From: Breoghania corrubedonensis
GTDB lineage: Bacteria > Pseudomonadota > Alphaproteobacteria > Rhizobiales > Stappiaceae
Direction: 5' to 3'
Length of the DNA: 64,000 bases
NCBI RefSeq assembly: GCF_003053845.1
Contig: NZ_QAYG01000001.1
Coordinates: 316,078-380,077 of the forward strand
Part shown: in pieces, positions 1-64,000 of the stretch
Layout of the letters: each line of letters begins with the position of its first letter
Position numbering within the stretch: the stretch's first letter is position 1
Made by a program: the position numbers and the translations under genes
Notes under the pieces: generated by a model
The model's database searches: none
What the model saw: the letters and a program-made list of their open reading frames with translations, nothing else
What the model was told of the DNA's origin: nothing

Positions 1-1
1 C

Positions 2-451
2 GGCGCTTGTTCCGGCAATCCGGGCCCCGGCGGCTGGGGTGCGGTGTTGCGGTTTGGCGATCATGAGCGCGAACTGAATGGCGGCGAGGCAGACACCACC
101 AACAACCGCATGGAACTGATGGCCGCGATCGAGGCGCTCAACGCGCTGAAGCGGTCCTGCGCGGTCGATCTCTTCACCGATTCCGTCTATGTGCGCGACG
201 GCATCAGCAAGTGGCTGTTCGGGTGGAAGAAGAACGGCTGGAAGACGGCTTCCAAGAAACCGGTGAAGAACGCCGAACTGTGGCAGGCGCTGGACGAGGC
301 GCGGCGGCGGCACGATGTGGAATGGCACTGGCTGAAGGGCCACGCAGGCCACCCGGAAAACGAACGCGCGGACGAACTGGCACGCACCGGCATGGCACCC
401 TACAAGGCGCGCCGGGGCCGACCGCGCCCGCCGGGAGACACCTCTGCATGA
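2..451 (+). CDS. rnhA: Ribonuclease HI, 5' end outside window
   Basis: Cleaves the RNA strand of RNA/DNA hybrids in the cytoplasm. The reading frame is open from base 2 and begins inside the conserved glycine-rich loop ([10 protein letters not shown]), so only the first few residues, including the first catalytic Asp, lie upstream. Visible are the catalytic Glu in NNRMEL, Asp in FTDSVYV, and the His/Asp pair in [15 protein letters not shown], plus the basic [16 protein letters not shown] handle. The C-terminal tail is short and Arg/Pro-rich. The stop overlaps the next gene's start (ATGA), which suggests translational coupling. A GTG at 44 would remove conserved sequence and is not the true start. 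Confidence 0.95.
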
Positions 452-1401
452 GGAACGGTCCGTCCCCCGTTTCGATGCCGACCGCCGGGGCCGACCGGAC
501 GGAGCACCGGCACGACGAAGAAGCCCACACGGCAGGGCACACGCTCATTCTTGCCAACCCGACCTCGGGCGGCTTCGATGCGAAGGCTCTTCGGCGCATA
601 GCCGCGCGCTTGCGCGATGCGGGCCGCACGGTTGAGCTGCGACTGACGACCCATGCCGGCGAGATCGGCGAGATCTGTTCCGATCCGCAGCTTGCGGTGG
701 ACGTGCTCGTGATCGCCGGCGGTGACGGGTCCATCAACGAGGCGCTGACGGGGTTCCAGTCGATCCTCGCGCCACCCGCTCTCGCCGTCGTGCCATGCGG
801 CACGGCAAACGTGCTCGCCCAGGAGCTTGGGCTGCCGTCCAGGCCGGACAGGATCGCCGACATGATCCTTAGGCGGCGAACGAAAAATCTCCATTATGGG
901 CTGGCCGATGGCCGGCCCTTTCTGCTTATGGTGTCGGCCGGGTTCGATGCTCTGGTGGTTCATACCGTGCCGCTCACGTTGAAGCGCCGGCTGGGAAAAC
1001 TGGCCTATGTGATCACCGCTTTCAAGCAGGCGACACGCCCTCGCCACAGCGATCTGGTGGTGGAGGCTGATGGAGAGCAGATCACCTGCCGACTTGCCGT
1101 GATCACCAAGGCCGCCCATTACGGTGGCCCTTTCGTCATCTGCGGCAAGGCGAATGTGAGCGAACCCGGACTTTATCTCGTTGCCTTGACGAACGACCGG
1201 ATTCCATCGCTGGTTCGCGCCGGCGTCGCCCTCCTGAGAGGGCGAATGGAAAGATGCAGGGACGTCGTCATCCGGCCGCTGACTCGTGCCACGGTCACGT
1301 CGGCCGCCCCCGTCGCGGCGCAGATCGACGGCGACCCCTTCGGCATCACGCCACTCACCATCGAACAGGGTCCGCGTTCGCTGACGATGATCGTGCCCTG
1401 A
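448..1401 (+). CDS. YegS/LCB5/diacylglycerol-kinase family lipid kinase
   Basis: 317 aa, probably an ATP-dependent lipid kinase of the DAGK catalytic family (diacylglycerol or a related lipid). The nucleotide-binding signature [10 protein letters not shown] lies near residue 90, followed by [15 protein letters not shown], both hallmarks of the family. The C-terminal beta domain ends in AQIDGDPF, the usual substrate-side motif. The start at 448 is chosen because it overlaps the rnhA stop in an ATGA junction and lies after a GGGAGA stretch; an open frame extends further upstream but would run through rnhA. The actual lipid substrate cannot be read from sequence. Confidence 0.85.
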
Positions 1402-1415
1402 AATCGGCCCGTACG

Positions 1416-4331
1416 TCAGCCCTGCATCCGGGAGAGCTGGTTGCTCAGCATCCGGGTGGCGTCCTCGGCCGGCATGGGCTGGCCATAGAGGAAGCCTTGC
1501 GCGTATTCGCAGCCCATCTGCAGCAACTCCAGCGCATCGGACTCCGTCTCCGCCCCTTCCGCGACCACGTCCATACCGAGGTCGTGGGCGAGCGTCACAA
1601 TCGAGCGCAGGATGACCGGACGGGCCCCATTGTGGTTCTTCTGGTCGTTGCGCACGAAGGACTGGTCGACCTTGATCGTGTCGAAGGGAAAGCGCTGCAG
1701 GTAGCTCAGGCTGGAATACCCCGTGCCGAAATCGTCAAGCGACAGGCCGGCGCCGAAAGAACGAAGGCGCTCCAGCACCTTGGCGGAATATTCAGGGTTT
1801 TCCATCACCAGCGACTCGGTGATCTCCAGCTTCAGCGTGCCGGGCGTCAGCGCCGAGCGCGACATCACCGCCTTCACGTCATTGATGAGATCGTGGCGCA
1901 GAAGCTGGCGGGAGGAGACGTTGACCGAGGTGAACAGGCGGTAGTTGTCGTGGTGTTGTTGCTGCCAGTAGGCAAGCTGACGGGCGGCACGCTCCAGCAC
2001 GTAAATGCCGAGCTCGTTGATGAGGCCGGATTCCTCCGCCAGCGGAATGAACTCATGCGGCCCGAGCCAGCCCTGCTTGGGATGCTGCCAGCGTACCAGC
2101 GCCTCGAAACCGGCAATGGCGCGGTCGCTCAGGCGAATGATCGGCTGGTAGAGAATGCGTAGCTCGCCGTTGCTGATCGCCGACTTCAGATCGTTTTCCA
2201 GAACCACCCGGTCGCCGGTCACAGTCTTCAGTGTCGGGCGGTAGGCCTCGATGCGATCGCCGCCGAGCATCTTCGCCTGGTACATGGCGATCTCGGCATC
2301 GCGCACAACTTCGGCAGCGGTGGTGTTGGCCTCGTCACCGATGGCAAGGCCGATGGATCCGGTCAGGTAGATCTCGTGCTCGCCGAATGTGAGCGGCGCG
2401 CGCACCGTACGGCGCAACGCCTCGCCAAGGCCGGCGATGCGGTCTGCCTGCTGCTCAGACAAGAGCACGATGCCGAACTGGTCGCCCGCCAGCCGGCAAA
2501 GCGAATCCTGCGGCTTGATCTGACGGGCGAGCCGCCGCGCCATGGTCAGCAGGATCGAGTCCCCGACCGAGATGCCCTGATTGTCGTTGACCTGCTTGAA
2601 ACCATCCAGATCGAGCACGATCGCGGTGGGCCGACCGGCGCCTTCTGCCCGATAACGGGACATGGCGGCATCGAAACGGTCCAGGAAGATCTGGCGGTTG
2701 GGAAGGCCGGTGAGGTTGTCGATGACGGAATCGTGCAGCAGCCGTTCCTCGAAGGTTTTCTGCTCGGTGGCGTCGTGCAGCGTGCCGACGCAGCGCACGA
2801 CCTCGCCATCGGCGCCCAGAAGCGGGCGCGCGCGCAGAAGGAACCAGCGGAAATGGCCGTCCTCGGAGCGCAAGCGGAAGACCTGCGAGATCCGCCCGCG
2901 ACGCTGATCGATGATCGCGTCGAGTGTGGCGCGGAAGCGGTCGCGATCCTGCGGATGGATGACGTCGAGCCAGTCGCGCGCAGGACCTTCCAACGTTCCG
3001 GGCTTCAATGCCAGCAGCATCTCCAGTTCGCCCGCGGTGTGAATGCGGTCGCGATCGACGTCCCAATCCCAGACCATGTCGCCGGAGCCGGTCAGCGCGA
3101 GCGCCCGGCGCTCCACATCGCCGATGGATCCCTGCACGAGGGCGCCGCCGGCAAAGGCATGCTGCATCACGGTGAAGCCGATCAACAGCACGATCAGCAC
3201 CATGCCGCCATCGAGTGCCGGCTGGACGAGATCATTGGAAAGACCGCCGGTGACGGCAAGCGCAGACCCGCAGAGCCAGGCCAGCAGCAGCACCCAGGTG
3301 GGAATAAGCATGATCGCCCGGTCGTAGCCCTGAAAGGCCAGTACCAGCACGACACCGAAACCAAGCAGCCCGATGACGCCCAGCGACAGCCGCGCGATAC
3401 CGGCCGCGATGGCGGGATCGGCAATGGCGATGCCGAACAGGCCCAGCAACAGCACCAGCGCCGCAATCGCGACATGGCTGTAGTGGATGTGCCATCGGTT
3501 GAGATTGAGATAGCCGTAGAGGAACACGATCAGGCTCGCCGCCAGCAGGACTTCTCCGCCGGCACGGTAGAGCTGCTCACCGCCGGCACCCAGGCCGAAA
3601 ACCCTGTTCCAGAAACCGAAATCGACGCAGAGATAGCCCAGGACCGTCCACGCGAGGGCGGCAGTCGCCGGGAACATGATCGTTCCCTTGATCACCACGA
3701 TGATGGTGAGGAACAATGCCAGCAGGCCGGAAATGCCAAGCACGATCCCCTTGTAGAGGGTGTAGGCGTTGACGCTGTCCTTGTAGGCCTCCGGTTGCCA
3801 CAAATAGAGCTGCGGTACGTTCGGCGTGCGCAACTCGGCAACGAAGGTGACGACGGCTCCGGGATCGAGCGTGATGCGAAAGACGTCGGCTTCCGGGCTG
3901 GCGATACGCTCGGGAACAATGCCCTGGCTGGGAGAGAGCGAGGCGACACGCGAGCGCCCGAGGTCGGGCCAGATGATGCCGGAGCCGACAAGCCGGTAGT
4001 ATGGGGAAACCAGCAGCCGGTCGATCTGCTCGTCGGAGGGATTGGACAGCGCGAAGACGATCCAGTCCGTGTTCGAGCCGTCGCGCGAGGTTACCTCAAT
4101 GCGCCGAACGATGCCGTCCGCGCCCGGGGCGGTGGAAACCTGCAGATTGGGGCCGTGATTGACGTATCGCTCAACAGAGCGCGTCAGATCGATCGCATCG
4201 GCATTGGCCGGCACCGATATCGCTTCCACCGCGCGCGCCGGCGTTGCCACGCCAGCCACGCCGACCAGGAGAAGCGCTATCAATACGAGACACAGACGAT
4301 GCACCGAAAACTCCAGTCGGGAAGCGAACAT
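1416..4331 (-). CDS. 7TM sensor with PAS, degenerate GGDEF and EAL domains
   Basis: 971 aa membrane-bound cyclic-di-GMP enzyme, most likely a phosphodiesterase. Order: signal peptide (1-34), periplasmic sensor region (about 35-185), seven hydrophobic helices (about 190-395), PAS (about 405-525), GGDEF-type domain (about 530-695), EAL domain (about 705-965). The cyclase signature reads AGDQF (615-619) instead of GGDEF, so cyclase activity is doubtful. The EAL domain keeps EALVRW (743-748), the Asn of SVNVSS, ITES, DDFGTGYSS (866-874), the Lys of IKVD and VAEGAE, so hydrolysis is likely. It is last in a leftward run after thrC, M16 and GNAT, 31 bases behind the GNAT gene. Confidence 0.9.
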   Translation of the reverse strand: MFASRLEFSVHRLCLVLIALLLVGVAGVATPARAVEAISVPANADAIDLTRSVERYVNHGPNLQVSTAPGADGIVRRIEVTSRDGSNTDWIVFALSNPSDEQIDRLLVSPYYRLVGSGIIWPDLGRSRVASLSPSQGIVPERIASPEADVFRITLDPGAVVTFVAELRTPNVPQLYLWQPEAYKDSVNAYTLYKGIVLGISGLLALFLTIIVVIKGTIMFPATAALAWTVLGYLCVDFGFWNRVFGLGAGGEQLYRAGGEVLLAASLIVFLYGYLNLNRWHIHYSHVAIAALVLLLGLFGIAIADPAIAAGIARLSLGVIGLLGFGVVLVLAFQGYDRAIMLIPTWVLLLAWLCGSALAVTGGLSNDLVQPALDGGMVLIVLLIGFTVMQHAFAGGALVQGSIGDVERRALALTGSGDMVWDWDVDRDRIHTAGELEMLLALKPGTLEGPARDWLDVIHPQDRDRFRATLDAIIDQRRGRISQVFRLRSEDGHFRWFLLRARPLLGADGEVVRCVGTLHDATEQKTFEERLLHDSVIDNLTGLPNRQIFLDRFDAAMSRYRAEGAGRPTAIVLDLDGFKQVNDNQGISVGDSILLTMARRLARQIKPQDSLCRLAGDQFGIVLLSEQQADRIAGLGEALRRTVRAPLTFGEHEIYLTGSIGLAIGDEANTTAAEVVRDAEIAMYQAKMLGGDRIEAYRPTLKTVTGDRVVLENDLKSAISNGELRILYQPIIRLSDRAIAGFEALVRWQHPKQGWLGPHEFIPLAEESGLINELGIYVLERAARQLAYWQQQHHDNYRLFTSVNVSSRQLLRHDLINDVKAVMSRSALTPGTLKLEITESLVMENPEYSAKVLERLRSFGAGLSLDDFGTGYSSLSYLQRFPFDTIKVDQSFVRNDQKNHNGARPVILRSIVTLAHDLGMDVVAEGAETESDALELLQMGCEYAQGFLYGQPMPAEDATRMLSNQLSRMQG

Positions 4332-4362
4332 GGCGGCAAGAAGTACCGACTTGTCTGGGCCA

Positions 4363-5007
4363 TCACAAGCGATGTTTCAGGACGTCCCCAAAGGCCGCCG
4401 CCTGGCCATGAGGTCGGACCGGCGGCTCGGGATCCTCAGCCAGCCGCGCAAAGAGAAGATGATCGCGCCATTGCGCATCAATACGCAGGTAGGCGCGCGC
4501 ATGGCCTTCATGGGTAAAGCCGGTGCGACGTAACAGGGCGATTGAGGCTTCATTGTGGGGCAGGCATGCCGCTTCCACACGATGCAGGCCGAGCTTGCGG
4601 AAAACGAAGGCCAGGACGCACTCCACCGCTTCGCTCATGTAGCCATGGCGCGCGTGAGGTTCGCCGATCCAGTAGCCCAGCGCGCAGGATTGGGTGACAC
4701 CACGCCGCACATTTGAAAGCGTCAGCCCCCCGACGATCTCGCTGGTGTCCTGCCGATAGACAAAGAAGGGATACCCGGTCTCGTTGCGCACCTCGCGTTG
4801 ATAACGGCGCAGGCGGCGGCGAAAGGCCGCGCGAGTGAGATCATCCGCCGGCCAGGTCGGTTCCCAGGGCTTCAGGAACGCGTAGGAACGCTCGCGCAGC
4901 AGGGCCCAGGCGGCATGGTCCGCCATGGTCGGCAGACGCAAGACCAATCGTTCGCAACGCAAAACCGGGCTCGGTTCACTGTAGCCGATCGAGCCCAGCA
5001 GAGCCAT
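4363..5007 (-). CDS. RimJ/RimL-type GNAT N-acetyltransferase
   Basis: 214 aa acetyl-CoA-dependent N-acetyltransferase of the RimJ/RimL group, which usually modifies protein N-termini. N-terminal LVLRLPTMADHAAWALLRERS and the core GYWIGEPHARHGYMSEAVECVLAFVF followed by RVEAACLPHNEASIALLRRTGF are the family pattern, with the acetyl-CoA pyrophosphate loop near HARHGYMSEA. Its ATG lies 30 bases after the M16 peptidase stop, so co-transcription with thrC and M16 is likely. This M16-GNAT adjacency is a recurrent rhizobial arrangement (from memory). The substrate is unknown; S5 or S18 would be guesses. Confidence 0.85.
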   Translation of the reverse strand: MALLGSIGYSEPSPVLRCERLVLRLPTMADHAAWALLRERSYAFLKPWEPTWPADDLTRAAFRRRLRRYQREVRNETGYPFFVYRQDTSEIVGGLTLSNVRRGVTQSCALGYWIGEPHARHGYMSEAVECVLAFVFRKLGLHRVEAACLPHNEASIALLRRTGFTHEGHARAYLRIDAQWRDHLLFARLAEDPEPPVRPHGQAAAFGDVLKHRL

Positions 5008-5037
5008 CGCCAGTCCCCCTTCCCTTCCCGTCCCCGA

Positions 5038-6369
5038 TCAGTGCGGCCGGCCGGCGCCCAGGCCGGCATAGCTGCCCTCTTTGCTGGCTTCGGGCGCCGC
5101 CGCGCGCGCGCCGCCGAGACGTTCCGCGATATCGCCGGCCTCCATGAGCTTGCCGACCGGGCCGACCGCCGACAGGGTCGGCACACGGCTTGCGAACGTC
5201 TCCGCGGCCACACGGCGGACATCTTCCGCGGTCACGGCATCTATCCGCTCGACGATCTCCGTCGGATCAAGGCACCGCCCATAGACCATCATCTGCCGCG
5301 CAATCTGGCCGGCACGCGCCACCGGACTTTCCATCGCCATCATCAAGGACGCGCGGATCTGGGCGCGGGCGCGGGCGACCTCCTCCTCGTCGATCCTTTC
5401 GCCCGCCCGGATGAGCTCGCCGAGCAGCACGGGCATCAGTTCTTCGAGATCCTCCTCACCGGAGGCGGCGTGAATGCCGAAAAGACCGGTGTCGGTGAAC
5501 GCCCAATGGAAGGCGTAGACGGCGTAGCAAAGCCCGCGCGTCTCGCGCACCTCCTGAAAAAGGCGGGACGACATGCCGCCACCGAGAATCGCCGCCAGGA
5601 TCTGAATGGCGTAATAGTCGGGGTGCTTGTAGGGCTTGCCCTCAAAGGCCAGCAGCAGCTGCGCTTCCATGAGCTCGCGTACGCGCCGGTTTTCCCCGCC
5701 GCGATACGAGGCGGCGGGAAAACCCGCGCCCGGGCCTTCGGGGAACCTGCCGAAACACTCCCCGGCAAGCTTGACGATGGCATCGTGATCGACCTTGCCG
5801 GCCGCCGACAGGACCATGCTGCCGGCGCGATAGTGCTTGTCGAGATATTCGCGGATGCTGTCGGGGCTGAAGGATCGCACGGTCTGCGGCGTGCCGAGGA
5901 TCGTGCGCCCGATCGGCTGGCCCGGCCAGGCGGTCTCCTGCATCAGGTCGAAGGCCCAGTCTTCCGGCGAATCCTGTGCGCCGCCGATCTCCTGCAGGAT
6001 GACGTGCTGTTCGCGCTTCAGTTCCAGCGGGTCGAACATCGAATTGCCGAGAATGTCGGACAGAAGATCGACCGCGAGCGGTACGTCGTCGGCCAGAACG
6101 CGGGCATAATAGGCCGTATTCTCGACACTGGTCGAGGCATTGAGCTCACCGCCCACCGCCTCGATCTGCTCCGCGATCTCGCGGGCGGAACGCCGTTTTG
6201 TTCCCTTGAAGGCCATGTGTTCCAGAAGGTGCGTCAGGCCATGCTGCGTTTCGGTCTCGTTGCGCGACCCTACCCTGACCCACACCCCAAGCGCTGCCGT
6301 TTCCAGATGCGGCATGTGATCGGTGACAATGGTCAGGCCGTTGTCGAGGCGGCTGATGCGGACATCCAT
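5038..6369 (-). CDS. M16 family zinc metallopeptidase (mitochondrial-processing-peptidase-like)
   Basis: 443 aa soluble peptidase of the pitrilysin/MPP-beta type. The inverted zinc motif HLLEH lies near residue 47 in GLTHLLEHMAFKGT, and the third ligand Glu is in the ENTAYYARVL helix region. The partner-side motif is EVRETRGLCYAV. No signal peptide, so it acts in the cytoplasm, unlike the exported M16 pair near the right end. The ATG at 6369 lies 4 bases after the thrC stop, and the conserved N-terminus MDVRISRLDNGLTIV begins there; an upstream in-frame ATG would run into thrC. Cotranscription with thrC is very likely. Confidence 0.92.
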   Translation of the reverse strand: MDVRISRLDNGLTIVTDHMPHLETAALGVWVRVGSRNETETQHGLTHLLEHMAFKGTKRRSAREIAEQIEAVGGELNASTSVENTAYYARVLADDVPLAVDLLSDILGNSMFDPLELKREQHVILQEIGGAQDSPEDWAFDLMQETAWPGQPIGRTILGTPQTVRSFSPDSIREYLDKHYRAGSMVLSAAGKVDHDAIVKLAGECFGRFPEGPGAGFPAASYRGGENRRVRELMEAQLLLAFEGKPYKHPDYYAIQILAAILGGGMSSRLFQEVRETRGLCYAVYAFHWAFTDTGLFGIHAASGEEDLEELMPVLLGELIRAGERIDEEEVARARAQIRASLMMAMESPVARAGQIARQMMVYGRCLDPTEIVERIDAVTAEDVRRVAAETFASRVPTLSAVGPVGKLMEAGDIAERLGGARAAAPEASKEGSYAGLGAGRPH

Positions 6370-6373
6370 GGCT

Positions 6374-7780
6374 TCAGGCCTCCGCCGCGAGGGCGCGTGC
6401 GCGCGTTTCGATGAGATTTTCAACCGCCGAGATATCGTTCGCCACCACCTCGAAGCGCTCCTTGCGTTGCATCAGGTCCGAAAGCCAGTCCGGCAGGGCG
6501 GGCGTTACACCGCTCGCCGCCTTGACGGCATCGGGGAACTTCGCCGGATGGGCGGTCGACAGCACGATCATCGGCGTTTGCGAAGCCCCCTGTTCTTGCG
6601 CGACCGACAGCCCCACAGCCGTATGCGGGTCGGCCAGATAGCCTGCCTCGCGCCAGGTGCGCGCGATGGTCTGCGCGACCGCAGCCTCGTCGGCCCGGCC
6701 GGCGGCGAAGACCTCGCGGATCGCGGACAGACTTTCTGGCGGAAGGCCAAAAGCTCCGGACTGGGAAAGCCCGTCCATCTGTCGCTTGACCGCCTCCGCA
6801 TCCCGGCCGGCGACCTCGAAGAGTAGCCGCTCGAAATTCGAGGAAACCTGAATATCCATAGAGGGCGAGGTGGTCGCGGTCACGCCGCGCGTCTCGTAGC
6901 GCCCGGTTTCGAGCGTCCGCGTCAGGATGTCGTTGATGTTGGTGGCCACCACCAGCTTCTCGACCGGCAGGCCCATTTGGGCCGCGACGTAGCCCGCGAA
7001 GATATCGCCGAAATTGCCCGTCGGTACGGTGAAGGACACCGGGCGGTGCGGCGCGCCCACGGCAACACCGGCCACGAAGTAGTACACCACCTGCGCGACG
7101 ATGCGGGCCCAGTTGATGGAGTTGACGCCGGCAAGGCCCACCTTGTCGCGGAAAGTGAAGTGGTTGAACATTCCCTTCAGCATCGCCTGGCAATCGTCGA
7201 AATTGCCCTTGAGCGCCAGCGCGTGGACGTTCGCCTCGCTCGCGGTCGTCATCTGCCGGCGCTGCACATCGGAAACGCGACCGTCGGGGAAAAGAATGAA
7301 GATGTCGGTGCGTTCGCGTCCGCGGAAGGCCTCTATCGCGGCCCCGCCCGTATCGCCCGAGGTGGCGCCGACGATGGTGGCGCGCTGGTCGCGTTCGGCA
7401 AGCACGTGATCCATCAGCCTGCCGAGAAGCTGCATCGCCACATCCTTGAAGGCGAGCGTCGGCCCATGGAACAGCTCCAGCACGAACCGGTTGTCGGCGA
7501 CCTGGACGAGCGGGGTGACGGCGGGATGGCGGAAGGCGGAGTAGGTTTCGCGCAGCATTCCGGCAAGCACGTCGTCGGGCATGGTATCGCCGGTAAAGGG
7601 CCGAATCACTTCGAAGGCGACTTCGTGATAGGGCTTGCCGGCGAAGCCTGCGATGGTCTCGCGGCTCAGCTGCGGCCATTCGGCCGGTACATAAAGTCCG
7701 CCGTCGCGGGCGAGGCCGCTCAACAGGACGTCGGCAAATTCGAGTTCGGGCGCGCTGCCGCGCGTGCTCACATATTTCAA
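6374..7780 (-). CDS. thrC: Threonine synthase
   Basis: 468 aa PLP enzyme converting O-phospho-L-homoserine to threonine, the last step of threonine synthesis. N-terminus KYVSTRGSAPELEFADVLL is typical; the PLP lysine is in HGPTLAFKDVAMQLL, the phosphate loop in ATSGDTGGAAIEA, and VPTGNFGDIFAGYVA is also conserved. The start is taken as TTG at 7780 because conserved sequence begins there and a strong Shine-Dalgarno (GGGAAGGA, 7788-7795) sits 7 bases upstream. The open frame continues 29 codons further with no family resemblance. First gene of the leftward thrC-M16-GNAT-EAL unit. Confidence 0.95.
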   Translation of the reverse strand: MKYVSTRGSAPELEFADVLLSGLARDGGLYVPAEWPQLSRETIAGFAGKPYHEVAFEVIRPFTGDTMPDDVLAGMLRETYSAFRHPAVTPLVQVADNRFVLELFHGPTLAFKDVAMQLLGRLMDHVLAERDQRATIVGATSGDTGGAAIEAFRGRERTDIFILFPDGRVSDVQRRQMTTASEANVHALALKGNFDDCQAMLKGMFNHFTFRDKVGLAGVNSINWARIVAQVVYYFVAGVAVGAPHRPVSFTVPTGNFGDIFAGYVAAQMGLPVEKLVVATNINDILTRTLETGRYETRGVTATTSPSMDIQVSSNFERLLFEVAGRDAEAVKRQMDGLSQSGAFGLPPESLSAIREVFAAGRADEAAVAQTIARTWREAGYLADPHTAVGLSVAQEQGASQTPMIVLSTAHPAKFPDAVKAASGVTPALPDWLSDLMQRKERFEVVANDISAVENLIETRARALAAEA

Positions 7781-8039
7781 GCCGGTTTCCTTCCCTGACG
7801 CGGATCCGTGCGGGGAACCCGTGTCCGGTTTCAGTGTTCCTGGCCGGGCGTTTGTCGTCCGACCCAAAATAACCGAGGCGCGCGCAGCCGACGATTTGAC
7901 TCCTGTGCCGGCGCAGCGTTCAAACGGACAGGTCGCATTGCGCAGACCCTAGAACAGCCCGCTGCATACGAAAACCGAATTCGTTCGAAAAATGGCGGCT
8001 AAACCGTTAACCCCCCAAACAAATGACGATGCAAACCGC

Positions 8040-8651
8040 TCAGGCGTGGCCCGCGTCACTCGACAGCATGCCGGGTGATATTCCGAGCCGGCCGAGCGCT
8101 TCGTCGTACTTGCCTTCAAGGCTGCCGCCGAAGACCAGAGCATCGTCGGCAGGGCACGTCAGCCAGCCATTGGCCTGGATCTCGGTTTCAAGCTGACCCG
8201 CCCCCCAGCCGGCATAGCCCAGCGCCAGAAGCGCATTCTCCGGGCCGCTGCCATCTGCAATCGCCTTGAGAATCTCCAGCGTGGCGGTCAGGCAGATGCC
8301 CTTCTCGATCGCCAGCGTCGAGTTCCGGACGAAGTAGTCGGCGGAATGCAACACGAAGCCGCGACCGGCTTCCACCGGGCCACCACGATGCACCGGCATC
8401 GTTTCCACCGCCTCGGGCAGGCGGATGGGGTCTTCGTCGCCGATAATACCGAGCTGGGAAAGCAATTCGGGAAAGGAGAGATTGCCAATGAGCTTGTTCA
8501 AGATGAGCCCCATGGCACCTTCGGCCGAATGGGCGCACAGATAGATCACCGTGCGCTCGAAACGATCATCCATCATTCCCGGCATCGCAATCAGGATCTG
8601 GCCGTCCAGGTAGTTTCCCACCGGTTCAAGGGGTCCCGTATCCAATGCCAT
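8040..8651 (-). CDS. yqgE: YqgE/AlgH family protein (DUF179)
   Basis: 203 aa single-domain cytoplasmic protein of the widespread UPF0301 family, whose biochemical role is not settled. Family marks are [62 protein letters not shown] and NGWL. The ATG at 8651 has a clear AGGAAGG ribosome site; a longer frame to 8714 lacks conserved residues. It is divergent from the DsbD-N-like gene, and the two share a 201-base promoter region. A 259-base gap separates it from thrC, so separate transcription is likely. Confidence 0.9.
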
Positions 8652-8852
8652 CTGCACCTTCCTCACTACACCCGCATTCCCCACGGGCCCTATGGACAAG
8701 TCTAGCCGCTGCAACGCGATTTGTTAACGCCGGAGCCGCCGCCAGCGTTTCCGATCCGTCACGCAATCATGAAATGGGGCGTTGCGCTTGCACCTTTAAG
8801 GGGGCGGCATCATCTTCTAGGCTTGCGTGACAAACAGGATAGAAAGAGGCTC

Positions 8853-9779
8853 ATGACAAGGGACGCGGACCAAGGGACCCAAAGAGCAGCGGCTCACCCG
8901 ACAACAGGAAATGGATCGCTTGGCGTCGTCTCTTTGGCCCGGATGACGGCAGCGTTTTTCGCGACCCTCGCGCTGTGCGCCGTGGCCAACAAGCCCGCCG
9001 CGGCCGCCACTTCCCCTTGGTTCCGCTCAACTGGCGGGGAAGTCCGGTTGATCACGGCCGGCGGGCCGGCGGACGGAGACGGCAGCTACCGCGCAGCGCT
9101 GGAGATCCGCACCGAAGAGGGATGGAAGACCTACTGGCGCTATCCCGGCGACAGCGGCATAGGCACGACGGCCGATTTTTCGGGGTCCAGCAACGTTGCG
9201 TCCGCGATGCTTGCATTTCCCGCCCCCGAACGTCATGAGGATCCCTACTCCACGACGATCGGTTACGAGGGCGGCGCCGTGCTGCCCATCACGGTGAAAC
9301 CGGGCTCGCCGGACGCACCGGCGATGCTGGTTGCAGACGTCAGTCTGGGGCTGTGCAAGGACGTGTGCGTCCCCGTCACCGCGCATCTGGAAGTCCCGCT
9401 CGGCCCGGATACGGCCAGGGACGCAACGAGCGGCAACGCGATCGCCGCAGCGCGCGCGAAAGTCCCCCTGCCCGCCAGCGCCGGTGATCCGCTTTCGGTG
9501 ACCGACATCGCGATTGAGCCCGGCACAAAGCCTGTTCTGCGTTTCACGGCGCGGCTGGCAAAACCCGATCAACCGGCGGACCTTTTCGTGGAAGGCCCGG
9601 ACGGCTCCTATCTGAGCGTTCCCGAACGCGCCTCGCAGGACGGCGAGAAAGCTGTCTTCACCCTCTCGTCTGACGGGCTGATGCACAAGGGCGATACGGC
9701 CGAGCTCCGCCTGACCCTCGTCAACGGCGGCGAAGCGGTTGACCAGCGCTGGACCCTCGATGCATCCACACTCGACTAG
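8853..9779 (+). CDS. Periplasmic protein with DsbD N-terminal-like domain
   Basis: 308 aa exported protein. A hydrophobic segment (about residues 31-50, ending in AAAAT) looks like a signal peptide with a long charged leader. The mature part resembles the alpha domain of DsbD, as in EIRTEEGWKTYWRYPGDSGI and the cysteine pair in SLGLCKDVCVPV, but there is no DsbD membrane or thioredoxin domain. It may pass reducing equivalents to periplasmic partners, perhaps with a CcdA-type protein elsewhere. Start at 8853 follows AAGAGG; a later ATG (MTAAFFATL) would give a conventional signal peptide. The peroxiredoxin follows on the same strand after 192 bases. Confidence 0.8.
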   Translation: MTRDADQGTQRAAAHPTTGNGSLGVVSLARMTAAFFATLALCAVANKPAAAATSPWFRSTGGEVRLITAGGPADGDGSYRAALEIRTEEGWKTYWRYPGDSGIGTTADFSGSSNVASAMLAFPAPERHEDPYSTTIGYEGGAVLPITVKPGSPDAPAMLVADVSLGLCKDVCVPVTAHLEVPLGPDTARDATSGNAIAAARAKVPLPASAGDPLSVTDIAIEPGTKPVLRFTARLAKPDQPADLFVEGPDGSYLSVPERASQDGEKAVFTLSSDGLMHKGDTAELRLTLVNGGEAVDQRWTLDASTLD

Positions 9780-9971
9780 GCCCCTCTGCCTACCTGCCCG
9801 TCGAGCATCCACGCGGGGGAATTTCCCGCCCCAGTCCCAAAGACCTACAAGCGGCTCGCAAATCCGGTATGGTCACGCAACGTCGGCCACCTCGACGCCC
9901 TCCGATTACGCGCTATTTCCTGTGCGACGGGCGCGAGAGGAAAGGCGCCTTCACTCAAGGGAGACCAATAC

Positions 9972-10457
9972 ATGGCTATTCAGATCGGCGACCGCCTGCC
10001 CGATGCCACTTTCAAGATCATGACCCCGGACGGCCCCGGCGAAACCACCACGAGCGCGGTGTTCGGCGGCAAGAAGGTTGTCCTTTTCGCCGTGCCGGGC
10101 GCCTTCACGCCGACCTGCCACAACAACCACCTGCCGGGTTTCCTGGAAAATCTCGACGTTCTGAAGAGCAAGGGCGTCGACACCGTGGCCGTGACCTCGG
10201 TCAACGATGTCTTCGTCATGGACGCCTGGGCGAAGGCAACCGGCGGGGACGGCAAGATCGTCTTCCTCGCTGACGGCAGCGCCGATTTCGCCAAGGCGAT
10301 CGGCCTTGAGCTCGACGCCGCCGCCGGCGGGCTGGGCATCCGCTCGCAGCGTTATTCGATGATCGTCGAGGATGGCAAGGTCACCGCGCTGAATGTGGAA
10401 GGCTCGCCCGGTCAGGCAACGGTTTCCGGTGCGGCCGGGATCATCAACCAGCTTTGA
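9972..10457 (+). CDS. Peroxiredoxin, Prx5-type, one-Cys
   Basis: 161 aa cytoplasmic thiol peroxidase reducing H2O2 and organic peroxides. The peroxidatic Cys49 sits in VPGAFTPTCHNNHLP, and the catalytic Arg lies in the GIRSQRYSM region. Cys49 is the only cysteine, so there is no resolving residue; reduction must come from glutathione/glutaredoxin or another thiol. Length and sequence fit the bacterial and eukaryotic Prx5 group. A hairpin just after the stop probably ends the transcript and also serves the convergent oxidase operon. Confidence 0.93.
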   Translation: MAIQIGDRLPDATFKIMTPDGPGETTTSAVFGGKKVVLFAVPGAFTPTCHNNHLPGFLENLDVLKSKGVDTVAVTSVNDVFVMDAWAKATGGDGKIVFLADGSADFAKAIGLELDAAAGGLGIRSQRYSMIVEDGKVTALNVEGSPGQATVSGAAGIINQL

Positions 10458-10464
10458 ACAGGTG

Positions 10465-10487
10465 CGCGGGCACGCAAGGTGCCCGCG
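10465..10487. terminator. Hairpin between convergent peroxiredoxin and SURF1 genes
   Basis: Perfect 9-bp inverted repeat (CGCGGGCAC / GTGCCCGCG) with a 5-base loop, 8 bases after the peroxiredoxin stop and 53 bases before the SURF1 stop on the other strand. No long T-run, so termination strength is uncertain; it could act in both directions. Confidence 0.55.
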
Positions 10488-10539
10488 TTCCACCCCGGCA
10501 TTTCGCCGCGCGATGGGCAACCACGCCCCAGGCCCGCCA

Positions 10540-11307
10540 TCATCCCGCGCGCTTCAGCCGTCCTGCGGCGAACGCCACGAAAACCCCGAGCGCGGCGGCT
10601 GCCAGGCCATACCAGGTCATCGCGTATCCCAAATGCGGGTTGTTGAAGGTGACCTTCGTTTCGCCCGGTTGCGGCAGACCACCTTCAGGCGCCATCGACG
10701 CATTGAGGTCAATCGTGTAGGGCGCAACACTGCCCGCATCGAGACCGGCCGCACGTGCCAGCTCCGCCGGGTCGCGGCGGTACCAGATGTTCTTTTCAGG
10801 ATCGGCGGCAAGCGATGAGCCGTCCTTTTCCGCGTGCCGAATCGTTCCTTGAAGAGTGACGTCGCCCTTCGGCGCAGAACTGCCGGGCCTCTTGCCGGGA
10901 TCCTTCAGATCCTGCGGAACGAAGCCGCGATTGACGAAGACGATCCAGCCGTCGGACGTGGCGAACGGCACCATCACCCAGAACCCCGGCCCACCGTAAC
11001 GCCCCTTCGGTTCGCCAAGCGCGGTGAAGACATGCGTCTCGCCGGGCAGATAGTGGCCGCCAAGATGCACCTGCCGGTAATCGATCCGGTCCTGATCGAG
11101 CTTCGGCCACTCCGCCGGCCCCGGCGGCGGGACGGGGGCGACCTTGAGACGGCTTTCCACCCTGTCGATCAGATCGAGCTTCCACGAGAGCCGACGCATC
11201 TGCCAGTTGCCGAGCGACACCAGAACGGCGAGCACCGCGACCAGAAGCACGCCCGGCACGACAAGACCGCGCCAAGCCGGCCCTGGAGGAGAGACCTCAC
11301 TCGCCAA
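10540..11307 (-). CDS. SURF1 family cytochrome oxidase biogenesis protein
   Basis: 255 aa inner-membrane assembly factor for aa3-type cytochrome c oxidase, thought to help heme a insertion into subunit I. Two terminal transmembrane helices (about 14-32 and 228-247) flank a periplasmic domain with LGNWQMRRLSWK, GPGFWVMVPF, VFVNRGFVP and the C-terminal NNPHLGYAMTWYGLAAAALGVF. The start is TTG at 11307, inside the end of DUF983 (11-base overlap), backed by an excellent AGGAGG site 7 bases upstream. Last gene of the oxidase operon; the ispH-thrB-rnhA genes that commonly follow in rhizobia are absent here. Confidence 0.93.
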   Translation of the reverse strand: MASEVSPPGPAWRGLVVPGVLLVAVLAVLVSLGNWQMRRLSWKLDLIDRVESRLKVAPVPPPGPAEWPKLDQDRIDYRQVHLGGHYLPGETHVFTALGEPKGRYGGPGFWVMVPFATSDGWIVFVNRGFVPQDLKDPGKRPGSSAPKGDVTLQGTIRHAEKDGSSLAADPEKNIWYRRDPAELARAAGLDAGSVAPYTIDLNASMAPEGGLPQPGETKVTFNNPHLGYAMTWYGLAAAALGVFVAFAAGRLKRAG

Positions 11308-11680
11308 GACGGCCCTCCTGGGCGCTCTGCTTGTATTGCTGCGCGATCATGAGGCCTTTCAGCGGCCGCAGCATGCCGATGGAAAGCCCGAGGGTCAGCG
11401 GCGTCCACAACACCAGATGAAGCCAGATCGGTGGCGTGAAGGTGACTTCGACCGCAAGGGCGGCGCCGACCACGAGAAAGCCGACGATCATGATGATGAA
11501 CACGGCGGGGCCGTCGCCTGAATCGATGAACTCGAAATCCAGCCCGCACACCTCGCACGTCTTCGCCGTATTGAGAAACCCGTCGAAGAGCCGCCCCTGG
11601 CCGCAGCGCGGGCAGCGGCCCCGCAGGCCGGTCTGCGTCGCGGGAAGCGGCGGATAGCGAAGGTGCGGGGGCTTGCTCAT
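11297..11680 (-). CDS. DUF983 family zinc-ribbon membrane protein
   Basis: 127 aa protein of the DUF983 family regularly found in alphaproteobacterial cytochrome oxidase operons. The N-terminal part has two CxxC pairs (GRCPRCGQGRLF and CEVCGLDF), likely a small zinc ribbon, followed by two hydrophobic helices (FIIMIVGFLVVGAALAVEV and LHLVLWTPLTLGLSIGML). Function is unproven; position suggests a role in oxidase or copper/heme assembly. It follows the small L,D-transpeptidase gene by 32 bases and overlaps SURF1. Confidence 0.9.
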   Translation of the reverse strand: MSKPPHLRYPPLPATQTGLRGRCPRCGQGRLFDGFLNTAKTCEVCGLDFEFIDSGDGPAVFIIMIVGFLVVGAALAVEVTFTPPIWLHLVLWTPLTLGLSIGMLRPLKGLMIAQQYKQSAQEGRLGE

Positions 11681-11712
11681 CGTTGTTCCTTTTCACCAAC
11701 CGCCACCCGCCG

Positions 11713-12207
11713 TCAGGGCAGGATGCGAACGGGTGTCCCGTCCGCGACAAGCGACCAGATCTCCTCGATCTCCGCATTCGTCACCGCGATGCAGCCGTTG
11801 GTCCAATCAAGAGCCGTATGCATCGAGCCAATCCACCCCATGCGACGGGGCAGGCCGTGGATCATGATCATGCCGCCGGGATCCTCGCCCCTGCTGCGGG
11901 CAGCGGCCCGATCGGCGGCATCGGGATACGAAACGTGCAACGAAAGGTGATAGGCGCTTTTCGGATTTCGCCAGTCAATCAGGTAGTTGCCTTCCGGCGT
12001 GCGCTCGTCGCCCTCGCGCTGCTTGTGACCGACGGGATTCCCGCCGAGCGCCACCTTGTACGTCCTCACCTCGCTGTCATCGGCGCCGAGGAGGATCATC
12101 TGCCGCTCACTCTTGCGGATCTCGATCCGGACCACCTCCGCTGCGACCGCGGCAGTCGATGCCGCCGCGGCCACGAGGAGGAGGAGAAAGAGGGCGACGC
12201 CGCGCAT
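11713..12207 (-). CDS. Small exported L,D-transpeptidase (YkuD/YafK-like)
   Basis: 164 aa, nearly all YkuD catalytic domain behind a signal peptide (MRGVALFLLLLVAAAASTAAVAA). The active-site block is IMIHGLP (His117) and LDWTNGCIAVTNAEIEEIW (Cys139); the LDWTxGCIAVT form is typical of the YafK/ErfK-like subgroup that crosslinks peptidoglycan or attaches or releases protein from it. Its ATG lies 7 bases after the ctaE stop with no clear ribosome site, so it is probably translationally coupled to ctaE. A longer frame to 12399 is antiparallel noise inside ctaE. A cell-wall enzyme here is unexpected; see findings. Confidence 0.9.
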   Translation of the reverse strand: MRGVALFLLLLVAAAASTAAVAAEVVRIEIRKSERQMILLGADDSEVRTYKVALGGNPVGHKQREGDERTPEGNYLIDWRNPKSAYHLSLHVSYPDAADRAAARSRGEDPGGMIMIHGLPRRMGWIGSMHTALDWTNGCIAVTNAEIEEIWSLVADGTPVRILP

Positions 12208-12214
12208 TGCGGCG

Positions 12215-13087
12215 CTAATGCGCGGCTGGCGTGCCGGCGCCCCAGACGTAGATGCACACGAACAGGAACAGCCACACCACGTCAACGAAGTGCCAGTACC
12301 AGGCCGCCGCCTCGAAGCCGAAGTGCTGCTTGGGCGTGAAATCGCCGGCAACCGCACGCGCCAGACACACGGCCAGGAAGATCGTGCCGACGATGACATG
12401 GAAACCGTGGAAGCCCGTCGCCATGAAGAAGGTGGCGCCGTAGATGTTGCCGGAAAAGTCGAAAGCGGCGTGACCGTATTCGTAGGCCTGGCACAGCGTA
12501 AAGATCATGCCGAGAGCGACGGTCAGCGTCAGCCCCCATTTCAGTCCTTGACGGTCATCATGCAGCAGGGCGTGGTGCGCCCAGGTGACAGTGGTGCCCG
12601 AGGTCAGCAGGATCAGCGTGTTCAGCAGCGGCAGGTGCCAGGGATCGAAGGTGGCGATGCCCGCCGGCGGCCAATGCCCGCCGGTCGCTTCCACGCGAGC
12701 GAACTGGATCGCCTCGTGGGGAAAGAGCGCGGCGTCGAAATAGGCCCAGAACCACGCCACGAAGAACATCACCTCCGAGGCGATGAACATGATCATGCCG
12801 TAACGCAGGTGCAGCGAGACCACGCGGGTATGGTGCCCCTGATGGCCCTCGCGGATGGTGTCACGCCACCAGCCGAACATTGTGTAGAGGATGATCAGCA
12901 GCCCGACGGCGAAGACGCCCCAGCCGCTGAGATCGAGCCCCAGGACGCGGAATTCCTCGCCCATGTTCCACTTCATGAAGCCGATGGCGCCGAGCGCCAT
13001 GATCAAGGCGCCGACGGATCCCAGGAACGGCCAGGGACTGGGCTCGACGAGATGGTAATCGTGCTTTTTGGTATGGGCCTCGGCCAT
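12215..13087 (-). CDS. ctaE: Cytochrome c oxidase subunit III
   Basis: 290 aa, seven-helix inner-membrane subunit III of the aa3 oxidase. Recognisable by [16 protein letters not shown] at the N-terminus, MWFFSEVMFF-type sequence ([20 protein letters not shown]), [19 protein letters not shown] and the C-terminal [21 protein letters not shown]. Length agrees with alphaproteobacterial CoxC. It follows ctaG by 55 bases in the oxidase operon. Confidence 0.97.
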
Positions 13088-13142
13088 GTTCTCTCCCCCG
13101 GGTTAACCCACGTAAATGCTTGCGGAAACCGGCCCCGCGCTG

Positions 13143-13817
13143 TCAAAGTTCTCCAGAATTCGAAGGCTGCGCCACCGTGGCGACGGGCCGCTCCGGCGTC
13201 TTTGCCGGAAAAAACGTGTAGGAAAGCGTGATCGTGTCGATGTGGGCGAGGTTCGGATCCTCGTCCATCGCCGGGTCGACGAAGAAGACGACTGGCATGT
13301 CGCGCGCCTCGCCGCCGGCGAGATCCTGTTCGGTGAAGCAGAAGCAGTCGAGCTTGTTGAAATAGGCGCCCGCCTCGAACGGCGTGACGTTGAAGGTGGC
13401 GGTGCCCGCCGTCGCGCCGTTGCCCAGGTTGACGACATGGTAGAGTTCGGTCGCGACCTCGCCGAGGCGCAGCTCCACCTGCCGTTTCACCGGCTTGAAG
13501 GACCAGGGCAAGGCGGTGCCGACATTGCCGTCGAAACGCACCTTGATATGCCTGTCGATGGGCTGAACGGGCGCCGCCTGCGCGCGCTGCGTGGTGCCGC
13601 CATAACCGGTGACCGCACAGAAGATCTGGTAGAGCGGGACGGCCGCGTAGGCGGCTCCCACCATGCAGCCGACAAAGGCGACGCAAGCGAGAGCCAGCGT
13701 GCGGTTGCGCCGCGCGAATCCCCGCCCGGCCCCGTTATTGGGGCGTTCCGGTGCTCCGGCCCGCACATCCTGCCGTTCGCTCCTCCCGGAGCCCGCCTCT
13801 GTTTTCCTCCCGGGCAT
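13143..13817 (-). CDS. ctaG: Cytochrome c oxidase copper-insertion protein CtaG/Cox11
   Basis: 224 aa membrane-anchored copper chaperone delivering Cu to the CuB site of subunit I. One N-terminal transmembrane helix (about 39-61), then the soluble Cox11 domain; the copper-binding motif is CFCFTEQ, preceded by FNKLD. VPLYQIFCAVTGYGGTTQ after the helix is also diagnostic. The N-terminal 35 residues are polar and Arg-rich, as in related proteins. The ATG is 7 bases after the coxF stop, with GGGAAGG in between as ribosome site. Confidence 0.96.
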   Translation of the reverse strand: MPGRKTEAGSGRSERQDVRAGAPERPNNGAGRGFARRNRTLALACVAFVGCMVGAAYAAVPLYQIFCAVTGYGGTTQRAQAAPVQPIDRHIKVRFDGNVGTALPWSFKPVKRQVELRLGEVATELYHVVNLGNGATAGTATFNVTPFEAGAYFNKLDCFCFTEQDLAGGEARDMPVVFFVDPAMDEDPNLAHIDTITLSYTFFPAKTPERPVATVAQPSNSGEL

Positions 13818-13824
13818 CCTTCCC

Positions 13825-13980
13825 TCAGCCTCCCACGCCTTCGAGATTGACGCTCATCTTGGCGATCGTCACTGCGTAGAACAGCACCACCAGAGCGGCG
13901 AGCACCACCGCGATCGCGATGGAGCGCGTTCGCCGTCGCTTCTTCTGTTCCGGGCTCAGTACAATTCGGTCGTCACTCAT
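13825..13980 (-). CDS. coxF: CoxF, small cytochrome oxidase operon membrane protein
   Basis: 51 aa. It starts MSDDRIVLSPEQKKRRRTRS, then one hydrophobic helix (IAIAVVLAALVVLFYAVTIAKM) and ends LEGVGG. Single-pass protein with a basic cytoplasmic segment, seen between ctaB and ctaG in many Hyphomicrobiales and usually called CoxF; its function is unproven. Spacing of 4 bases from ctaB and 7 bases to ctaG fixes it inside the operon. Confidence 0.85.
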   Translation of the reverse strand: MSDDRIVLSPEQKKRRRTRSIAIAVVLAALVVLFYAVTIAKMSVNLEGVGG

Positions 13981-13984
13981 GCCG

Positions 13985-14950
13985 TCAGCCTCCCCACCCG
14001 AACAGGGCGCCGGAAAAGGCCAGCGTCACCAGCCGTTCGGCGAGCAGAAGCGCGAAGAGGGCGAAAAGGTAGAAGATGGAGAACAGGAACAGCCGCACCG
14101 CCGCGCGCGTCGCCAATGGCCCCTCGCGGCGGCGCCAGACATCGACAGCCAGCCAGACGAAGACCGCACCCAGCGCCATCGCGGCCACACCGTAGACGGG
14201 GCCGGCAAGGCCGATCAGCGTCGGCGTCAGGCCGACGGGTGCCAGCAGCAGCGAATAGACGAGGATGTGGTTACGGGTGGATTGCGCCCCACGCACCACA
14301 GGCAGCATCGGAACCCCGGCCGCCTCGTAATCCGCCGACTTGAACAGCGCCAGCGCCCAGAAGTGGGGCGGCGTCCACATGAAGATGATGAGAAAGAGGA
14401 CAATGCTCTCCAGGCTCACGGAGCCCGTCACCGCCGCCCAGCCGATGACCGGCGGCAATGCCCCCGCGGCGCCGCCGATGACAATGTTCTGCGGCGTCGA
14501 TCGCTTCAGCCACATCGTATAGACCACGACATAGAAGAAGATGGTGAAGGCGAGCAGGCCGGCCGCCAGCAGGTTGACCGCAAGGCCGATCATCAGGACA
14601 GACCCGCAGGCGAGCGTCATGCCGAAGGCGAAGGCTTCGTCGCCCGTAACCCTGCCGGCCGGCACGGGACGCTTGGCCGTGCGTGTCATCACCCGGTCGA
14701 TATCGGCATCGTACCACATGTTCAGTGCGCCAGAGGCGCCGGCCCCGATGGCGATGCACAAAAGAGCGGTTCCGGCGAGAACCGGATGCAGCCCGCCCGG
14801 CGCCAGCACGATGCCGACGAGCGCGGTGAAGATGACCAGCGACATGACGCGCGGCTTCAGCAGGGCGAAATAGTCGCCGACCGATCCGGTACCGCCATCC
14901 CACGCGGCCGCGGCCGCTGTAGTGCTGTCGTGACGCTCGACGAGCGACAT
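13985..14950 (-). CDS. ctaB: Protoheme IX farnesyltransferase (heme O synthase)
   Basis: 321 aa UbiA-superfamily integral membrane prenyltransferase that converts heme b to heme O, the precursor of heme a for the oxidase encoded around it. The Asp-rich prenyl-diphosphate site is [23 protein letters not shown]; the second conserved loop reads [15 protein letters not shown]-like ([16 protein letters not shown]). About nine hydrophobic helices are visible. It lies between coxA and coxF in the oxidase operon. Confidence 0.97.
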
Positions 14951-14997
14951 GCGCGAATTCCTGTTTTTCTCGGCCTTGACGGCTCTTTCATTTGCCA

Positions 14998-15029
14998 GGC
15001 CGGCGTCGGATGCGGATCCGGCGCCGGCC
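14998..15029 (-). other. GC-rich hairpin between coxA and ctaB
   Basis: Perfect 8-bp inverted repeat (GGCCGGCG / CGCCGGCC) with a 16-base loop in the 105-base spacer after coxA. No T-run follows on either strand, so it may be a processing or attenuation element that lets the highly expressed coxA part differ from the assembly genes. Function is inferred only from position. Confidence 0.35.
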
Positions 15030-15055
15030 CTATACTCAAGCGCGTTCTGAGCGCC

Positions 15056-16702
15056 CTACTTGATACGTGGCAGCGTCTCGAACTGATGGAAGGGCGGCGG
15101 CGAGGACAGGGTCCATTCGAGCGTCGTCGCACCCTCGCCCCACGGATTGTCGCCGGCCACGCGCTTCTTAGCGAAGGCCTCGACGACACCGGCCAGGAAG
15201 ATCAGCACGCCCACGGCAGAGATATAGGAACCCATGGACGAGATCCAGTTCCAGTGCGCGAAGGCTTCCGGATAGTCGATGTAGCGTCGCGGCATACCGT
15301 TCGCACCCAGGAAGTGCTGGGGGAAGAAGATCAGATTCACGCCGATGAAGGTGACCCAGAAATGGGTCTTGGAGATCGTCTCGTTGTACATGTAGCCGAA
15401 CATCTTCGGGAACCAGTAGTACCATCCACCGAAGATGGCGAAGACGGCACCCAGCGACAGCACGTAATGGAAGTGCGCCACCACGAAATAGGTGTCGTGC
15501 AGCGACCGGTCGAGGCCGGCATTGGCGAGCTGAACGCCCGTCACGCCGCCGATCGTGAACAGGAAGATGAAGCCCATCGCCCACAGCATCGGCGTGCGGA
15601 AGCTGATCGAGCCGCCCCACATGGTCGCGATCCAGGAGAAGATCTTCACGCCCGTCGGCACCGCGATGACCATCGTTGCGAAGACGAAATAGGCCTGCGT
15701 GTCGACGTCGAGGCCGACCGTGTACATGTGATGGGCCCAGACGATGAAGCCGACCACGCCGATGGCGACCATGGCGTAGGCCATGCCGAGATAGCCGAAG
15801 ATCGGCTTTCGGGAGAAAGTCGAGACGATGTGCGAAACGATGCCGAAGGCCGGGAGGATCAGGATGTAGACCTCCGGGTGGCCGAAGAACCAGAACAGAT
15901 GCTGGAACAGGATCGGATCACCGCCGCCGGCCGGCGCGAAGAACGTCGTGCCGAAATTGCGATCGGTCAGCAGCATGGTGATGCCGCCGGCCAGAACCGG
16001 CAGGGACAGCAGCAGCAGGAACGCGGTCACCAGCACCGACCAGGCGAACAGCGGCATCTTGTGCAGCGTCATGCCCGGCGCGCGCATGTTGAAGATCGTC
16101 GTGATGAAGTTGATCGCCCCCAGGATCGAGGAAGCACCGGCGATGTGCAGAGACAGAATCGCCATGTCCATCGCCGGTCCGGGCTGTCCGGAGGTGGAGA
16201 GCGGCGGATAGATCGTCCAGCCGCCGCCGACGCCGTAGGCGCCGGGCGCCGAAGGCGCGAACATGGACAGCAGCAGCAGGATGAAGGCCGGCGGCAGCAG
16301 CCAGAACGAGATGTTGTTCATGCGGGGGAACGCCATGTCGGGCGCGCCGATCATGATCGGCACGAACCAGTTGGCGAAGCCACCGATCAGCGCCGGCATG
16401 ACCATGAAGAAGATCATGATGAGGCCGTGCGCCGTGGTGAAGGCATTGTACATGGATTTGCCGACATCAGTCGCGGCGGCCCCTTCCGCGCCGTAGACCA
16501 TCGCAGCCAGACCGTGGAAGATCTGAATGCCCGGCTCCTGCAGCTCCCAGCGCATCATCACCGAGAGAAAGCCGCCGATAACCCCCGCCGTGATGGCGAA
16601 GATCAGGTACATCGTGCCGATGTCCTTGTGGTTCGTCGAATAGACGTAACGCCGCCATCCATGCGGATGGTCATGCACTGCATGGGCCTCGGAAGCCGCC
16701 AT
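15056..16702 (-). CDS. coxA: Cytochrome c oxidase subunit I
   Basis: 548 aa, twelve-helix catalytic subunit carrying heme a and the heme a3-CuB centre. It begins [11 protein letters not shown], then [20 protein letters not shown]. Metal ligands are in [16 protein letters not shown], the crosslinked His-Tyr stretch [31 protein letters not shown], and [16 protein letters not shown]. The K- and D-channel region contains FGNWFVPI-like sequence ([21 protein letters not shown]). ATG 16702 is chosen since conserved sequence starts there; further upstream is Arg-rich noise. Confidence 0.98.
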
Positions 16703-16874
16703 CTTGTCTTTCTCCCCTAAAACCTTTTCGTCCCGGTCGCAGCCGCCCGCTCCAGCGCGCCAACCGGCATCGTGTTCGTCGCGGCGCGCCACACTTCGAA
16801 GCATCGCTTCGGCCCCGGTGCGCGCCGGCGGTCAATCGTCCTCACCTGGATCTTCCGGCATCGCGACGGCGTCT

Positions 16875-17828
16875 TCAGCGCGCCGCCACTTCCAGATTTC
16901 CGGCCTCGCCATCGCGCGCCGCCAGCGGCCGCTGCTTCGCGATCAGGCCGGCCAGCAGCTTGTTCGCCTCGTCCACGTCCTCCTTGGCAGCGTCCGCCCA
17001 GGCGGCGAACTGCTCGTCGGTGACGACGCGAATGACGATCGGCATGAAGGCATGGTCCTTGCCGCACAATTCGGAGCACTGGCCGTAATACACGCCCGGC
17101 TCCTCGGCCTTGAACCAGGTCTCGTTCAGCCGGCCCGGAATGGCGTCCACCTTCACACCGAAAGCGGGCATGGCGAAGGAATGGATCACGTCGGTGGACG
17201 TGACCTGAACCCGCACGATCTTGCCGGCCGGCACGACCACGTCATAGTCGGCGGCAAGCAGACGCGGCAGGGACGCCTCGCTGGCGCCGGCCGCGATGCG
17301 CTTGGCCCGGTCCTCATCGCTCAGCATGTAGGAGTCGAACGAGATGCCCGCATAGGCGTCGTCCGTATACTCATAGCCCCAGGCCCACTGATAACCGGTC
17401 GCCTTCACCGTCAGGTCCGCAGGCGGAACGACCAGTTCCTTGTAGAGCAGACGGAACGAGGGAATGGCGATCGCCACGAGGATGAGGATCGGCAGAACCG
17501 TCCACAGAACCTCGATCAGCGTGTTGTGAGAGGTTCGCGATGGCGTGGGGTTTGCGCGCGCGTTGAAGCGTACGATGACGATCCCCAGAAGGATCGTCAC
17601 CAGCGCCACGATCGGCACGATGATCCACAGAGTGAAATTGGAAAATGCGTGGATGTCGCTCATGACATCCGTTGCGGCCGGCTGGAGGTTGACGGCCCAC
17701 GGCTCGGGCTCGGCTGCAAGCGCCACCGTCGCGGTTCCTGCAAGCGCGACCGTTGCCGCACCGCCGATCCGCGCCCCCTCCCAGATACGCTTAAGCGGGT
17801 TTATCACCTTGATGCGCTCCCTCTCCAT
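16875..17828 (-). CDS. coxB: Cytochrome c oxidase subunit II
   Basis: 317 aa, with N-terminal signal (ending VALAA), two transmembrane helices (FTLWIIVPIVALVTILLG and LIEVLWTVLPILILVAIA) and a periplasmic cupredoxin domain. The dinuclear CuA site is complete: the His in DVIHSFAMPAFG and CSELCGKDHAFM. The cytochrome c electron-entry Trp is in YQWAWGYEY. A C-terminal 30-residue charged extension follows. First gene of the oxidase operon; ATG 17828 is the most likely start, with no strong ribosome site visible. Confidence 0.97.
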   Translation of the reverse strand: MERERIKVINPLKRIWEGARIGGAATVALAGTATVALAAEPEPWAVNLQPAATDVMSDIHAFSNFTLWIIVPIVALVTILLGIVIVRFNARANPTPSRTSHNTLIEVLWTVLPILILVAIAIPSFRLLYKELVVPPADLTVKATGYQWAWGYEYTDDAYAGISFDSYMLSDEDRAKRIAAGASEASLPRLLAADYDVVVPAGKIVRVQVTSTDVIHSFAMPAFGVKVDAIPGRLNETWFKAEEPGVYYGQCSELCGKDHAFMPIVIRVVTDEQFAAWADAAKEDVDEANKLLAGLIAKQRPLAARDGEAGNLEVAAR

Positions 17829-18340
17829 CTCGGTGCCTATTCCAGGCCTCCGCCCCCTCGGGCGACCGGTTTCTATTCGAATTCTATTCAATACCAGACA
17901 TTACGCTACGGCCACCACCACAACAACTCGCCGATGCCGTCAGGCTCGCTTGCAATGCCCGGATACTAGGCACAAACCTGAAGGCGCCATAGGCACTTGC
18001 CCGTGTTGGCGTCCATTTGCCGCACCTCTAGCATATTGTCGCAGGGGCCCCAAGTGGACATTCGGATGGTTTCGTCAATCAAAATCCATTTCCCCTACGA
18101 AAGCGCCATGGTCGATGTCTTGGCCGGCGATACCGGAAAACGCTTGATATCCGCGCTATTTCAAAGCGCGCGGACAATGCCGGCGGCCTCAATTCCGCCA
18201 TGGCGGCGGGTCAGCAGGAAGGGGGACTGGAACGGGACATGCAACTCGGGCAATGTCGCACCAGATCAGGCGTTTGCGGTCGCGGTGATTCGCGGACGTT
18301 TGACGTATCGCAATGACTGACATCCGATTCGGAGGTTGAC
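17829..18340. other. Intergenic region upstream of coxB and ialB
   Basis: 512 bases between divergent coxB and ialB, so both promoters must lie here. A 107-codon rightward frame (17997-18320) exists but has no recognisable domain, no membrane segment and no good ribosome site; I do not call it a gene. I can assign no operator or RNA element with confidence. The length is greater than most gaps in the window, which fits a regulated oxidase promoter. Confidence 0.4.
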
Positions 18341-18865
18341 GTGTTCGATTTGTCCATGCGCATGGCCCGGGCCGGCTTAGCGTGTCTCCTCGTCGCCGGC
18401 GCGATGATCGAGGGCCTGAGCGCTCCGGCCATGGCACAGGGCGCGGTCAAGGAAGTCCATGGCGACTGGCAGATCCGCTGCGATACGCCTCCCGGCGCCA
18501 AGTCCGAGCAATGCGCGCTCATCCAGAACGTCACCGCGGAGGACCGCGAGAATGTCGGTCTGTCGGTGATCGTGCTAAAGACCGCCGACAAGGAAGCCAA
18601 GATCCTGCGTGTGCTGGCGCCGCTCGGCGTGCTGCTGCCCTTCGGCCTCGGCCTCAAGGTCGACGGCGAGGATATCGGCCGCGCCGGCTTCGTGCGTTGC
18701 CTGCCCAACGGCTGCATCGCGGAGGTTATCCTGCAGGACGAACTCCTGAAGAAGATGCGCACCGGCAAGCTCGCCACCTTCATCATCTTCCAAACCCCGG
18801 AAGAAGGCATCGGCATCCCGATTTCGCTGAACGGCTTCACACAAGGGTATGACGCGCTGAAGTGA
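18341..18865 (+). CDS. Invasion-associated locus B (IalB) family exported protein
   Basis: 174 aa periplasmic protein. A signal peptide (cleavage about after APAMAQG) precedes an IalB-type beta domain with VHGDWQIRCDTPPGAKSEQCAL, VLAPLGVLLPFGLGLKVDG, the Cys pair in FVRCLPNGCIAEV, and a C-terminal IPISLNGFTQGYDAL. The family is named for Bartonella erythrocyte invasion but is common in free-living rhizobia, where its role is unknown. GTG start at 18341 is backed by CGGAGG 7 bases upstream. Confidence 0.88.
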   Translation: MFDLSMRMARAGLACLLVAGAMIEGLSAPAMAQGAVKEVHGDWQIRCDTPPGAKSEQCALIQNVTAEDRENVGLSVIVLKTADKEAKILRVLAPLGVLLPFGLGLKVDGEDIGRAGFVRCLPNGCIAEVILQDELLKKMRTGKLATFIIFQTPEEGIGIPISLNGFTQGYDALK

Positions 18866-19015
18866 GCACTCCTCTTCAGCTGCACATTCACCCGATTTTC
18901 TCGCGCCACTGGCTCTGCCGGACCCGACGTACCATATTGTCGGTCGACGGGCCCGTGCGAGCGGGCCGCTGCGGGCCGAGCGCGGCCATACCCAACACCA
19001 TTTTCGGAGACAGCC

Positions 19016-20440
19016 ATGAGTACCCATGACATCGACCTGCTGGAAAGCTCCGGCGTCGGTCTTGAGACGGCGCTCCGCATTACCGGCGACGCCCTGTCCA
19101 ATGCCGATGACGGCGAGCTCTTTCTCGAATATTCCCAGTCCGAGGCGCTTGGCTGGGACAATGGCCGCCTGAAATCGGCAAGCTTCGACACCTCGCAAGG
19201 GTTCGGCCTGCGGGCTGTTGCCGGCGAAGCCGCGGGCTATGCCCATTCCGGCGAGATTTCGGAAGCCGCGCTGACACGGGCCGCCGACGCCGTTCAAGCG
19301 GTGAAGTCGGGCCACACCGGCACCTATGCGGCGGCACCGGGGCGCACCAACGCCATGCTCTATGGCGCGACGAACCCGCTGGAAACGCCGGGCTTTGAGG
19401 AAAAGGTGCAACTTCTCCAGCGCGTCGATGCCTATGCGCGCGACAAGGATCCCCGCGTGCGGCAGGTCACCGTGTCGCTGGCCGGCTCGTGGCAGGTGGT
19501 CGACATCCTGCGCGCCGACGGCCACCGCGTGCACGACGTCCGCCCGCTGGTGCGCTTCAACGTCTCCGTCGTTGCAGGCGAAGGCGACCGGCAGGAATCC
19601 GGCTCCTACGGTATCGGCGGGCGCCAGCCCTATGGCGAGTTCATCGCCGAAGGCAGCTGGAAGCATGCCGTGGACGAGGCGCTCCGACAGGCATTGGTCA
19701 ATCTGGATGCTGTCCCCGCCCCCGCCGGCACGATGGACGTGGTGCTGGGCTCAGGCTGGCCGGGCATCCTGCTGCACGAAGCGGTCGGCCACGGGCTGGA
19801 AGGTGACTTCAACCGCAAGAAGACCTCCGCCTTTGCCGGCCTCATGGGCCAGCGCGTCGCCTCGCCCGGCGTCACCGTGGTCGATGACGGCACCATCGCC
19901 AACCGCCGCGGCTCGCTGACGGTTGACGACGAGGGCACGCCGACGTCGGAAACGGTGCTGATCGAGGACGGTATCCTGGTCGGCTACATGCAGGACCGCC
20001 AGAACGCCCGGCTGATGGGCATGAAGCCCACCGGCAACGGACGCCGACAGTCATTCGCCCACATCCCGATGCCGCGCATGACCAACACGATCATGCGCGC
20101 GGGCGAGCACGATCCGGCGGAAATTATAGCTTCGGTGAAGAACGGCATCTACGCCGTGTCCTTCGGCGGCGGCCAGGTCGACATCACCTCCGGCAAGTTC
20201 GTCTTTTCCTGCACCGAGGCCTACCAGATCGAGAACGGCAAGATCGGTGCGCCGGTGAAAGGCGCGATGCTGATCGGCAACGGCCCCGATGCGCTGACCC
20301 GCGTGCCCATGATCGGCAATGACATGGCGCTCGATCCGGGCATCGGAACCTGCGGCAAGCAGGGACAGGGCGTGCCGGTGGGCGTCGGCCAGCCGACGAT
20401 GCGCATCAACGCGCTGACCGTCGGCGGTACCGCCGCATAA
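19016..20440 (+). CDS. tldD: Metalloprotease TldD
   Basis: 474 aa catalytic subunit of the TldD/TldE heterodimeric protease, which removes leader peptides or degrades unfolded short peptides. The zinc motif HExxxH is visible as LHEAVGHGLEGDFNRKKTSAF, and the C-terminal ligand Cys is in KFVFSCTEAY. Conserved GYMQDRQNARLMGM and NGRRQSFAHIPMPRMTNT follow the family. Ribosome site GGAGA lies 6 bases before the ATG. Its partner pmbA is also in this window (27969-29312), about 7.5 kb away on the opposite strand. Confidence 0.97.
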   Translation: MSTHDIDLLESSGVGLETALRITGDALSNADDGELFLEYSQSEALGWDNGRLKSASFDTSQGFGLRAVAGEAAGYAHSGEISEAALTRAADAVQAVKSGHTGTYAAAPGRTNAMLYGATNPLETPGFEEKVQLLQRVDAYARDKDPRVRQVTVSLAGSWQVVDILRADGHRVHDVRPLVRFNVSVVAGEGDRQESGSYGIGGRQPYGEFIAEGSWKHAVDEALRQALVNLDAVPAPAGTMDVVLGSGWPGILLHEAVGHGLEGDFNRKKTSAFAGLMGQRVASPGVTVVDDGTIANRRGSLTVDDEGTPTSETVLIEDGILVGYMQDRQNARLMGMKPTGNGRRQSFAHIPMPRMTNTIMRAGEHDPAEIIASVKNGIYAVSFGGGQVDITSGKFVFSCTEAYQIENGKIGAPVKGAMLIGNGPDALTRVPMIGNDMALDPGIGTCGKQGQGVPVGVGQPTMRINALTVGGTAA

Positions 20441-20457
20441 GTTTCCTGGGGGCGCCG

Positions 20458-21126
20458 ATGGTGGAGCAGATCACCTTCGTGATCTTCGATATGGACGGCG
20501 TGCTCTACGACAAGCGCGACGGCGCACGGCTGCGCGCGCTTTCCGCGTTGAGCGGCCGGGAGCCCCATGAAATCGGCGAGGCGATCTTCAAATCCGATTT
20601 CGAAAAACGGGCGGAAGCGGGAGATCCACCGACCGGTTCCGCCTACCTGGAGGGCTTCAGCGAGCGGCTGGGCAGCGCGATCGACCGCGCGACCTGGGCA
20701 GATATCCGCCGCGACATGATGAGCGTGAAGCCCCGCGTCTTCGAAATCGCGCGCCGCCTGAAGCGACATGTCGATATCGCCCTGCTCACCAACAACCCGA
20801 TCCTGCTCAAGGAAACGCTCGCGGCGTGTGCGCCTGAGGCGGTTGCGCTGTTCGGGGCGTCGGCCCATGTCTCGGCGGAATTCGGCGCGCGCAAGCCCGA
20901 TCCGGCGGTCTATCGAAAAATCTGTGCCCTGCATGGCCACGCGCCGCAAAACGCGGTGATGATCGACGATGCCCGCAAGAATGTGGATGGCGCGCGGCAG
21001 GCCGGACTCAATGGGATCCTCTTCACCAACGCGATCGCCTTGGCAACGCAGCTCAGGCTGCTGCGCCTGGCGGGTTCCCCACACGGTGCGGCGTCGATCC
21101 CGAAATCCCGGCACCGTTACAGTTAG
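20458..21126 (+). CDS. HAD-superfamily hydrolase (subfamily IA)
   Basis: 222 aa haloacid-dehalogenase-type phosphatase. Motif I FDMDGVLYD supplies the Asp nucleophile and general acid, motif II is LLTNNP, the Lys is in ARKPDPAVY and motif IV is MIDDARKNVDGA. The mostly helical cap lies between motifs I and II. The C-terminal 25 residues are basic and variable. It begins 17 bases after tldD and is probably co-transcribed. The substrate is not predictable. Confidence 0.85.
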   Translation: MVEQITFVIFDMDGVLYDKRDGARLRALSALSGREPHEIGEAIFKSDFEKRAEAGDPPTGSAYLEGFSERLGSAIDRATWADIRRDMMSVKPRVFEIARRLKRHVDIALLTNNPILLKETLAACAPEAVALFGASAHVSAEFGARKPDPAVYRKICALHGHAPQNAVMIDDARKNVDGARQAGLNGILFTNAIALATQLRLLRLAGSPHGAASIPKSRHRYS

Positions 21127-21331
21127 GACGAGGGCGTTCCTTTCTGTCCACGAGGCAGTCCTCCCCGTTGCAGCCTGTACTTGCAGCTCCAGCCCGCTCG
21201 TTGGAGCAAACGGCGCAAACACCTGCCCGAACTTCAGGGCAGAACGGAAAATAAATCGGCATAACAGCGTTTTCCCGGAGGTTTGGTCTGCTACCATGTG
21301 CGGGTCTCCTTAAGTCAGATCCGGAAATCTC

Positions 21332-23107
21332 ATGGCCACAGAAGCCGCACCGCCGTTCCTGCTTGAATCCGTTGTCCTGCTCGGTACCGCCGTTATCGCC
21401 GTGCCGCTGGCGAAGCGACTGGGGCTCGGCGCGGTACTGGGATACCTGGGTGCGGGCATCCTGATCGGCCCGCATGGCCTGGGGCTTTTCCGCAACGCGG
21501 AAACCGTTCTCCAGGTCTCGGAACTGGGCGTGGTGCTGCTGCTGTTCCTGATCGGGCTGGAACTCACGCCAAGCCGGCTGTGGCACATGCGACGGGATAT
21601 TTTCGGCCTCGGCACCGCTCAGGTCGTCCTTACCGGCCTCATCCTGACCGCGCTGATCTCCGCATTGGCCGACAGCTGGCGGGTAGCGGCGGTGGCGGGC
21701 TTCGGCATGGCGTTATCCTCGACAGCCTTTGCCTTGCAACTGCTGCAGGAACGCGGACAGCTGCAAACAAGCTACGGCCAGCGCGCCTTCGCCATCCTGC
21801 TGTTGCAGGACATCGCCATCGTGCCGCTTCTGGCGGGTGTCGCGCTGATGGCACCGGGCAGCGGCGAGCCGAAAGGGCCGTTGTGGCAGGAAGCCGGCAC
21901 GGCGGTGGCCGCCATCGGCAGCGTTCTGGTCGTCGGGCGCTACGGGCTCAACCCGCTGTTTTCCTTTCTCACCCGCTGGGGCGCGCGCGAGGTGATGCTG
22001 ATCGCCGCGCTGCTGGTGGCGCTGGGCAGCGCGAGCGTGCTGCATCTGGCTGGACTGTCCATGGCGTTGGGCGCCTTCATCGCTGGCGTGCTGCTGGCCG
22101 AATCCTCTTTCCGCCACACACTGGAAGCCGATATCGAGCCCTTCCGCTCACTGCTCATGGGTCTGTTCTTCATGGCTGTGGGCATGACCTTCGCGCTCGA
22201 CGTGGTGTTCGCCTCCTGGCCCGTGATCCTGGCGGGTGTCGTACTTGTGATGAGCGTCAAGGGTTTGCTGCTTTGGGCGCTGGCGCGCATCTTCGGCGCC
22301 TCCAACACCGACGCCTTGCGCATCGCCACCACCCTTCCGCAAGGCGGCGAGTTCGCCTTCGTGCTGTTCTCTTCAGCCGCCGCGCTCAACCTGATGAACC
22401 AGAACGACAAGTCCGGCCTCATCGCCGTCGTCATCGTGACGATGATGATGACGCCGCTCGTCTGCGCCGCCTACGACAGGATCGCGGCACGCCTGCGCGC
22501 GCGCGGCGTGGCTCCGGAGGTGGTGGAGAGCTTCGAGGAGGCGAAGGCGAGCGTACTGATCTGCGGCTTCGGCCGCTTCGGCATGGTGGCGGCTCAAATG
22601 CTGTCGGCGGAGGGCATCGCGATCACCGCCATGGATCGCAACGCCCGGCGAATCGATTACGCGCGCAAGCTCGGCTACAAGGTCTACTACGGCGACATCA
22701 CGCGAGCCGACGTTCTGCGGTCAGCTGGCGCCGATCAGGCGGCCGTCATCGCGCTGTGCGTGGAACGCGACGATATCATGCGCAAGGCGATCGACTGCAT
22801 CCGCGAGAATTTCCACAATGCGCGCATCTATTGCCGGGCCACGGATCAGGCGCATGCCATCGACCTGACCAAGCTCGGGGTCGACTTTCATGTCCGCGAA
22901 ACCTTCGAATCCGGCATCCTCTTCGGGCGCGCGGCCCTGGAAGCGCTTGCCATTCCGGCCGACCGCATCGCCACGATCGAGGAGGACGTGCGCCAACGCG
23001 ACAGCGAGGTGCTGCGACTGCAGCTCACCGGTGGCCTCTTCGCGGGCGCGGATATCCTCCACGCCCGCACCCCGCGTAAGGAACCGAAACACAGCGAAGA
23101 CGCCTGA
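21332..23107 (+). CDS. CPA2 monovalent cation/proton antiporter, KefB-type
   Basis: 591 aa with about twelve transmembrane helices (residues 5-390) of the CPA2 exchanger fold followed by a RCK/TrkA-N domain (about 405-530). The N-terminal GYLGAGILIGPHGLG and LLLFLIGLELTPSRLW, together with helix 5/6 sequence GFGMALSSTAFALQLL, are typical of Kef systems. The Rossmann motif in the RCK part is ICGFGRFGMVAAQML. Probably potassium efflux gated by NAD(H)- or glutathione-type ligands; no KefF/G partner gene is adjacent. It stands 205 bases after the HAD gene with its own promoter likely. Confidence 0.92.
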   Translation: MATEAAPPFLLESVVLLGTAVIAVPLAKRLGLGAVLGYLGAGILIGPHGLGLFRNAETVLQVSELGVVLLLFLIGLELTPSRLWHMRRDIFGLGTAQVVLTGLILTALISALADSWRVAAVAGFGMALSSTAFALQLLQERGQLQTSYGQRAFAILLLQDIAIVPLLAGVALMAPGSGEPKGPLWQEAGTAVAAIGSVLVVGRYGLNPLFSFLTRWGAREVMLIAALLVALGSASVLHLAGLSMALGAFIAGVLLAESSFRHTLEADIEPFRSLLMGLFFMAVGMTFALDVVFASWPVILAGVVLVMSVKGLLLWALARIFGASNTDALRIATTLPQGGEFAFVLFSSAAALNLMNQNDKSGLIAVVIVTMMMTPLVCAAYDRIAARLRARGVAPEVVESFEEAKASVLICGFGRFGMVAAQMLSAEGIAITAMDRNARRIDYARKLGYKVYYGDITRADVLRSAGADQAAVIALCVERDDIMRKAIDCIRENFHNARIYCRATDQAHAIDLTKLGVDFHVRETFESGILFGRAALEALAIPADRIATIEEDVRQRDSEVLRLQLTGGLFAGADILHARTPRKEPKHSEDA

Positions 23108-23298
23108 GCGTGACCTTGATCCGGGCGCTTTGCACTGGCAAAGGGGGGCGTGCGCGACTATCTTCGCAACAAAGCAAGGCGCCGTTTCTCGTAGCCATGT
23201 GCGAAGAGGGGCGCCGTTTACCCGTCACATGAGCACCTGCCTGTCTCCTTGCCGAGGCGACAATGTCAGGTCTTTTCGCTGCAACAGGCGCGACCCCT

Positions 23299-23508
23299 AT
23301 GAACCGCTACGAATCCCCCCGCTCCGGCGGAGAAGCCCGCATTCGCTATCTCGACGGCGATTTCCAGATTCTTTCGCCCGGCAATTTCGTGCGCTGCGCC
23401 GTCACCGGCCAGACGATCCCGCTCGACGAGCTGAAATACTGGAGCGCGGAACGCCAGGAAGCCTATATCGACGCGGCGGCCGCCATGAGCCGCATGCGAC
23501 CGGAATAA
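23299..23508 (+). CDS. DUF2093 family small protein
   Basis: 69 aa from the ATG at 23299 (MNRYESPRSGGEARIRYLDG), matching the conserved length of DUF2093. The core is DGDFQILSPGNFVRCAVTGQ and IPLDELKYWSAERQEAYIDA. An alternative in-frame ATG at 23263 has a better ribosome site (GAGGCG) and would add 12 residues. Function is unknown; the family habitually sits beside lpxK in rhizobia, as here (convergent). Its stop codon lies inside the loop of a hairpin. Confidence 0.85.
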   Translation: MNRYESPRSGGEARIRYLDGDFQILSPGNFVRCAVTGQTIPLDELKYWSAERQEAYIDAAAAMSRMRPE

Positions 23509-23516
23509 CCGGTCGC
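23496..23516. terminator. Bidirectional hairpin between DUF2093 and lpxK
   Basis: Perfect 8-bp inverted repeat GCGACCGG / CCGGTCGC around the loop AATAA, which contains the DUF2093 stop codon. Genes converge here, so it may stop transcription from both sides. There is no T-run. Confidence 0.5.
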
Positions 23517-23536
23517 GGCAATGGTCTGGCGCGTCC

Positions 23537-24559
23537 TCACCGGAAGGGGTGATCGCGGATCACCCGGCGCAGCAACTCCATGACCCGGCCTTCATCGCGG
23601 AACACCAGATCGACCTCGATCACCCGCGCCGAGCCGGCCAGCCAGCGCATCAGTTCCTGGTCATCCCCCTCCAGCCGCCGCATGTCCTTGGCGGTGGTGA
23701 CCGCAACGAGGCTCTTTTCCTCCGCGGTGGTCAGGATCTCCTGCACCTCCTGTCGCGTCAGGACATGATGATCGGGAAAGGTGCGGCGCTCGACGATCTC
23801 CGCGCCGGTTTCCTCCAGCGTATCGAAGAACTTCTGCGGTCGCCCTATGCCGGCGAAAGCGAGCACGCGCCGTCCCGACACATCCGGATTGGGCCGGGGC
23901 TTGAGATCTGCACGCAAGACCGTCAGCCCGCGACGGGCTGCCTGACGCACCAGCCGCGCGCCCCCCTCGCCCGGGCCGATGACGATCAGCGCGTTGGCCT
24001 TCACCATCTGATCGCGCAGCGGAACCCGCAACGGGCCGGCGGGAATGGTCATGCCATTGCCAACGCCCACCGCCCCTTCCGCCACCACAAAGGCGAAGTC
24101 GCGGAAGAGAGCGGGGTTCTGGAACCCGTCGTCCATGAGGATGATGTCGGCCCCCTCGGCAATCGCCGCGCGTGCGCCAGCGCCACGGTCGGCGGAGACG
24201 ATCGTCGGTGCGGCTTCGGCCAGAAGCAGCGCCTCGTCGCCGATCTCGCGGGCCCCATGGGTATCGGGATCGGCCCTGACCGGGCCTTCGAGATTTCCGC
24301 CATAGCCGCGCGTCAGGATGAAGGGCGCGCGCCCCTCATTGCGCAAAAGCCTTGCGAGCGCGATGGTCGTGGGTGTCTTGCCGGCCCCGCCGGCGACGAA
24401 ATTGCCGACGACGATAACCGGAACCTCGACGCGGTCGCGCGAGGATTTCAGCATCCGCGCACGCGCAATACGGCCGTAGACGAACGCTACCGGCGCCAGC
24501 GCCAGCGCTTTCAGCCCGATCCGTTGCCGCCACCAGAAATCAGGTGCTGTGCGCTGCAC
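23537..24559 (-). CDS. lpxK: Tetraacyldisaccharide 4'-kinase
   Basis: 340 aa inner-membrane-associated kinase that phosphorylates the 4'-position of the lipid A disaccharide precursor. One N-terminal hydrophobic segment, then the P-loop VVGNFVAGGAGKTPT (about residue 50), RGYGGNLEGPVRAD, IGDEALLLA and the catalytic-base region ILMDDGFQNPAL. GTG start at 24559 (MQRTAPDFWWRQR) matches the family's usual N-terminus. It follows waaA by 48 bases; together with the acyltransferase it forms a lipid A/Kdo operon. Confidence 0.96.
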   Translation of the reverse strand: MQRTAPDFWWRQRIGLKALALAPVAFVYGRIARARMLKSSRDRVEVPVIVVGNFVAGGAGKTPTTIALARLLRNEGRAPFILTRGYGGNLEGPVRADPDTHGAREIGDEALLLAEAAPTIVSADRGAGARAAIAEGADIILMDDGFQNPALFRDFAFVVAEGAVGVGNGMTIPAGPLRVPLRDQMVKANALIVIGPGEGGARLVRQAARRGLTVLRADLKPRPNPDVSGRRVLAFAGIGRPQKFFDTLEETGAEIVERRTFPDHHVLTRQEVQEILTTAEEKSLVAVTTAKDMRRLEGDDQELMRWLAGSARVIEVDLVFRDEGRVMELLRRVIRDHPFR

Positions 24560-24607
24560 GTGCCCATCCTCGTTGATCCGCCGCGCCGGCCCAACCGGCG
24601 GGTACGC

Positions 24608-25891
24608 CTAATCCATCAGCCTGGCGAGTTCGCTTTCGAGCGCGCTCTTCACCGCAGCAAGCGCGCCCTGACCGGACAGCGCGCAGTCATGTGCAGCCCT
24701 TGCAAGGTGCGCCGCGGCCGCGTCGTCGTCCAGAAGCGTCGCCAGTTCCGTGCGAAGACTGTCTCCATCCTTCACGATGCGCGCGCCACCAGCCTCCCCA
24801 AGCGAACGATAGATACCTGAAAAGTTGCGCACATGCGGACCCGACAGGACGACGCAACCGATCTGGGCCGGCTCGATCGGATTCTGCCCGCCATGCGGAA
24901 CGAGCGAACCGCCGATGAAGGCGAGGGACGCGAGCCGGTAGAAAAGTCCCAGTTCACCGATCGTATCGGCGACATAGACATTGGAGCCACGACGGATTGC
25001 TTCGCCGCGCGAACGCAGGCTCACGTCATGACCGGCGCGGGCAAAGATCTCGGCGACCTCGCGCCCGCGTTCTGGATGACGGGGAACCGAGATCAGCAGA
25101 AGATCCTCAACCTCCGGGCGCAAGGCGCGGTGAACGTCGGCCAGCATCTCTTCCTCGCCCGGATGGGTGCTGGCGGCGATCCAGACCGGCCGCGCGCCGA
25201 TTTCGGTGGCCAACGCAGTCCGTGCCGCCTCGTCGAAGGGAAGCGGAGGAACATCGAATTTCAGGTTGCCGGTGGAGCGTACCGTGCGCGCGCCAAGCAT
25301 CGCATAACGCCGCGCATCGGCCTCCGACTGGGCGAGGCACAATGTGATGCAGCCGAAGATGGCCCGCGCTCCGGCGCCCAGACGCGCCCAGCCACGGCAG
25401 GACCGTTCGGACATGCGGCCATTGACGACGACAGTGGGAATATGCCGGGATGCAAGTTCGCTGAATGTCGCCGGCCAGATTTCCGACTCCACCATGATCG
25501 CCAGTTTCGGTCGCCAGGTTTCCAGAAACCGGGAGACCAGCGGCGCCACGTCATAGGGCACGAACTGGTGAACGGCGCCTTCCGGCAGACGCTCGGCCGC
25601 CAGACGCGCGGACGTCACCGTGCCGGTGGTCAGAACGACGTCATACCCCTGCCCGACGATCCATTCGATCAACGGCAGGACGGCATTGGTCTCGCCGACG
25701 CTCGCCGCATGCACCCAGACATGGGATCCCGGCCCGGGCGTCAGGCCGCTGTGGCCGAAACGCTCGCCACGGCGCGCAGGATCCTCCTTGCCGGCCCGCA
25801 CGCGTCGGGCATACAGAAGCCCCAATGCCGGCACGGAAAGCCGACCTGCGAGCCGATAGGTGGTGAGCAGGGCGCTGCCCGCTTCAGCCAT
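24608..25891 (-). CDS. waaA: 3-deoxy-D-manno-octulosonic acid transferase
   Basis: 427 aa GT30 glycosyltransferase adding Kdo to lipid IVA at the cytoplasmic face of the inner membrane. An N-terminal anchor helix region (TYRLAGRLSVPALGLLYARR) precedes VWVHAASVGETNAVLPLIEW and the acceptor-side VESEIWPATFSELASRHIP. The C-terminal donor site has GELGLFYRLASLAFIGGSLVPHGGQNPIEPA-type sequence (SLVPHGGQNPIEPA). Its start overlaps the acyltransferase stop by 8 bases. Confidence 0.96.
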   Translation of the reverse strand: MAEAGSALLTTYRLAGRLSVPALGLLYARRVRAGKEDPARRGERFGHSGLTPGPGSHVWVHAASVGETNAVLPLIEWIVGQGYDVVLTTGTVTSARLAAERLPEGAVHQFVPYDVAPLVSRFLETWRPKLAIMVESEIWPATFSELASRHIPTVVVNGRMSERSCRGWARLGAGARAIFGCITLCLAQSEADARRYAMLGARTVRSTGNLKFDVPPLPFDEAARTALATEIGARPVWIAASTHPGEEEMLADVHRALRPEVEDLLLISVPRHPERGREVAEIFARAGHDVSLRSRGEAIRRGSNVYVADTIGELGLFYRLASLAFIGGSLVPHGGQNPIEPAQIGCVVLSGPHVRNFSGIYRSLGEAGGARIVKDGDSLRTELATLLDDDAAAAHLARAAHDCALSGQGALAAVKSALESELARLMD

Positions 25892-26582
25892 GGCGTTTTT
25901 CCGTCATTTCGTAGGCGCGTGCCGTCACCGCGTCGAGGCCCTCCTCGACCATGACCCTTGCCGCCTCCAGCGCCGCATCATCGGCATCCTTCGGCACGCG
26001 GATGAAATCGCCGCCAACCAGCGCCATCCGGCTGAAGGGCAGGTTGATGCTCGCCCGGTCCCACGTGTCGAGATCGATATGCCGGCTGGTTGCCACGGCG
26101 ACCGGCAAAATGGGACAACCGGAATGCCTGGCGAGCTGCACGATGCCGCGGCCGGCGACCCGTGCGGGGCCCTTCGGCACGTCGGCGGTCAGCGCCACGC
26201 TCGATCCCGCTTCCAGCGCGGCAAGACACTCGAAGAAACCGCGCATGCCGCCACGCTTGCGCATCTGCCGGCTTTTCTGCGATCCGGATGCCCGGATAAG
26301 ACCGATGCCAAGCATTTCGGCGGCGACAGCGTTCACTTCGCCGTCGGCCGAACGCGAGATCATCACGCTGGCTTTCAGGCTTTCGGGCCTGACGAGCGGT
26401 ATCATGAAATGCTGGCCGTGCCACATGGCGATGATGAGTGGTGTTTCGGGAGGCAAGCGGTCATAGAGATCCGCCGGCTCGATAGCGAGCGATGAGGTCT
26501 TTCTCACGAAAGTCAGATAGCGGGCCAGCATTCGCCCGACGAAGCGCAGGACCGCCGGTTTGCGCGCGATGCCCTTCAGCAT
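25884..26582 (-). CDS. Lysophospholipid acyltransferase family protein (DUF374)
   Basis: 232 aa. The DUF374/LpxL-like acyltransferase core shows IIAMWHGQHFMIPL (the HxxxxD/E-like motif region), SRSADGEVNAVAAEMLGI, GIGLIRASGSQ, and ALTADVPKGPARVAGRGIVQLA. Translational overlap with waaA implies a job in lipid A or Kdo-lipid acylation, though DUF374 members are poorly tested. ATG 26582 (MLKGIARKPAVLRFVGRML) matches relatives; a frame reaching 26795 has no similarity. The 258-base gap upstream probably holds the promoter for this acyltransferase-waaA-lpxK operon. Confidence 0.85.
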   Translation of the reverse strand: MLKGIARKPAVLRFVGRMLARYLTFVRKTSSLAIEPADLYDRLPPETPLIIAMWHGQHFMIPLVRPESLKASVMISRSADGEVNAVAAEMLGIGLIRASGSQKSRQMRKRGGMRGFFECLAALEAGSSVALTADVPKGPARVAGRGIVQLARHSGCPILPVAVATSRHIDLDTWDRASINLPFSRMALVGGDFIRVPKDADDAALEAARVMVEEGLDAVTARAYEMTEKRHG

Positions 26583-26840
26583 GTTGCGGCCCGTTCCAGG
26601 AACCCTGAGCCCGCGAAACGTCTTCCCGCGATCTGACTGTTGCGGTTCGCACAAGCGGCAACGCCGCGCGGGAAGTCGATCGGAGGACGTTTCAAGGGCG
26701 AGGCGCCTCTCATCGGTTCGGGGATGTCGCATCGTGGCGGCGCGCGTCAAATGCCGCATCGCCGGCCCCCGGCATGGTCTTGATGGAGCCGGCAATAGCG
26801 TCCCGCGTGCGTGCGGGCAAGGGCCTAGAGCGTTCGCTGC

Positions 26841-27083
26841 CTACTTCTTGGGCTCTTCAGGGTCCAGCAGACGGTGCATGTGGACAATGAAATAGCGCAT
26901 GTGGGCATTGTCGACGCTGGCCTGAGCCTTCGCCTTCCACGCATCGTAAGCCTTGGCGTAGTTCGGATAGATGCCGACAATATCGAGCTTGTCGAGATCG
27001 CGGAATTCCACCTTGTCGATTTCGGTGAGCTCGCCGCCGAAGACGAGGTGAAGCAACTGGGTGGGGGTTTCCTGTTCGCTCAT
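26841..27083 (-). CDS. DUF4170 family small protein
   Basis: 80 aa soluble protein, residues LLHLVFGGELTEIDKVEFRD and IVGIYPNYAKAYDAWKAKAQ being characteristic, followed by MRYFIVHMHRLLDPE. Function unknown; the gene is almost always found between cysQ and the acyltransferase/waaA genes in Hyphomicrobiales, as here. ATG 27083 has AGGACGGA upstream. A longer frame to 27125 adds 14 unconserved residues. Confidence 0.85.
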   Translation of the reverse strand: MSEQETPTQLLHLVFGGELTEIDKVEFRDLDKLDIVGIYPNYAKAYDAWKAKAQASVDNAHMRYFIVHMHRLLDPEEPKK

Positions 27084-27172
27084 GATCCGTCCTGCCTGGG
27101 TCCGTTCTGTCTGAATGCCGTTCATGTTTCCGCCAGCCGTTTCGACCGCGGGCGCGGTCCGAAACCGCCGCC

Positions 27173-27982
27173 CTAGCCCAGAACGCCGCGCACGACGGTT
27201 CCAAGCGCCTCCCTCAGGGCAGGCGACGTCGCGATCAGCGCGGGATGGCGGACATCTGCGCGATTGTAGCGAAGTGTGCGACCATCGAGGTCGGTAAGCT
27301 GGCCGCCCGCTTCCTGCACCAAAAGATCGGCCGCCGCAAGATCCCAGTCATTCGAACGCGCCGTCGCGATGGCCGCATCGCGCCGACCGTCGGCGACAAG
27401 AGCGATCCTCAGCGCCAGTGAGCGGATCGGATCGTCCTGGTTGATCCCGGCTTCCAGCAACGCCGTCCTCTCGCGCAGGGCGCGCGGTCCCGCCACATGC
27501 GCGCCGGACAGCTCGCTGCGTCCGTTGACCGCGATCGCCATTCCGTTGAGACGCGCGCCGTCGCCTGCGGTGGCGAGGTAGAGTTCCTCCTGTACGGGAA
27601 CATAAAGCGCGGCGGCGATCGGCCGGCCGCCCTCGACGACAGCAACGCTCACCGACCAGTCCATCTCGCCGAGAATGAAGGCGCGTGTACCGTCGATCGG
27701 GTCGACCACGAACAGCCGCTCGTGGGTCAGGCGGGCCTTGTCGTCCGTCGTTTCCTCCGACAGCCAGCCGTAACCGGGCCGCGCGCCGCGCAATTCGCGG
27801 GCGAGATACTGATCGAGCGCCAGATCCGCCTCGGTGACGGGCGAGTTGTTTTCCTTGTTCCACACGCGCGGATCATGACCAAAGTATCCCATGGCGAGGC
27901 GGCCGGCCTCACGCGCGGCGTTCGCGATCAGGTCGAGGTCTTCTGCGGGGCTCGTGGCCGGCGAAGCATCAGCGTCCGGCAA
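27173..27982 (-). CDS. cysQ: 3'(2'),5'-bisphosphate nucleotidase / inositol-phosphatase family
   Basis: 269 aa, Mg-dependent phosphatase of the IMPase superfamily; CysQ members hydrolyse 3'-phosphoadenosine 5'-phosphate from sulfate assimilation. Metal ligands: Glu in WLSEET, the DPIDGT box in FVVDPIDGTRAFI, and Asp in SNDWDLAAADLLVQEAGG. TTG start at 27982 is supported by AAGGA 7 bases upstream and by a 14-base overlap with pmbA; there is no ATG until residue 31, inside the fold. An inositol monophosphatase role cannot be excluded. Confidence 0.85.
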   Translation of the reverse strand: MPDADASPATSPAEDLDLIANAAREAGRLAMGYFGHDPRVWNKENNSPVTEADLALDQYLARELRGARPGYGWLSEETTDDKARLTHERLFVVDPIDGTRAFILGEMDWSVSVAVVEGGRPIAAALYVPVQEELYLATAGDGARLNGMAIAVNGRSELSGAHVAGPRALRERTALLEAGINQDDPIRSLALRIALVADGRRDAAIATARSNDWDLAAADLLVQEAGGQLTDLDGRTLRYNRADVRHPALIATSPALREALGTVVRGVLG

Positions 27983-29312
27983 GGGTCATTCCTTCGATAG
28001 CGACCGTCGGCGCGCTGGTGGAGAACCTGAGATCGGGGTCGTTGGCGGGCCGCAGCCGGGCGAACATGTCCTTCAGGTTGCCCGCGACCGTAACCTCGCT
28101 CACGGGATAGGTCAGTTCCCCGTTCTCGATCCAGAAGCCCGACACGCCCCGGCTGTAGTCGCCCGTTACCGGGTTGACGCCGTGGCCGATCAGGTCCGTG
28201 ACATAAAGCCCCTCGCCGGTCTCGCGGATCATGTCTTGCGGCGACATATCGCCGGGCAGAAGCGCGAGGTTGGTTGGGGAAGGAGATGTGCCGGAGCCCG
28301 AACGCGCGGCGCGTGCGTTGCTCTCAAGACCGAGTTCGCGCGCCGTCGGGCCGTCCAGGAACCAGGCCTTCAGCACGCCATCCTCGATCATCGAGAGCGG
28401 CGCGACCGGCAGACCCTCGCCATCGAAGGGACGCGAGCCGGTGGCGCGCGGCTTCAAGGGGTTGTCGGTGATAGTGGTGCCGGGGGCGAAGACCTGCTTG
28501 CCCATCATGTCGCGCAGGAAACTGGTCTTGCGGGCCACCGCCGCACCGTTGACGGCGCCTGCGAAATGGCCGACCAGCGAGCGCGCGGCGCGCGGCTCGA
28601 AGATGATTGCGGTGGTGCAGGTATCGACCTTGCGCGGGTTGACCCGGCGCACCGCACGCTCACCCGCCCGACGGCCGATTCCGGCCGGATCGTCGAGATC
28701 GTCCCGGTGGGTGCGGAAATCGAAATCGTAGTCGCGCTCCATCGCCGTACCGTCGCCCGCGACGGCCGTCATGGAGAGCGAATGGCGCGAAACCAGATAG
28801 GAGCCGGAGAACCCCGCGCTCGTAGCCAGAACCACACCGCCGAAGCCGCTGGAGGCGGATGCACCGCCGGACTTGCTGATACCAGAAACGGCAAGCCCCG
28901 CCGCCTCCGCCGCAAGGGCCGCATCACGCAACTCGTCGGCGCTCACCTCGCGGTCGTCAAGGAGATCGAGCGACGGCAGGGAGCAGGCCAGAAGAGCGGC
29001 ATCGGCGAGACCGGCATAGGGGTCTTCCGGGGCGACGCGGGCCATCGCGACAGCGCGTTCGGCAAGGCCTGCCAGATCATCGAGCGCATTGGCCGAAACG
29101 CTCGCCACCCGCCGGCCGACGAAGACACGCAGATTGAAGCCGTCGGACTCGGAGCGCTCCGTCTCCTCCACCTTGCCAGCACGCACGGAAACGGAAAGCG
29201 ACTGGCCGGTGATGGCCACCGCATCGGCGGCATCGGCGCCGGCTGTTCTGGCCGCCTCGACCAAACGGGCTGCGCGCGCTTCGAGATCCTGCTGGTCGAT
29301 GGAGAGTGTCAT
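27969..29312 (-). CDS. pmbA: TldE/PmbA family non-catalytic protease subunit
   Basis: 447 aa partner of TldD. It shares the TldD fold (SFSVSVRAGKVEETERSES-like start, FNLRVFVGRRVASVS) but lacks HExxxH, as expected of TldE; the equivalent region reads RSLVGHFAGAVNGAAVARKTSF. Conserved C-terminal GHGVNPVTGDYSRGVSGFWIENGEL is diagnostic. First gene of a leftward run with cysQ and DUF4170. With tldD in the same window, the cell has the complete heterodimer. Confidence 0.94.
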   Translation of the reverse strand: MTLSIDQQDLEARAARLVEAARTAGADAADAVAITGQSLSVSVRAGKVEETERSESDGFNLRVFVGRRVASVSANALDDLAGLAERAVAMARVAPEDPYAGLADAALLACSLPSLDLLDDREVSADELRDAALAAEAAGLAVSGISKSGGASASSGFGGVVLATSAGFSGSYLVSRHSLSMTAVAGDGTAMERDYDFDFRTHRDDLDDPAGIGRRAGERAVRRVNPRKVDTCTTAIIFEPRAARSLVGHFAGAVNGAAVARKTSFLRDMMGKQVFAPGTTITDNPLKPRATGSRPFDGEGLPVAPLSMIEDGVLKAWFLDGPTARELGLESNARAARSGSGTSPSPTNLALLPGDMSPQDMIRETGEGLYVTDLIGHGVNPVTGDYSRGVSGFWIENGELTYPVSEVTVAGNLKDMFARLRPANDPDLRFSTSAPTVAIEGMTLAGR

Positions 29313-29666
29313 ATGGTTCCTTTCGCTCCCGGGTCGTCAGGTCGGTCGGCCGCCGTGCGGCCCCGATCCGGGTTCGTGTATGCGCAATATATAGGAAGCC
29401 AGGCGCGGTTTTCCCGTGTCCCGCCCTCCAACGTCCTCAGCCGCGCGCCTTGTCTATGCCTCATCCATGGCGCGAGCAAGCAAACGCTTCGCCCGGGGGA
29501 TGTAAACGAACCCTGAATTGCGCGCTCACCATTCCCTAACCCTCTTTGAAATCAGGAAAATTTAACCAGGTTTCTTAAGCAGGTTCCAACCGCCGGCGCC
29601 TATTGTCGATCACGTCAAACGGAAAGGCCGGCCACAAAAAACAGAGCCGGCCACGGGAGAGGCAAA
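29313..29666. other. Intergenic region between divergent pmbA and DUF6101 genes
   Basis: 354 bases. The right half (about 29530-29600) is relatively AT-rich, with TTTAACCAGGTTTCTTAAG, and presumably carries the DUF6101 promoter. A 7-bp stem (29626-29632 / 29646-29652, GGCCGGC / GCCGGCC) with an A-rich 13-base loop lies in the leader directly before the GGGAGAGG ribosome site of DUF6101 and could influence its translation. No RNA gene recognised. Confidence 0.45.
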
Positions 29667-30254
29667 TTGAGGCGTCAAACAGCAACCTGCGGGATCGCAC
29701 CCGCGGAACAGGAGACGTGCGCGCGTCTGGATCCCCTCGCGCTGCCTTCCACCTTCACTGTCGGCCTGGCCGAAAGTGAAGGTGGTCTGGCGGGGGCGGA
29801 TATCCACCTGGAGCGCAACACCGTCATTGTCACGCGTCGCCACAACGGCCGGCGCAACCAGATCTTCCTCAAGCTTCGCGATTTTCGCGGCGTCGCCGCC
29901 CGCGTCCGGCCGTCGCAAACCGCCGGCGCCATTGATGTGACGCTGGAACTGATGCACGCCGAGCCGTCGCTGTCGCTGGTGCTGATGGAGGCCAGCGACC
30001 TTGATGACGTGGTCGCCGACTGGCAGGCCTGGGCTCGCCGCCTGGCGCTGCCGCTGCTCATGATAGAGCCGGACGGCAGCCTGCACGAAGTTGCCGGTTC
30101 TCCTGATCGGATCTCGGTCGGACGACCGGGTCCCCGGCGGCGCTCTTCTGTCCTGCGTGGGCGCCGTCCTCGGTTTCTCGTACGCCGCAAGCCCGGCATT
30201 GCCGGCATGATGCCGGTTCACGCCGACGAACGCGAGATCATCGCGCGGCGCTGA
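29667..30254 (+). CDS. DUF6101 family protein
   Basis: 195 aa, soluble, unknown function. It has the family layout as I recall it: an N-terminal beta-rich part (LPSTFTVGLAE, NQIFLKLRDFRGVAARV), MHAEPSLSLVLMEA, the helix VVADWQAWARRLALPLLM, then a basic C-terminus RRRSSVLRGRRPRFLVRRKPG ending EREIIARR. The start is TTG at 29667, 4 bases after a GGGAGAGG ribosome site; no ATG fits. It is transcribed alone between divergent pmbA and convergent patatin. Confidence 0.75.
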   Translation: MRRQTATCGIAPAEQETCARLDPLALPSTFTVGLAESEGGLAGADIHLERNTVIVTRRHNGRRNQIFLKLRDFRGVAARVRPSQTAGAIDVTLELMHAEPSLSLVLMEASDLDDVVADWQAWARRLALPLLMIEPDGSLHEVAGSPDRISVGRPGPRRRSSVLRGRRPRFLVRRKPGIAGMMPVHADEREIIARR

Positions 30255-30269
30255 GTGAAGAACTGACCG

Positions 30270-30292
30270 CCCGGACAAGTCCTTTGTCCGGG
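30270..30292. terminator. Hairpin between convergent DUF6101 and patatin genes
   Basis: Perfect 9-bp stem CCCGGACAA / TTGTCCGGG with a 5-base loop (GTCCT), 16 bases after the DUF6101 stop and before the end of the oppositely directed patatin gene. No clear T-run; likely bidirectional. Confidence 0.55.
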
Positions 30293-30365
30293 ACACACCG
30301 TTCGCGGTCCCGCGTCCGGGGCGCAACCGATTTTTCCAGAGCACCAGGCCGCCCCGGGACAACTG

Positions 30366-31211
30366 TCACGTCTCGACCGGCAGCGCCTTTTCGATAAGCC
30401 GTTCCAGCTTGTGCCGGACCTCCACCTTGACCGGCTCGCAGACCCGCAGGATCTCTTCGGCCTTCAGAAAATTGAGCACGCGGAAACCGTCGATATCGGG
30501 ACGGATGAGGATGTCCGGCCTGCGTGTCTTGAGCTTTTCCGCGGTGATCGTCTGCATCAGGATCTGTGTCGATCCGAAGACCGAATCGCTTGCCGAGGGC
30601 AGCCGGTGGCCACTGCGCGGCAGCGGTGAGCCGATGACATCCACCGCGATGACGATGTCGAGCCCCTCGGGCAGCGCGTCGAAAGGCAGCGGGTTGACCA
30701 CGCCGCCGTCGATCATCACACGGTCCTGGAAGGTGACGGGCTTGAAGATGACGGGGATAGCGATGGACGCGGCCACCGCCTGATGCAGGTCGCCGGTGCG
30801 GATCGTCACCTGCCGGCAATCGTAGAAATCAGTCGCGACGACCGTCAGCGGGATCTTCAGATCCGCGAAGTCACGCGGGATCGAGGGCCCGGCGAAGACC
30901 TCCAGCACGCGTGTCGCGTCGAACTGGGCCAATCCTCCACCGGCGAAGAGATCCGCGAACCGGCGCGGGCGAAGCTGCCATATGCGGCCCAGCGCGTCGG
31001 TGCGCTTGCGAAAGATCGTCGTTGTGATCTCGCGCAGATCCGCCCCCGATAGCCCGCCGCAATAGCCCGCGCCGATGATAGAGCCGATCGACGTGCCGGC
31101 GATCGCGGCTGGAACGATGCCCATCTCGTCGAGCGCTTCAAGAACGGGGATATGAGCAAGCCCACGCGCACCTCCGCCGCCAAGCGCCAGTCCGATACGT
31201 GGTGTTGTCAT
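30366..31211 (-). CDS. Patatin-like phospholipase family protein
   Basis: 281 aa probable serine lipid acyl hydrolase. Oxyanion hole GLALGGGGARGLAHIPVL at the N-terminus, nucleophile Ser in IAGTSIGSIIGAGYCGG (GxSxG), and the catalytic Asp in MIDGGVVNPLPFDAL (DGG). No signal peptide, so cytoplasmic unless exported by another route. Family members cleave phospholipids or lysophospholipids; the substrate here is unknown. Confidence 0.92.
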   Translation of the reverse strand: MTTPRIGLALGGGGARGLAHIPVLEALDEMGIVPAAIAGTSIGSIIGAGYCGGLSGADLREITTTIFRKRTDALGRIWQLRPRRFADLFAGGGLAQFDATRVLEVFAGPSIPRDFADLKIPLTVVATDFYDCRQVTIRTGDLHQAVAASIAIPVIFKPVTFQDRVMIDGGVVNPLPFDALPEGLDIVIAVDVIGSPLPRSGHRLPSASDSVFGSTQILMQTITAEKLKTRRPDILIRPDIDGFRVLNFLKAEEILRVCEPVKVEVRHKLERLIEKALPVET

Positions 31212-31353
31212 GAAACGGGCATTCCTTCGCAGAGCGGTGCGCCAGCGCGGCGCCGGATCGACAGAAGCGTTAGCCGGCGATCATGACGATGCAATGATCG
31301 GCGTCTTGTCCAAAGTTTCTGCGCTGATCAACGCACGACCAGCTTCGCCGGTT

Positions 31354-32253
31354 TCACGACTGTTTGAAAAAGCTGATGAGCGCGGCGGTCGTCGCCTCCG
31401 GGTTTTCCTCGGGCAGGAAATGGCCGCCGTCGACTGCTTGTCCCTCAACGGCGGTTGCCCAGTCGCGCCAGACATCGAGCGGATTCTTGTCCGGAGATAG
31501 GCCGCGCCCGCCCCACAGCACCAGAAGCGGCACGTCTATCGTCTTGCCCGCTGCACGATCCGCAGTATCGATGTCCATATCGATGCCTGCCCCTGCGCGA
31601 TAATCCTCGCAGGCCGCATGAATGCGTTCCGGGTCGGAGAAAAAGGCGCGGTAGTGTTCCAGCGCCCGCTTGTCGAAGGCGGAAAGATTGCCGTTGGCGG
31701 TCCAGCTCGCCAACGTGTGTTCCAGATAGAAGGTGCTGGCGCGGGCGATGAGGTTCTCCGGCAGGGGCGTCGGCTGGGCCAGGAACAGCCAGTGGTACAT
31801 CTTCAGGCCGTACTCCAGGTTCATCTGCCGCCAGTAGTCGTAGGTCGGCAGGATGTCGAGAACCGCGAGGCGCGACAGCCGGTCGGGATGATCCAGCCCC
31901 AGGCGATAGGCGACCCGCGCGCCGCGATCATGTCCGGCGAGCGCGAAGGTCTGGTGGCCGAGCCGCGTCATCATCGCGGCGATGTCGTTGCCCATCGCAC
32001 GCTTGGAATAGGCGAGCCCCTTTTCCGACTTCGGCACGGAGCTTTGGCCATAGCCGCGAAGGTCCGGAATGATGCAGGTGAAATGCCGGCTCAGTTCGGA
32101 CGCCAGCTTGTGCCACATGACGCCGCATTCGGGATACCCGTGCACGAGCACAAGCGGCATCCCCTCCCCGCCGATGCGCACATGCAGCGTGGCCCCCTCA
32201 CCCTCCACCATGCGAGTCTCGAAACCGGGAAAGAGTTCGGGCAGATCGGCCAT
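31354..32253 (-). CDS. Alpha/beta hydrolase of the fluoroacetate dehalogenase type
   Basis: 299 aa soluble alpha/beta hydrolase with an Asp nucleophile. Seen: HGYPE (oxyanion side), nucleophile Asp109 in AGHDRGAR with Arg110 and Arg113, Asp133 in LDILPTYDYW, the halide-site pair His154-Trp155 in YHWLFLAQP, Tyr218 in EDYRAGAGID, and catalytic His278 in GGHFLPEENP. From memory these correspond within one or two positions to D110, R111, R114, D134, H155, W156, Y219 and H280 of Rhodopseudomonas fluoroacetate dehalogenase. Likely haloacetate hydrolysis; an epoxide hydrolase is the alternative. It stands alone, 142 bases before patatin. Confidence 0.82.
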   Translation of the reverse strand: MADLPELFPGFETRMVEGEGATLHVRIGGEGMPLVLVHGYPECGVMWHKLASELSRHFTCIIPDLRGYGQSSVPKSEKGLAYSKRAMGNDIAAMMTRLGHQTFALAGHDRGARVAYRLGLDHPDRLSRLAVLDILPTYDYWRQMNLEYGLKMYHWLFLAQPTPLPENLIARASTFYLEHTLASWTANGNLSAFDKRALEHYRAFFSDPERIHAACEDYRAGAGIDMDIDTADRAAGKTIDVPLLVLWGGRGLSPDKNPLDVWRDWATAVEGQAVDGGHFLPEENPEATTAALISFFKQS

Positions 32254-32336
32254 GGAAAGGATCCTCGCATGTTCCGCGCGAGGATGGCCCCACTTGCAGC
32301 ATCTTTCAATGCCGCGTTCGCAGCATATGCCGCCTG

Positions 32337-33614
32337 TTACCCGCGTTCACGCTCCACGGCCCGCCAACCGATGTCGCGCCGGCAGAAGCCTTGCGGCCAG
32401 TCGATCGCATCGACCGCCGCGTAGGCCCGCGCCTGCGCGTCCGCCACCGTCGCGCCGAGCGCGGTAACGCCCAGAACGCGGCCGCCATTGGCGAGGGTGC
32501 GGTCGCAGTCGGCCCTGGTGCCCGCATGGAAGACCTGCACCGCCGGATCGGAAGCCGCGGCATCGAGCCCGCGGATATCCGTGCCCTTTTCATAGGACCC
32601 CGGATAACCGTTCGCGGCCATGACGACGCAGAGCGCGGTGTCGTTGCTCCAGGAAATCGTTCGACCTTCCAGCTTGCCGTCGGTGGCGGCCAGCAGCAGC
32701 TCGAGAAGATCGCTTTCAAGCCGCATCATCAGCGCCTGACACTCGGGATCCCCGAAGCGGACATTATATTCGATGAGCTTCGGACCATCCTCGGTGATCA
32801 TCAGCCCCGCATAGAGGATACCGGTGAAGGCGCAGCCCATCTCGGCCATGCCGCGCATGGTCGGCTCGATGATCTCGACCATGGTGCGCGCCACGAGCGC
32901 GTCGCTCATCACGGGAGCCGGCGAATAGGCGCCCATGCCGCCGGTATTCGGCCCCTCGTCGCCGTCGAAGACGCGCTTGTGGTCCTGGGCGGTGGCGAGC
33001 GGCAGCGCCGTAGTGCCGTCGCAAAGCGCGAAGAAGCTCGCCTCCTCGCCCTCCATGAATTCTTCCACCACGACTTCCGCGCCGGCCTCGCCGAAGGTAC
33101 CCTCGAAGCACGCGGCGACCGCGTCGAGCGCATCTTTCTCATTCATCGCGACGATGACGCCCTTGCCGGCGGCGAGCCCGTCCGCCTTGACGACGATCGG
33201 CGCGCCCTTCTCGCGCACATAGGCGCTGGCGGTTTCCGTATCCGTGAAGCGGCCGTAGGCGGCGGTGGGAATGTCGTATTTCGCGCAGAGATCCTTGGTG
33301 AAGCCCTTGGAGCCCTCCAGACGGGCGGCGGCGGCGGTGGGCCCGAAGACCTTGATGCCCGCCCTGGCCAGATCATCCGCAAGTCCGGCGACCAGCGGTG
33401 CCTCGGGACCGACGACGACGAGGCCGATGGTCTTTTCCTCGCAGAACGAGACAACGGCCGCATGGTCGGTGACATCAAGCGCGACATGGGTCGCAACGCG
33501 GTCGATACCGGCATTGCCGGGAGCGGCATAGAGCGCCTCGATCAGCGGTGATTTGGCGAGCGCCCAGGCCAGCGCGTGTTCGCGCCCGCCGGAGCCGATG
33601 AGAAGGACGTTCAT
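32337..33614 (-). CDS. purD: Phosphoribosylamine-glycine ligase
   Basis: 425 aa ATP-grasp enzyme (GARS), second step of purine synthesis. It begins [23 protein letters not shown]; the ATP-grasp core has [73 protein letters not shown] and [11 protein letters not shown]. Full length. ATG 33614 matches the family N-terminus; 8 extra upstream codons are not conserved. Confidence 0.98.
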
Positions 33615-33752
33615 GCGCAATCCCCGTCGCGGATTCATTTCGCGCGGGGTCTAGCACGGGATGGCGCGCGCGCAAATCGGTTCCGCACTTGACCTTGGCT
33701 CCGTTCCGCGCGAACTCAGGGAGCGAGCAGCCACCCTCAGCGCGGTATCGAC

Positions 33753-34703
33753 ATGAAGATGCAATTTCCCGGCATGGTGACGGAAGCCGTCGCAGACGCC
33801 GTTTCCGGCAACTGGGTCGACCGGTTCGCCCCCGAATGGCTGAAACCCTATGCGCGGCTGGCGCGCTGGGACCGGCCGATCGGCTGGTGGCTGCTGATGT
33901 GGCCGTGCTGGTGGTCGGCCGCGCTGGCGGCCGAAGCCGCCGGATACATGCTGCCGAACATTTGGCACCTGGTGCTGTTCATGATCGGCGCCATCGCCAT
34001 GCGCGGTGCGGGCTGTACCTACAACGACATCGTCGACCGCAATTATGACGGCATGGTCGAGCGCACACGCTCGCGCCCCATCCCGTCCGGCCAGGTCTCC
34101 ACGGTGCAAGCCGTCATCTTCATGATCCTTCAGGCGCTGGCTGGCCTCGTGGTGCTGTTGCAGTTCAACACCTACACGATCGTGCTGGGCTTCTGCTCGC
34201 TCGTTGTGGTGGCGATCTACCCGTTCATGAAGCGGATCACCTACTGGCCGCAGTCGGTTCTGGGCCTTGCCTTCAACTGGGGCGCGCTGGTGGGCTGGAG
34301 CGCCGTCTTCGGGCATCTCTCGTGGGCCCCGGTCGCGCTTTATGCCGGCGGCATCCTGTGGACCATCGGCTACGACACGATCTATGCCCACCAGGACAAG
34401 GAAGACGACGCGCTGATCGGGGTGAAGTCCACGGCCCGCCTGTTCGGCGGCTGGACGGAGACCGCCGTCTCGTTTCTCTATATCGGCGCAACCGCCTTCT
34501 TCGTGCTGGCGGCGACGCTGGCGGACGCCGGGCCGCTCGCCTTCCTCGGCCTTGCCGTCGGCGCGATCCACTTCATCTGGCAGATCATCGTCCTCGACAT
34601 CGACGACAACGACCAGTGCCTCAAGCTGTTCCGCTCCAACCGCATCTATGGCTGGATCGTGTTCACCGGTTTCGTTGTGGACGGGCTGATCGCCAATTTC
34701 TGA
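33753..34703 (+). CDS. ubiA: 4-hydroxybenzoate polyprenyltransferase
   Basis: 316 aa integral membrane prenyltransferase of ubiquinone synthesis. The two Asp-rich sites are CTYNDIVDRNYDGMVERTRSRP and GYDTIYAHQDKEDDALIGVKST. WDRPIGWWLLMWPCWWS near the start and seven to nine hydrophobic helices agree with UbiA. Divergent from purD across 138 bases. Confidence 0.96.
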   Translation: MKMQFPGMVTEAVADAVSGNWVDRFAPEWLKPYARLARWDRPIGWWLLMWPCWWSAALAAEAAGYMLPNIWHLVLFMIGAIAMRGAGCTYNDIVDRNYDGMVERTRSRPIPSGQVSTVQAVIFMILQALAGLVVLLQFNTYTIVLGFCSLVVVAIYPFMKRITYWPQSVLGLAFNWGALVGWSAVFGHLSWAPVALYAGGILWTIGYDTIYAHQDKEDDALIGVKSTARLFGGWTETAVSFLYIGATAFFVLAATLADAGPLAFLGLAVGAIHFIWQIIVLDIDDNDQCLKLFRSNRIYGWIVFTGFVVDGLIANF

Positions 34704-34767
34704 TATTTGTGCCAATAGTGGGAAATCGATTGATATCGCTGGGGCACAACGCCCGACGGGAGGAACG

Positions 34768-35127
34768 ATGAGCGAACATATTCACTGGATGCTCGAACTC
34801 GCGCTGAAGGAGGGGGCGGCGGACGACCTGAAGGCCTTGATGCGCGAGATGGTCGACGCCACCAAGGCGGACGAGCCCGGCGCGCTCATCTACGAATGGT
34901 TTATCGACGAGGCCGAGACGAGCGTCCACATCTACGAACGCTATGCCGATTCCGCCGCCACGATGGTGCATCTCAATAATTTCGGCACGAAATTCGCCGC
35001 GCGCTTCATGGAACTGGTGAAGCCGACGCGGATGACCGTCTACGGCGCTCCGGACGAAACTGTGAGCGCCGCGCTCAAACGCCTCAACGCCACGTTCATG
35101 AGCGAGATCGGCGGCTTCGCGCGATAA
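34768..35127 (+). CDS. Antibiotic biosynthesis monooxygenase (ABM) domain protein
   Basis: 119 aa single ferredoxin-like ABM domain of the YgiN/quinol monooxygenase type. [35 protein letters not shown] and [17 protein letters not shown] follow the family. GGGAGGAACG gives a strong ribosome site before the ATG. It follows ubiA by 64 bases on the same strand, which hints at a quinone-related role, but that is inference. Cofactor-free oxygenase activity is not proven for most relatives. Confidence 0.75.
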
Positions 35128-35153
35128 GCGCGGGGAACCGAAATCAGCGCGAC

Positions 35154-35603
35154 TTACCGCCGGTCGCGAAAGAAACCTTTCAACAAGTCCACAGCCCGGC
35201 TTTCTCCAATGCCGGAATAGACCTCCGGGGCGTGATGGCATGTGGCCTGCGCGAAGAAGCGCGGACCGTGTTCCACCGCCCCGCCCTTGGGATCGGCCGC
35301 CCCGAAATAGAGCCGGCGGATGCGCGCGAACGAGATCGCTGCGGCGCACATGGCACAAGGTTCCAGCGACACATAGAGATCGCAGTCGCCGAGCCGCTGG
35401 GACGCGAGCTTTTCCGCCGCCTCACGGATGACGAGGATCTCCGCGTGCGCGGTCGGGTCGTTGTCGGCAAGCGTCCGGTTGCCGGCTGCCGCGATGATCT
35501 CGCCATCGCGCACGATCACCGCGCCCACGGGCACTTCGCCGCGCGCGGCGGCGGCTTCCGCCTGAGCCAGAGCTTCGTCCATGAAGGAAGGAGACTTCAT
35601 CAT
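35154..35603 (-). CDS. tadA: tRNA-specific adenosine deaminase
   Basis: 149 aa zinc deaminase converting A34 of tRNA-Arg(ACG) to inosine; essential in most bacteria. The zinc and catalytic residues are in [14 protein letters not shown] (HAE) and [17 protein letters not shown] (PCxxC); the C-terminal helix includes the family GxxxxxxAxxLLKxFFRxRR pattern. Two adjacent ATGs (35603, 35600) are possible starts; neither has a strong ribosome site, and [20 protein letters not shown] begins the conserved part. Confidence 0.95.
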
Positions 35604-35735
35604 GGCCGGCAAGCTAGTGGCAAGCGGCGCGTTTTAGAAGCCGTCAGTTCGCAGTTGGTCATCGCCCCCCGCATTTTCCCATACCACCGCGCTATTTCGT
35701 TTCCGCCGCGCGCGACCTCTGCTATCACCCGCAGC

Positions 35736-37058
35736 ATGGTCAAGGACACATCGAAACCGACGGCCCCCGGGGCTGGCGCTGAAGCAGACAACGGGGCGGA
35801 CAAGGGCGAGCGCATCGCCAAGGTGATGGCGCGCGCCGGGCTATGCTCGCGCCGCGAGGCGGAAGGCTGGATCGCCGCCGGCCGCGTCGAGATCAACGGC
35901 CGTAAGCTCACCACCCCCGCCATCACCGTCACCGCGAAGGACAAGGTGGTGGTCGACGGCCAGGCCCTTCCCATGCGCGAGCGTACGCGGTTGTGGCTCT
36001 TCAACAAGCCCAAGGGCTTCGTCACCACATCGCGCGACCCGGAAGGCCGGCCGACAGTGTTCGACCGGCTGCCTAAGGACCTGCCGCGCGTCATTTCCGT
36101 TGGGCGGCTCGACATCAACACCGAGGGTCTGCTGCTGCTTACCAACGACGGCGGGCTGGCGCGCATGCTGGAACTTCCCGCCACCGGCTGGCTGCGCCGC
36201 TACCGCGTGCGCGCCCACGGCAAGGTCACACAGGCAGATCTCGATGCATTGAAAAACGGCATCGCCATCGACGGCGTCTTCTACGGTGCCATCGAGGCCG
36301 AGGTTGACCGCGAGCAGGGATCCAACATCTGGCTCACGCTGGGCCTGCGCGAAGGCAAGAACCGCGAGGTCAAACGCGTGCTGGAGCATCTGGGCCTGTC
36401 GGTAAACCGGCTGATCCGCATCTCCTTCGGCCCCTTTCAGCTGGCCGACCTTGCGGAAGGCACGACACGCGAGATCCGCGGCCGGGTCCTGCGCGACCAG
36501 CTCGGCGACAAGCTCGCACGCGAATCGGGCGCCGATTTCGACGCGCCGATCAACCAGCGCCAGCAGGACCAGAAGAAGCAGGCAGCGAACGCGAAAACCA
36601 CCAAGAAGCCGGGGAAGCCACGCGCCAAGACCGAGCCCGGCTGGATCAGCGCCAAGCAAGGTGAGCAGGCACACGCCAAGGCCCACCCCAAGCACAAGGC
36701 CGGCGGGGCGAAGCCCGGGCTGAAGTCCAGACCGGATGCCGAGGCATCGACGCCCCCCAAGGGACGCGGCGGGGCCGGCAGCCGGATTCCCGCCAATGCG
36801 CGGCCCGGTGGCACCGGCGGCCGCGGCCCGTCCGACGAGGCCCCTGCGCGCGGCGGAAAAGCTGCCGGGAGCCGGTCCTCGGGAGGCCAGGCATCGGGAA
36901 ACAAGGCATCAGGCAGCCAGACGCGCGGGGACAAGACACGCGGCGGATCGGGCGGCCCGAGAACGAGCAGTCCGGGTGCGGGTGGTCCGGGTGCGGGTGG
37001 CCGAGGAGGTCCGAAGCCCGGCAACCGGGGGCCGCGTTCGCGTCCGCCGAAATCGTAA
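35736..37058 (+). CDS. rluB: 23S rRNA pseudouridine synthase (RluB type) with long basic tail
   Basis: 440 aa. An S4 RNA-binding domain (about 24-70, [21 protein letters not shown]) and an RsuA/RluB catalytic domain follow, with the catalytic Asp126 in [19 protein letters not shown] and [18 protein letters not shown]. RluB makes pseudouridine 2605 in 23S rRNA. From about residue 275 the protein becomes a low-complexity Lys/Arg/Gly/Ser/Pro-rich tail of about 165 residues ending [10 protein letters not shown], likely disordered and RNA-binding. The start is ATG 35736; a much longer upstream open frame lies antisense to tadA. rsmD follows by 12 bases. Confidence 0.93.
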
Positions 37059-37070
37059 GGCCGAAATCCC

Positions 37071-37631
37071 ATGCGCATCGTCTCGGGCCGGTTTCGCGGC
37101 ACCCATCTGGCAACGCCGAAGAGCGAGGGCACCCGCCCCACATCCGACCGCTTGCGTGAGACCATCTTCAACATCCTCGCCCACGGCCATGGCGATGTCG
37201 TCGTCGATGCGCGCGTGCTCGATCTCTTCGCCGGCACAGGCGCGCTCGGCCTTGAAGCCCTGAGCCGGGGGGCACGAGCTTGCGTCTTCGTCGAGGAGGC
37301 CGTGGAGCCGCGCGGTCTCATCCGGCGCAACGTGGAGACGATGGGGCTTACCGGCGCCACCAAGATCTTCCGCCGCGATGCGACGCAGCTCGGCGAGGCG
37401 GGCACAATCGAGCCTTTCGATCTGATCTTCCTCGACCCGCCCTATCGCAGGGGGCTCGGCGAGAAGGCGCTTGCTAGCGCGAAGGCCGGCGGCTGGGTAA
37501 AGCCATCCGCGCTCTGCGTGCTGGAAGAAGCCGCCGATGTCGCGATCGCGATCCCTGCAGGGTTCGAGCTCCTCGATGAGCGCACCGCCGGCGACAGCAA
37601 GGTCCTGTTCCTGCGCGTTGCCGGCGAATAA
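37071..37631 (+). CDS. rsmD: 16S rRNA (guanine966-N2)-methyltransferase
   Basis: 186 aa SAM-dependent methyltransferase acting on 30S subunits at G966. N-terminal [33 protein letters not shown] loop [19 protein letters not shown], and the catalytic DPPY box in [11 protein letters not shown]. Co-directional with rluB with a 12-base gap: two rRNA modification genes in one unit. Confidence 0.97.
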
Positions 37632-37764
37632 CGGACCCTCTGTTCCAAAATTATCGGGCCGTTCCTTGCCTTTGCCGCCGGCGACCCCAAATGTGCCCGC
37701 ACGACACCGGGCGCACGACACGGGCGCATCCTGCCCGCACACTCCGATCCCATTCAAGGCTTTC

Positions 37765-38691
37765 ATGGCACCGATCCTAAAGATTTCCGGGCTTTCCAAG
37801 GTCTATGACAGCGGCTTTACCGCCCTCAAGTCTGTCGACCTTGAAATCGACAAGGGCGAAATCTTCGCGCTTCTGGGCCCCAATGGCGCGGGCAAGACCA
37901 CGCTCATTTCAATCATCTGCGGCCTCGTCAGCCCGAGCGGCGGCACGGTCGTCGCCGACGGCCACGACGTCATCCGCGACTATCGCGCCGCACGCGCCAT
38001 GATCGGGCTGGTACCGCAGGAACTCACAACGGACTCTTTCGAGACCGTGTGGGCGACGGTGAGCTTCTCGCGCGGCCTGTTCGGCAAGCCGAAAAACCCC
38101 GCTCATATCGAGAAGGTGCTGAAGGCACTCAGCCTTTACGACAAGCGCGATTCCAAGGTGATGACGCTTTCCGGCGGCATGAAACGACGCGTGCTGATCG
38201 CCAAGGCACTGGCACACGAGCCGGAAATCCTCTTCCTCGACGAACCGACGGCCGGCGTCGATGTGGAGCTGCGCCGCGATATGTGGAATGTGGTGCGAGA
38301 GCTTCGCGACGGGGGTGTCACCATCATTCTGACCACCCATTACATCGAGGAAGCCGAAGAGATGGCCGACCGGGTCGGCATCATCAACAAGGGCGAACTG
38401 ATGCTGGTGGAAGACAAGGCGGAACTGATGCGCAAGCTTGGCCGCAAGCAACTCCGCCTGACGCTGCACGAACCCCTTGGCGCGCTCCCCGAGGCTCTTG
38501 CCGACCACGGACTGGAACTCGGCAAGGACGGAACCGAGATCGTCTACACCTACGACAGCCAGGGCGAGCGCACGGGCATCACCACATTGCTTTCCGACCT
38601 TTCGCAAAACGGCATCCGCTTCAAGGATCTCGATACCAGCCAGAGCACGCTGGAAGAGATCTTCGTCAATCTGGTGAGGAATCAGCAATGA
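37765..38691 (+). CDS. ABC transporter ATP-binding protein (ABC-2 exporter type)
   Basis: 308 aa cytoplasmic ATPase. Walker [12 protein letters not shown]-loop VPQEL, signature [15 protein letters not shown], Walker [18 protein letters not shown] and H-loop [16 protein letters not shown] are all intact. The C-terminal 80 residues ([14 protein letters not shown] onward) resemble NodI/CcmA-like extensions of multidrug or polysaccharide exporters. It overlaps the permease gene in an ATGA junction. Start 37765 is the conserved [17 protein letters not shown]. Confidence 0.94.
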
Positions 38692-39449
38692 ACTTCCACG
38701 CCGTGCGCGCAATTTACGTCTACGAAATGGCCCGTGCCTTCCGCACCCTGTTGCAGAGCGTCGTCTCGCCGGTCATTTCCACCTCGCTCTATTTCGTCGT
38801 GTTCGGCGCGGCGATCGGCTCGCGCATCGACGAGATCAACGGCGTCTCCTACGGGGCCTTCATCGTGCCCGGTCTGATCATGCTCTCGCTGCTCACCCAG
38901 AGCCTGACCAACGCCTCCTTCGGCATCTATTTCCCGAAATTCGTCGGCACCATCTACGAGGTGCTGTCGGCGCCCGTCTCCTTCATCGAGGTGGTGATCG
39001 CCTATGTCGGGGCGGCCGCGACCAAGTCGATCATCCTAGGGCTGATCATCCTCGGGACAGCCAGCCTGTTTGTGCCGCTGAGGATCGAGCACCCCTTCGT
39101 CATGCTCACCTTTCTGGTGCTGACCGCGCTGACCTTCTCGCTGTTCGGTTTCATCATCGGCATCTGGGCCGACAGCTTCGAGAAGCTGCAGCTCGTACCG
39201 CTGCTGATCATCACACCGCTAACGTTTCTCGGTGGCAGCTTCTATTCCATCGACATGCTGCCACCCTTCTGGCGCACGGCGACGCTGTTCAACCCCGTCG
39301 TTTACCTGGTTTCCGGCTTTCGATGGAGTTTCTACGGCGTATCGGATGTCTCCGTGTGGATCTCGCTTGCCATGACGGGTCTCTTCCTGGCGATCTGCCT
39401 CACCGCGATCTGGTGGATCTTCCATACTGGCTGGCGACTGAAAAGTTAA
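38688..39449 (+). CDS. ABC-2 type transporter permease
   Basis: 253 aa with six hydrophobic helices ([110 protein letters not shown]). The conserved loop [22 protein letters not shown] places it in the NodJ/ABC-2 family. It forms an exporter with the upstream ATPase (ATGA overlap). The cargo is unknown. The genes that follow are separated by an AT-rich gap. Confidence 0.93.
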
Positions 39450-39661
39450 TTCCAAGCCCACATTCATCGCAAAATATATCAATATGAATCGTAATATCTC
39501 CGATATTGACGCACGGTTCACGTTGTCTAGTATAACTAATAGGCCACAAATGATGGATAATAGACCTTCTAATTCCACCTAATACCCCAGAGGCGACGTG
39601 CCTAGGGTCAGAATATTTTAAGAATGGACTTCGCCGAATGCTCCCCAAAAGCCGTGAAGCG
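39450..39661 (+). promoter_or_regulatory. AT-rich region upstream of response regulator
   Basis: 212 bases visibly richer in A/T than the surrounding sequence, for example AAAATATATCAATATGAATC near 39471 and TCTAGTATAACTAATAGGCC near 39525. It presumably holds the promoter of the regulator gene. No operator palindrome is convincing. The composition shift suggests the two-component genes may have arrived by transfer. Confidence 0.45.
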
Positions 39662-40069
39662 ATGTATCAGAACAGAGTCATGGTCGTCGATGACGATGAA
39701 GACGACATCTATCTGATGAAGAAAGCGCTGGCGCGTCTTCAGGAGTCCGCCCGGGTCAATCTCGATCTGACATTCGTCCTTTCCGGATCAGATGCGTTGG
39801 GCGAGATCGATCGCGGTCTTCAAGACAACACCCTGCCGGACAAGATCTTTCTCGATCTGAACATGCCCGGGGTGAATGGACTTGATGTCCTTCACCACTG
39901 CATGGTGCAGGAGATACTCGACAAGGTAGATGTCGTCGTGATCACGACCGCTTCCGATCCCGATACCCGCCGTGCCGCGCTGGCCAGCGGTGCCAGATCG
40001 GTGTGCGTCAAACCAAACAGCCTGCAAGAAATGTCCGAGCTGATTTCCAGACTTCTGGACGTCAACTGA
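39662..40069 (+). CDS. Single-domain response regulator (Rcp1-like)
   Basis: 135 aa receiver domain with no output domain. Acidic pocket DDDEDD (10-15), phospho-acceptor Asp65 in IFLDLNMPGVNG, Thr95/96 in VVITTASDP, and Lys117 in VCVKPNS. The DLNMPxxNG form is typical of Rcp1-like regulators that pair with phytochrome- or CHASE-type kinases. It precedes the ethylene-receptor-like kinase on the same strand by 284 bases, so a cognate pair is likely. ATG 39662 is preferred (MYQNRVMVVDDDEDD); an upstream ATG at 39638 adds 8 residues. Neither has a strong ribosome site. Confidence 0.88.
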   Translation: MYQNRVMVVDDDEDDIYLMKKALARLQESARVNLDLTFVLSGSDALGEIDRGLQDNTLPDKIFLDLNMPGVNGLDVLHHCMVQEILDKVDVVVITTASDPDTRRAALASGARSVCVKPNSLQEMSELISRLLDVN

Positions 40070-40239
40070 ACGCTCATCCATCCTGCAGCAGCGGTTCCCC
40101 CGGCCGGAAGACGATCACCTGACAGGAAATCGTCGGCTAATCTCAAAGCCGTCTTCCACTCAAAGCGCTCGCGCAAGACGCAATTCGAGAACATAATAAT
40201 TCCGCAACGTCATTTTTTGTCCGAAAGAGGCCGTTCATT

Positions 40240-40275
40240 TTCGCCATCTCATACGGATTCGCCATCTCATACGGA
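40240..40275 (+). repeat. Perfect 18-bp tandem duplication
   Basis: TTCGCCATCTCATACGGA occurs twice back-to-back (40240-40257, 40258-40275), about 80 bases before the histidine kinase start. It may be a recent slippage event or a doubled binding site for a regulator of the kinase gene. Confidence 0.9.
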
Positions 40276-40353
40276 CGCCAAGGAATTTTGACGGGAGACT
40301 GATGCCCCGGTCTTGCCGCAAGGAAGGAGCCGGGGCAAGGGGAAGGCGCGGTC

Positions 40354-41571
40354 ATGTCCGGGTACCTGGAGAACTTCTTCGAGGCGCAATCGTTCCTGGC
40401 GCACGGCTACTGTATGACGTGGAGAGGTGACCTGATCGCGCTACATGCGGTTTCCGACGCACTGATCTTCGTCAGCTACGTACTGATCCCCCTGGCAATG
40501 CTCTATTTCGTGCTACAACGTCCGGACCTTGCGCATAAAGGGATATTCGGACTCTTCGCGGCTTTCATTCTCGCCTGCGGAACCACTCATCTGATTTCCC
40601 TGATCACTCTGTGGGAGCCGATCTACGGCCTGGAAGGCCTGGTCAAGGCCATCACCGCGGCGATTTCCATGGCAACCGTCGTCGCCACGGGACTTGCGAT
40701 CCCCAAAGCCCTCCGCCTGCCCAGTCCCGCCATGCTGCGCGAAGCCAATCTTCAACTGGTGGACGAGGTGGAAAGCCACAGCCGGACAAATCGCGATCTG
40801 ATCCGCCTCCAGGACCAGCTGCGCGAGCATATGCGGGCGCGGGCGCGGGAAATGGAGGCCAAGGCGAGCGAGCTGGAGCGGGCGAACGAGAGCCTGCGCC
40901 GCTTCGCGCATATCGCCTCGCACGATCTGCAGGAGCCGCTGCGCAAGATATCGGTCTATGCCGACCTGCTCGAAGAGGCGCAGGAGAAGGGGGACACGGA
41001 AGACGCCGAGCGCGCGGTGCAGCGTTTGCGCACAATGTCGACCCGAGCCCGGACAATGGTCAGCGACCTGCTGCGGTTTTCCAAGATGAGCCAGTACGAA
41101 CCCGCCCGAATCCCGATCGATATCGGCGCGGCGATCCGTGAGGTGGCAGAGCTGTTCGAACACACGCTTGCCGCAAGCGACGGCACGTTGGAAATCGACG
41201 TCGACGACCTGAAGGCGGAGGCGGACCCGCTGCTGGTGCGCCAGATTTTCCAGAACATCATCGGCAATGCGATCAAGTACGTTCCGAAGGGACGCGGACC
41301 CCGCATCCGGGTAACGACGCGCCGGGAACATAACCACCGCCTGATCATGATCTCGGACAACGGCATCGGCTTCGCCCCGGAATTCAAATCGAAGATCTTC
41401 GAGCCTTTCACCCGTCTGCACGGGCGAGACGTTGCCGACGGCTCGGGCATCGGCCTCGCGATCGTCGCGCGGGCCGTTCAGGGCATGGGCTGGCGGATCG
41501 ACGTGGACACAGTCCCGGACAAGGGCACCACCTTCACCCTGGCGATTCCCCAAGGCGATATCCTGGTATAG
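40354..41571 (+). CDS. Histidine kinase with ethylene-receptor-like N-terminal domain
   Basis: 405 aa membrane sensor. Three transmembrane helices (about 27-53, 63-88, 95-118) are preceded by HGYCMTW, as in bacterial ETR-like sensors. Asp35, Pro46, Ile72, Cys75 and His79 (ILACGTTHL) match in identity and spacing Asp25, Pro36, Ile62, Cys65 and His69 of Arabidopsis ETR1, where Cys and His hold Cu(I). A coiled coil (about 130-182) leads to HisKA with His190 in ASHDLQEPLRK, then HATPase with N box IIGNAIKY, DNGIGF and GSGIGLAI. There is no GAF domain. Ligand binding is inferred, not shown. Probable partner: the upstream Rcp1-like regulator. Confidence 0.88.
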   Translation: MSGYLENFFEAQSFLAHGYCMTWRGDLIALHAVSDALIFVSYVLIPLAMLYFVLQRPDLAHKGIFGLFAAFILACGTTHLISLITLWEPIYGLEGLVKAITAAISMATVVATGLAIPKALRLPSPAMLREANLQLVDEVESHSRTNRDLIRLQDQLREHMRARAREMEAKASELERANESLRRFAHIASHDLQEPLRKISVYADLLEEAQEKGDTEDAERAVQRLRTMSTRARTMVSDLLRFSKMSQYEPARIPIDIGAAIREVAELFEHTLAASDGTLEIDVDDLKAEADPLLVRQIFQNIIGNAIKYVPKGRGPRIRVTTRREHNHRLIMISDNGIGFAPEFKSKIFEPFTRLHGRDVADGSGIGLAIVARAVQGMGWRIDVDTVPDKGTTFTLAIPQGDILV

Positions 41572-41685
41572 CCCGCCTCTCCCTCGCGGGCGGGAGAGGA
41601 GACAGAAGCCCGGCTCGCGGACGGTATCGCGCACTCCATCCAGCGCTCTCGCTTGTGCCAGCCGCGCAACGGCGCACAAACGAAA

Positions 41686-41707
41686 AGAGGCGCCCGAAGG
41701 CGCCTCT
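41686..41707 (-). terminator. Intrinsic terminator with UUCG tetraloop
   Basis: Perfect 9-bp stem AGAGGCGCC / GGCGCCTCT. On the minus strand the loop is TTCG closed by C-G, and the stem is followed by TTTTCGTTT, the pattern of a rho-independent terminator for the leftward L,D-transpeptidase gene, about 150 bases after its stop. Confidence 0.75.
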
Positions 41708-41753
41708 CTCAGATCGAGCTTGCGCGCTGTATGAGCCCGCCGGGTGGATAGAG

Positions 41754-41780
41754 CGAAACGGAAGGATCCCTTCCGTTTCG
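41754..41780. other. Perfect 12-bp hairpin
   Basis: CGAAACGGAAGG / CCTTCCGTTTCG with a 3-base loop (ATC). It lies between the two other hairpins downstream of the L,D-transpeptidase gene and the convergent kinase. There is no T-run on either side; possible RNA processing or mRNA-end stabiliser, or repeat remnant. Confidence 0.6.
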
Positions 41781-41819
41781 ACACGTTAGTCCATGGGGCC
41801 AATACCTTAGCGGCATGAT

Positions 41820-41854
41820 TGTCTCAGACGGATGGAAACCATCCGTCTGAGACA
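41820..41854. other. Perfect 16-bp hairpin next to L,D-transpeptidase stop
   Basis: TGTCTCAGACGGATGG / CCATCCGTCTGAGACA around an AAA loop, ending 5 bases from the leftward gene's stop codon. A stem this long and perfect with a minimal loop is unusual. It may block 3' exonucleases or act with the downstream terminator. Confidence 0.65.
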
Positions 41855-41859
41855 GCCCA

Positions 41860-44340
41860 CTATCCGTGACGTGCCTTGCGCGTCGCCTCGATGGCTCGGG
41901 AAAGATACATGTCACGATCGTAGACATCGGGGAAGTACTGCACCTTGCCGGTCTTGGCATCCGGCCAGGCGGTAAAATACGAGACATAGACGGGAATGTT
42001 TCCGGCAACCGTGTCCGCATCGTTCTTGCCCTGGGCGATACGTTCGGAAACGTAGGTCTTGTCCTTGCCGAGCACGGCCGCCGCCATCGCCTTGGGATCC
42101 TGCAGACGCACGCAGCCGTGGCTGAACGCACGGTTGGCGCGCTGGAACAGCGACTTGGCCGGCGTATCGTGCATGTAGATATGGTGCTTGTTCGGGAACA
42201 GGATCTTCAGTTCGCCAAGTGCGTTGGAATGGCCGGGAAGCTGACGCACGTTGATGCTCTGCTTCTTGGCCGCAACAGCCCGCCAGTCGACGGAGGCGGA
42301 GGAGACCTGCCGGCCGTTCACGGTCGTGACCTCGTACCCGGATTCGTCGAGATAATACGGGTTGTTGTTCAGCTTCGGGATCATCTCGTTGACGATGATC
42401 GAATAGGGAACGCCCCAATAGGGGTTGAATTCGACCGTCTTGATATGATCGTAGAAGAAGTTGGTCTGGTTCGACTTCTTGCCCACGACAACCCGCATGG
42501 ACAACGGATCGCGTCCCTGCTGGACATAGGTCGCGGTGAAGGCCGGCTGATTGATGAAGACGCGGCGCTCGCCAAGATCGCGCGGCAACCAGCGCAGCCG
42601 CTCCATCGCGAGCTTCACCTTCTCTACCTTGGAATCGAGCGTCATGCCGACCATGGTGCGCACGGTGTTCGGCCCCACTACTCCATCGGCGGAAAGCCCG
42701 GCCTCGCGCTGATAGTCCTTGACCAGCGACACAAGCTCCGGCGTGTAGGTTTGCCCACCATCATAGGTGTCGAAGGTATCAGCGTGATCGGTCTTCAGAT
42801 CCTCCGACGCCTTCCGCTCGATTGCCTTGACGACGTTGGCCATTTCCGGATCGCTCTGGCCCGGTTTGATCAGCGTGTTCGCCGCGATGGTAACCGGGGC
42901 TTCCTCGCTCTGCATCTTGAGCATGGCAAGAGCGGCCACCAGTTCCTTGAATTCCTTGCTGGAGGGGTTGCGTGCCTCCAGATAGGCGGTGACGTCATCG
43001 CTCGCGGCAAGGCTCGCCATCGTCACATCAAGGTCGACGTCGTGGCGCGGCAGGTCGTGGTAGCCGGAAATGCGGTCGGCATCCACGCGACCGCGCTGGG
43101 CATCGAGCGCATAGGTGAGCGCCGCCGCCGACATCTCCATCTCGAAACGCATCAGGTCGCGTTCACGCTCGCGGACGCCCAGGCCCGGCGCGGAAAGCGC
43201 CGTGCTGGCATCGTTGACGACCCCGTCATTGGCCGCATCGTTGCTCGCGACCTCGACGTCGGAATTCCCCATCGCCACCGTATCGCGCGGCATTTCCACG
43301 GCATAGTCGGCCGGATCGAGACCGACCGTACCTGCCGCCGCAAGCACCTTCATCGCGGCGCGGGCCTTGTCGGAGACCTTTCCGTCCTCGACCCAGACAA
43401 ACGCCGGCTTCTTCGTGTAATAGGCTTCGACCGCATCGATGACCTCGGGCAGCGCGCGCAGCTTGAGGCCGGCGAGCATCTCCGCATCGCGCTCGAACGG
43501 GGTCGGGTCTGCCGGATTGACCGCGGTTTCAGGTGTCGCATCGTTCAATGCGGTCGCATCATCGGCGGCGGCGGGCGCGGCCGCGTCAGCGCCCGACCCG
43601 GCGGGCACCGACTGCGCGTCGGCGGCGGTCGTCGTGGCAGGATCGGCCGAGGTCGAATCAGCTGCGGTCGGATCAGCAGCCGTCGCGTTCGTCGCGTTGG
43701 CGGAACCGGTATTGTTGGCCGCGCCGCTGCCCGTCTCGGGAACGGCGCGATCCGTAGCGGTCGTCTGGTCGTTCGGGCTGTCGCCGGACGCGGCGATGGA
43801 ACCGGTCAGACGCACATCGCCGGCGCGTTCGGGGGACTGCTCCGTGGTCGCGGCCCGAGCCTGCGCGTCACGGCGCGCGGCTTCCGCCTCCGCGGCCTCC
43901 TGCTGGCGCTTAAGCGCGGCCTCGGCCACCGCACGCGACAATGCGTCCAGCGAAACCGTCTTCAGCTCGTCCGGCTTGTAGGTGTAGTATTTCGGACTTG
44001 AAACGTGGGCCTTTACCGGCTCGGGATCGTAGCGGTCGTAGTCGTAATCCTTGCTCTGGGATCCCCAGCCGCCCCAACCGAAGAGACCGCCGCCGCGACG
44101 CTCGCGTCGCTGATGGCGGTAGCCTTGGGGCGCACGTTCGGCGCGCGGGTCGTAGTAACTGCGTCCCGGGTTCTCCGAACGCATGCGTTCGACACTGCGC
44201 GCACCGGCGAAACGGTCCGCTCCTTCAGCGGCGACCGGCTGAGACGACATCACCACCGCGCTCGCGAGAAGGGCGGAAACAAAGGCCGCCCGGTGGCCGC
44301 GCATTCTGAACGTCATTAGGAACCTACCAGATTTCTTCAT
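41860..44340 (-). CDS. Large YcbB-type L,D-transpeptidase
   Basis: 826 aa exported peptidoglycan crosslinking enzyme (3-3 bonds). Signal peptide (about 1-38, ending SQPVAA), an Arg/Gly/Tyr-rich segment (about 60-110), an Ala/Thr/Asp low-complexity region (about 175-285), the scaffold domain (about 290-500), a PG_binding_1 repeat (about 535-570: LVSLVKDYQREAGLSADGVVGP), and the YkuD domain (about 595-790) with HIYMHDTP and the catalytic Cys743 in FSHGCVRLQDP. ATG 44340 is taken; ATG 44316 (MTFRMRGHR) has a TAGG site and is a fair alternative. Single gene with its own promoter and terminator. Confidence 0.92.
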   Translation of the reverse strand: MKKSGRFLMTFRMRGHRAAFVSALLASAVVMSSQPVAAEGADRFAGARSVERMRSENPGRSYYDPRAERAPQGYRHQRRERRGGGLFGWGGWGSQSKDYDYDRYDPEPVKAHVSSPKYYTYKPDELKTVSLDALSRAVAEAALKRQQEAAEAEAARRDAQARAATTEQSPERAGDVRLTGSIAASGDSPNDQTTATDRAVPETGSGAANNTGSANATNATAADPTAADSTSADPATTTAADAQSVPAGSGADAAAPAAADDATALNDATPETAVNPADPTPFERDAEMLAGLKLRALPEVIDAVEAYYTKKPAFVWVEDGKVSDKARAAMKVLAAAGTVGLDPADYAVEMPRDTVAMGNSDVEVASNDAANDGVVNDASTALSAPGLGVRERERDLMRFEMEMSAAALTYALDAQRGRVDADRISGYHDLPRHDVDLDVTMASLAASDDVTAYLEARNPSSKEFKELVAALAMLKMQSEEAPVTIAANTLIKPGQSDPEMANVVKAIERKASEDLKTDHADTFDTYDGGQTYTPELVSLVKDYQREAGLSADGVVGPNTVRTMVGMTLDSKVEKVKLAMERLRWLPRDLGERRVFINQPAFTATYVQQGRDPLSMRVVVGKKSNQTNFFYDHIKTVEFNPYWGVPYSIIVNEMIPKLNNNPYYLDESGYEVTTVNGRQVSSASVDWRAVAAKKQSINVRQLPGHSNALGELKILFPNKHHIYMHDTPAKSLFQRANRAFSHGCVRLQDPKAMAAAVLGKDKTYVSERIAQGKNDADTVAGNIPVYVSYFTAWPDAKTGKVQYFPDVYDRDMYLSRAIEATRKARHG

Positions 44341-44747
44341 CGTCAATCAGGCCACAACCATCGCCTGAACAAAGTTAACCAAACACTACACCAGCGACCA
44401 TCAGACATCACATCTGAGCGAGGTGTAATCCGGAGCGCTCCAGACGCCTGCACAGCGCACCCCGCCCGGATCGGCGAGGCTCGCTTATGCGCCTGCAACT
44501 TAGACAAAAATGCAGCAAACGTGTCGAAGTTCCGGTGATCTATATCACTGTTTGCGTTATCGCCATCCCGGTGAAACTCGCTATCTGCATGTACAAGCGC
44601 TGTTTTCCGCCAACGCAGCGGTTCCTTTCACGAAGCCGTGCGTGCGTTTTGGACATCTTGTGTCGCGCGGGCCACAGACCCTTCAAAGCCTCCAGCACCT
44701 CTCGTTACCGCCTCGACGCCCGCGCACCGGGAGCAATCGCAGAAAGG
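44341..44747. other. Intergenic region between L,D-transpeptidase start and mutL stop
   Basis: 407 bases. It holds the leftward L,D-transpeptidase promoter; TTAACC near 44372 and moderately AT-rich sequence lie just upstream of the gene. A 14-bp palindrome sits at 44535-44548 (listed separately). Open frames crossing this stretch are antisense to mutL and lack any recognisable feature. I see no RNA gene. Confidence 0.4.
44535..44548. promoter_or_regulatory. Candidate FNR/FixK-like palindrome
   Basis: GTGAT-CTAT-ATCAC is a perfect palindrome matching the inner TGAT-N4-ATCA of FNR/FixK boxes (consensus TTGAT-N4-ATCAA) with substituted outer bases. It is about 195 bases upstream of the L,D-transpeptidase start, farther than usual for a direct activator site. 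Weak candidate. Confidence 0.3.
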
Positions 44748-46688
44748 TCAGCGTCGGCCGAACAGCTTTTCGATATCGGCGAGCTTCAGTTCGATCCAGG
44801 TCGGCCGGCCGTGGTTGCACTGCCCCGAAAGCGGCGTCGCCTCCATCTCGCGCAACAGCGCGTTCATTTCCTCCGGCCTGAGCCTTCGCCCCGAGCGCAC
44901 GGAGCCGTGGCAGGCCATGGTTGCGGCCACGTGGTCGAGCCGCTCGCGCAGACGCGTCGCCTCGCTCATGTCGGCAATGTCGTCGGCGATATCGCGCACG
45001 AGCCCCCGGATATCGGTATCCCCCAGCAGCGCCGGCGTTTCGCGCACCGCCACGGCACCCGGTCCGAAGCTCTCCAGCACCAGCCCGCATTCGGCCAGTT
45101 CGTCGGCCCGGTCGAGTAGCCGCTCCACATCCTCCTGCGCCAGCTCCACCACTTCCGGGATAAGCAGCATCTGGCTCGCCACGCCTTTGGCCGCGAGTGC
45201 ATCCTTCAGGCGTTCGTAGACGAGCCTTTCATGGGCCGCATGCTGGTCGACGATGACGAGGCCGTCCTCGGTCTGGGCGACGATGTAATTGGCATGAAGC
45301 TGCGCCCGTGCTGCCCCCAGCGGATGCGCCTGCAAACCGGCATCGACGGGCATGGCATCGGCGCGGGTATCGGCGGACGTCGCGTCGAAGCCGGCAAAGG
45401 GCGCCTGACTTTCGGCAAAACCGAATGCGCCGGCATCCTGCGCGGTCTCTTCCAGAACCTCCACCCCGGAAGCCCCTTCACCATGAAGCGGGCGGAAGGC
45501 AGAAAGCCGCCAGTCCTGCGCATCGCCCGAAGGCCGGCTCGGAACGTGGCGCGGTGCAGCGTATCCGCCGGACCAGGGTCTGGCCGGCGCCGCCTGGGCA
45601 TTGCCGCCCTGCCAGCCACCGGTCCGCGGATCAACACCGTTCGGGCGTGCGAAATCGAGCGCCTCGCGACCGCCGGTGGACGATGCCCTGTGCCCCGCCT
45701 CCACCAGCGCGCGCTTGATGGCACCGACCATCAGCCCGCGCACCAGCTGACTGTCGCGAAACCGCACGTCGGCCTTGGCGGGATGCACGTTGACGTCGAC
45801 CTGATGCGGGTCGAGATCGAGATCTAGAACGACGATGGGATGCCGGTCGCGCGCCAGCACGTCCGCATAGGCGCCGCGCAGGGCGCCAAGAAGCAGTTTG
45901 TCACGCACCGGCCGGCCATTGACGAAAAAGAACTGCTGCAGCGCGTTCGCCCGGTGGTAGGTCGGCAACCCGGCAAATCCGGTCAGCCGCACGCCCTCGC
46001 GCTCCGCCTCGATCGCCATGGCGTTGTCGACGAAATCCGAGCCCAGCACCTGGCCGATACGGGCAAGGCGCGCATCGGGGCCGGTGGCGGCGGGAAAATC
46101 GAGCGGCTGGCGACGGTCGGGGCCCGACAACGAGAAGCGCACATGCGGGTGAGCGAGCGCGATGCGCTTGACCACCTCGGTGATCGCGGCGGTCTCGGCA
46201 CGGTCGGTCTTCAGGAATTTCAGCCGGGCGGGTGTTGCGAAGAACAGGTCGCGCACCTCCACCCGCGTGCCGCGATTGAGCGCGGAGGGGGCAACCTCAC
46301 CCTTCTCGCCACCGTCGACGGTGATTTCCCAGCCGTGCGGCTCCTCCGCATTGCGGGTGGCGATGGTCAGCCGAGCCACGGCGCCGATGGAGGGCAACGC
46401 CTCGCCACGGAAGCCGAGCGTGCGGATGTCCATCAGGTCGCCTTCGGTCAGCTTCGAGGTGCAGTGCCTCTCGACCGCCAGCGCGAGGTCGGCCGCCGTC
46501 ATGCCGGCGCCGTCGTCGGAGACGCGCATCAGGGTCTTGCCGCCGGCAGCCGTCACCACCTCGATGCGCGAGGCCCCGGCATCGAGCGCGTTCTCCACCA
46601 GCTCCTTCACCACCGACGCCGGACGTTCGATGACCTCGCCCGCGGCGATGCGGTTGATGACCGTTTCTGAAAGCTGCCTGACTGCCAC
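44748..46688 (-). CDS. mutL: DNA mismatch repair protein MutL, endonuclease-type
   Basis: 646 aa. GHKL ATPase N-terminus with [31 protein letters not shown] and [11 protein letters not shown]; a disordered linker (about 340-450); and a C-terminal dimerisation domain. The nuclease motif is present as [12 protein letters not shown] (DQHA-x2-E-x4-E), with ACHGSVR and CNHGRPTW completing the metal site, so it nicks DNA itself, as in bacteria lacking MutH. The start is GTG at 46688 with AGGAAC upstream, giving the canonical [19 protein letters not shown]. Confidence 0.96.
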
Positions 46689-46899
46689 GCCCTGTTCCTG
46701 TGGGGTTCTCTGCGGATTTGCCTGTCGGCGTTCGCCGCGCCGGTCGCCACGTCCTACCGGGAATTGGGGGCTTGCGGGGGCCGGTCGTTCGACTATGGTG
46801 CGGCCGCACGCCGCTTGAGATGTCCCCTCTTGCGAAGGGACGAAAGCCCAAACCGGCGCGCGAATCTTTTCCGTTTCATCTTACCAGATACGAGCCCCG

Positions 46900-47778
46900 A
46901 TGACCGCCGACAGCCTGCTTCTTCCCGGACTTTCGATGATCGCATCCGACTACGACGGCATCCTGTGCGACGTGTGGGGTGTCGTGCACAACGGCGTGCG
47001 CGTCAATCCGGGCGCGAGCGAGGCGCTCTCACGGTTTCGCGAACAGGGCGGCCGGGTGGTGCTGATCACCAACGCACCGCGCCCCTCCGCCCCGATCTAC
47101 GAACAGCTCGACAGTCTCGGCTGTCCGCGCGCCGCCTATGACACCATCGTCACCTCCGGCGACGTGACCCACGGATTGCTGAAGGCCTACGAGGGTGACA
47201 CCGTCGTCCATATCGGGCCGGAGCGCGACTACACGCTCTACGAAGGCACGGGGCTTGCCGCAGTCGAGGACGATGCGCGGGCGCCCGATGGCGGGTTGAT
47301 CGTCTGCACCGGGCTCTACGATGACGTCAACGAGACGCCGGAAGACTATCACGAGCGGTTCAGGAAGCTGATCGCGCGCGGGTTTTCCATGGTCTGCGCC
47401 AACCCGGACGTGGTCGTGGAGCGCGGCGACACGCTGATCTGGTGTGCGGGCGCCCTGGCGCGCGACTATGCGGCGCTCGGCGGCAAGGTGCAGATCCTCG
47501 GCAAGCCCTACAAGCCGATCTACGACCGCGCCATTGGCGAGCTGGAACGGCTCTCCGGCCGGGCACAGGACCGCGCGAAGGTGCTGGCCATCGGCGACGG
47601 TCTGCCGACCGACATCAAGGGCGCCTGCGGCCAGGGGCTCGACGTCCTCTTCATCACCGCCGGCATCCACGCCGCCGATTTCGGCGCCGCCGAAATGCCC
47701 GATGGTGGACTGGTCCGCGACCGGCTGGAAAGCGAGGGCCTCTCGGCGCGCGCCGCAATGCCCCGCCTCTCCTGGTAG
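46900..47778 (+). CDS. HAD-superfamily phosphatase, subfamily IIA (TIGR01459 type)
   Basis: 292 aa. Motif I is SDYDGILCDVWGVVHNG, motif II LITNAPRPS, the Lys GKPYKPIYDRA and motif IV IGDGLPTDIKGACGQGLD. The NagD-like C2 cap lies between motifs II and III. These proteins are annotated as HAD hydrolases of unknown substrate in alphaproteobacteria; in rhizobia they often lie near ribF-ileS-lspA, and here ribF lies 4.4 kb to the right. Divergent from mutL across 211 bases. Confidence 0.88.
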   Translation: MTADSLLLPGLSMIASDYDGILCDVWGVVHNGVRVNPGASEALSRFREQGGRVVLITNAPRPSAPIYEQLDSLGCPRAAYDTIVTSGDVTHGLLKAYEGDTVVHIGPERDYTLYEGTGLAAVEDDARAPDGGLIVCTGLYDDVNETPEDYHERFRKLIARGFSMVCANPDVVVERGDTLIWCAGALARDYAALGGKVQILGKPYKPIYDRAIGELERLSGRAQDRAKVLAIGDGLPTDIKGACGQGLDVLFITAGIHAADFGAAEMPDGGLVRDRLESEGLSARAAMPRLSW

Positions 47779-47890
47779 TCAGAAGATCCGCTTTGGACGC
47801 GAGGACGAATGGTCCCGGGGTTCCGCGTGCCGGGCCACACCAGCCCAGGCACATGGAAAGGACGGCGCTTTCCGTTCTGCACGGATGGTT

Positions 47891-47921
47891 TGCCCATCAG
47901 ACTTTTGCAATCTGATGGGCA
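47891..47921. terminator. Hairpin between HAD gene and convergent nucleotidase gene
   Basis: Perfect 11-bp stem TGCCCATCAGA / TCTGATGGGCA with a 9-base loop containing TTTT, 7 bases from the nucleotidase stop. It probably terminates transcription from both directions. Confidence 0.6.
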
Positions 47922-47927
47922 TGGACC

Positions 47928-49925
47928 TCAGGCGACCGTCAATCGACCATCCAGCTTCGCGCCCGTCACCTCACCGACCGTGCCGATCTGCCGGATCCTC
48001 GCAATCAGCTCGGTGCGATAGACAAGTCCGGTATGCGTAAAGTCGAACCCGCGCACGTCATAGCCCTTGACCTCGCGCTCCAGACCGCCGGCGATCAGCT
48101 TGCCGTTCCAGGCCTCTCCACCGGCCCCAAGGGCGATGTAGGTGTTGAAGGCCATGGTGAAGGTGTCGTTCTCGACTTCCTCCACCGGCCTGCCGTTGAG
48201 GATGATATCCACCGCGCGAGCCTCGGCAGGTGATGCGCCGAGCGCGATCCGGTAGCGGATGCCCGACGAGAAATGCAGAAAGCCGCGCGCGATGAACTCG
48301 GCGACATCCACCTTGTCCCTCTCTTCGGGACGCACGATGCGCCTGGCGTTGGAGTTCAGCATATCGCGGATCTGGGCCCCGGTGACACGGGCGATCTCGA
48401 CCTGGTCGGCATAGGGCATCACATCGAACCAGGCGCGATAGGTCAGCGGTCCCGCCTCTATCCCGTGAACCAGTCCCGACGCGTTGAACAGCGAGAAGTC
48501 GACCTTGCCGGCGGCGAAGGTTTCTGAACGGGCCACAAGGGTGTCGTTCATGAAATTCGCCAATGCGATCTCGCCGGAATACCGGTCGCGCACGGTTTGC
48601 TGCGTCGAGACGGGCGCATCCTTGTCGACGGTACCGATCACCTCGGTCAGCTTTTCGTCGAGCGCGGAGATCATCGGCGCGATGACGGCGGTTTCGAACG
48701 CCTGGTCGTAGTCACCATCGTGTTCGAGATCGTCATAGCCGGCCTCGCCTTCCCTGACCCGGTCGTCGCGAAGCTTGATCGGATGCAGGTCGACATTGTT
48801 GAACCACTTGTCGCGCCCCTCGTCCGCCGCGACGGACATGGAGATGTTGCCCAGAAACTGGCCGAAAGCCTTGGCCTGGGTGAGCAGGACGCCGGAGACC
48901 ATGTTGTGCTCATCCAGCCCGTCGGTGTTGAGCTCGGTATGGGAATGGCCGCCGATCAGGACCACAGGCTTTTGCGACATGGGCCCGATCGCCTCCGCGA
49001 TCGAGAAGTCGCCTTCGCCGATCTTGCGCGCCGCGCCCGACTTTCCCGAACGGTGCATGCCCGCGCCATACCCGCAATGGGACAGGATCACGACCACGTC
49101 GGAAGCCGCCTCCACCGCCTTGTAGAGATTGGTGACCGCTCTCACCGGGCTCACCACCTGCAAGGTCGGATCGCTGTCCAGACCGGTGCGCGTGTCCACG
49201 GCGGTGGTCAGTCCGATAACGCCGACACGCAGCCCCTTCGCCTGCAGGATCGCTGCGGGAAAATAGTCGCGGTCACGTTCCAGATGGGTGGAGTTGTGAA
49301 CGTTGGCACTCAGAAGCGGGAACCTGGCCTCGCGCCGGATGCCGAGTCTGAGCTGTGCGGAGCCGCGGTCGAATTCGTGGTTGCCCAGCGTCGCCAGTTC
49401 GATGCCCGCCGCCGCATTCGCGCGATAGCCGGGATCGGCGATGAACTCGTCTTCGTTCCAGCCGATGAGTTCGTCGAAGATCGAGCCCGTGTGATCGTCG
49501 CCGGCCGACAGGAACAGGACGATCTCGTCCTTGCGCGCCCGCTCGCGGGTTTCCCTGACGATCTTGACCATCTGAGCGAGGCGATGCGTGTCGCCCTTCT
49601 TCTTGCTCATGTCGGTCATGTGGTTGTGCATGTCGTTGAAGTGCATGAGCCGCAGCACGCGGCGCTCGCCGGGAGCCAGGGTCTTCTCCGGGACCGGCGC
49701 CCCGTCCTGCGCCACGATGGTGCGGATCGGACCCGACAACGGATCGCCCTTCAGCAAGAAGAGCTTTTCGACATTTCCCTGCGGGTTGGGCGTTGCCGCG
49801 ACCAGTTGCAATTCACCGGCTGCGGGCGCCGCGTCCGCGCGGCGAACAAGCATGGGTGACAGGGCTGAAATCGTCGCACCACCGACGACGGTGGACATGA
49901 AGCAACGCCTTGTGAGGAGAGGCAT
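47928..49925 (-). CDS. Tat-exported bifunctional 5'-nucleotidase / 2',3'-cyclic phosphodiesterase
   Basis: 665 aa UshA/CpdB-like periplasmic enzyme. The N-terminus LLTRRCFMSTVVGGA has a twin-arginine pair before a hydrophobic core ending RRADAAPA, suggesting Tat export folded with metal. The metallophosphatase domain shows LMHFNDMHNH, LSAGDDHTGS, ATLGNHEFDRGS, VVILSHCGYG and IGGHSHTELN; the C-terminal 5'-nucleotidase domain (from about 440) has NASGLVHGIEAGPLTY and LNSNARRI. It scavenges phosphate and nucleosides from external nucleotides. The hairpin at 50039-50083 separates it from cheZ. Confidence 0.92.
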   Translation of the reverse strand: MPLLTRRCFMSTVVGGATISALSPMLVRRADAAPAAGELQLVAATPNPQGNVEKLFLLKGDPLSGPIRTIVAQDGAPVPEKTLAPGERRVLRLMHFNDMHNHMTDMSKKKGDTHRLAQMVKIVRETRERARKDEIVLFLSAGDDHTGSIFDELIGWNEDEFIADPGYRANAAAGIELATLGNHEFDRGSAQLRLGIRREARFPLLSANVHNSTHLERDRDYFPAAILQAKGLRVGVIGLTTAVDTRTGLDSDPTLQVVSPVRAVTNLYKAVEAASDVVVILSHCGYGAGMHRSGKSGAARKIGEGDFSIAEAIGPMSQKPVVLIGGHSHTELNTDGLDEHNMVSGVLLTQAKAFGQFLGNISMSVAADEGRDKWFNNVDLHPIKLRDDRVREGEAGYDDLEHDGDYDQAFETAVIAPMISALDEKLTEVIGTVDKDAPVSTQQTVRDRYSGEIALANFMNDTLVARSETFAAGKVDFSLFNASGLVHGIEAGPLTYRAWFDVMPYADQVEIARVTGAQIRDMLNSNARRIVRPEERDKVDVAEFIARGFLHFSSGIRYRIALGASPAEARAVDIILNGRPVEEVENDTFTMAFNTYIALGAGGEAWNGKLIAGGLEREVKGYDVRGFDFTHTGLVYRTELIARIRQIGTVGEVTGAKLDGRLTVA

Positions 49926-50038
49926 CTTGGAGACTCGTTTCTAGACAGGATGGCAGGATAGCCGGGTCCTACTAAAAGGCCTCCGATAACGGTTTCATGA
50001 CACCGCTTGCAGAATATCCGTGTGCGGAAACGCGCCCT

Positions 50039-50083
50039 TGAATGCGAAAAGAGCGGCCACCGGGACCGCTCTTTTCGCATTCA
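50039..50083 (-). terminator. Strong 18-bp hairpin after cheZ
   Basis: Perfect 18-bp inverted repeat (arms 50039-50056 and 50066-50083, starting TGAATGCGAAAAGAGCGG) with a 9-base loop, 16 bases downstream of the cheZ stop. The A/T-rich block inside the stem gives the T-run expected of a terminator. It closes the cheY-cheZ transcript. Confidence 0.75.
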
Positions 50084-50099
50084 GCCGATCTGGTCGATC

Positions 50100-50777
50100 T
50101 CAATCGAAGAGCTTGTCAATATCCGCCTGGTCGGACCCGCCGAGCATGGCGTCGATCTCGTCCTGGGAGACACCCTCCCCGGCATGCTGCGGGCCGTGGA
50201 GAATCAGCTCGCGCTGGCGGCGCTCGTCCGCCGTCTCTTCGACATCGCCCTCATCATTTTCCATGATGCGCAGACGTTCGACGAAGTGCGTGACACGCTC
50301 GTCGATGTAAGACAGCGTCTTGACGACCTTGGAAATCCGCTGGCCCGTGATGTCCTGGAAGGCGCAGGCTTCAAAAATCTCGATCATCTTGTCGCCGACC
50401 ATCGTCTGATAGGCGGTCGCGTCGGATGTGTCGGCAGCCATGATCTCTTCGGCGGCGGCCATGATCGTCTGGGTCGCCTCTTCCGTCGCGTCGACGATGG
50501 CGTCGAGCTCGCGGCCGGCCTCGGGAATGCGGTTGTGCTTCATGTCGGAGGCGCGAAGCTGAACCACTTCCTGCTTCATCCGCGCGATCTCGTTGGCGAT
50601 ATCCTCGAATTCCTGCCGCATCGAGGGGGCGTAGGAGTGGAGGAAACCCTTGAAATCGCCGGCCATAACTTCGGCCAGCCGCATCACGTCGTTCAGTGAG
50701 ACGTGGTCTCCGCGGGCCTTGTTGTCCTCAAGAAACTTGATCACGCCCGAGACGTCGTTTTTCGTCATCGGTATCAT
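50100..50777 (-). CDS. cheZ: Chemotaxis protein phosphatase CheZ
   Basis: 225 aa, mostly helical. The catalytic block ACAFQDITGQRISKVVKTL puts Asp142 and Gln146 at the positions of the Asp143/Gln147 pair in E. coli CheZ (214 aa), which insert into the CheY-P site. A long helical hairpin (about 50-175) is followed by an acidic linker and a C-terminal CheY-binding peptide DQADIDKLFD. Just before it lies VSQDEIDAMLGG, resembling FliM's N-terminal CheY-binding motif. ATG 50777 has AGGGA upstream; an ATG at 50987 would add a 70-residue polar N-terminus. It follows cheY. Confidence 0.88.
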   Translation of the reverse strand: MIPMTKNDVSGVIKFLEDNKARGDHVSLNDVMRLAEVMAGDFKGFLHSYAPSMRQEFEDIANEIARMKQEVVQLRASDMKHNRIPEAGRELDAIVDATEEATQTIMAAAEEIMAADTSDATAYQTMVGDKMIEIFEACAFQDITGQRISKVVKTLSYIDERVTHFVERLRIMENDEGDVEETADERRQRELILHGPQHAGEGVSQDEIDAMLGGSDQADIDKLFD

Positions 50778-51003
50778 GGCTTTTTCCCTGTCTGCCGCGC
50801 GCGCTGGCTCATTTTCCGCCTCGCGCGGGCTTTTATCCCTCCCGTCGGGCGCGCTGTCGCACGCCGGCGGATCCGAATCCGGTGTCCGGCCGGGCTGGTC
50901 TGATGCCGCGCCTGCCTGACCCGATTCGCTTTTTTCTATTATAGCGGGCCGCGACGCGTGCCGGTTCCCGTCTGACCGATTGCGCATGCCCTTCAGCCGT
51001 TCG

Positions 51004-51387
51004 CTAGTCGTTGAAGACCGCGTCGATCTTGCCCTTCAACGTCTGCGCATTGAACGGCTTCACGATGTAGTTGTTCACGCCCGCCTTCTTGGCGGCGATG
51101 ACGTTCTCCGTTTTGGATTCCGCCGTCACCATGATGAAGGGCGTCTTGCAAAGACCCGAATCGGACCGAACCTGCTTCAGCAGCTCGTAACCGGTCATCG
51201 GCTCCATGTTCCAGTCGGAGATCACGAGACCGTACTTGCGCTGCTTCATCTTCTCCAGCGCCTCCGTGCCATCCGCAGCGTCATCGATATCGCTGAAGCC
51301 GAGTTGCTTCAGCAGGTTACGGATGATGCGGATCATCGTCTTGTAATCATCAACCACAAGAACCGGCATCGAAAGATCAAGGGCCAT
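51004..51387 (-). CDS. cheY: Chemotaxis response regulator CheY
   Basis: 127 aa receiver closely resembling enterobacterial CheY: VLVVDDYKTMIRIIRNLLKQLGF, phospho-acceptor Asp58 in VISDWNMEPMTGYELL, Thr88 in IMVTAES and Lys110 in YIVKPFNAQTL. ATG 51387 has GGAG 7 bases upstream. It is first in a two-gene leftward unit with cheZ. Phosphorylated CheY would bind the flagellar switch; no other che or fli gene is in the window. Confidence 0.94.
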   Translation of the reverse strand: MALDLSMPVLVVDDYKTMIRIIRNLLKQLGFSDIDDAADGTEALEKMKQRKYGLVISDWNMEPMTGYELLKQVRSDSGLCKTPFIMVTAESKTENVIAAKKAGVNNYIVKPFNAQTLKGKIDAVFND

Positions 51388-51641
51388 ATTTTACTCCATG
51401 CACTCACCTGAACAGCCATGGCCATCGCGGCCGTACAGCGTTGTGACGATCCAGGAAAGAGATCTGCCGGTTCCCCGGCTCCCCACGCGTGGCTTCACAA
51501 TAGGCAGAGGGGACTGAAAAGAGAGTTAAAATTCGAGGATGAACATGCACATGGCAGGCGAATGCTCCAAAAGCCGAATTGTGGGGTATCTTTGACGCCC
51601 TTAACCTGCGGCTCCATCCGCAGTTTCCCGGAAACCATACA

Positions 51642-52094
51642 ATGTCCCTGCCTCCCCTGCGCACGCTCTATTTCGAAGACTTGGAAATCGGCATGAGCGA
51701 GAGCCTTACGAAGACCGTTCACAGCGACGATGTGGTCGGCTTTGCCGAAGTCTCCGGTGACCGCAATCCGATCCACCTTTCAGAACACTTCGCGGCCAGA
51801 ACCCCGTTCCGCACGCGCATCGCACACGGCCTCTATACCGCCAGCCTGATCTCCGCCCTTCTGGGCACGCGCCTGCCCGGCCCCGGCGCGATCTATCTGT
51901 CGCAGACGCTCAACTTCAAGGCGCCGGTGAGGATCGATGACGTACTCACCGTCACGATCACGGTGTCGGAGCTGGTGGAGCGCGGCAGAAAGGCGCGCCT
52001 TTCCTGTGTCGCATCGGTGGGCGACACGGTCGTGCTGGAAGGCGAGGCCGTGGTGAAGGTGCCCGGTCGCGGCGATCCCGGCGGGGTCGATTAG
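51642..52094 (+). CDS. MaoC-family dehydratase (R-specific enoyl-CoA hydratase-like)
   Basis: 150 aa single hot-dog domain. The catalytic Asp and His are in SGDRNPIHLSEHFA, followed by RIAHGLYTASLISALLGTRLPGPGAIYLSQTLNFKAPV, the standard hydratase-2 pattern (as in PhaJ). Likely hydrates trans-2-enoyl-CoA to (R)-3-hydroxyacyl-CoA, for beta-oxidation or polyhydroxyalkanoate supply. ATG 51642 begins the conserved protein; upstream codons lack similarity. Divergent from cheY across 254 bases. Confidence 0.9.
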   Translation: MSLPPLRTLYFEDLEIGMSESLTKTVHSDDVVGFAEVSGDRNPIHLSEHFAARTPFRTRIAHGLYTASLISALLGTRLPGPGAIYLSQTLNFKAPVRIDDVLTVTITVSELVERGRKARLSCVASVGDTVVLEGEAVVKVPGRGDPGGVD

Positions 52095-52219
52095 GCCCGG
52101 CATTGCGGGGACCGTGCGCGGCGCAGCGGCCAGGCGAGCGGGACGTTTTACACGCTTGACCTTTGAGCGTTAAGTCGGCACGGTCCGCGCGCCTCTCCAT
52201 GCCACCGGGATCCGCCCTC

Positions 52220-53248
52220 ATGCCGCATGCCGCCGCACCGGCGCCGAAAGCGTTTCACGCCGCCTATTCCCTCGACGCCTTTCCCGGCGCCCTGAAGGGC
52301 GGGGTCGTTGGCATCGGCAATTTCGATGGCGTCCACCGGGGCCATCAGGCGGTGCTGGAAAAGGTGCGGGAAGAAGCCGACCGGTTGGGCTTGCCTGGCT
52401 ACGTGATGACGTTCGAGCCGCACCCGCGCGCCTTCTTCACCCCGCAAAAGCCGCTGTTCCGGCTGACCCCGCCGCACGCCAAGGCGGAGATCGTACGGGC
52501 TTTCGGCCTCGAAGGATTGCTGGTCCTGCCCTTCGACGCCTCCTTCGCGCTGCGTGAGGCCTCGGACTTCGTCGAGCGCATTCTCGTGAAGCGGCTCTCC
52601 ATCGTCCACGCGGTCACCGGCTACGACTTCCATTTCGGCCGCGCACGCGCCGGCACGCCCGACTACCTGCGCCAGTCGGGCGATAAGCACGGTTTCGGCG
52701 TCTCCATCGTCGATCGCGTGCATGACGAGGGCGGCGAGACGATCTCGTCCAGCCGCATCCGCAAGGCGCTTTCGGACGGCGAGATCGCACTGGCCAACGG
52801 GCTGCTGGGCTATCGCTGGTTCGCGGAGGGCGCAGTGCGCGATGGCGACAAGCGTGGCCGCGAACTCGGCTATCCGACGGCCAACATCGCGCTCAATCCC
52901 GACTGTGCGCTTGCCCACGGCATCTATGCGGTGCGCACCGTCATCGACGGCGTGCTGCACAACGGGGTGGCGAATTTCGGCCGCCGGCCGACCTTCGACA
53001 ACGGCGCGCCGCTGCTGGAGGTCCATGTCTTCGACTTCGCCGGCAACCTCTATGGCAAGACGCTGGAAGTCTCCTTCGTCTCGTTCCTGCGCGGCGAGGA
53101 GAAATTCGACACTATCGACGCGCTGATCGTCCAGATGGACCGTGACAGCGAAGAGGCCCGCGCCGCGATCGCCGCGTTGCAACCGCTGTCGCCGCTGGAC
53201 CTCGCCCTTTACGACATTCCGCGCGCCGGCGAGGCCGCCGCGGGCTGA
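52220..53248 (+). CDS. ribF: Bifunctional riboflavin kinase / FAD synthetase
   Basis: 342 aa from ATG 52220. N-terminal nucleotidyltransferase with GVVGIGNFDGVHRGHQAVL, TFEPHPRAFF, FRLTPPHAKAEI and ISSSRIRKALSDGEI; C-terminal flavokinase with GDKRGRELGYPTANIAL, GIYAVRT and GVANFGRRPTFD. It makes FMN then FAD from riboflavin. No FMN riboswitch consensus is visible upstream. ATG 52199 is an alternative start. The 3' end overlaps the convergent GT87-like gene by 40 bases. Confidence 0.95.
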   Translation: MPHAAAPAPKAFHAAYSLDAFPGALKGGVVGIGNFDGVHRGHQAVLEKVREEADRLGLPGYVMTFEPHPRAFFTPQKPLFRLTPPHAKAEIVRAFGLEGLLVLPFDASFALREASDFVERILVKRLSIVHAVTGYDFHFGRARAGTPDYLRQSGDKHGFGVSIVDRVHDEGGETISSSRIRKALSDGEIALANGLLGYRWFAEGAVRDGDKRGRELGYPTANIALNPDCALAHGIYAVRTVIDGVLHNGVANFGRRPTFDNGAPLLEVHVFDFAGNLYGKTLEVSFVSFLRGEEKFDTIDALIVQMDRDSEEARAAIAALQPLSPLDLALYDIPRAGEAAAG

Positions 53249-54453
53249 TCCGCTCCGCCGGGCTTTGGCGCAGCCGCCGCTTCCCGCCGCAGGCCGAGCA
53301 AAATCACGATGACCAGCAGCAGCGGTCCGGCAGGAAGCCACAGTTTCTCGGCAAGGCCGGCAGCGGCCCCGCTGAAAACGAGAACTCCGGCCAGCGCCGT
53401 CTTCTCGTAAGGCAGGAAGCCCTTCTCAATTCCTTCTCGAAGCAGGAAGGCCGCCGGGACGAGCATGAGCGTCAATTCGTAGCCAAAGGCGTAGGGGGTT
53501 GCGAGAACGCAAGCCGGGACGAGCACGAGGGCCCCGGCGACAAAGCTGCGCATGCGCATCCAGGTCCATGCCACGGCCGCCGCCGCGAACACACAGGCGA
53601 GCGCTTGCAGACACCAGCCTGTGGCCACATCGAGACCGAGCAGACGGGCCGCGGAATAGACCGAGATCGATCTTGCCCAGGGAACGGAGCCGTCCTGCAG
53701 CACGTCGCTGCCAACATGCATCTGTGCCACGAAGGCAACCCAGGGAGATGCCCCCAGAACCGCCCAGCTTGCCAAGGCGATGGCGATTGCCGACAGGCCG
53801 GCACCGAGAATTGTCCGCCAATGGCCGGAGACGAGCAACGCCGCCGGAACGAGCAGGCCGAGCTGTGGCTTGTAGGTCAGCAGACCGATCAGGAGACCGG
53901 CGGAAAACAACCCGCCGCGCCTCAGAAGCGCAAGCGCGAATGCGAACAACGCAGCCGATATCAACGTGTTCTGCCCGTGCAGGAGGGTGTTGAACGCGGC
54001 CGGCGCGGCGCACAGCAGCGCAACCAGACGCCAGTCCCCGGCCGCCATCCGCATCGCGGCAACGAAGAGGGCGAGGCTCAGCGCGGAAAACGCCAGAAAA
54101 GCGGGATAGAAATCCAGCGCGCCGAACGGCAGCACCGCCAGAAGCCAGGTCGGCGGGTAGAGAAAATTGAAGAATTCCGAGGTGTTTCCGGTGAGAGCCT
54201 GCTGAAAGGCGAGAAAAGCGGCGGTGTCGTATGGCGCGGCCGGAAAGCCGGAAAGCGCCTGGCCCGCCGCGAGCCAGAAGCTCAGGAAATCGATCAGCAT
54301 CACATTCCCGGCGGGAGCGTGATAGGGGTTGGGAACGAGGATCATCGCGACGAAAGCCAGCACATAGGCGGCGAGCGCCAGTTGTACCGCGAAGCTCACG
54401 AGATCGGGCCGGACCCACGTGCCCTCGCGCATTTTCGTCACAATACTCGACAT
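53209..54453 (-). CDS. GT87 (DUF2029) family integral membrane protein
   Basis: 414 aa with about eleven hydrophobic helices. DUF2029/GT87 marks are IDFLSFWLAAGQALSGFP (the acidic Asp of GT-C folds), FNFLYPPTWLLAVLPFG, LHGQNTLISAALFAFAL and LLTYKPQLGLLVPAALL. Relatives include polyprenyl-phosphomannose mannosyltransferases of actinobacteria; in rhizobia the substrate is unknown. AAGGGGCGGGA gives a good ribosome site. Its last 40 bases run antisense over the end of ribF. Confidence 0.82.
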   Translation of the reverse strand: MSSIVTKMREGTWVRPDLVSFAVQLALAAYVLAFVAMILVPNPYHAPAGNVMLIDFLSFWLAAGQALSGFPAAPYDTAAFLAFQQALTGNTSEFFNFLYPPTWLLAVLPFGALDFYPAFLAFSALSLALFVAAMRMAAGDWRLVALLCAAPAAFNTLLHGQNTLISAALFAFALALLRRGGLFSAGLLIGLLTYKPQLGLLVPAALLVSGHWRTILGAGLSAIAIALASWAVLGASPWVAFVAQMHVGSDVLQDGSVPWARSISVYSAARLLGLDVATGWCLQALACVFAAAAVAWTWMRMRSFVAGALVLVPACVLATPYAFGYELTLMLVPAAFLLREGIEKGFLPYEKTALAGVLVFSGAAAGLAEKLWLPAGPLLLVIVILLGLRREAAAAPKPGGADQPAAASPARGMS

Positions 54454-54639
54454 TCCCGCCCCTTGCGCCGCGTTCCCGATGGTGTCGGGGTCGTTGCAAT
54501 AACTTACGTCGAGAATTTCAAGAAAACCTTGCCCGGGACGGATTTCGGTTTCCCCAGAACGGACGCAGCGAAAACGATCGCCGCGCCCGCATGAAAGAGA
54601 TAGTCGAGAGACATGGGCAAGACGGACGGCGAACCGGCC

Positions 54640-55254
54640 TCACCGCGCCAGGCACACGACCTGCACTGGCAGTGAGGTCTTGGCGAGCTTGCGGCCGATC
54701 TCCCAGGGCTTGGGGTGCTTGTTTGCCTTGCGCCGGCATCCCATCACGACGGAAACCTTGTTGTTGATCTTGTAGGTCCAGTCGCGATCCAGAATGGCCG
54801 CGTTGGACCAGCCATCCGCCTTCAGTTTCGCCCGCTTGTGCTCGCAAAAGGCCTGGGGGCTTTTGAAGCCCGCCAGATAGACCGCCGACATGGGCACCGC
54901 CTTCGAGGCGATATGCTTGAACGTGCGCTGATCCTTGCCGTTCAAGGAGAAGATCTCCGGCAGCCCCTCATAGCTCGCATACTCCATCAAGGGTCCGCTC
55001 GGCACGCCGACCATTGCCTGGACATCGGAAATGCGATGGCCCTTCTTGCAGGCACCTTCCGTCCTGACGACGAACGTGTAGGTGTTGCCTGGTGACACAT
55101 AATTGTTGCTCTGCACCCCCACCTTGATCGCAAACGGCAGTTGATGCTGTTCGATCTTCAAGGACTGCGGCTTGCCCTTGAGTTTCGCGTCCGCTTGCGT
55201 TGACATCAGCCCAATCAAAACGGCCGATCCGACGAGAAATAATTTCGATTTCAT
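54640..55254 (-). CDS. Secreted four-cysteine protein of unknown function
   Basis: 204 aa. Clear signal peptide (MKSKLFLVGSAVLIGLMSTQADA, cleavage about residue 23). The mature part is basic, beta-rich, with four cysteines (69, 137, 163, 201) that could make two disulfides in the periplasm. I do not recognise a domain. GGAG sits 7 bases before the ATG and the upstream 60 bases are distinctly AT-rich. It is a solitary gene between GT87 and ileS. The composition of the gene and its upstream region differs somewhat from neighbours, so a lineage-specific acquisition is possible. Confidence 0.75.
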   Translation of the reverse strand: MKSKLFLVGSAVLIGLMSTQADAKLKGKPQSLKIEQHQLPFAIKVGVQSNNYVSPGNTYTFVVRTEGACKKGHRISDVQAMVGVPSGPLMEYASYEGLPEIFSLNGKDQRTFKHIASKAVPMSAVYLAGFKSPQAFCEHKRAKLKADGWSNAAILDRDWTYKINNKVSVVMGCRRKANKHPKPWEIGRKLAKTSLPVQVVCLAR

Positions 55255-55677
55255 TTAAAAACTCCATCGCGAAAGTCATCTGATCGGGCTTTTATATATT
55301 TTCCTCAAAATAAATACTGTTGCCTACGTCACATCCCGGCGACTTGTGGCGATGGCGTCCGGCTGGTCGAGGCGCGGTGACGCGGGCATCGGGAGCTGGG
55401 CCATAAACACTTTATTCGTCGGCCTTTCGCTGGTATCAGAACCGGCATGATGCGCTCGTTTTCTCTTCGGCGGTGCTTGCCGGTTCCGCGCCACATACGA
55501 ATTACCGGCCCGGCCTTCGGCTGACGGGGCATCCGCTCCAGCCTGAGGGACCGGGACGAAGGCGCCGGCGTACCTGCCGGCTGCTCCACCTTATCCTTTC
55601 GCGTTTGCGCCGACGCGAGGCCACGGCATCACGCCGGCGCCCGCGCTCCGGCTTCAAGACCAGCACAGATCCGAGCG
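55255..55677. other. Intergenic region upstream of ileS
   Basis: 423 bases between the divergent secreted-protein gene and ileS. The left 70 bases are AT-rich (leftward promoter); the rest is GC-rich. Short frames on both strands (for example 55473-55850 plus, 55329-55589 minus) are Arg/Pro/Ala-rich noise. No T-box or other leader is recognisable, as expected for alphaproteobacterial ileS. Confidence 0.4.
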
Positions 55678-58668
55678 ATGACCGAAACACGCGACTATTC
55701 GAAAACCCTCTTCCTGCCCCAGACCGATTTCCCCATGCGCGCCGGGCTCCCCAAGAAGGAGCCGGAAATCCTCGAGCGCTGGCAGGAAATGGACCTCTAC
55801 AAGCGCATGCGCGAGGATGCGGCGGGCCGGCACAAGTTCCTGCTGCATGACGGCCCTCCCTATGCCAACGGCAACATCCATATCGGCCATGCGCTGAACA
55901 AGACGCTGAAGGACATCATCACCCGCTCCATGCAGATGATGGGTTGGGACAGCAACTACGTGCCCGGCTGGGACTGCCACGGCCTGCCGATCGAATGGAA
56001 GATCGAGGAGGAGAAATACCGCTCCAAGGGCAAGCAGAAGCCGGATCTCACCGACGCGCAAGCCATGGTCGCCTTCCGCCAGGAATGCCGCGCCTATGCG
56101 GAACACTGGATCGGCGTGCAGCGCGACGAGTTCAAGCGCCTCGGCATAGAGGGCGACTGGGAGAACCCGTACCTGACGATGCGCTTCGAATCCGAAGCGA
56201 TCATCGCCGAGGAACTGATGAAGTTCGCCCGCACCGGCCAGCTCTATCGCGGTTCCAAGCCGATCATGTGGTCGGTCGTTGAGAAGACCGCGCTGGCGGA
56301 AGCCGAGATCGAGTATCACGACCACGAGTCCGATACGATCTGGGTGAAGTTTCCGATCACGGAAGCCGGCGGCACCAACGAGGCCGTGGCGGATGAGCTG
56401 CTCGACGCCTTCGTCGTCATCTGGACGACCACGCCCTGGACCATCCCGGGCAACCGCGCGGTCTGCTTTTCCTCACGCATCTCCTATGGCCTTTATGAGG
56501 TCACGGGCGCGGAGAACAATTTCGGGCCGCAGCCGGGCGAAAAGCTGATCTTTGCCGACACGCTGGCTTCCGAGTGCGCCGCCAAGGCCAAGCTGACCTT
56601 CGAGCGCAAGCGCGATGTCACCGCCGATGAGCTCGCCTCGCTGACGCTCGCCCATCCGCTGACCGACATCGGCTACGATTTCGACGTCCCGCTTCTCGAC
56701 GGCGATCACGTCACCGACGACGCCGGCACGGGCTTCGTGCATACCGCGCCGGGCCATGGCGCCGACGATTTCGAGATCTGGATGGAGAGGCGCGCCGAGA
56801 TCGAGGCACGCGGCATCTCCTCCGCCATCCCGTTCACAGTCGACGACGCCGGCTATTACACGGCGGATGCGCCGGGCTTCGGACCCGACGCAGAGGGCGG
56901 ACCGGCCCAGGTCATCACCGCCAAGGGCGACAAGGGCGACGCCAACAAGCGCGTCATCGCGGCGCTGATCGCGGCGGACGCGCTGTTTGCGCGCGGCCGC
57001 CTCAAGCACCAGTACCCGCATTCCTGGCGCTCCAAGAAGCCGATCATCTTCCGCAACACGCCACAGTGGTTCGTCTACATGGACAAGGAGCTTTCCGACG
57101 GCTCCACGCTGCGCGGCCGCGCTTTGCAGGCGATCTCCGAAACCCGTTTCGTGCCCGCATCCGGCCAGCACCGACTCAATGGCATGATCGAGAACCGGCC
57201 AGACTGGGTGTTGTCGCGTCAGCGCGCCTGGGGCGTGCCGATCACCGTCTTCCGCCACGAAGACGGCCGACTCGCGCCGGGACCGGATTTCGACAAGTCC
57301 GACGAACTCGGCACCCGCATCTCGGACGCCTTCAAGGCCGAAGGCGCGGACGCCTGGTACAAGGAAGGCGCGAAGGAGCGGTTCCTCGGCGGTCTGGTCA
57401 ACGATCTCGACGCCTGGACCCAGGTCACCGACATTCTCGATGTGTGGTTCGATTCCGGCTGCACCCACGCCTTCTGTCTGGAAAAGCGCCCCGATCTCAG
57501 CCCCAAGCGGGCGGTGGACGGCGGCGGGGACTATGTCCTTTATCTTGAAGGCTCCGACCAGCACCGCGGCTGGTTCCATTCCTCGCTTCTGGAAAGCTGC
57601 GGCACGCGCGGCCGCGCGCCTTACGACGCGGTGCTGACCCACGGCTTCACGATGGCCGAGGACGGGCGCAAGATGTCGAAGTCGCTGGGCAACCAGACCT
57701 TCCCGCAGGACGTCATCAAGCAGTACGGCGCCGATATCCTGCGGCTGTGGGTGGCGTCGGCCGACTATTCCGACGATCAGCGCATCGGCGCGGAAATCCT
57801 CAAGACCAACGCGGATGCCTATCGCAAGATGCGCAACACCATCCGCTGGATGCTGGGTTCGCTGGCGCATGCCAGGGGCGAGGACGTCACCTTTGCCGAC
57901 ATGCCCGAGCTGGAGCGGTTGATGCTGCACCGGCTTGCCGAACTCGACGGCGTGGTGCGGTCCGCCTATGACGCCTTCGACTTCAAGCGGGTGTTCTCAC
58001 AGGTCTTCACCTTCATGACGGTGGACCTTTCAGCCTTCTATTTCGACATCCGCAAGGACGCGCTCTACTGCGATCCGATCTCGTCCACGCGGCGCAAGGC
58101 GGCGCTTTGGGTGATCGAGAAGCTGTTCGACGCGGTCGTGACCTGGCTCGCCCCCATACTGCCCTTCACGATGGAGGAGAGCTGGTTGTCGCGCCACGGC
58201 GAGGACGCAGGCTCGGTCCATCTCAGGCAGTTCCCGAGCTTCCCGGACGAATGGCGCGACGAGGGTCTCGCCCAACGTTGGGCGAAGATCCGCGATGTCC
58301 GCCGCGCCGTCACCGGCGCGCTGGAGCTGGAGCGTGCGGAAAAGCGCATCGGTTCCTCGCTGGAGGCGCATCCGACCGTCTACATCGCCGATCCGGAGTT
58401 GCTGGCCTCGCTTGAGGGCCGCGACATGGAGGACATCTGCATCACCAGCCAGCTGACCACCGTGGCGGGCGATGCGCCGGCGGGCGCCTTCACGCTCGAC
58501 GACGTTCCCGGCGTCGGCGTGGTGCCGGGGCTGGCGCAAGGCACGAAGTGCGCTCGGTCCTGGAAAGTGCTGCCGGAAGTGGGATCCGATCCCGACTATC
58601 CGGACGTGACCCCGCGCGATGCCCAGGCGTTGCGCGAGTTCGATGCACTTGCAGCCGCCTCGGCCTGA
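55678..58668 (+). CDS. ileS: Isoleucyl-tRNA synthetase
   Basis: 996 aa class Ia synthetase. The HIGH motif is in [16 protein letters not shown], the editing domain (about 200-400) includes [12 protein letters not shown] and the [16 protein letters not shown] loop, the WFDSG core is present, and KMSKS is in [11 protein letters not shown]. The extreme C-terminus reads [16 protein letters not shown] and [11 protein letters not shown] with a single Cys, so the four-Cys zinc site of E. coli IleRS is missing; this seems usual for alphaproteobacteria. lspA follows 11 bases later. Confidence 0.98.
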
Positions 58669-58679
58669 ACGGAAAAGGG

Positions 58680-59183
58680 ATGAGCGCGATGACCCTTTGG
58701 GGACGCCACAGCGGCATGGTCGCGCTCATCGCCATTGTCGGGCTTGTGCTCGATCAGGCGACGAAGCTGTGGCTTCTCAACGGATTCGACCTCGGCGCGA
58801 CCGGGCCCGTCGCTCTCACGCCCTTTCTCGATATCGTTCTGGTGTGGAACCGGGGAATCTCCTACGGGCTCTTCCAGCAGGACAGCGAGACGGGGCGGTG
58901 GCTGCTCGCCGCCTTCACACTCGCCGCCGCGGTGGCGATCTGGATCTGGGCGGCTGGTTCCCAACGTTTCGTCACGGGGTTGGCGCTTGCCTTCATCCTG
59001 GCGGGCGCCATCGGCAACGGCATCGATCGTCTTGTCTTCGGCGCCGTCGTCGATTTCGTGCATTTCCACGTGGGGTCATTTTCGTGGTATGTGTTCAACA
59101 TCGCGGACGTCTGGATCGTTGCGGGTGTGATCGGCCTTCTGTATGACTGGCTGACCGATCGCGGCGGAAGTGCCGCAAAATAG
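58680..59183 (+). CDS. lspA: Lipoprotein signal peptidase
   Basis: 167 aa inner-membrane aspartic protease (signal peptidase II) with four helices. The catalytic Asp residues are in GNGIDRLVFGAVVDFVHFH and VFNIADVWI; the N-terminal DQATKLWLL is conserved, as is NRGISYGLF. ATG 58680 follows AAAAGGG; ATG 58689 is also possible. Probably co-transcribed with ileS and the following lipoprotein gene, which is a likely substrate. Confidence 0.96.
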   Translation: MSAMTLWGRHSGMVALIAIVGLVLDQATKLWLLNGFDLGATGPVALTPFLDIVLVWNRGISYGLFQQDSETGRWLLAAFTLAAAVAIWIWAAGSQRFVTGLALAFILAGAIGNGIDRLVFGAVVDFVHFHVGSFSWYVFNIADVWIVAGVIGLLYDWLTDRGGSAAK

Positions 59184-59273
59184 GCGTTATTGCCCGCTAA
59201 CCGCACGCTCAGGGAGAGCTTTTCGTATTTCCCTGCGCCGACCGGCCAAGCAGCAAACCTGAGGACAACAACC

Positions 59274-59987
59274 GTGCCGAGTACCCGACCGCGTTCGATC
59301 GCCCGTCTCGCCGTGGTGGCCGCCATCGGCCTTGGCATGACCGGCTGCATGTCCAACTCAGAGGGCATGTACGGGTCCGACGGCACCGCGCCCGACGTGG
59401 CGCTGGTCAAGGGCCTCATGAAATCGATTGGCGCGGTCGATCCGAACGAGAAGCCGATCAATTATCAGCCGCGCGCGCCGCTCGCCATTCCGAGCGACCA
59501 GAAGGATCTGCCGAGCCCGGAGACCGCCGCCGCCACGCCGGCCAACTGGCCGCGCGACAAGGATGCGGAGCTCGCCGCCATTCAGAAGGCGAACGACCGG
59601 CGCGAGGCGGAAGCCAACATCAACATCGAGAAAAGCAGCCATCGCCTCGGCATCGAGGAGGTCAAGAAGGGCACGCTCGCCGGCAATGATCGCCTCAAGG
59701 ACGGCCCCGGCTCTATCCGCGATGACGGTTCCTGGGAAAACAGCCAGAACCGCCTGACCATCGAGCAGATGAAGGGCCAGAAGATGGTCAAGCCGGAGGA
59801 TACGGCGAAGCTCTTCGATGCGAACGGCAAGCCGCAGCGCAACTACCTGATCGAACCGCCGGTGGAATATTCCACCCCGGCAGCAACCGCCGCCCTTCCT
59901 GATGTGGAAGCCATCAAGAAGGAAAAGGTCAAGCCCGCGACCGACACGATCGACGATTACGATCCCCGCCGCGATACGACGCGCTGA
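59274..59987 (+). CDS. Predicted lipoprotein (DUF3035-like)
   Basis: 237 aa from a GTG at 59274 with GAGG upstream. A short basic N-region, hydrophobic core and lipobox GMTGC give lipidation at about Cys23. The following PDVALVKGLMKSIG and YQPRAPLAIPSDQKDLPSP recalls DUF3035 proteins, which I am not certain of. The rest is polar, Lys/Asp/Asn-rich and probably extended. The position between lspA and the M16 pair is common in rhizobia. Function unknown. Confidence 0.7.
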   Translation: MPSTRPRSIARLAVVAAIGLGMTGCMSNSEGMYGSDGTAPDVALVKGLMKSIGAVDPNEKPINYQPRAPLAIPSDQKDLPSPETAAATPANWPRDKDAELAAIQKANDRREAEANINIEKSSHRLGIEEVKKGTLAGNDRLKDGPGSIRDDGSWENSQNRLTIEQMKGQKMVKPEDTAKLFDANGKPQRNYLIEPPVEYSTPAATAALPDVEAIKKEKVKPATDTIDDYDPRRDTTR

Positions 59988-60030
59988 CGGCCCGCGCCGC
60001 AGGACCTGTTTGCGGCCACTCTTTCAATGA

Positions 60031-60131
60031 CCTCTCCTCCCTTGGGGAGAGGTTGGCTCACATGCACCGGCTGAGGGATGGAGATATCCCTCTTTCATGA
60101 AGGCCCGTTTCCCTCACCCGATCGGGGAGGG
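60031..60131. repeat. Multi-palindrome intergenic repeat element
   Basis: About 100 bases made of three short stem-loops: CCTCTCC / GGAGAGG (60031-60052), GAGGGAT / ATCCCTC (60073-60092) and CCCTC / GAGGG (60111-60131). Its wording (CTCTCC...GGGAGAGG, CCCTCACCCG...GGGGAGGG) resembles dispersed intergenic repeats of Hyphomicrobiales. It fills part of the 411-base gap between the lipoprotein and M16 genes; the remainder (60132-60398) shows nothing recognisable. Confidence 0.5.
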
Positions 60132-60398
60132 ATGCGTTCATGCCGTGTCGTGTGACGTCGCTTGTCTCTGCGATCGAGTGGGGCCGGCGCCTTACCGCAT
60201 TTTCCCAAAAGGCCGCTCACATTCTCGAGACGGGACAATGGCCCGGCGCACCGGAACGCTGCGTTTCCTGCGATTTCCGGCGCATCTTGCGTAACAGCCC
60301 CCACGCATCCTTACGGATAATTCATTCGCGCTGGCGCCCGCAAACTGCCTATATCCTTCGCGAGAGTGCACACGCGATCAGCGAAGGAGCCTCAATCC

Positions 60399-61820
60399 GT
60401 GTCTTTAACGAAAAGCCGGTTCATGCAGGCGGCATGCGCCGCTGCCCTCGCCTTCACCATCGTGGCCGGCCCCGTGCCGAGCCTGGCGGAGACTGCGAAA
60501 CCCTCAGCGGCATCCGACTTCGCCGATGTGAAGATCGGCGCCGATGTTTCCACCTTCACCCTCGACAACGGTCTGCAGGTGGTGGTCATTCCCGACCATC
60601 GCGCGCCCGTCGTCACCCAGATGATCTGGTACAAGGTGGGGGCCGCGGACGAAAGCCCGGGCAAGTCCGGCATCGCCCATTTCCTCGAACACCTGATGTT
60701 CAAGGGCACCAAGACGCACCCGCAGGGCGAGTTTTCCGCCGTCGTGTCCGAACTGGGCGGCTCGGAAAATGCCTTCACCTCCTCCGACTACACCGCCTAT
60801 TTCCAGCGTGTGGCCAAGCAGCACCTGAAGACGGTCATGTCGTTCGAGGCGGACCGGATGGAAAACCTGGTGCTCAGCGATGCCGTGGTGGCGCCTGAAC
60901 GCAAGGTCATCCTGGAAGAGCGTTCGATGCGCGTCGACAACGACCCCGGCTCGCGTCTGAGCGAGGCGGTGAACAGCGTCCTCTATGCCAATAACAGCGG
61001 CTATGCGATTCCCATCATCGGCTGGCGGGCGGAGATGGAGAAGCTGTCTGCGAAGGACGCCATCGCCTTCTACAACCGCTTCTACACGCCCAACAATGCG
61101 GTGCTGGTGATCGCCGGCGACGTCGACGAGGCGCAAGTCAAGACGCTCGCCGAAGAGACCTACGGCAAGGTCGCCCGCCGGGCCGATCCGCCCGCGCGCC
61201 TGCGTCCGGCCGAACCGCCCCTGCCCGGCCACCGCATCGTTCGGCTTTCCGATCCGCGCGTGAAGCAACCGAGCGTGCGCGATGCCTGGATCGTGCCGAG
61301 CTACACCACCGCAAAGAACGGCGAGGCCGAAGCGCTCGATGTGCTTGCCGACGTTCTCGGCGGAGGCGCGACCAGCCGGCTCTATCGCCAGCTCGTCGTC
61401 ACCGACAAGATCGCCACCAGCGCGGGCAGCTACTATTCCAGCACCCAGCTCGGCCCCACCGACTTCACCGTCTATGCCGTGCCACGCGACGGGGTGAGCC
61501 TTGACGACGTGCGGGCGGCCTCGACGAAGGTGATCGCCGACATCGCCAGGAACGGCATCACCGACGAAGAGCTTGCCCGCGCCAAGCGCAAGGTGCTTGC
61601 CAATGCGATCTACGCCCAGGACAGCCAGTCGACGCTGGCGCGCATCTTCGGAAGCACGCTGACCACCGGCGGCACCATCAAGGACGTGCAGGAATGGCCG
61701 GCGCGGATCTCCAGGGTGACGGCCGACCAGGTCAAGGCGGCGGCGGCCTATCTCGACGCGAACCGCTCCGTCACCGCCTATCTCACCGGCAAGCCGATTG
61801 AGGACGGGAACAAATCCTGA
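60399..61820 (+). CDS. Exported M16 zinc peptidase, catalytic subunit
   Basis: 473 aa from GTG 60399, with AAGGAG about 10 bases upstream; an ATG (MQAACAAALAFTIVAG) starts the signal peptide proper, which ends about PSLAET. The inverted zinc motif HFLEH is in GIAHFLEHLMFKGT, with the third Glu in the APERKVILEERSMR helix region. C-terminal inactive half with GGGATSRLYRQLV. It degrades or processes periplasmic peptides, probably as a heterodimer with the next gene, which begins within its stop codon (TGATG). Confidence 0.94.
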   Translation: MSLTKSRFMQAACAAALAFTIVAGPVPSLAETAKPSAASDFADVKIGADVSTFTLDNGLQVVVIPDHRAPVVTQMIWYKVGAADESPGKSGIAHFLEHLMFKGTKTHPQGEFSAVVSELGGSENAFTSSDYTAYFQRVAKQHLKTVMSFEADRMENLVLSDAVVAPERKVILEERSMRVDNDPGSRLSEAVNSVLYANNSGYAIPIIGWRAEMEKLSAKDAIAFYNRFYTPNNAVLVIAGDVDEAQVKTLAEETYGKVARRADPPARLRPAEPPLPGHRIVRLSDPRVKQPSVRDAWIVPSYTTAKNGEAEALDVLADVLGGGATSRLYRQLVVTDKIATSAGSYYSSTQLGPTDFTVYAVPRDGVSLDDVRAASTKVIADIARNGITDEELARAKRKVLANAIYAQDSQSTLARIFGSTLTTGGTIKDVQEWPARISRVTADQVKAAAAYLDANRSVTAYLTGKPIEDGNKS

Positions 61821-63202
61821 TGACCCATCATAATCCGAGAACACCGCGCGCAACGGCACAGGCCGCGGCGCGTGCCGACACCTCAGCCGCACGCCGCGGG
61901 TTCGCGGCGCTCGTCACGCTTACCGTCCTGCTGATGCTGGCGCTGCTTGCCCGTCCCGTCCACGCCACGGAAATCCAGCGCGTCGTCAGTCCCGGCGGCA
62001 TCGAGGCCTGGCTGGTGGAGGACCACACCATTCCGCTGATCTCGGTCGACTTCGCCTTCGAGGGCGGAGCGACACAGGATCCGAACGGCAAGGAAGGCCT
62101 CACCAACCTGATGTCGACGCTGCTCGACGAGGGGGCAGGCGATCTCGATTCGCAGGCCTACCAGACCAGGCTGGAGGACCTTTCCGTCGAGATCGGCTTC
62201 AATGCCGGACGCGACAGCTTTTCCGGCAGCATGAAGACCCTGACCGCCAACCGTGACGCGGCCTTCGACATGCTGAGCCTCGCGATCACCGATCCGCATT
62301 TCGACAAGGATGCGATCGAGCGCATGCGCACCCGGCTGATCGCCGGCATCCGCAATGACAGCCGCGATCCCGATTCGGTGGCAAGCGAGCGCTGGTTCGC
62401 CGCCGCCTTCCCCGGCCACCCCTACGGGCGGCGCACGGAAGGAACGGAGAAGACGCTCGCCGCCATCACCCGCGACGATCTCGTGACGCTGCACAAGCAC
62501 CTGATGGCGCGCGGCAACCTGAAGATCGCCGTCGTCGGCGCGATCGACGCAAAGACGCTGGGCCCGCTGCTCGACAAGACCTTCGGCAAGCTTCCGGCCA
62601 AGGCGGAGCTCGTCAAGGTGCCCGACGCGACGCCGAAGACAGGCGTGACGGAAAACGTCAACATGGATGTGCCGCAAGCGGTGATCCGTCTCGGACTGCC
62701 GGGACTGAAGAGGGCCGACCCGGACTTCATCCCGGCCTATGTGATGAACCACATCCTGGGCGGCGGCAGCTTCTCCTCCAGGCTTTATGAGGAAGTGCGC
62801 GAGAAGCGCGGGCTGGCCTATTCGGTCTGGTCCTATCTCGCGCCCTACGACCATGCGGGCATCCTGATGGCCGGGACAGGAACGCGTTCGGACAGCGCGG
62901 GCGAGACGCTCAAGATCATGGAAGAGCAGATCGCGCGCATGGCCAAGGACGGGCCGACGGCAGACGAGCTCAAGAAGGCCAAGAGCTATCTCACCGGCTC
63001 CTATGCACTGCGCTTCGACACCTCGGGCAAGATCGCCAACCAGCTTGTCGGCATCCAGATGGAAAATCTGGGCATCGACTACATCAACAAGCGCAACGAC
63101 CTTATCGAGGCGGTGACGCTTGACGACGTCAAGCGGGTTGCGAAGGAGCTTCTTGGCGGCAAGACGCCGACGATCGTCACGGTGGGCCGCGCGGCCTCCT
63201 GA
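61820..63202 (+). CDS. Exported M16 peptidase homologue, non-catalytic subunit
   Basis: 460 aa. A TM/signal segment (GFAALVTLTVLLMLALLARPVHA) is followed by an M16 fold where the zinc-site helix reads LTNLMSTLLDEGA instead of HxxEH, so it cannot bind zinc in the usual way. The R/Y substrate-binding motif remains: EEVREKRGLAYSVWSY. Such catalytic/R-Y pairs act as heterodimers like mitochondrial processing peptidase. It starts one base inside the preceding stop codon. Confidence 0.93.
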   Translation: MTHHNPRTPRATAQAAARADTSAARRGFAALVTLTVLLMLALLARPVHATEIQRVVSPGGIEAWLVEDHTIPLISVDFAFEGGATQDPNGKEGLTNLMSTLLDEGAGDLDSQAYQTRLEDLSVEIGFNAGRDSFSGSMKTLTANRDAAFDMLSLAITDPHFDKDAIERMRTRLIAGIRNDSRDPDSVASERWFAAAFPGHPYGRRTEGTEKTLAAITRDDLVTLHKHLMARGNLKIAVVGAIDAKTLGPLLDKTFGKLPAKAELVKVPDATPKTGVTENVNMDVPQAVIRLGLPGLKRADPDFIPAYVMNHILGGGSFSSRLYEEVREKRGLAYSVWSYLAPYDHAGILMAGTGTRSDSAGETLKIMEEQIARMAKDGPTADELKKAKSYLTGSYALRFDTSGKIANQLVGIQMENLGIDYINKRNDLIEAVTLDDVKRVAKELLGGKTPTIVTVGRAAS

Positions 63203-63226
63203 TCCTCTTCAAAAGCCGACTATTGA

Positions 63227-63265
63227 GGGCGGGACGGCCGGCAGGCAGTCCCGCCCTTTTCTTTT
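63227..63265 (+). terminator. Rho-independent terminator after the M16 pair
   Basis: 9-bp perfect stem GGGCGGGAC / GTCCCGCCC with a 12-base loop followed immediately by TTTTCTTTT (63257-63265), 25 bases after the stop codon. It is the clearest intrinsic terminator in the window. Confidence 0.9.
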
Positions 63266-63540
63266 GCCCGACGGCGCGCGGGAACCTTGCCGCACGGAAC
63301 TTCCAACCATGAGATATATACGGACAAAAAACCGTGCCAAATGAGCGCAGGTGACATGGTGCCGCTCGTCCCAAATGACAATACTGCGCTATAACCCTTG
63401 AAAATCAGTCAGTTCTGAGCTTTTCGGGACCCTGCCATGCAGAAGCTGGAATCCACAGTTCCGACACTATTTTGACACAATTCAGCCACGATTGAAGCCT
63501 AGCTCGCCGCTACCTGATTATTGACTGAAGGTTCAAAAAA

Positions 63541-63699
63541 ATGAGTCAAGGCGTTGCAATGGGCATCGGGCTCGGCATTGGTGCCGCGGTTGGTGCTTCC
63601 TTCGTCAGCTCGACACTCGGGCTCCTTGTCGCGGTTGCCGTAGGCATCTTCGCGAGCGGCTTCTTCTACTCCGTCCAGGGTGCCACCGAGGACGAATAG
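63541..63699 (+). CDS. 52-residue glycine-rich membrane protein
   Basis: Small gene encoding MSQGVAMGIGLGIGAAVGAS, then a second hydrophobic stretch (LGLLVAVAVGIFASGFFYS) and the acidic tail QGATEDE. Glycines spaced every two to four residues (8, 10, 12, 14, 18) form a glycine-zipper-like helix; two membrane helices are likely. AAGG lies about 10 bases upstream of the ATG after an A-run. It is isolated after a strong terminator, behind 275 relatively AT-rich bases that must contain its promoter (no clear -35/-10). I recognise no family; expression is plausible but unproven. Confidence 0.6.
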   Translation: MSQGVAMGIGLGIGAAVGASFVSSTLGLLVAVAVGIFASGFFYSVQGATEDE

Positions 63700-64000
63700 A
63701 CACGTTTCGGCCCCCGCATGGGGGCTGAGGATGAAAGCGGCGTCACACCCGGCGCACGCGACCCATCCTCCGAGACGCAGCCCGCCCCGGCTCCTCACGA
63801 TGAGCCCGCCCCTCCCAGTGCCAGAGAGCATCAAAGAGGCGGGTTCATCCCGGGGAGCCAGGCGGGGACAGGGAGCGTCTCGCAGGATGGGCCGCAGGGC
63901 CCGCCGCACAGTCCCTCTGACGACTGGGCAGACGAACCAAGCGATTCCCCTGTCCATGGGACGCGCACGCGTCTCGATACCTGCGTGTCCGCCGTCCCGA
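63700..64000. repeat. Non-coding end region with dispersed-repeat-like inverted pair
   Basis: 301 bases to the window edge. GCCCCC-GCAT-GGGGGC (63711-63726) may terminate the 52-residue gene. CCCATCCTCCGAGACGC (63762-63778) recurs inverted with one mismatch at 63875-63891; this wording (ATCCT..GAGACGC, CTCCTCACGATGAG) resembles repeated intergenic sequence in rhizobial genomes. A 152-codon leftward frame here also covers the 52-residue gene antisense and has no recognisable domain; not called. Confidence 0.45.

Follow-up and report, generated by a model that had tools for sequence, protein, structure and literature searches.

The gene analysed here very probably encodes a copper-dependent bacterial ethylene receptor of the ETR1/SynEtr1/AzoEtr1 family that signals via a neighbouring response regulator. 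It lies in the window, a stretch of 64,000 nucleotides from Breoghania corrubedonensis, exactly where an earlier reading made from the sequence alone (the sequence-only reading) had placed it, and the features of the gene and of its neighbour are collected in Table 1. Ethylene receptors have been described in bacteria before, one of them proven, and the window protein is a well-supported further member of this family; it is mildly unusual only in its bacteriophytochrome-type kinase core and in the natural copper-ligand variants found among its relatives.

Table 1. Coordinates in the window of the kinase gene, its domains and the neighbouring regulator gene.
Feature	Position	Strand	Basis and remarks
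Single-domain response regulator, 143 aa, phospho-acceptor Asp73, without output domain	39638..40069	+	Pfam Response_reg, 53 bits
ETR1-like histidine kinase ORF, 405 aa	40354..41571	+	ATG start; Pfam ETR1_N + HisKA + HATPase_c
ETR1_N domain, residues 27-122, including D35, Y42, I45, P46, I72, C75, H79 and K98	40432..40719	+	Pfam; comparison with ETR1 and AzoEtr1
HisKA dimerisation/phospho-acceptor domain, residues 181-246; ASHDLQEP motif with His190	40894..41091	+	Pfam; motif
HATPase_c catalytic domain, residues 291-400; boxes NIIGNAIKY, DNGIGF, FEPF and GSGIGLAI	41224..41553	+	Pfam, 87.6 bits

The N-terminal part of the protein matches the Pfam family ETR1_N (PF25487) over its full 97-position profile with 115.3 bits against a cut-off of 27 (E = 1.5e-33), which bears out the ETR1-like domain proposed by the sequence-only reading. 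No unrelated membrane-sensor family emerged as a better match, and neither the Pfam scan nor the sequence and fold searches placed another sensor family at this part of the protein. A sequence search of solved structures returned no relative spanning residues 1-101, and in the fold search kinase cores alone stood among the best rows, the membrane part being unmatched. Within the host genome (5.33 Mb in 21 contigs) ETR1_N matches the window kinase and nothing else, and 14 control genomes contained no match. Asp35, Pro46, Ile72, Cys75 and His79, the five residues named earlier as counterparts of the ethylene-binding residues of ETR1, are all present with the spacings given for them (11 from Asp to Pro, 29 from Pro to Cys, 4 from Cys to His); the list was correct as far as it went and had overlooked Tyr42 and Ile45, with which the set of seven ETR1 ethylene-binding residues is complete, as well as Lys98 in helix 3, the counterpart of ETR1 Lys91. 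This residue comparison was made with the ETR1 N-terminus and with the sequence of AzoEtr1 from NZ_CP012915. Residues 1-143 of the window protein align with AzoEtr1 of Azospirillum brasilense Sp7 without a gap, 74 of the 143 being identical (52%), and all nine marked positions are the same.

Three hydrophobic stretches are seen by hydropathy (about residues 25-57, 57-90 and 92-122), and they agree with helices at 25-55, 64-84 and 91-121 in an AlphaFold2 model, in which pLDDT reaches only about 50-65 at these positions; the three membrane helices predicted before are thus recovered, with low model confidence. The model is a monomer built from six sequences (mean pLDDT 68.5), confident in part of the kinase and poor in the membrane domain. 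Cys75 and His79 are placed by it at i and i+4 on the same face of one predicted helix (pLDDT about 60), and because confidence in the membrane part is low, the geometry of the metal site was not taken from the model.

The Cu(I) site of ETR1 is open in principle to other pi-ligands, and the window protein might accordingly have kept the site while responding to copper itself or to another small cue such as another alkene, CO or redox state, other alkenes being compounds that marine or beach strains may meet. We consider this unlikely, since the domain aligns so closely with the proven ethylene binder AzoEtr1, with every binding residue kept; expressed in yeast, residues 1-130 of AzoEtr1 show saturable binding of 14C-ethylene, and biofilm formation is not rescued by the D35A and C75A mutants of AzoEtr1 (PMC11819568). 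Copper sensing is further disfavoured by the neighbouring genes: the regulator-kinase pair is flanked at one end by two ABC-2 transporter genes and at the other by a gene for an L,D-transpeptidase, with no copper-resistance gene among them. In favour of the copper-dependent ethylene receptor, the host genome encodes two copper P-type ATPases that score above their family cut-off.

Judged by sequence, the kinase core is of the bacteriophytochrome type, its nearest solved structure being the kinase domain of RpBphP2 (8f71, E = 1.6e-40), and its four HATPase_c boxes are intact and kept in the orthologues. A coiled linker (residues 125-180) lies between the membrane domain and the kinase. Likeness to bacteriophytochromes is limited to the kinase core: the Pfam scan found no GAF, PAS or PHY domain, and hence no PAS-GAF-PHY photosensory module, in keeping with the compact kinase without GAF described earlier. 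The type of this core, together with a regulator near phytochrome-type regulators, could speak for a kinase that responds to light or another signal and uses the membrane domain as a mere anchor; this is highly improbable because the membrane part is the sole domain able to receive a signal, no other domain being there to house a chromophore, and the conservation of the binding residues goes beyond hydrophobicity, Cys and His being visibly lost elsewhere in the order where the site is not kept. Five residues within hydrophobic helices could recur at random in an unrelated three-helix membrane sensor, a reading which the profile score, at an E value of 1.5e-33 across 97 positions and with no competing family, already refutes.

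The probable partner of the kinase is the response regulator encoded 285 bp upstream of it. The receiver motifs of this regulator are intact, and the solved structures most similar to it are 6xvu (annotated simply as 'Response regulator'), 8avv (the regulator portion of a fusion with a bacteriophytochrome) and the phytochrome regulator RcpB. The gene order rsmD-ABC-ABC-RR-HK-LDT (response regulator, histidine kinase and L,D-transpeptidase at the end) is common to all three Breoghania genomes as far as each stretch extends, and the regulator-kinase pair is retained in the same order in other Breoghania genomes and in Hoeflea. In Breoghania sp. L-A4 (L059) two related tandem response regulators stand upstream of the kinase, compared with one in the window. 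Between the two window genes, two perfect tandem copies of an 18-bp repeat (TTCGCCATCTCATACGGA) occupy positions 40240-40275, and a GC-rich hairpin, unexceptional at z = -1.74, immediately precedes the kinase start; alignment of the intergenic DNA over three Breoghania genomes revealed no clearly conserved element, and Rfam had no match within the window. ACC deaminase, considered as a sign of ethylene-related metabolism, was rejected, its best match scoring 209 bits against a cut-off of 392.

ETR1_N is carried by 14 of 61 near relatives, by 64 of the 397 genomes sampled from the order (about 16%), for which a survey had been proposed, and by 28 of 385 genomes of the class. Among relatives it occurs in architectures with PAS and an HWE kinase, with PAS, HisKA and a receiver, and in compact forms. 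A census of 45 loci with a domain match above 90 bits (our own profile, window included) found all seven residues and the lysine in 35; one further locus departs from this set solely by Phe in place of Tyr42. Cys75 or His79 is lost or changed in nine of the 45. The copper-ligand variants at loci L068, L070, L092, L095, L096, L097, L098 and L100 carry Gly, Thr or Ser for Cys and Gln or Arg for His, and apparently represent several separate losses in the order.

In the tree, the window protein clusters with copies from Breoghania, Hoeflea and Rhizobium sp. 32-5/1 (support 100/99), and throughout this clade the regulator precedes the kinase, although it is frame-shifted in the Rhizobium strain. 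That strain has one kinase copy on a plasmid (L041) and one on the chromosome (L042); the two share about 99.7% identity, and the DNA flanking them is unrelated. The frame-shifted regulator lies upstream of both, and in the chromosomal copy Trp replaces the copper-ligand Cys, at the site that is mutated in plant etr1-1. The kinase orthologue of the Breoghania MAG MO_035.B22 (L044/L071) contains single-base indels and lacks a recognisable C-terminus, and the genes around it are intact; it is either a decayed gene or in part an assembly error, so that either this lineage can do without the system or the assembly is at fault there. Compact kinases of 381-416 aa with a direct fusion of ethylene-binding domain (EBD) and kinase and an adjacent single-domain response regulator, as in the window, are found in Hoeflea, Rhizobium sp. 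32-5/1, Novosphingobium and Blastomonas; those of the sphingomonads fall outside the orthologue clade and have their regulators on the opposite side of the kinase. Such a kinase with its neighbouring single-domain regulator is carried by a plasmid of Blastomonas sp. RAC04 from an algal phycosphere (L122) and by a conjugative plasmid of Novosphingobium sp. ES2-1 (L123), these plasmids being mobilizable or conjugative. The Breoghania host is a coastal soil and marine bacterium, and the plant association suggested by the sequence-only reading fits the source of its congener Breoghania sp. L-A4, the rhizosphere of the reed Phragmites (PMC6357640).

The mechanism that we infer for the window system, from ethylene binding and copper through phosphotransfer and the direction of control to the output, would begin at a Cu(I) site formed within the three membrane helices by Cys75 and His79 of helix 2 and steadied by Asp35 of helix 1, where ethylene would dock. 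Lys98 in helix 3 may relay the change via the coiled linker to the kinase core. As in ETR1 and, on indirect evidence, SynEtr1, where ethylene reduces kinase activity (PMC11819568), the ligand would likely lower kinase activity in the window protein as well, probably by decreasing autophosphorylation of His190 and hence transfer to Asp73 of the regulator. As the regulator has no output domain, the final effect must be delivered by a partner protein or a phosphorelay. Attachment, motility or metabolism might be affected in an Azospirillum-like manner; a phmmer search found no match of the window regulator at the AzoEtr1 locus, and because this regulator is not recognisably that of AzoEtr1, the output is not transferable from Azospirillum. 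The chances are in our judgement evenly balanced that the EBD, fused directly to a kinase of the bacteriophytochrome type and paired with a regulator of that type, makes up a minimal ethylene pathway of two genes, which would be kept among Hyphomicrobiales of marine and rhizosphere habitats (Breoghania, Hoeflea) and would signal by a route distinct from AzoEtr1 and SynEtr1.

If ethylene is bound, proven ethylene sensors would reach a second proteobacterial order, and a kinase of 405 aa with a receiver of 143 aa would offer a very small model for the control of a kinase by a Cu(I)-ethylene site. The natural copper-ligand variants of the relatives would provide a useful comparison for plant receptor mutants such as etr1-1.

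Among the known systems, AzoEtr1 resembles the window protein in the numbering of D35, C75, H79 and K98, in being present as a single copy with a neighbouring single-domain response regulator, and in belonging to Alphaproteobacteria with plant-associated relatives. AzoEtr1, at 525 aa, includes a PAS domain and another kinase core, whereas the window kinase is of the bacteriophytochrome type without PAS. The AzoEtr1 regulator, AzoRR-etr1, is encoded downstream and overlapping, whereas the window regulator lies upstream at a distance and is of another type. SynEtr1 (slr1212) of Synechocystis likewise carries ETR1_N on a two-component histidine kinase, with its regulator downstream (PMC7700396), and differs from the window protein by a light-sensing part with GAF. 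Plant receptors signal mainly to a Ser/Thr kinase, by a route that does not depend on the histidine kinase (PMC11819568); ETR1 and ERS1 share with the window protein the seven binding residues, the helix-3 lysine, the three N-terminal membrane helices and a histidine kinase, whereas the window protein dispenses with GAF and retains an intact bacterial kinase.
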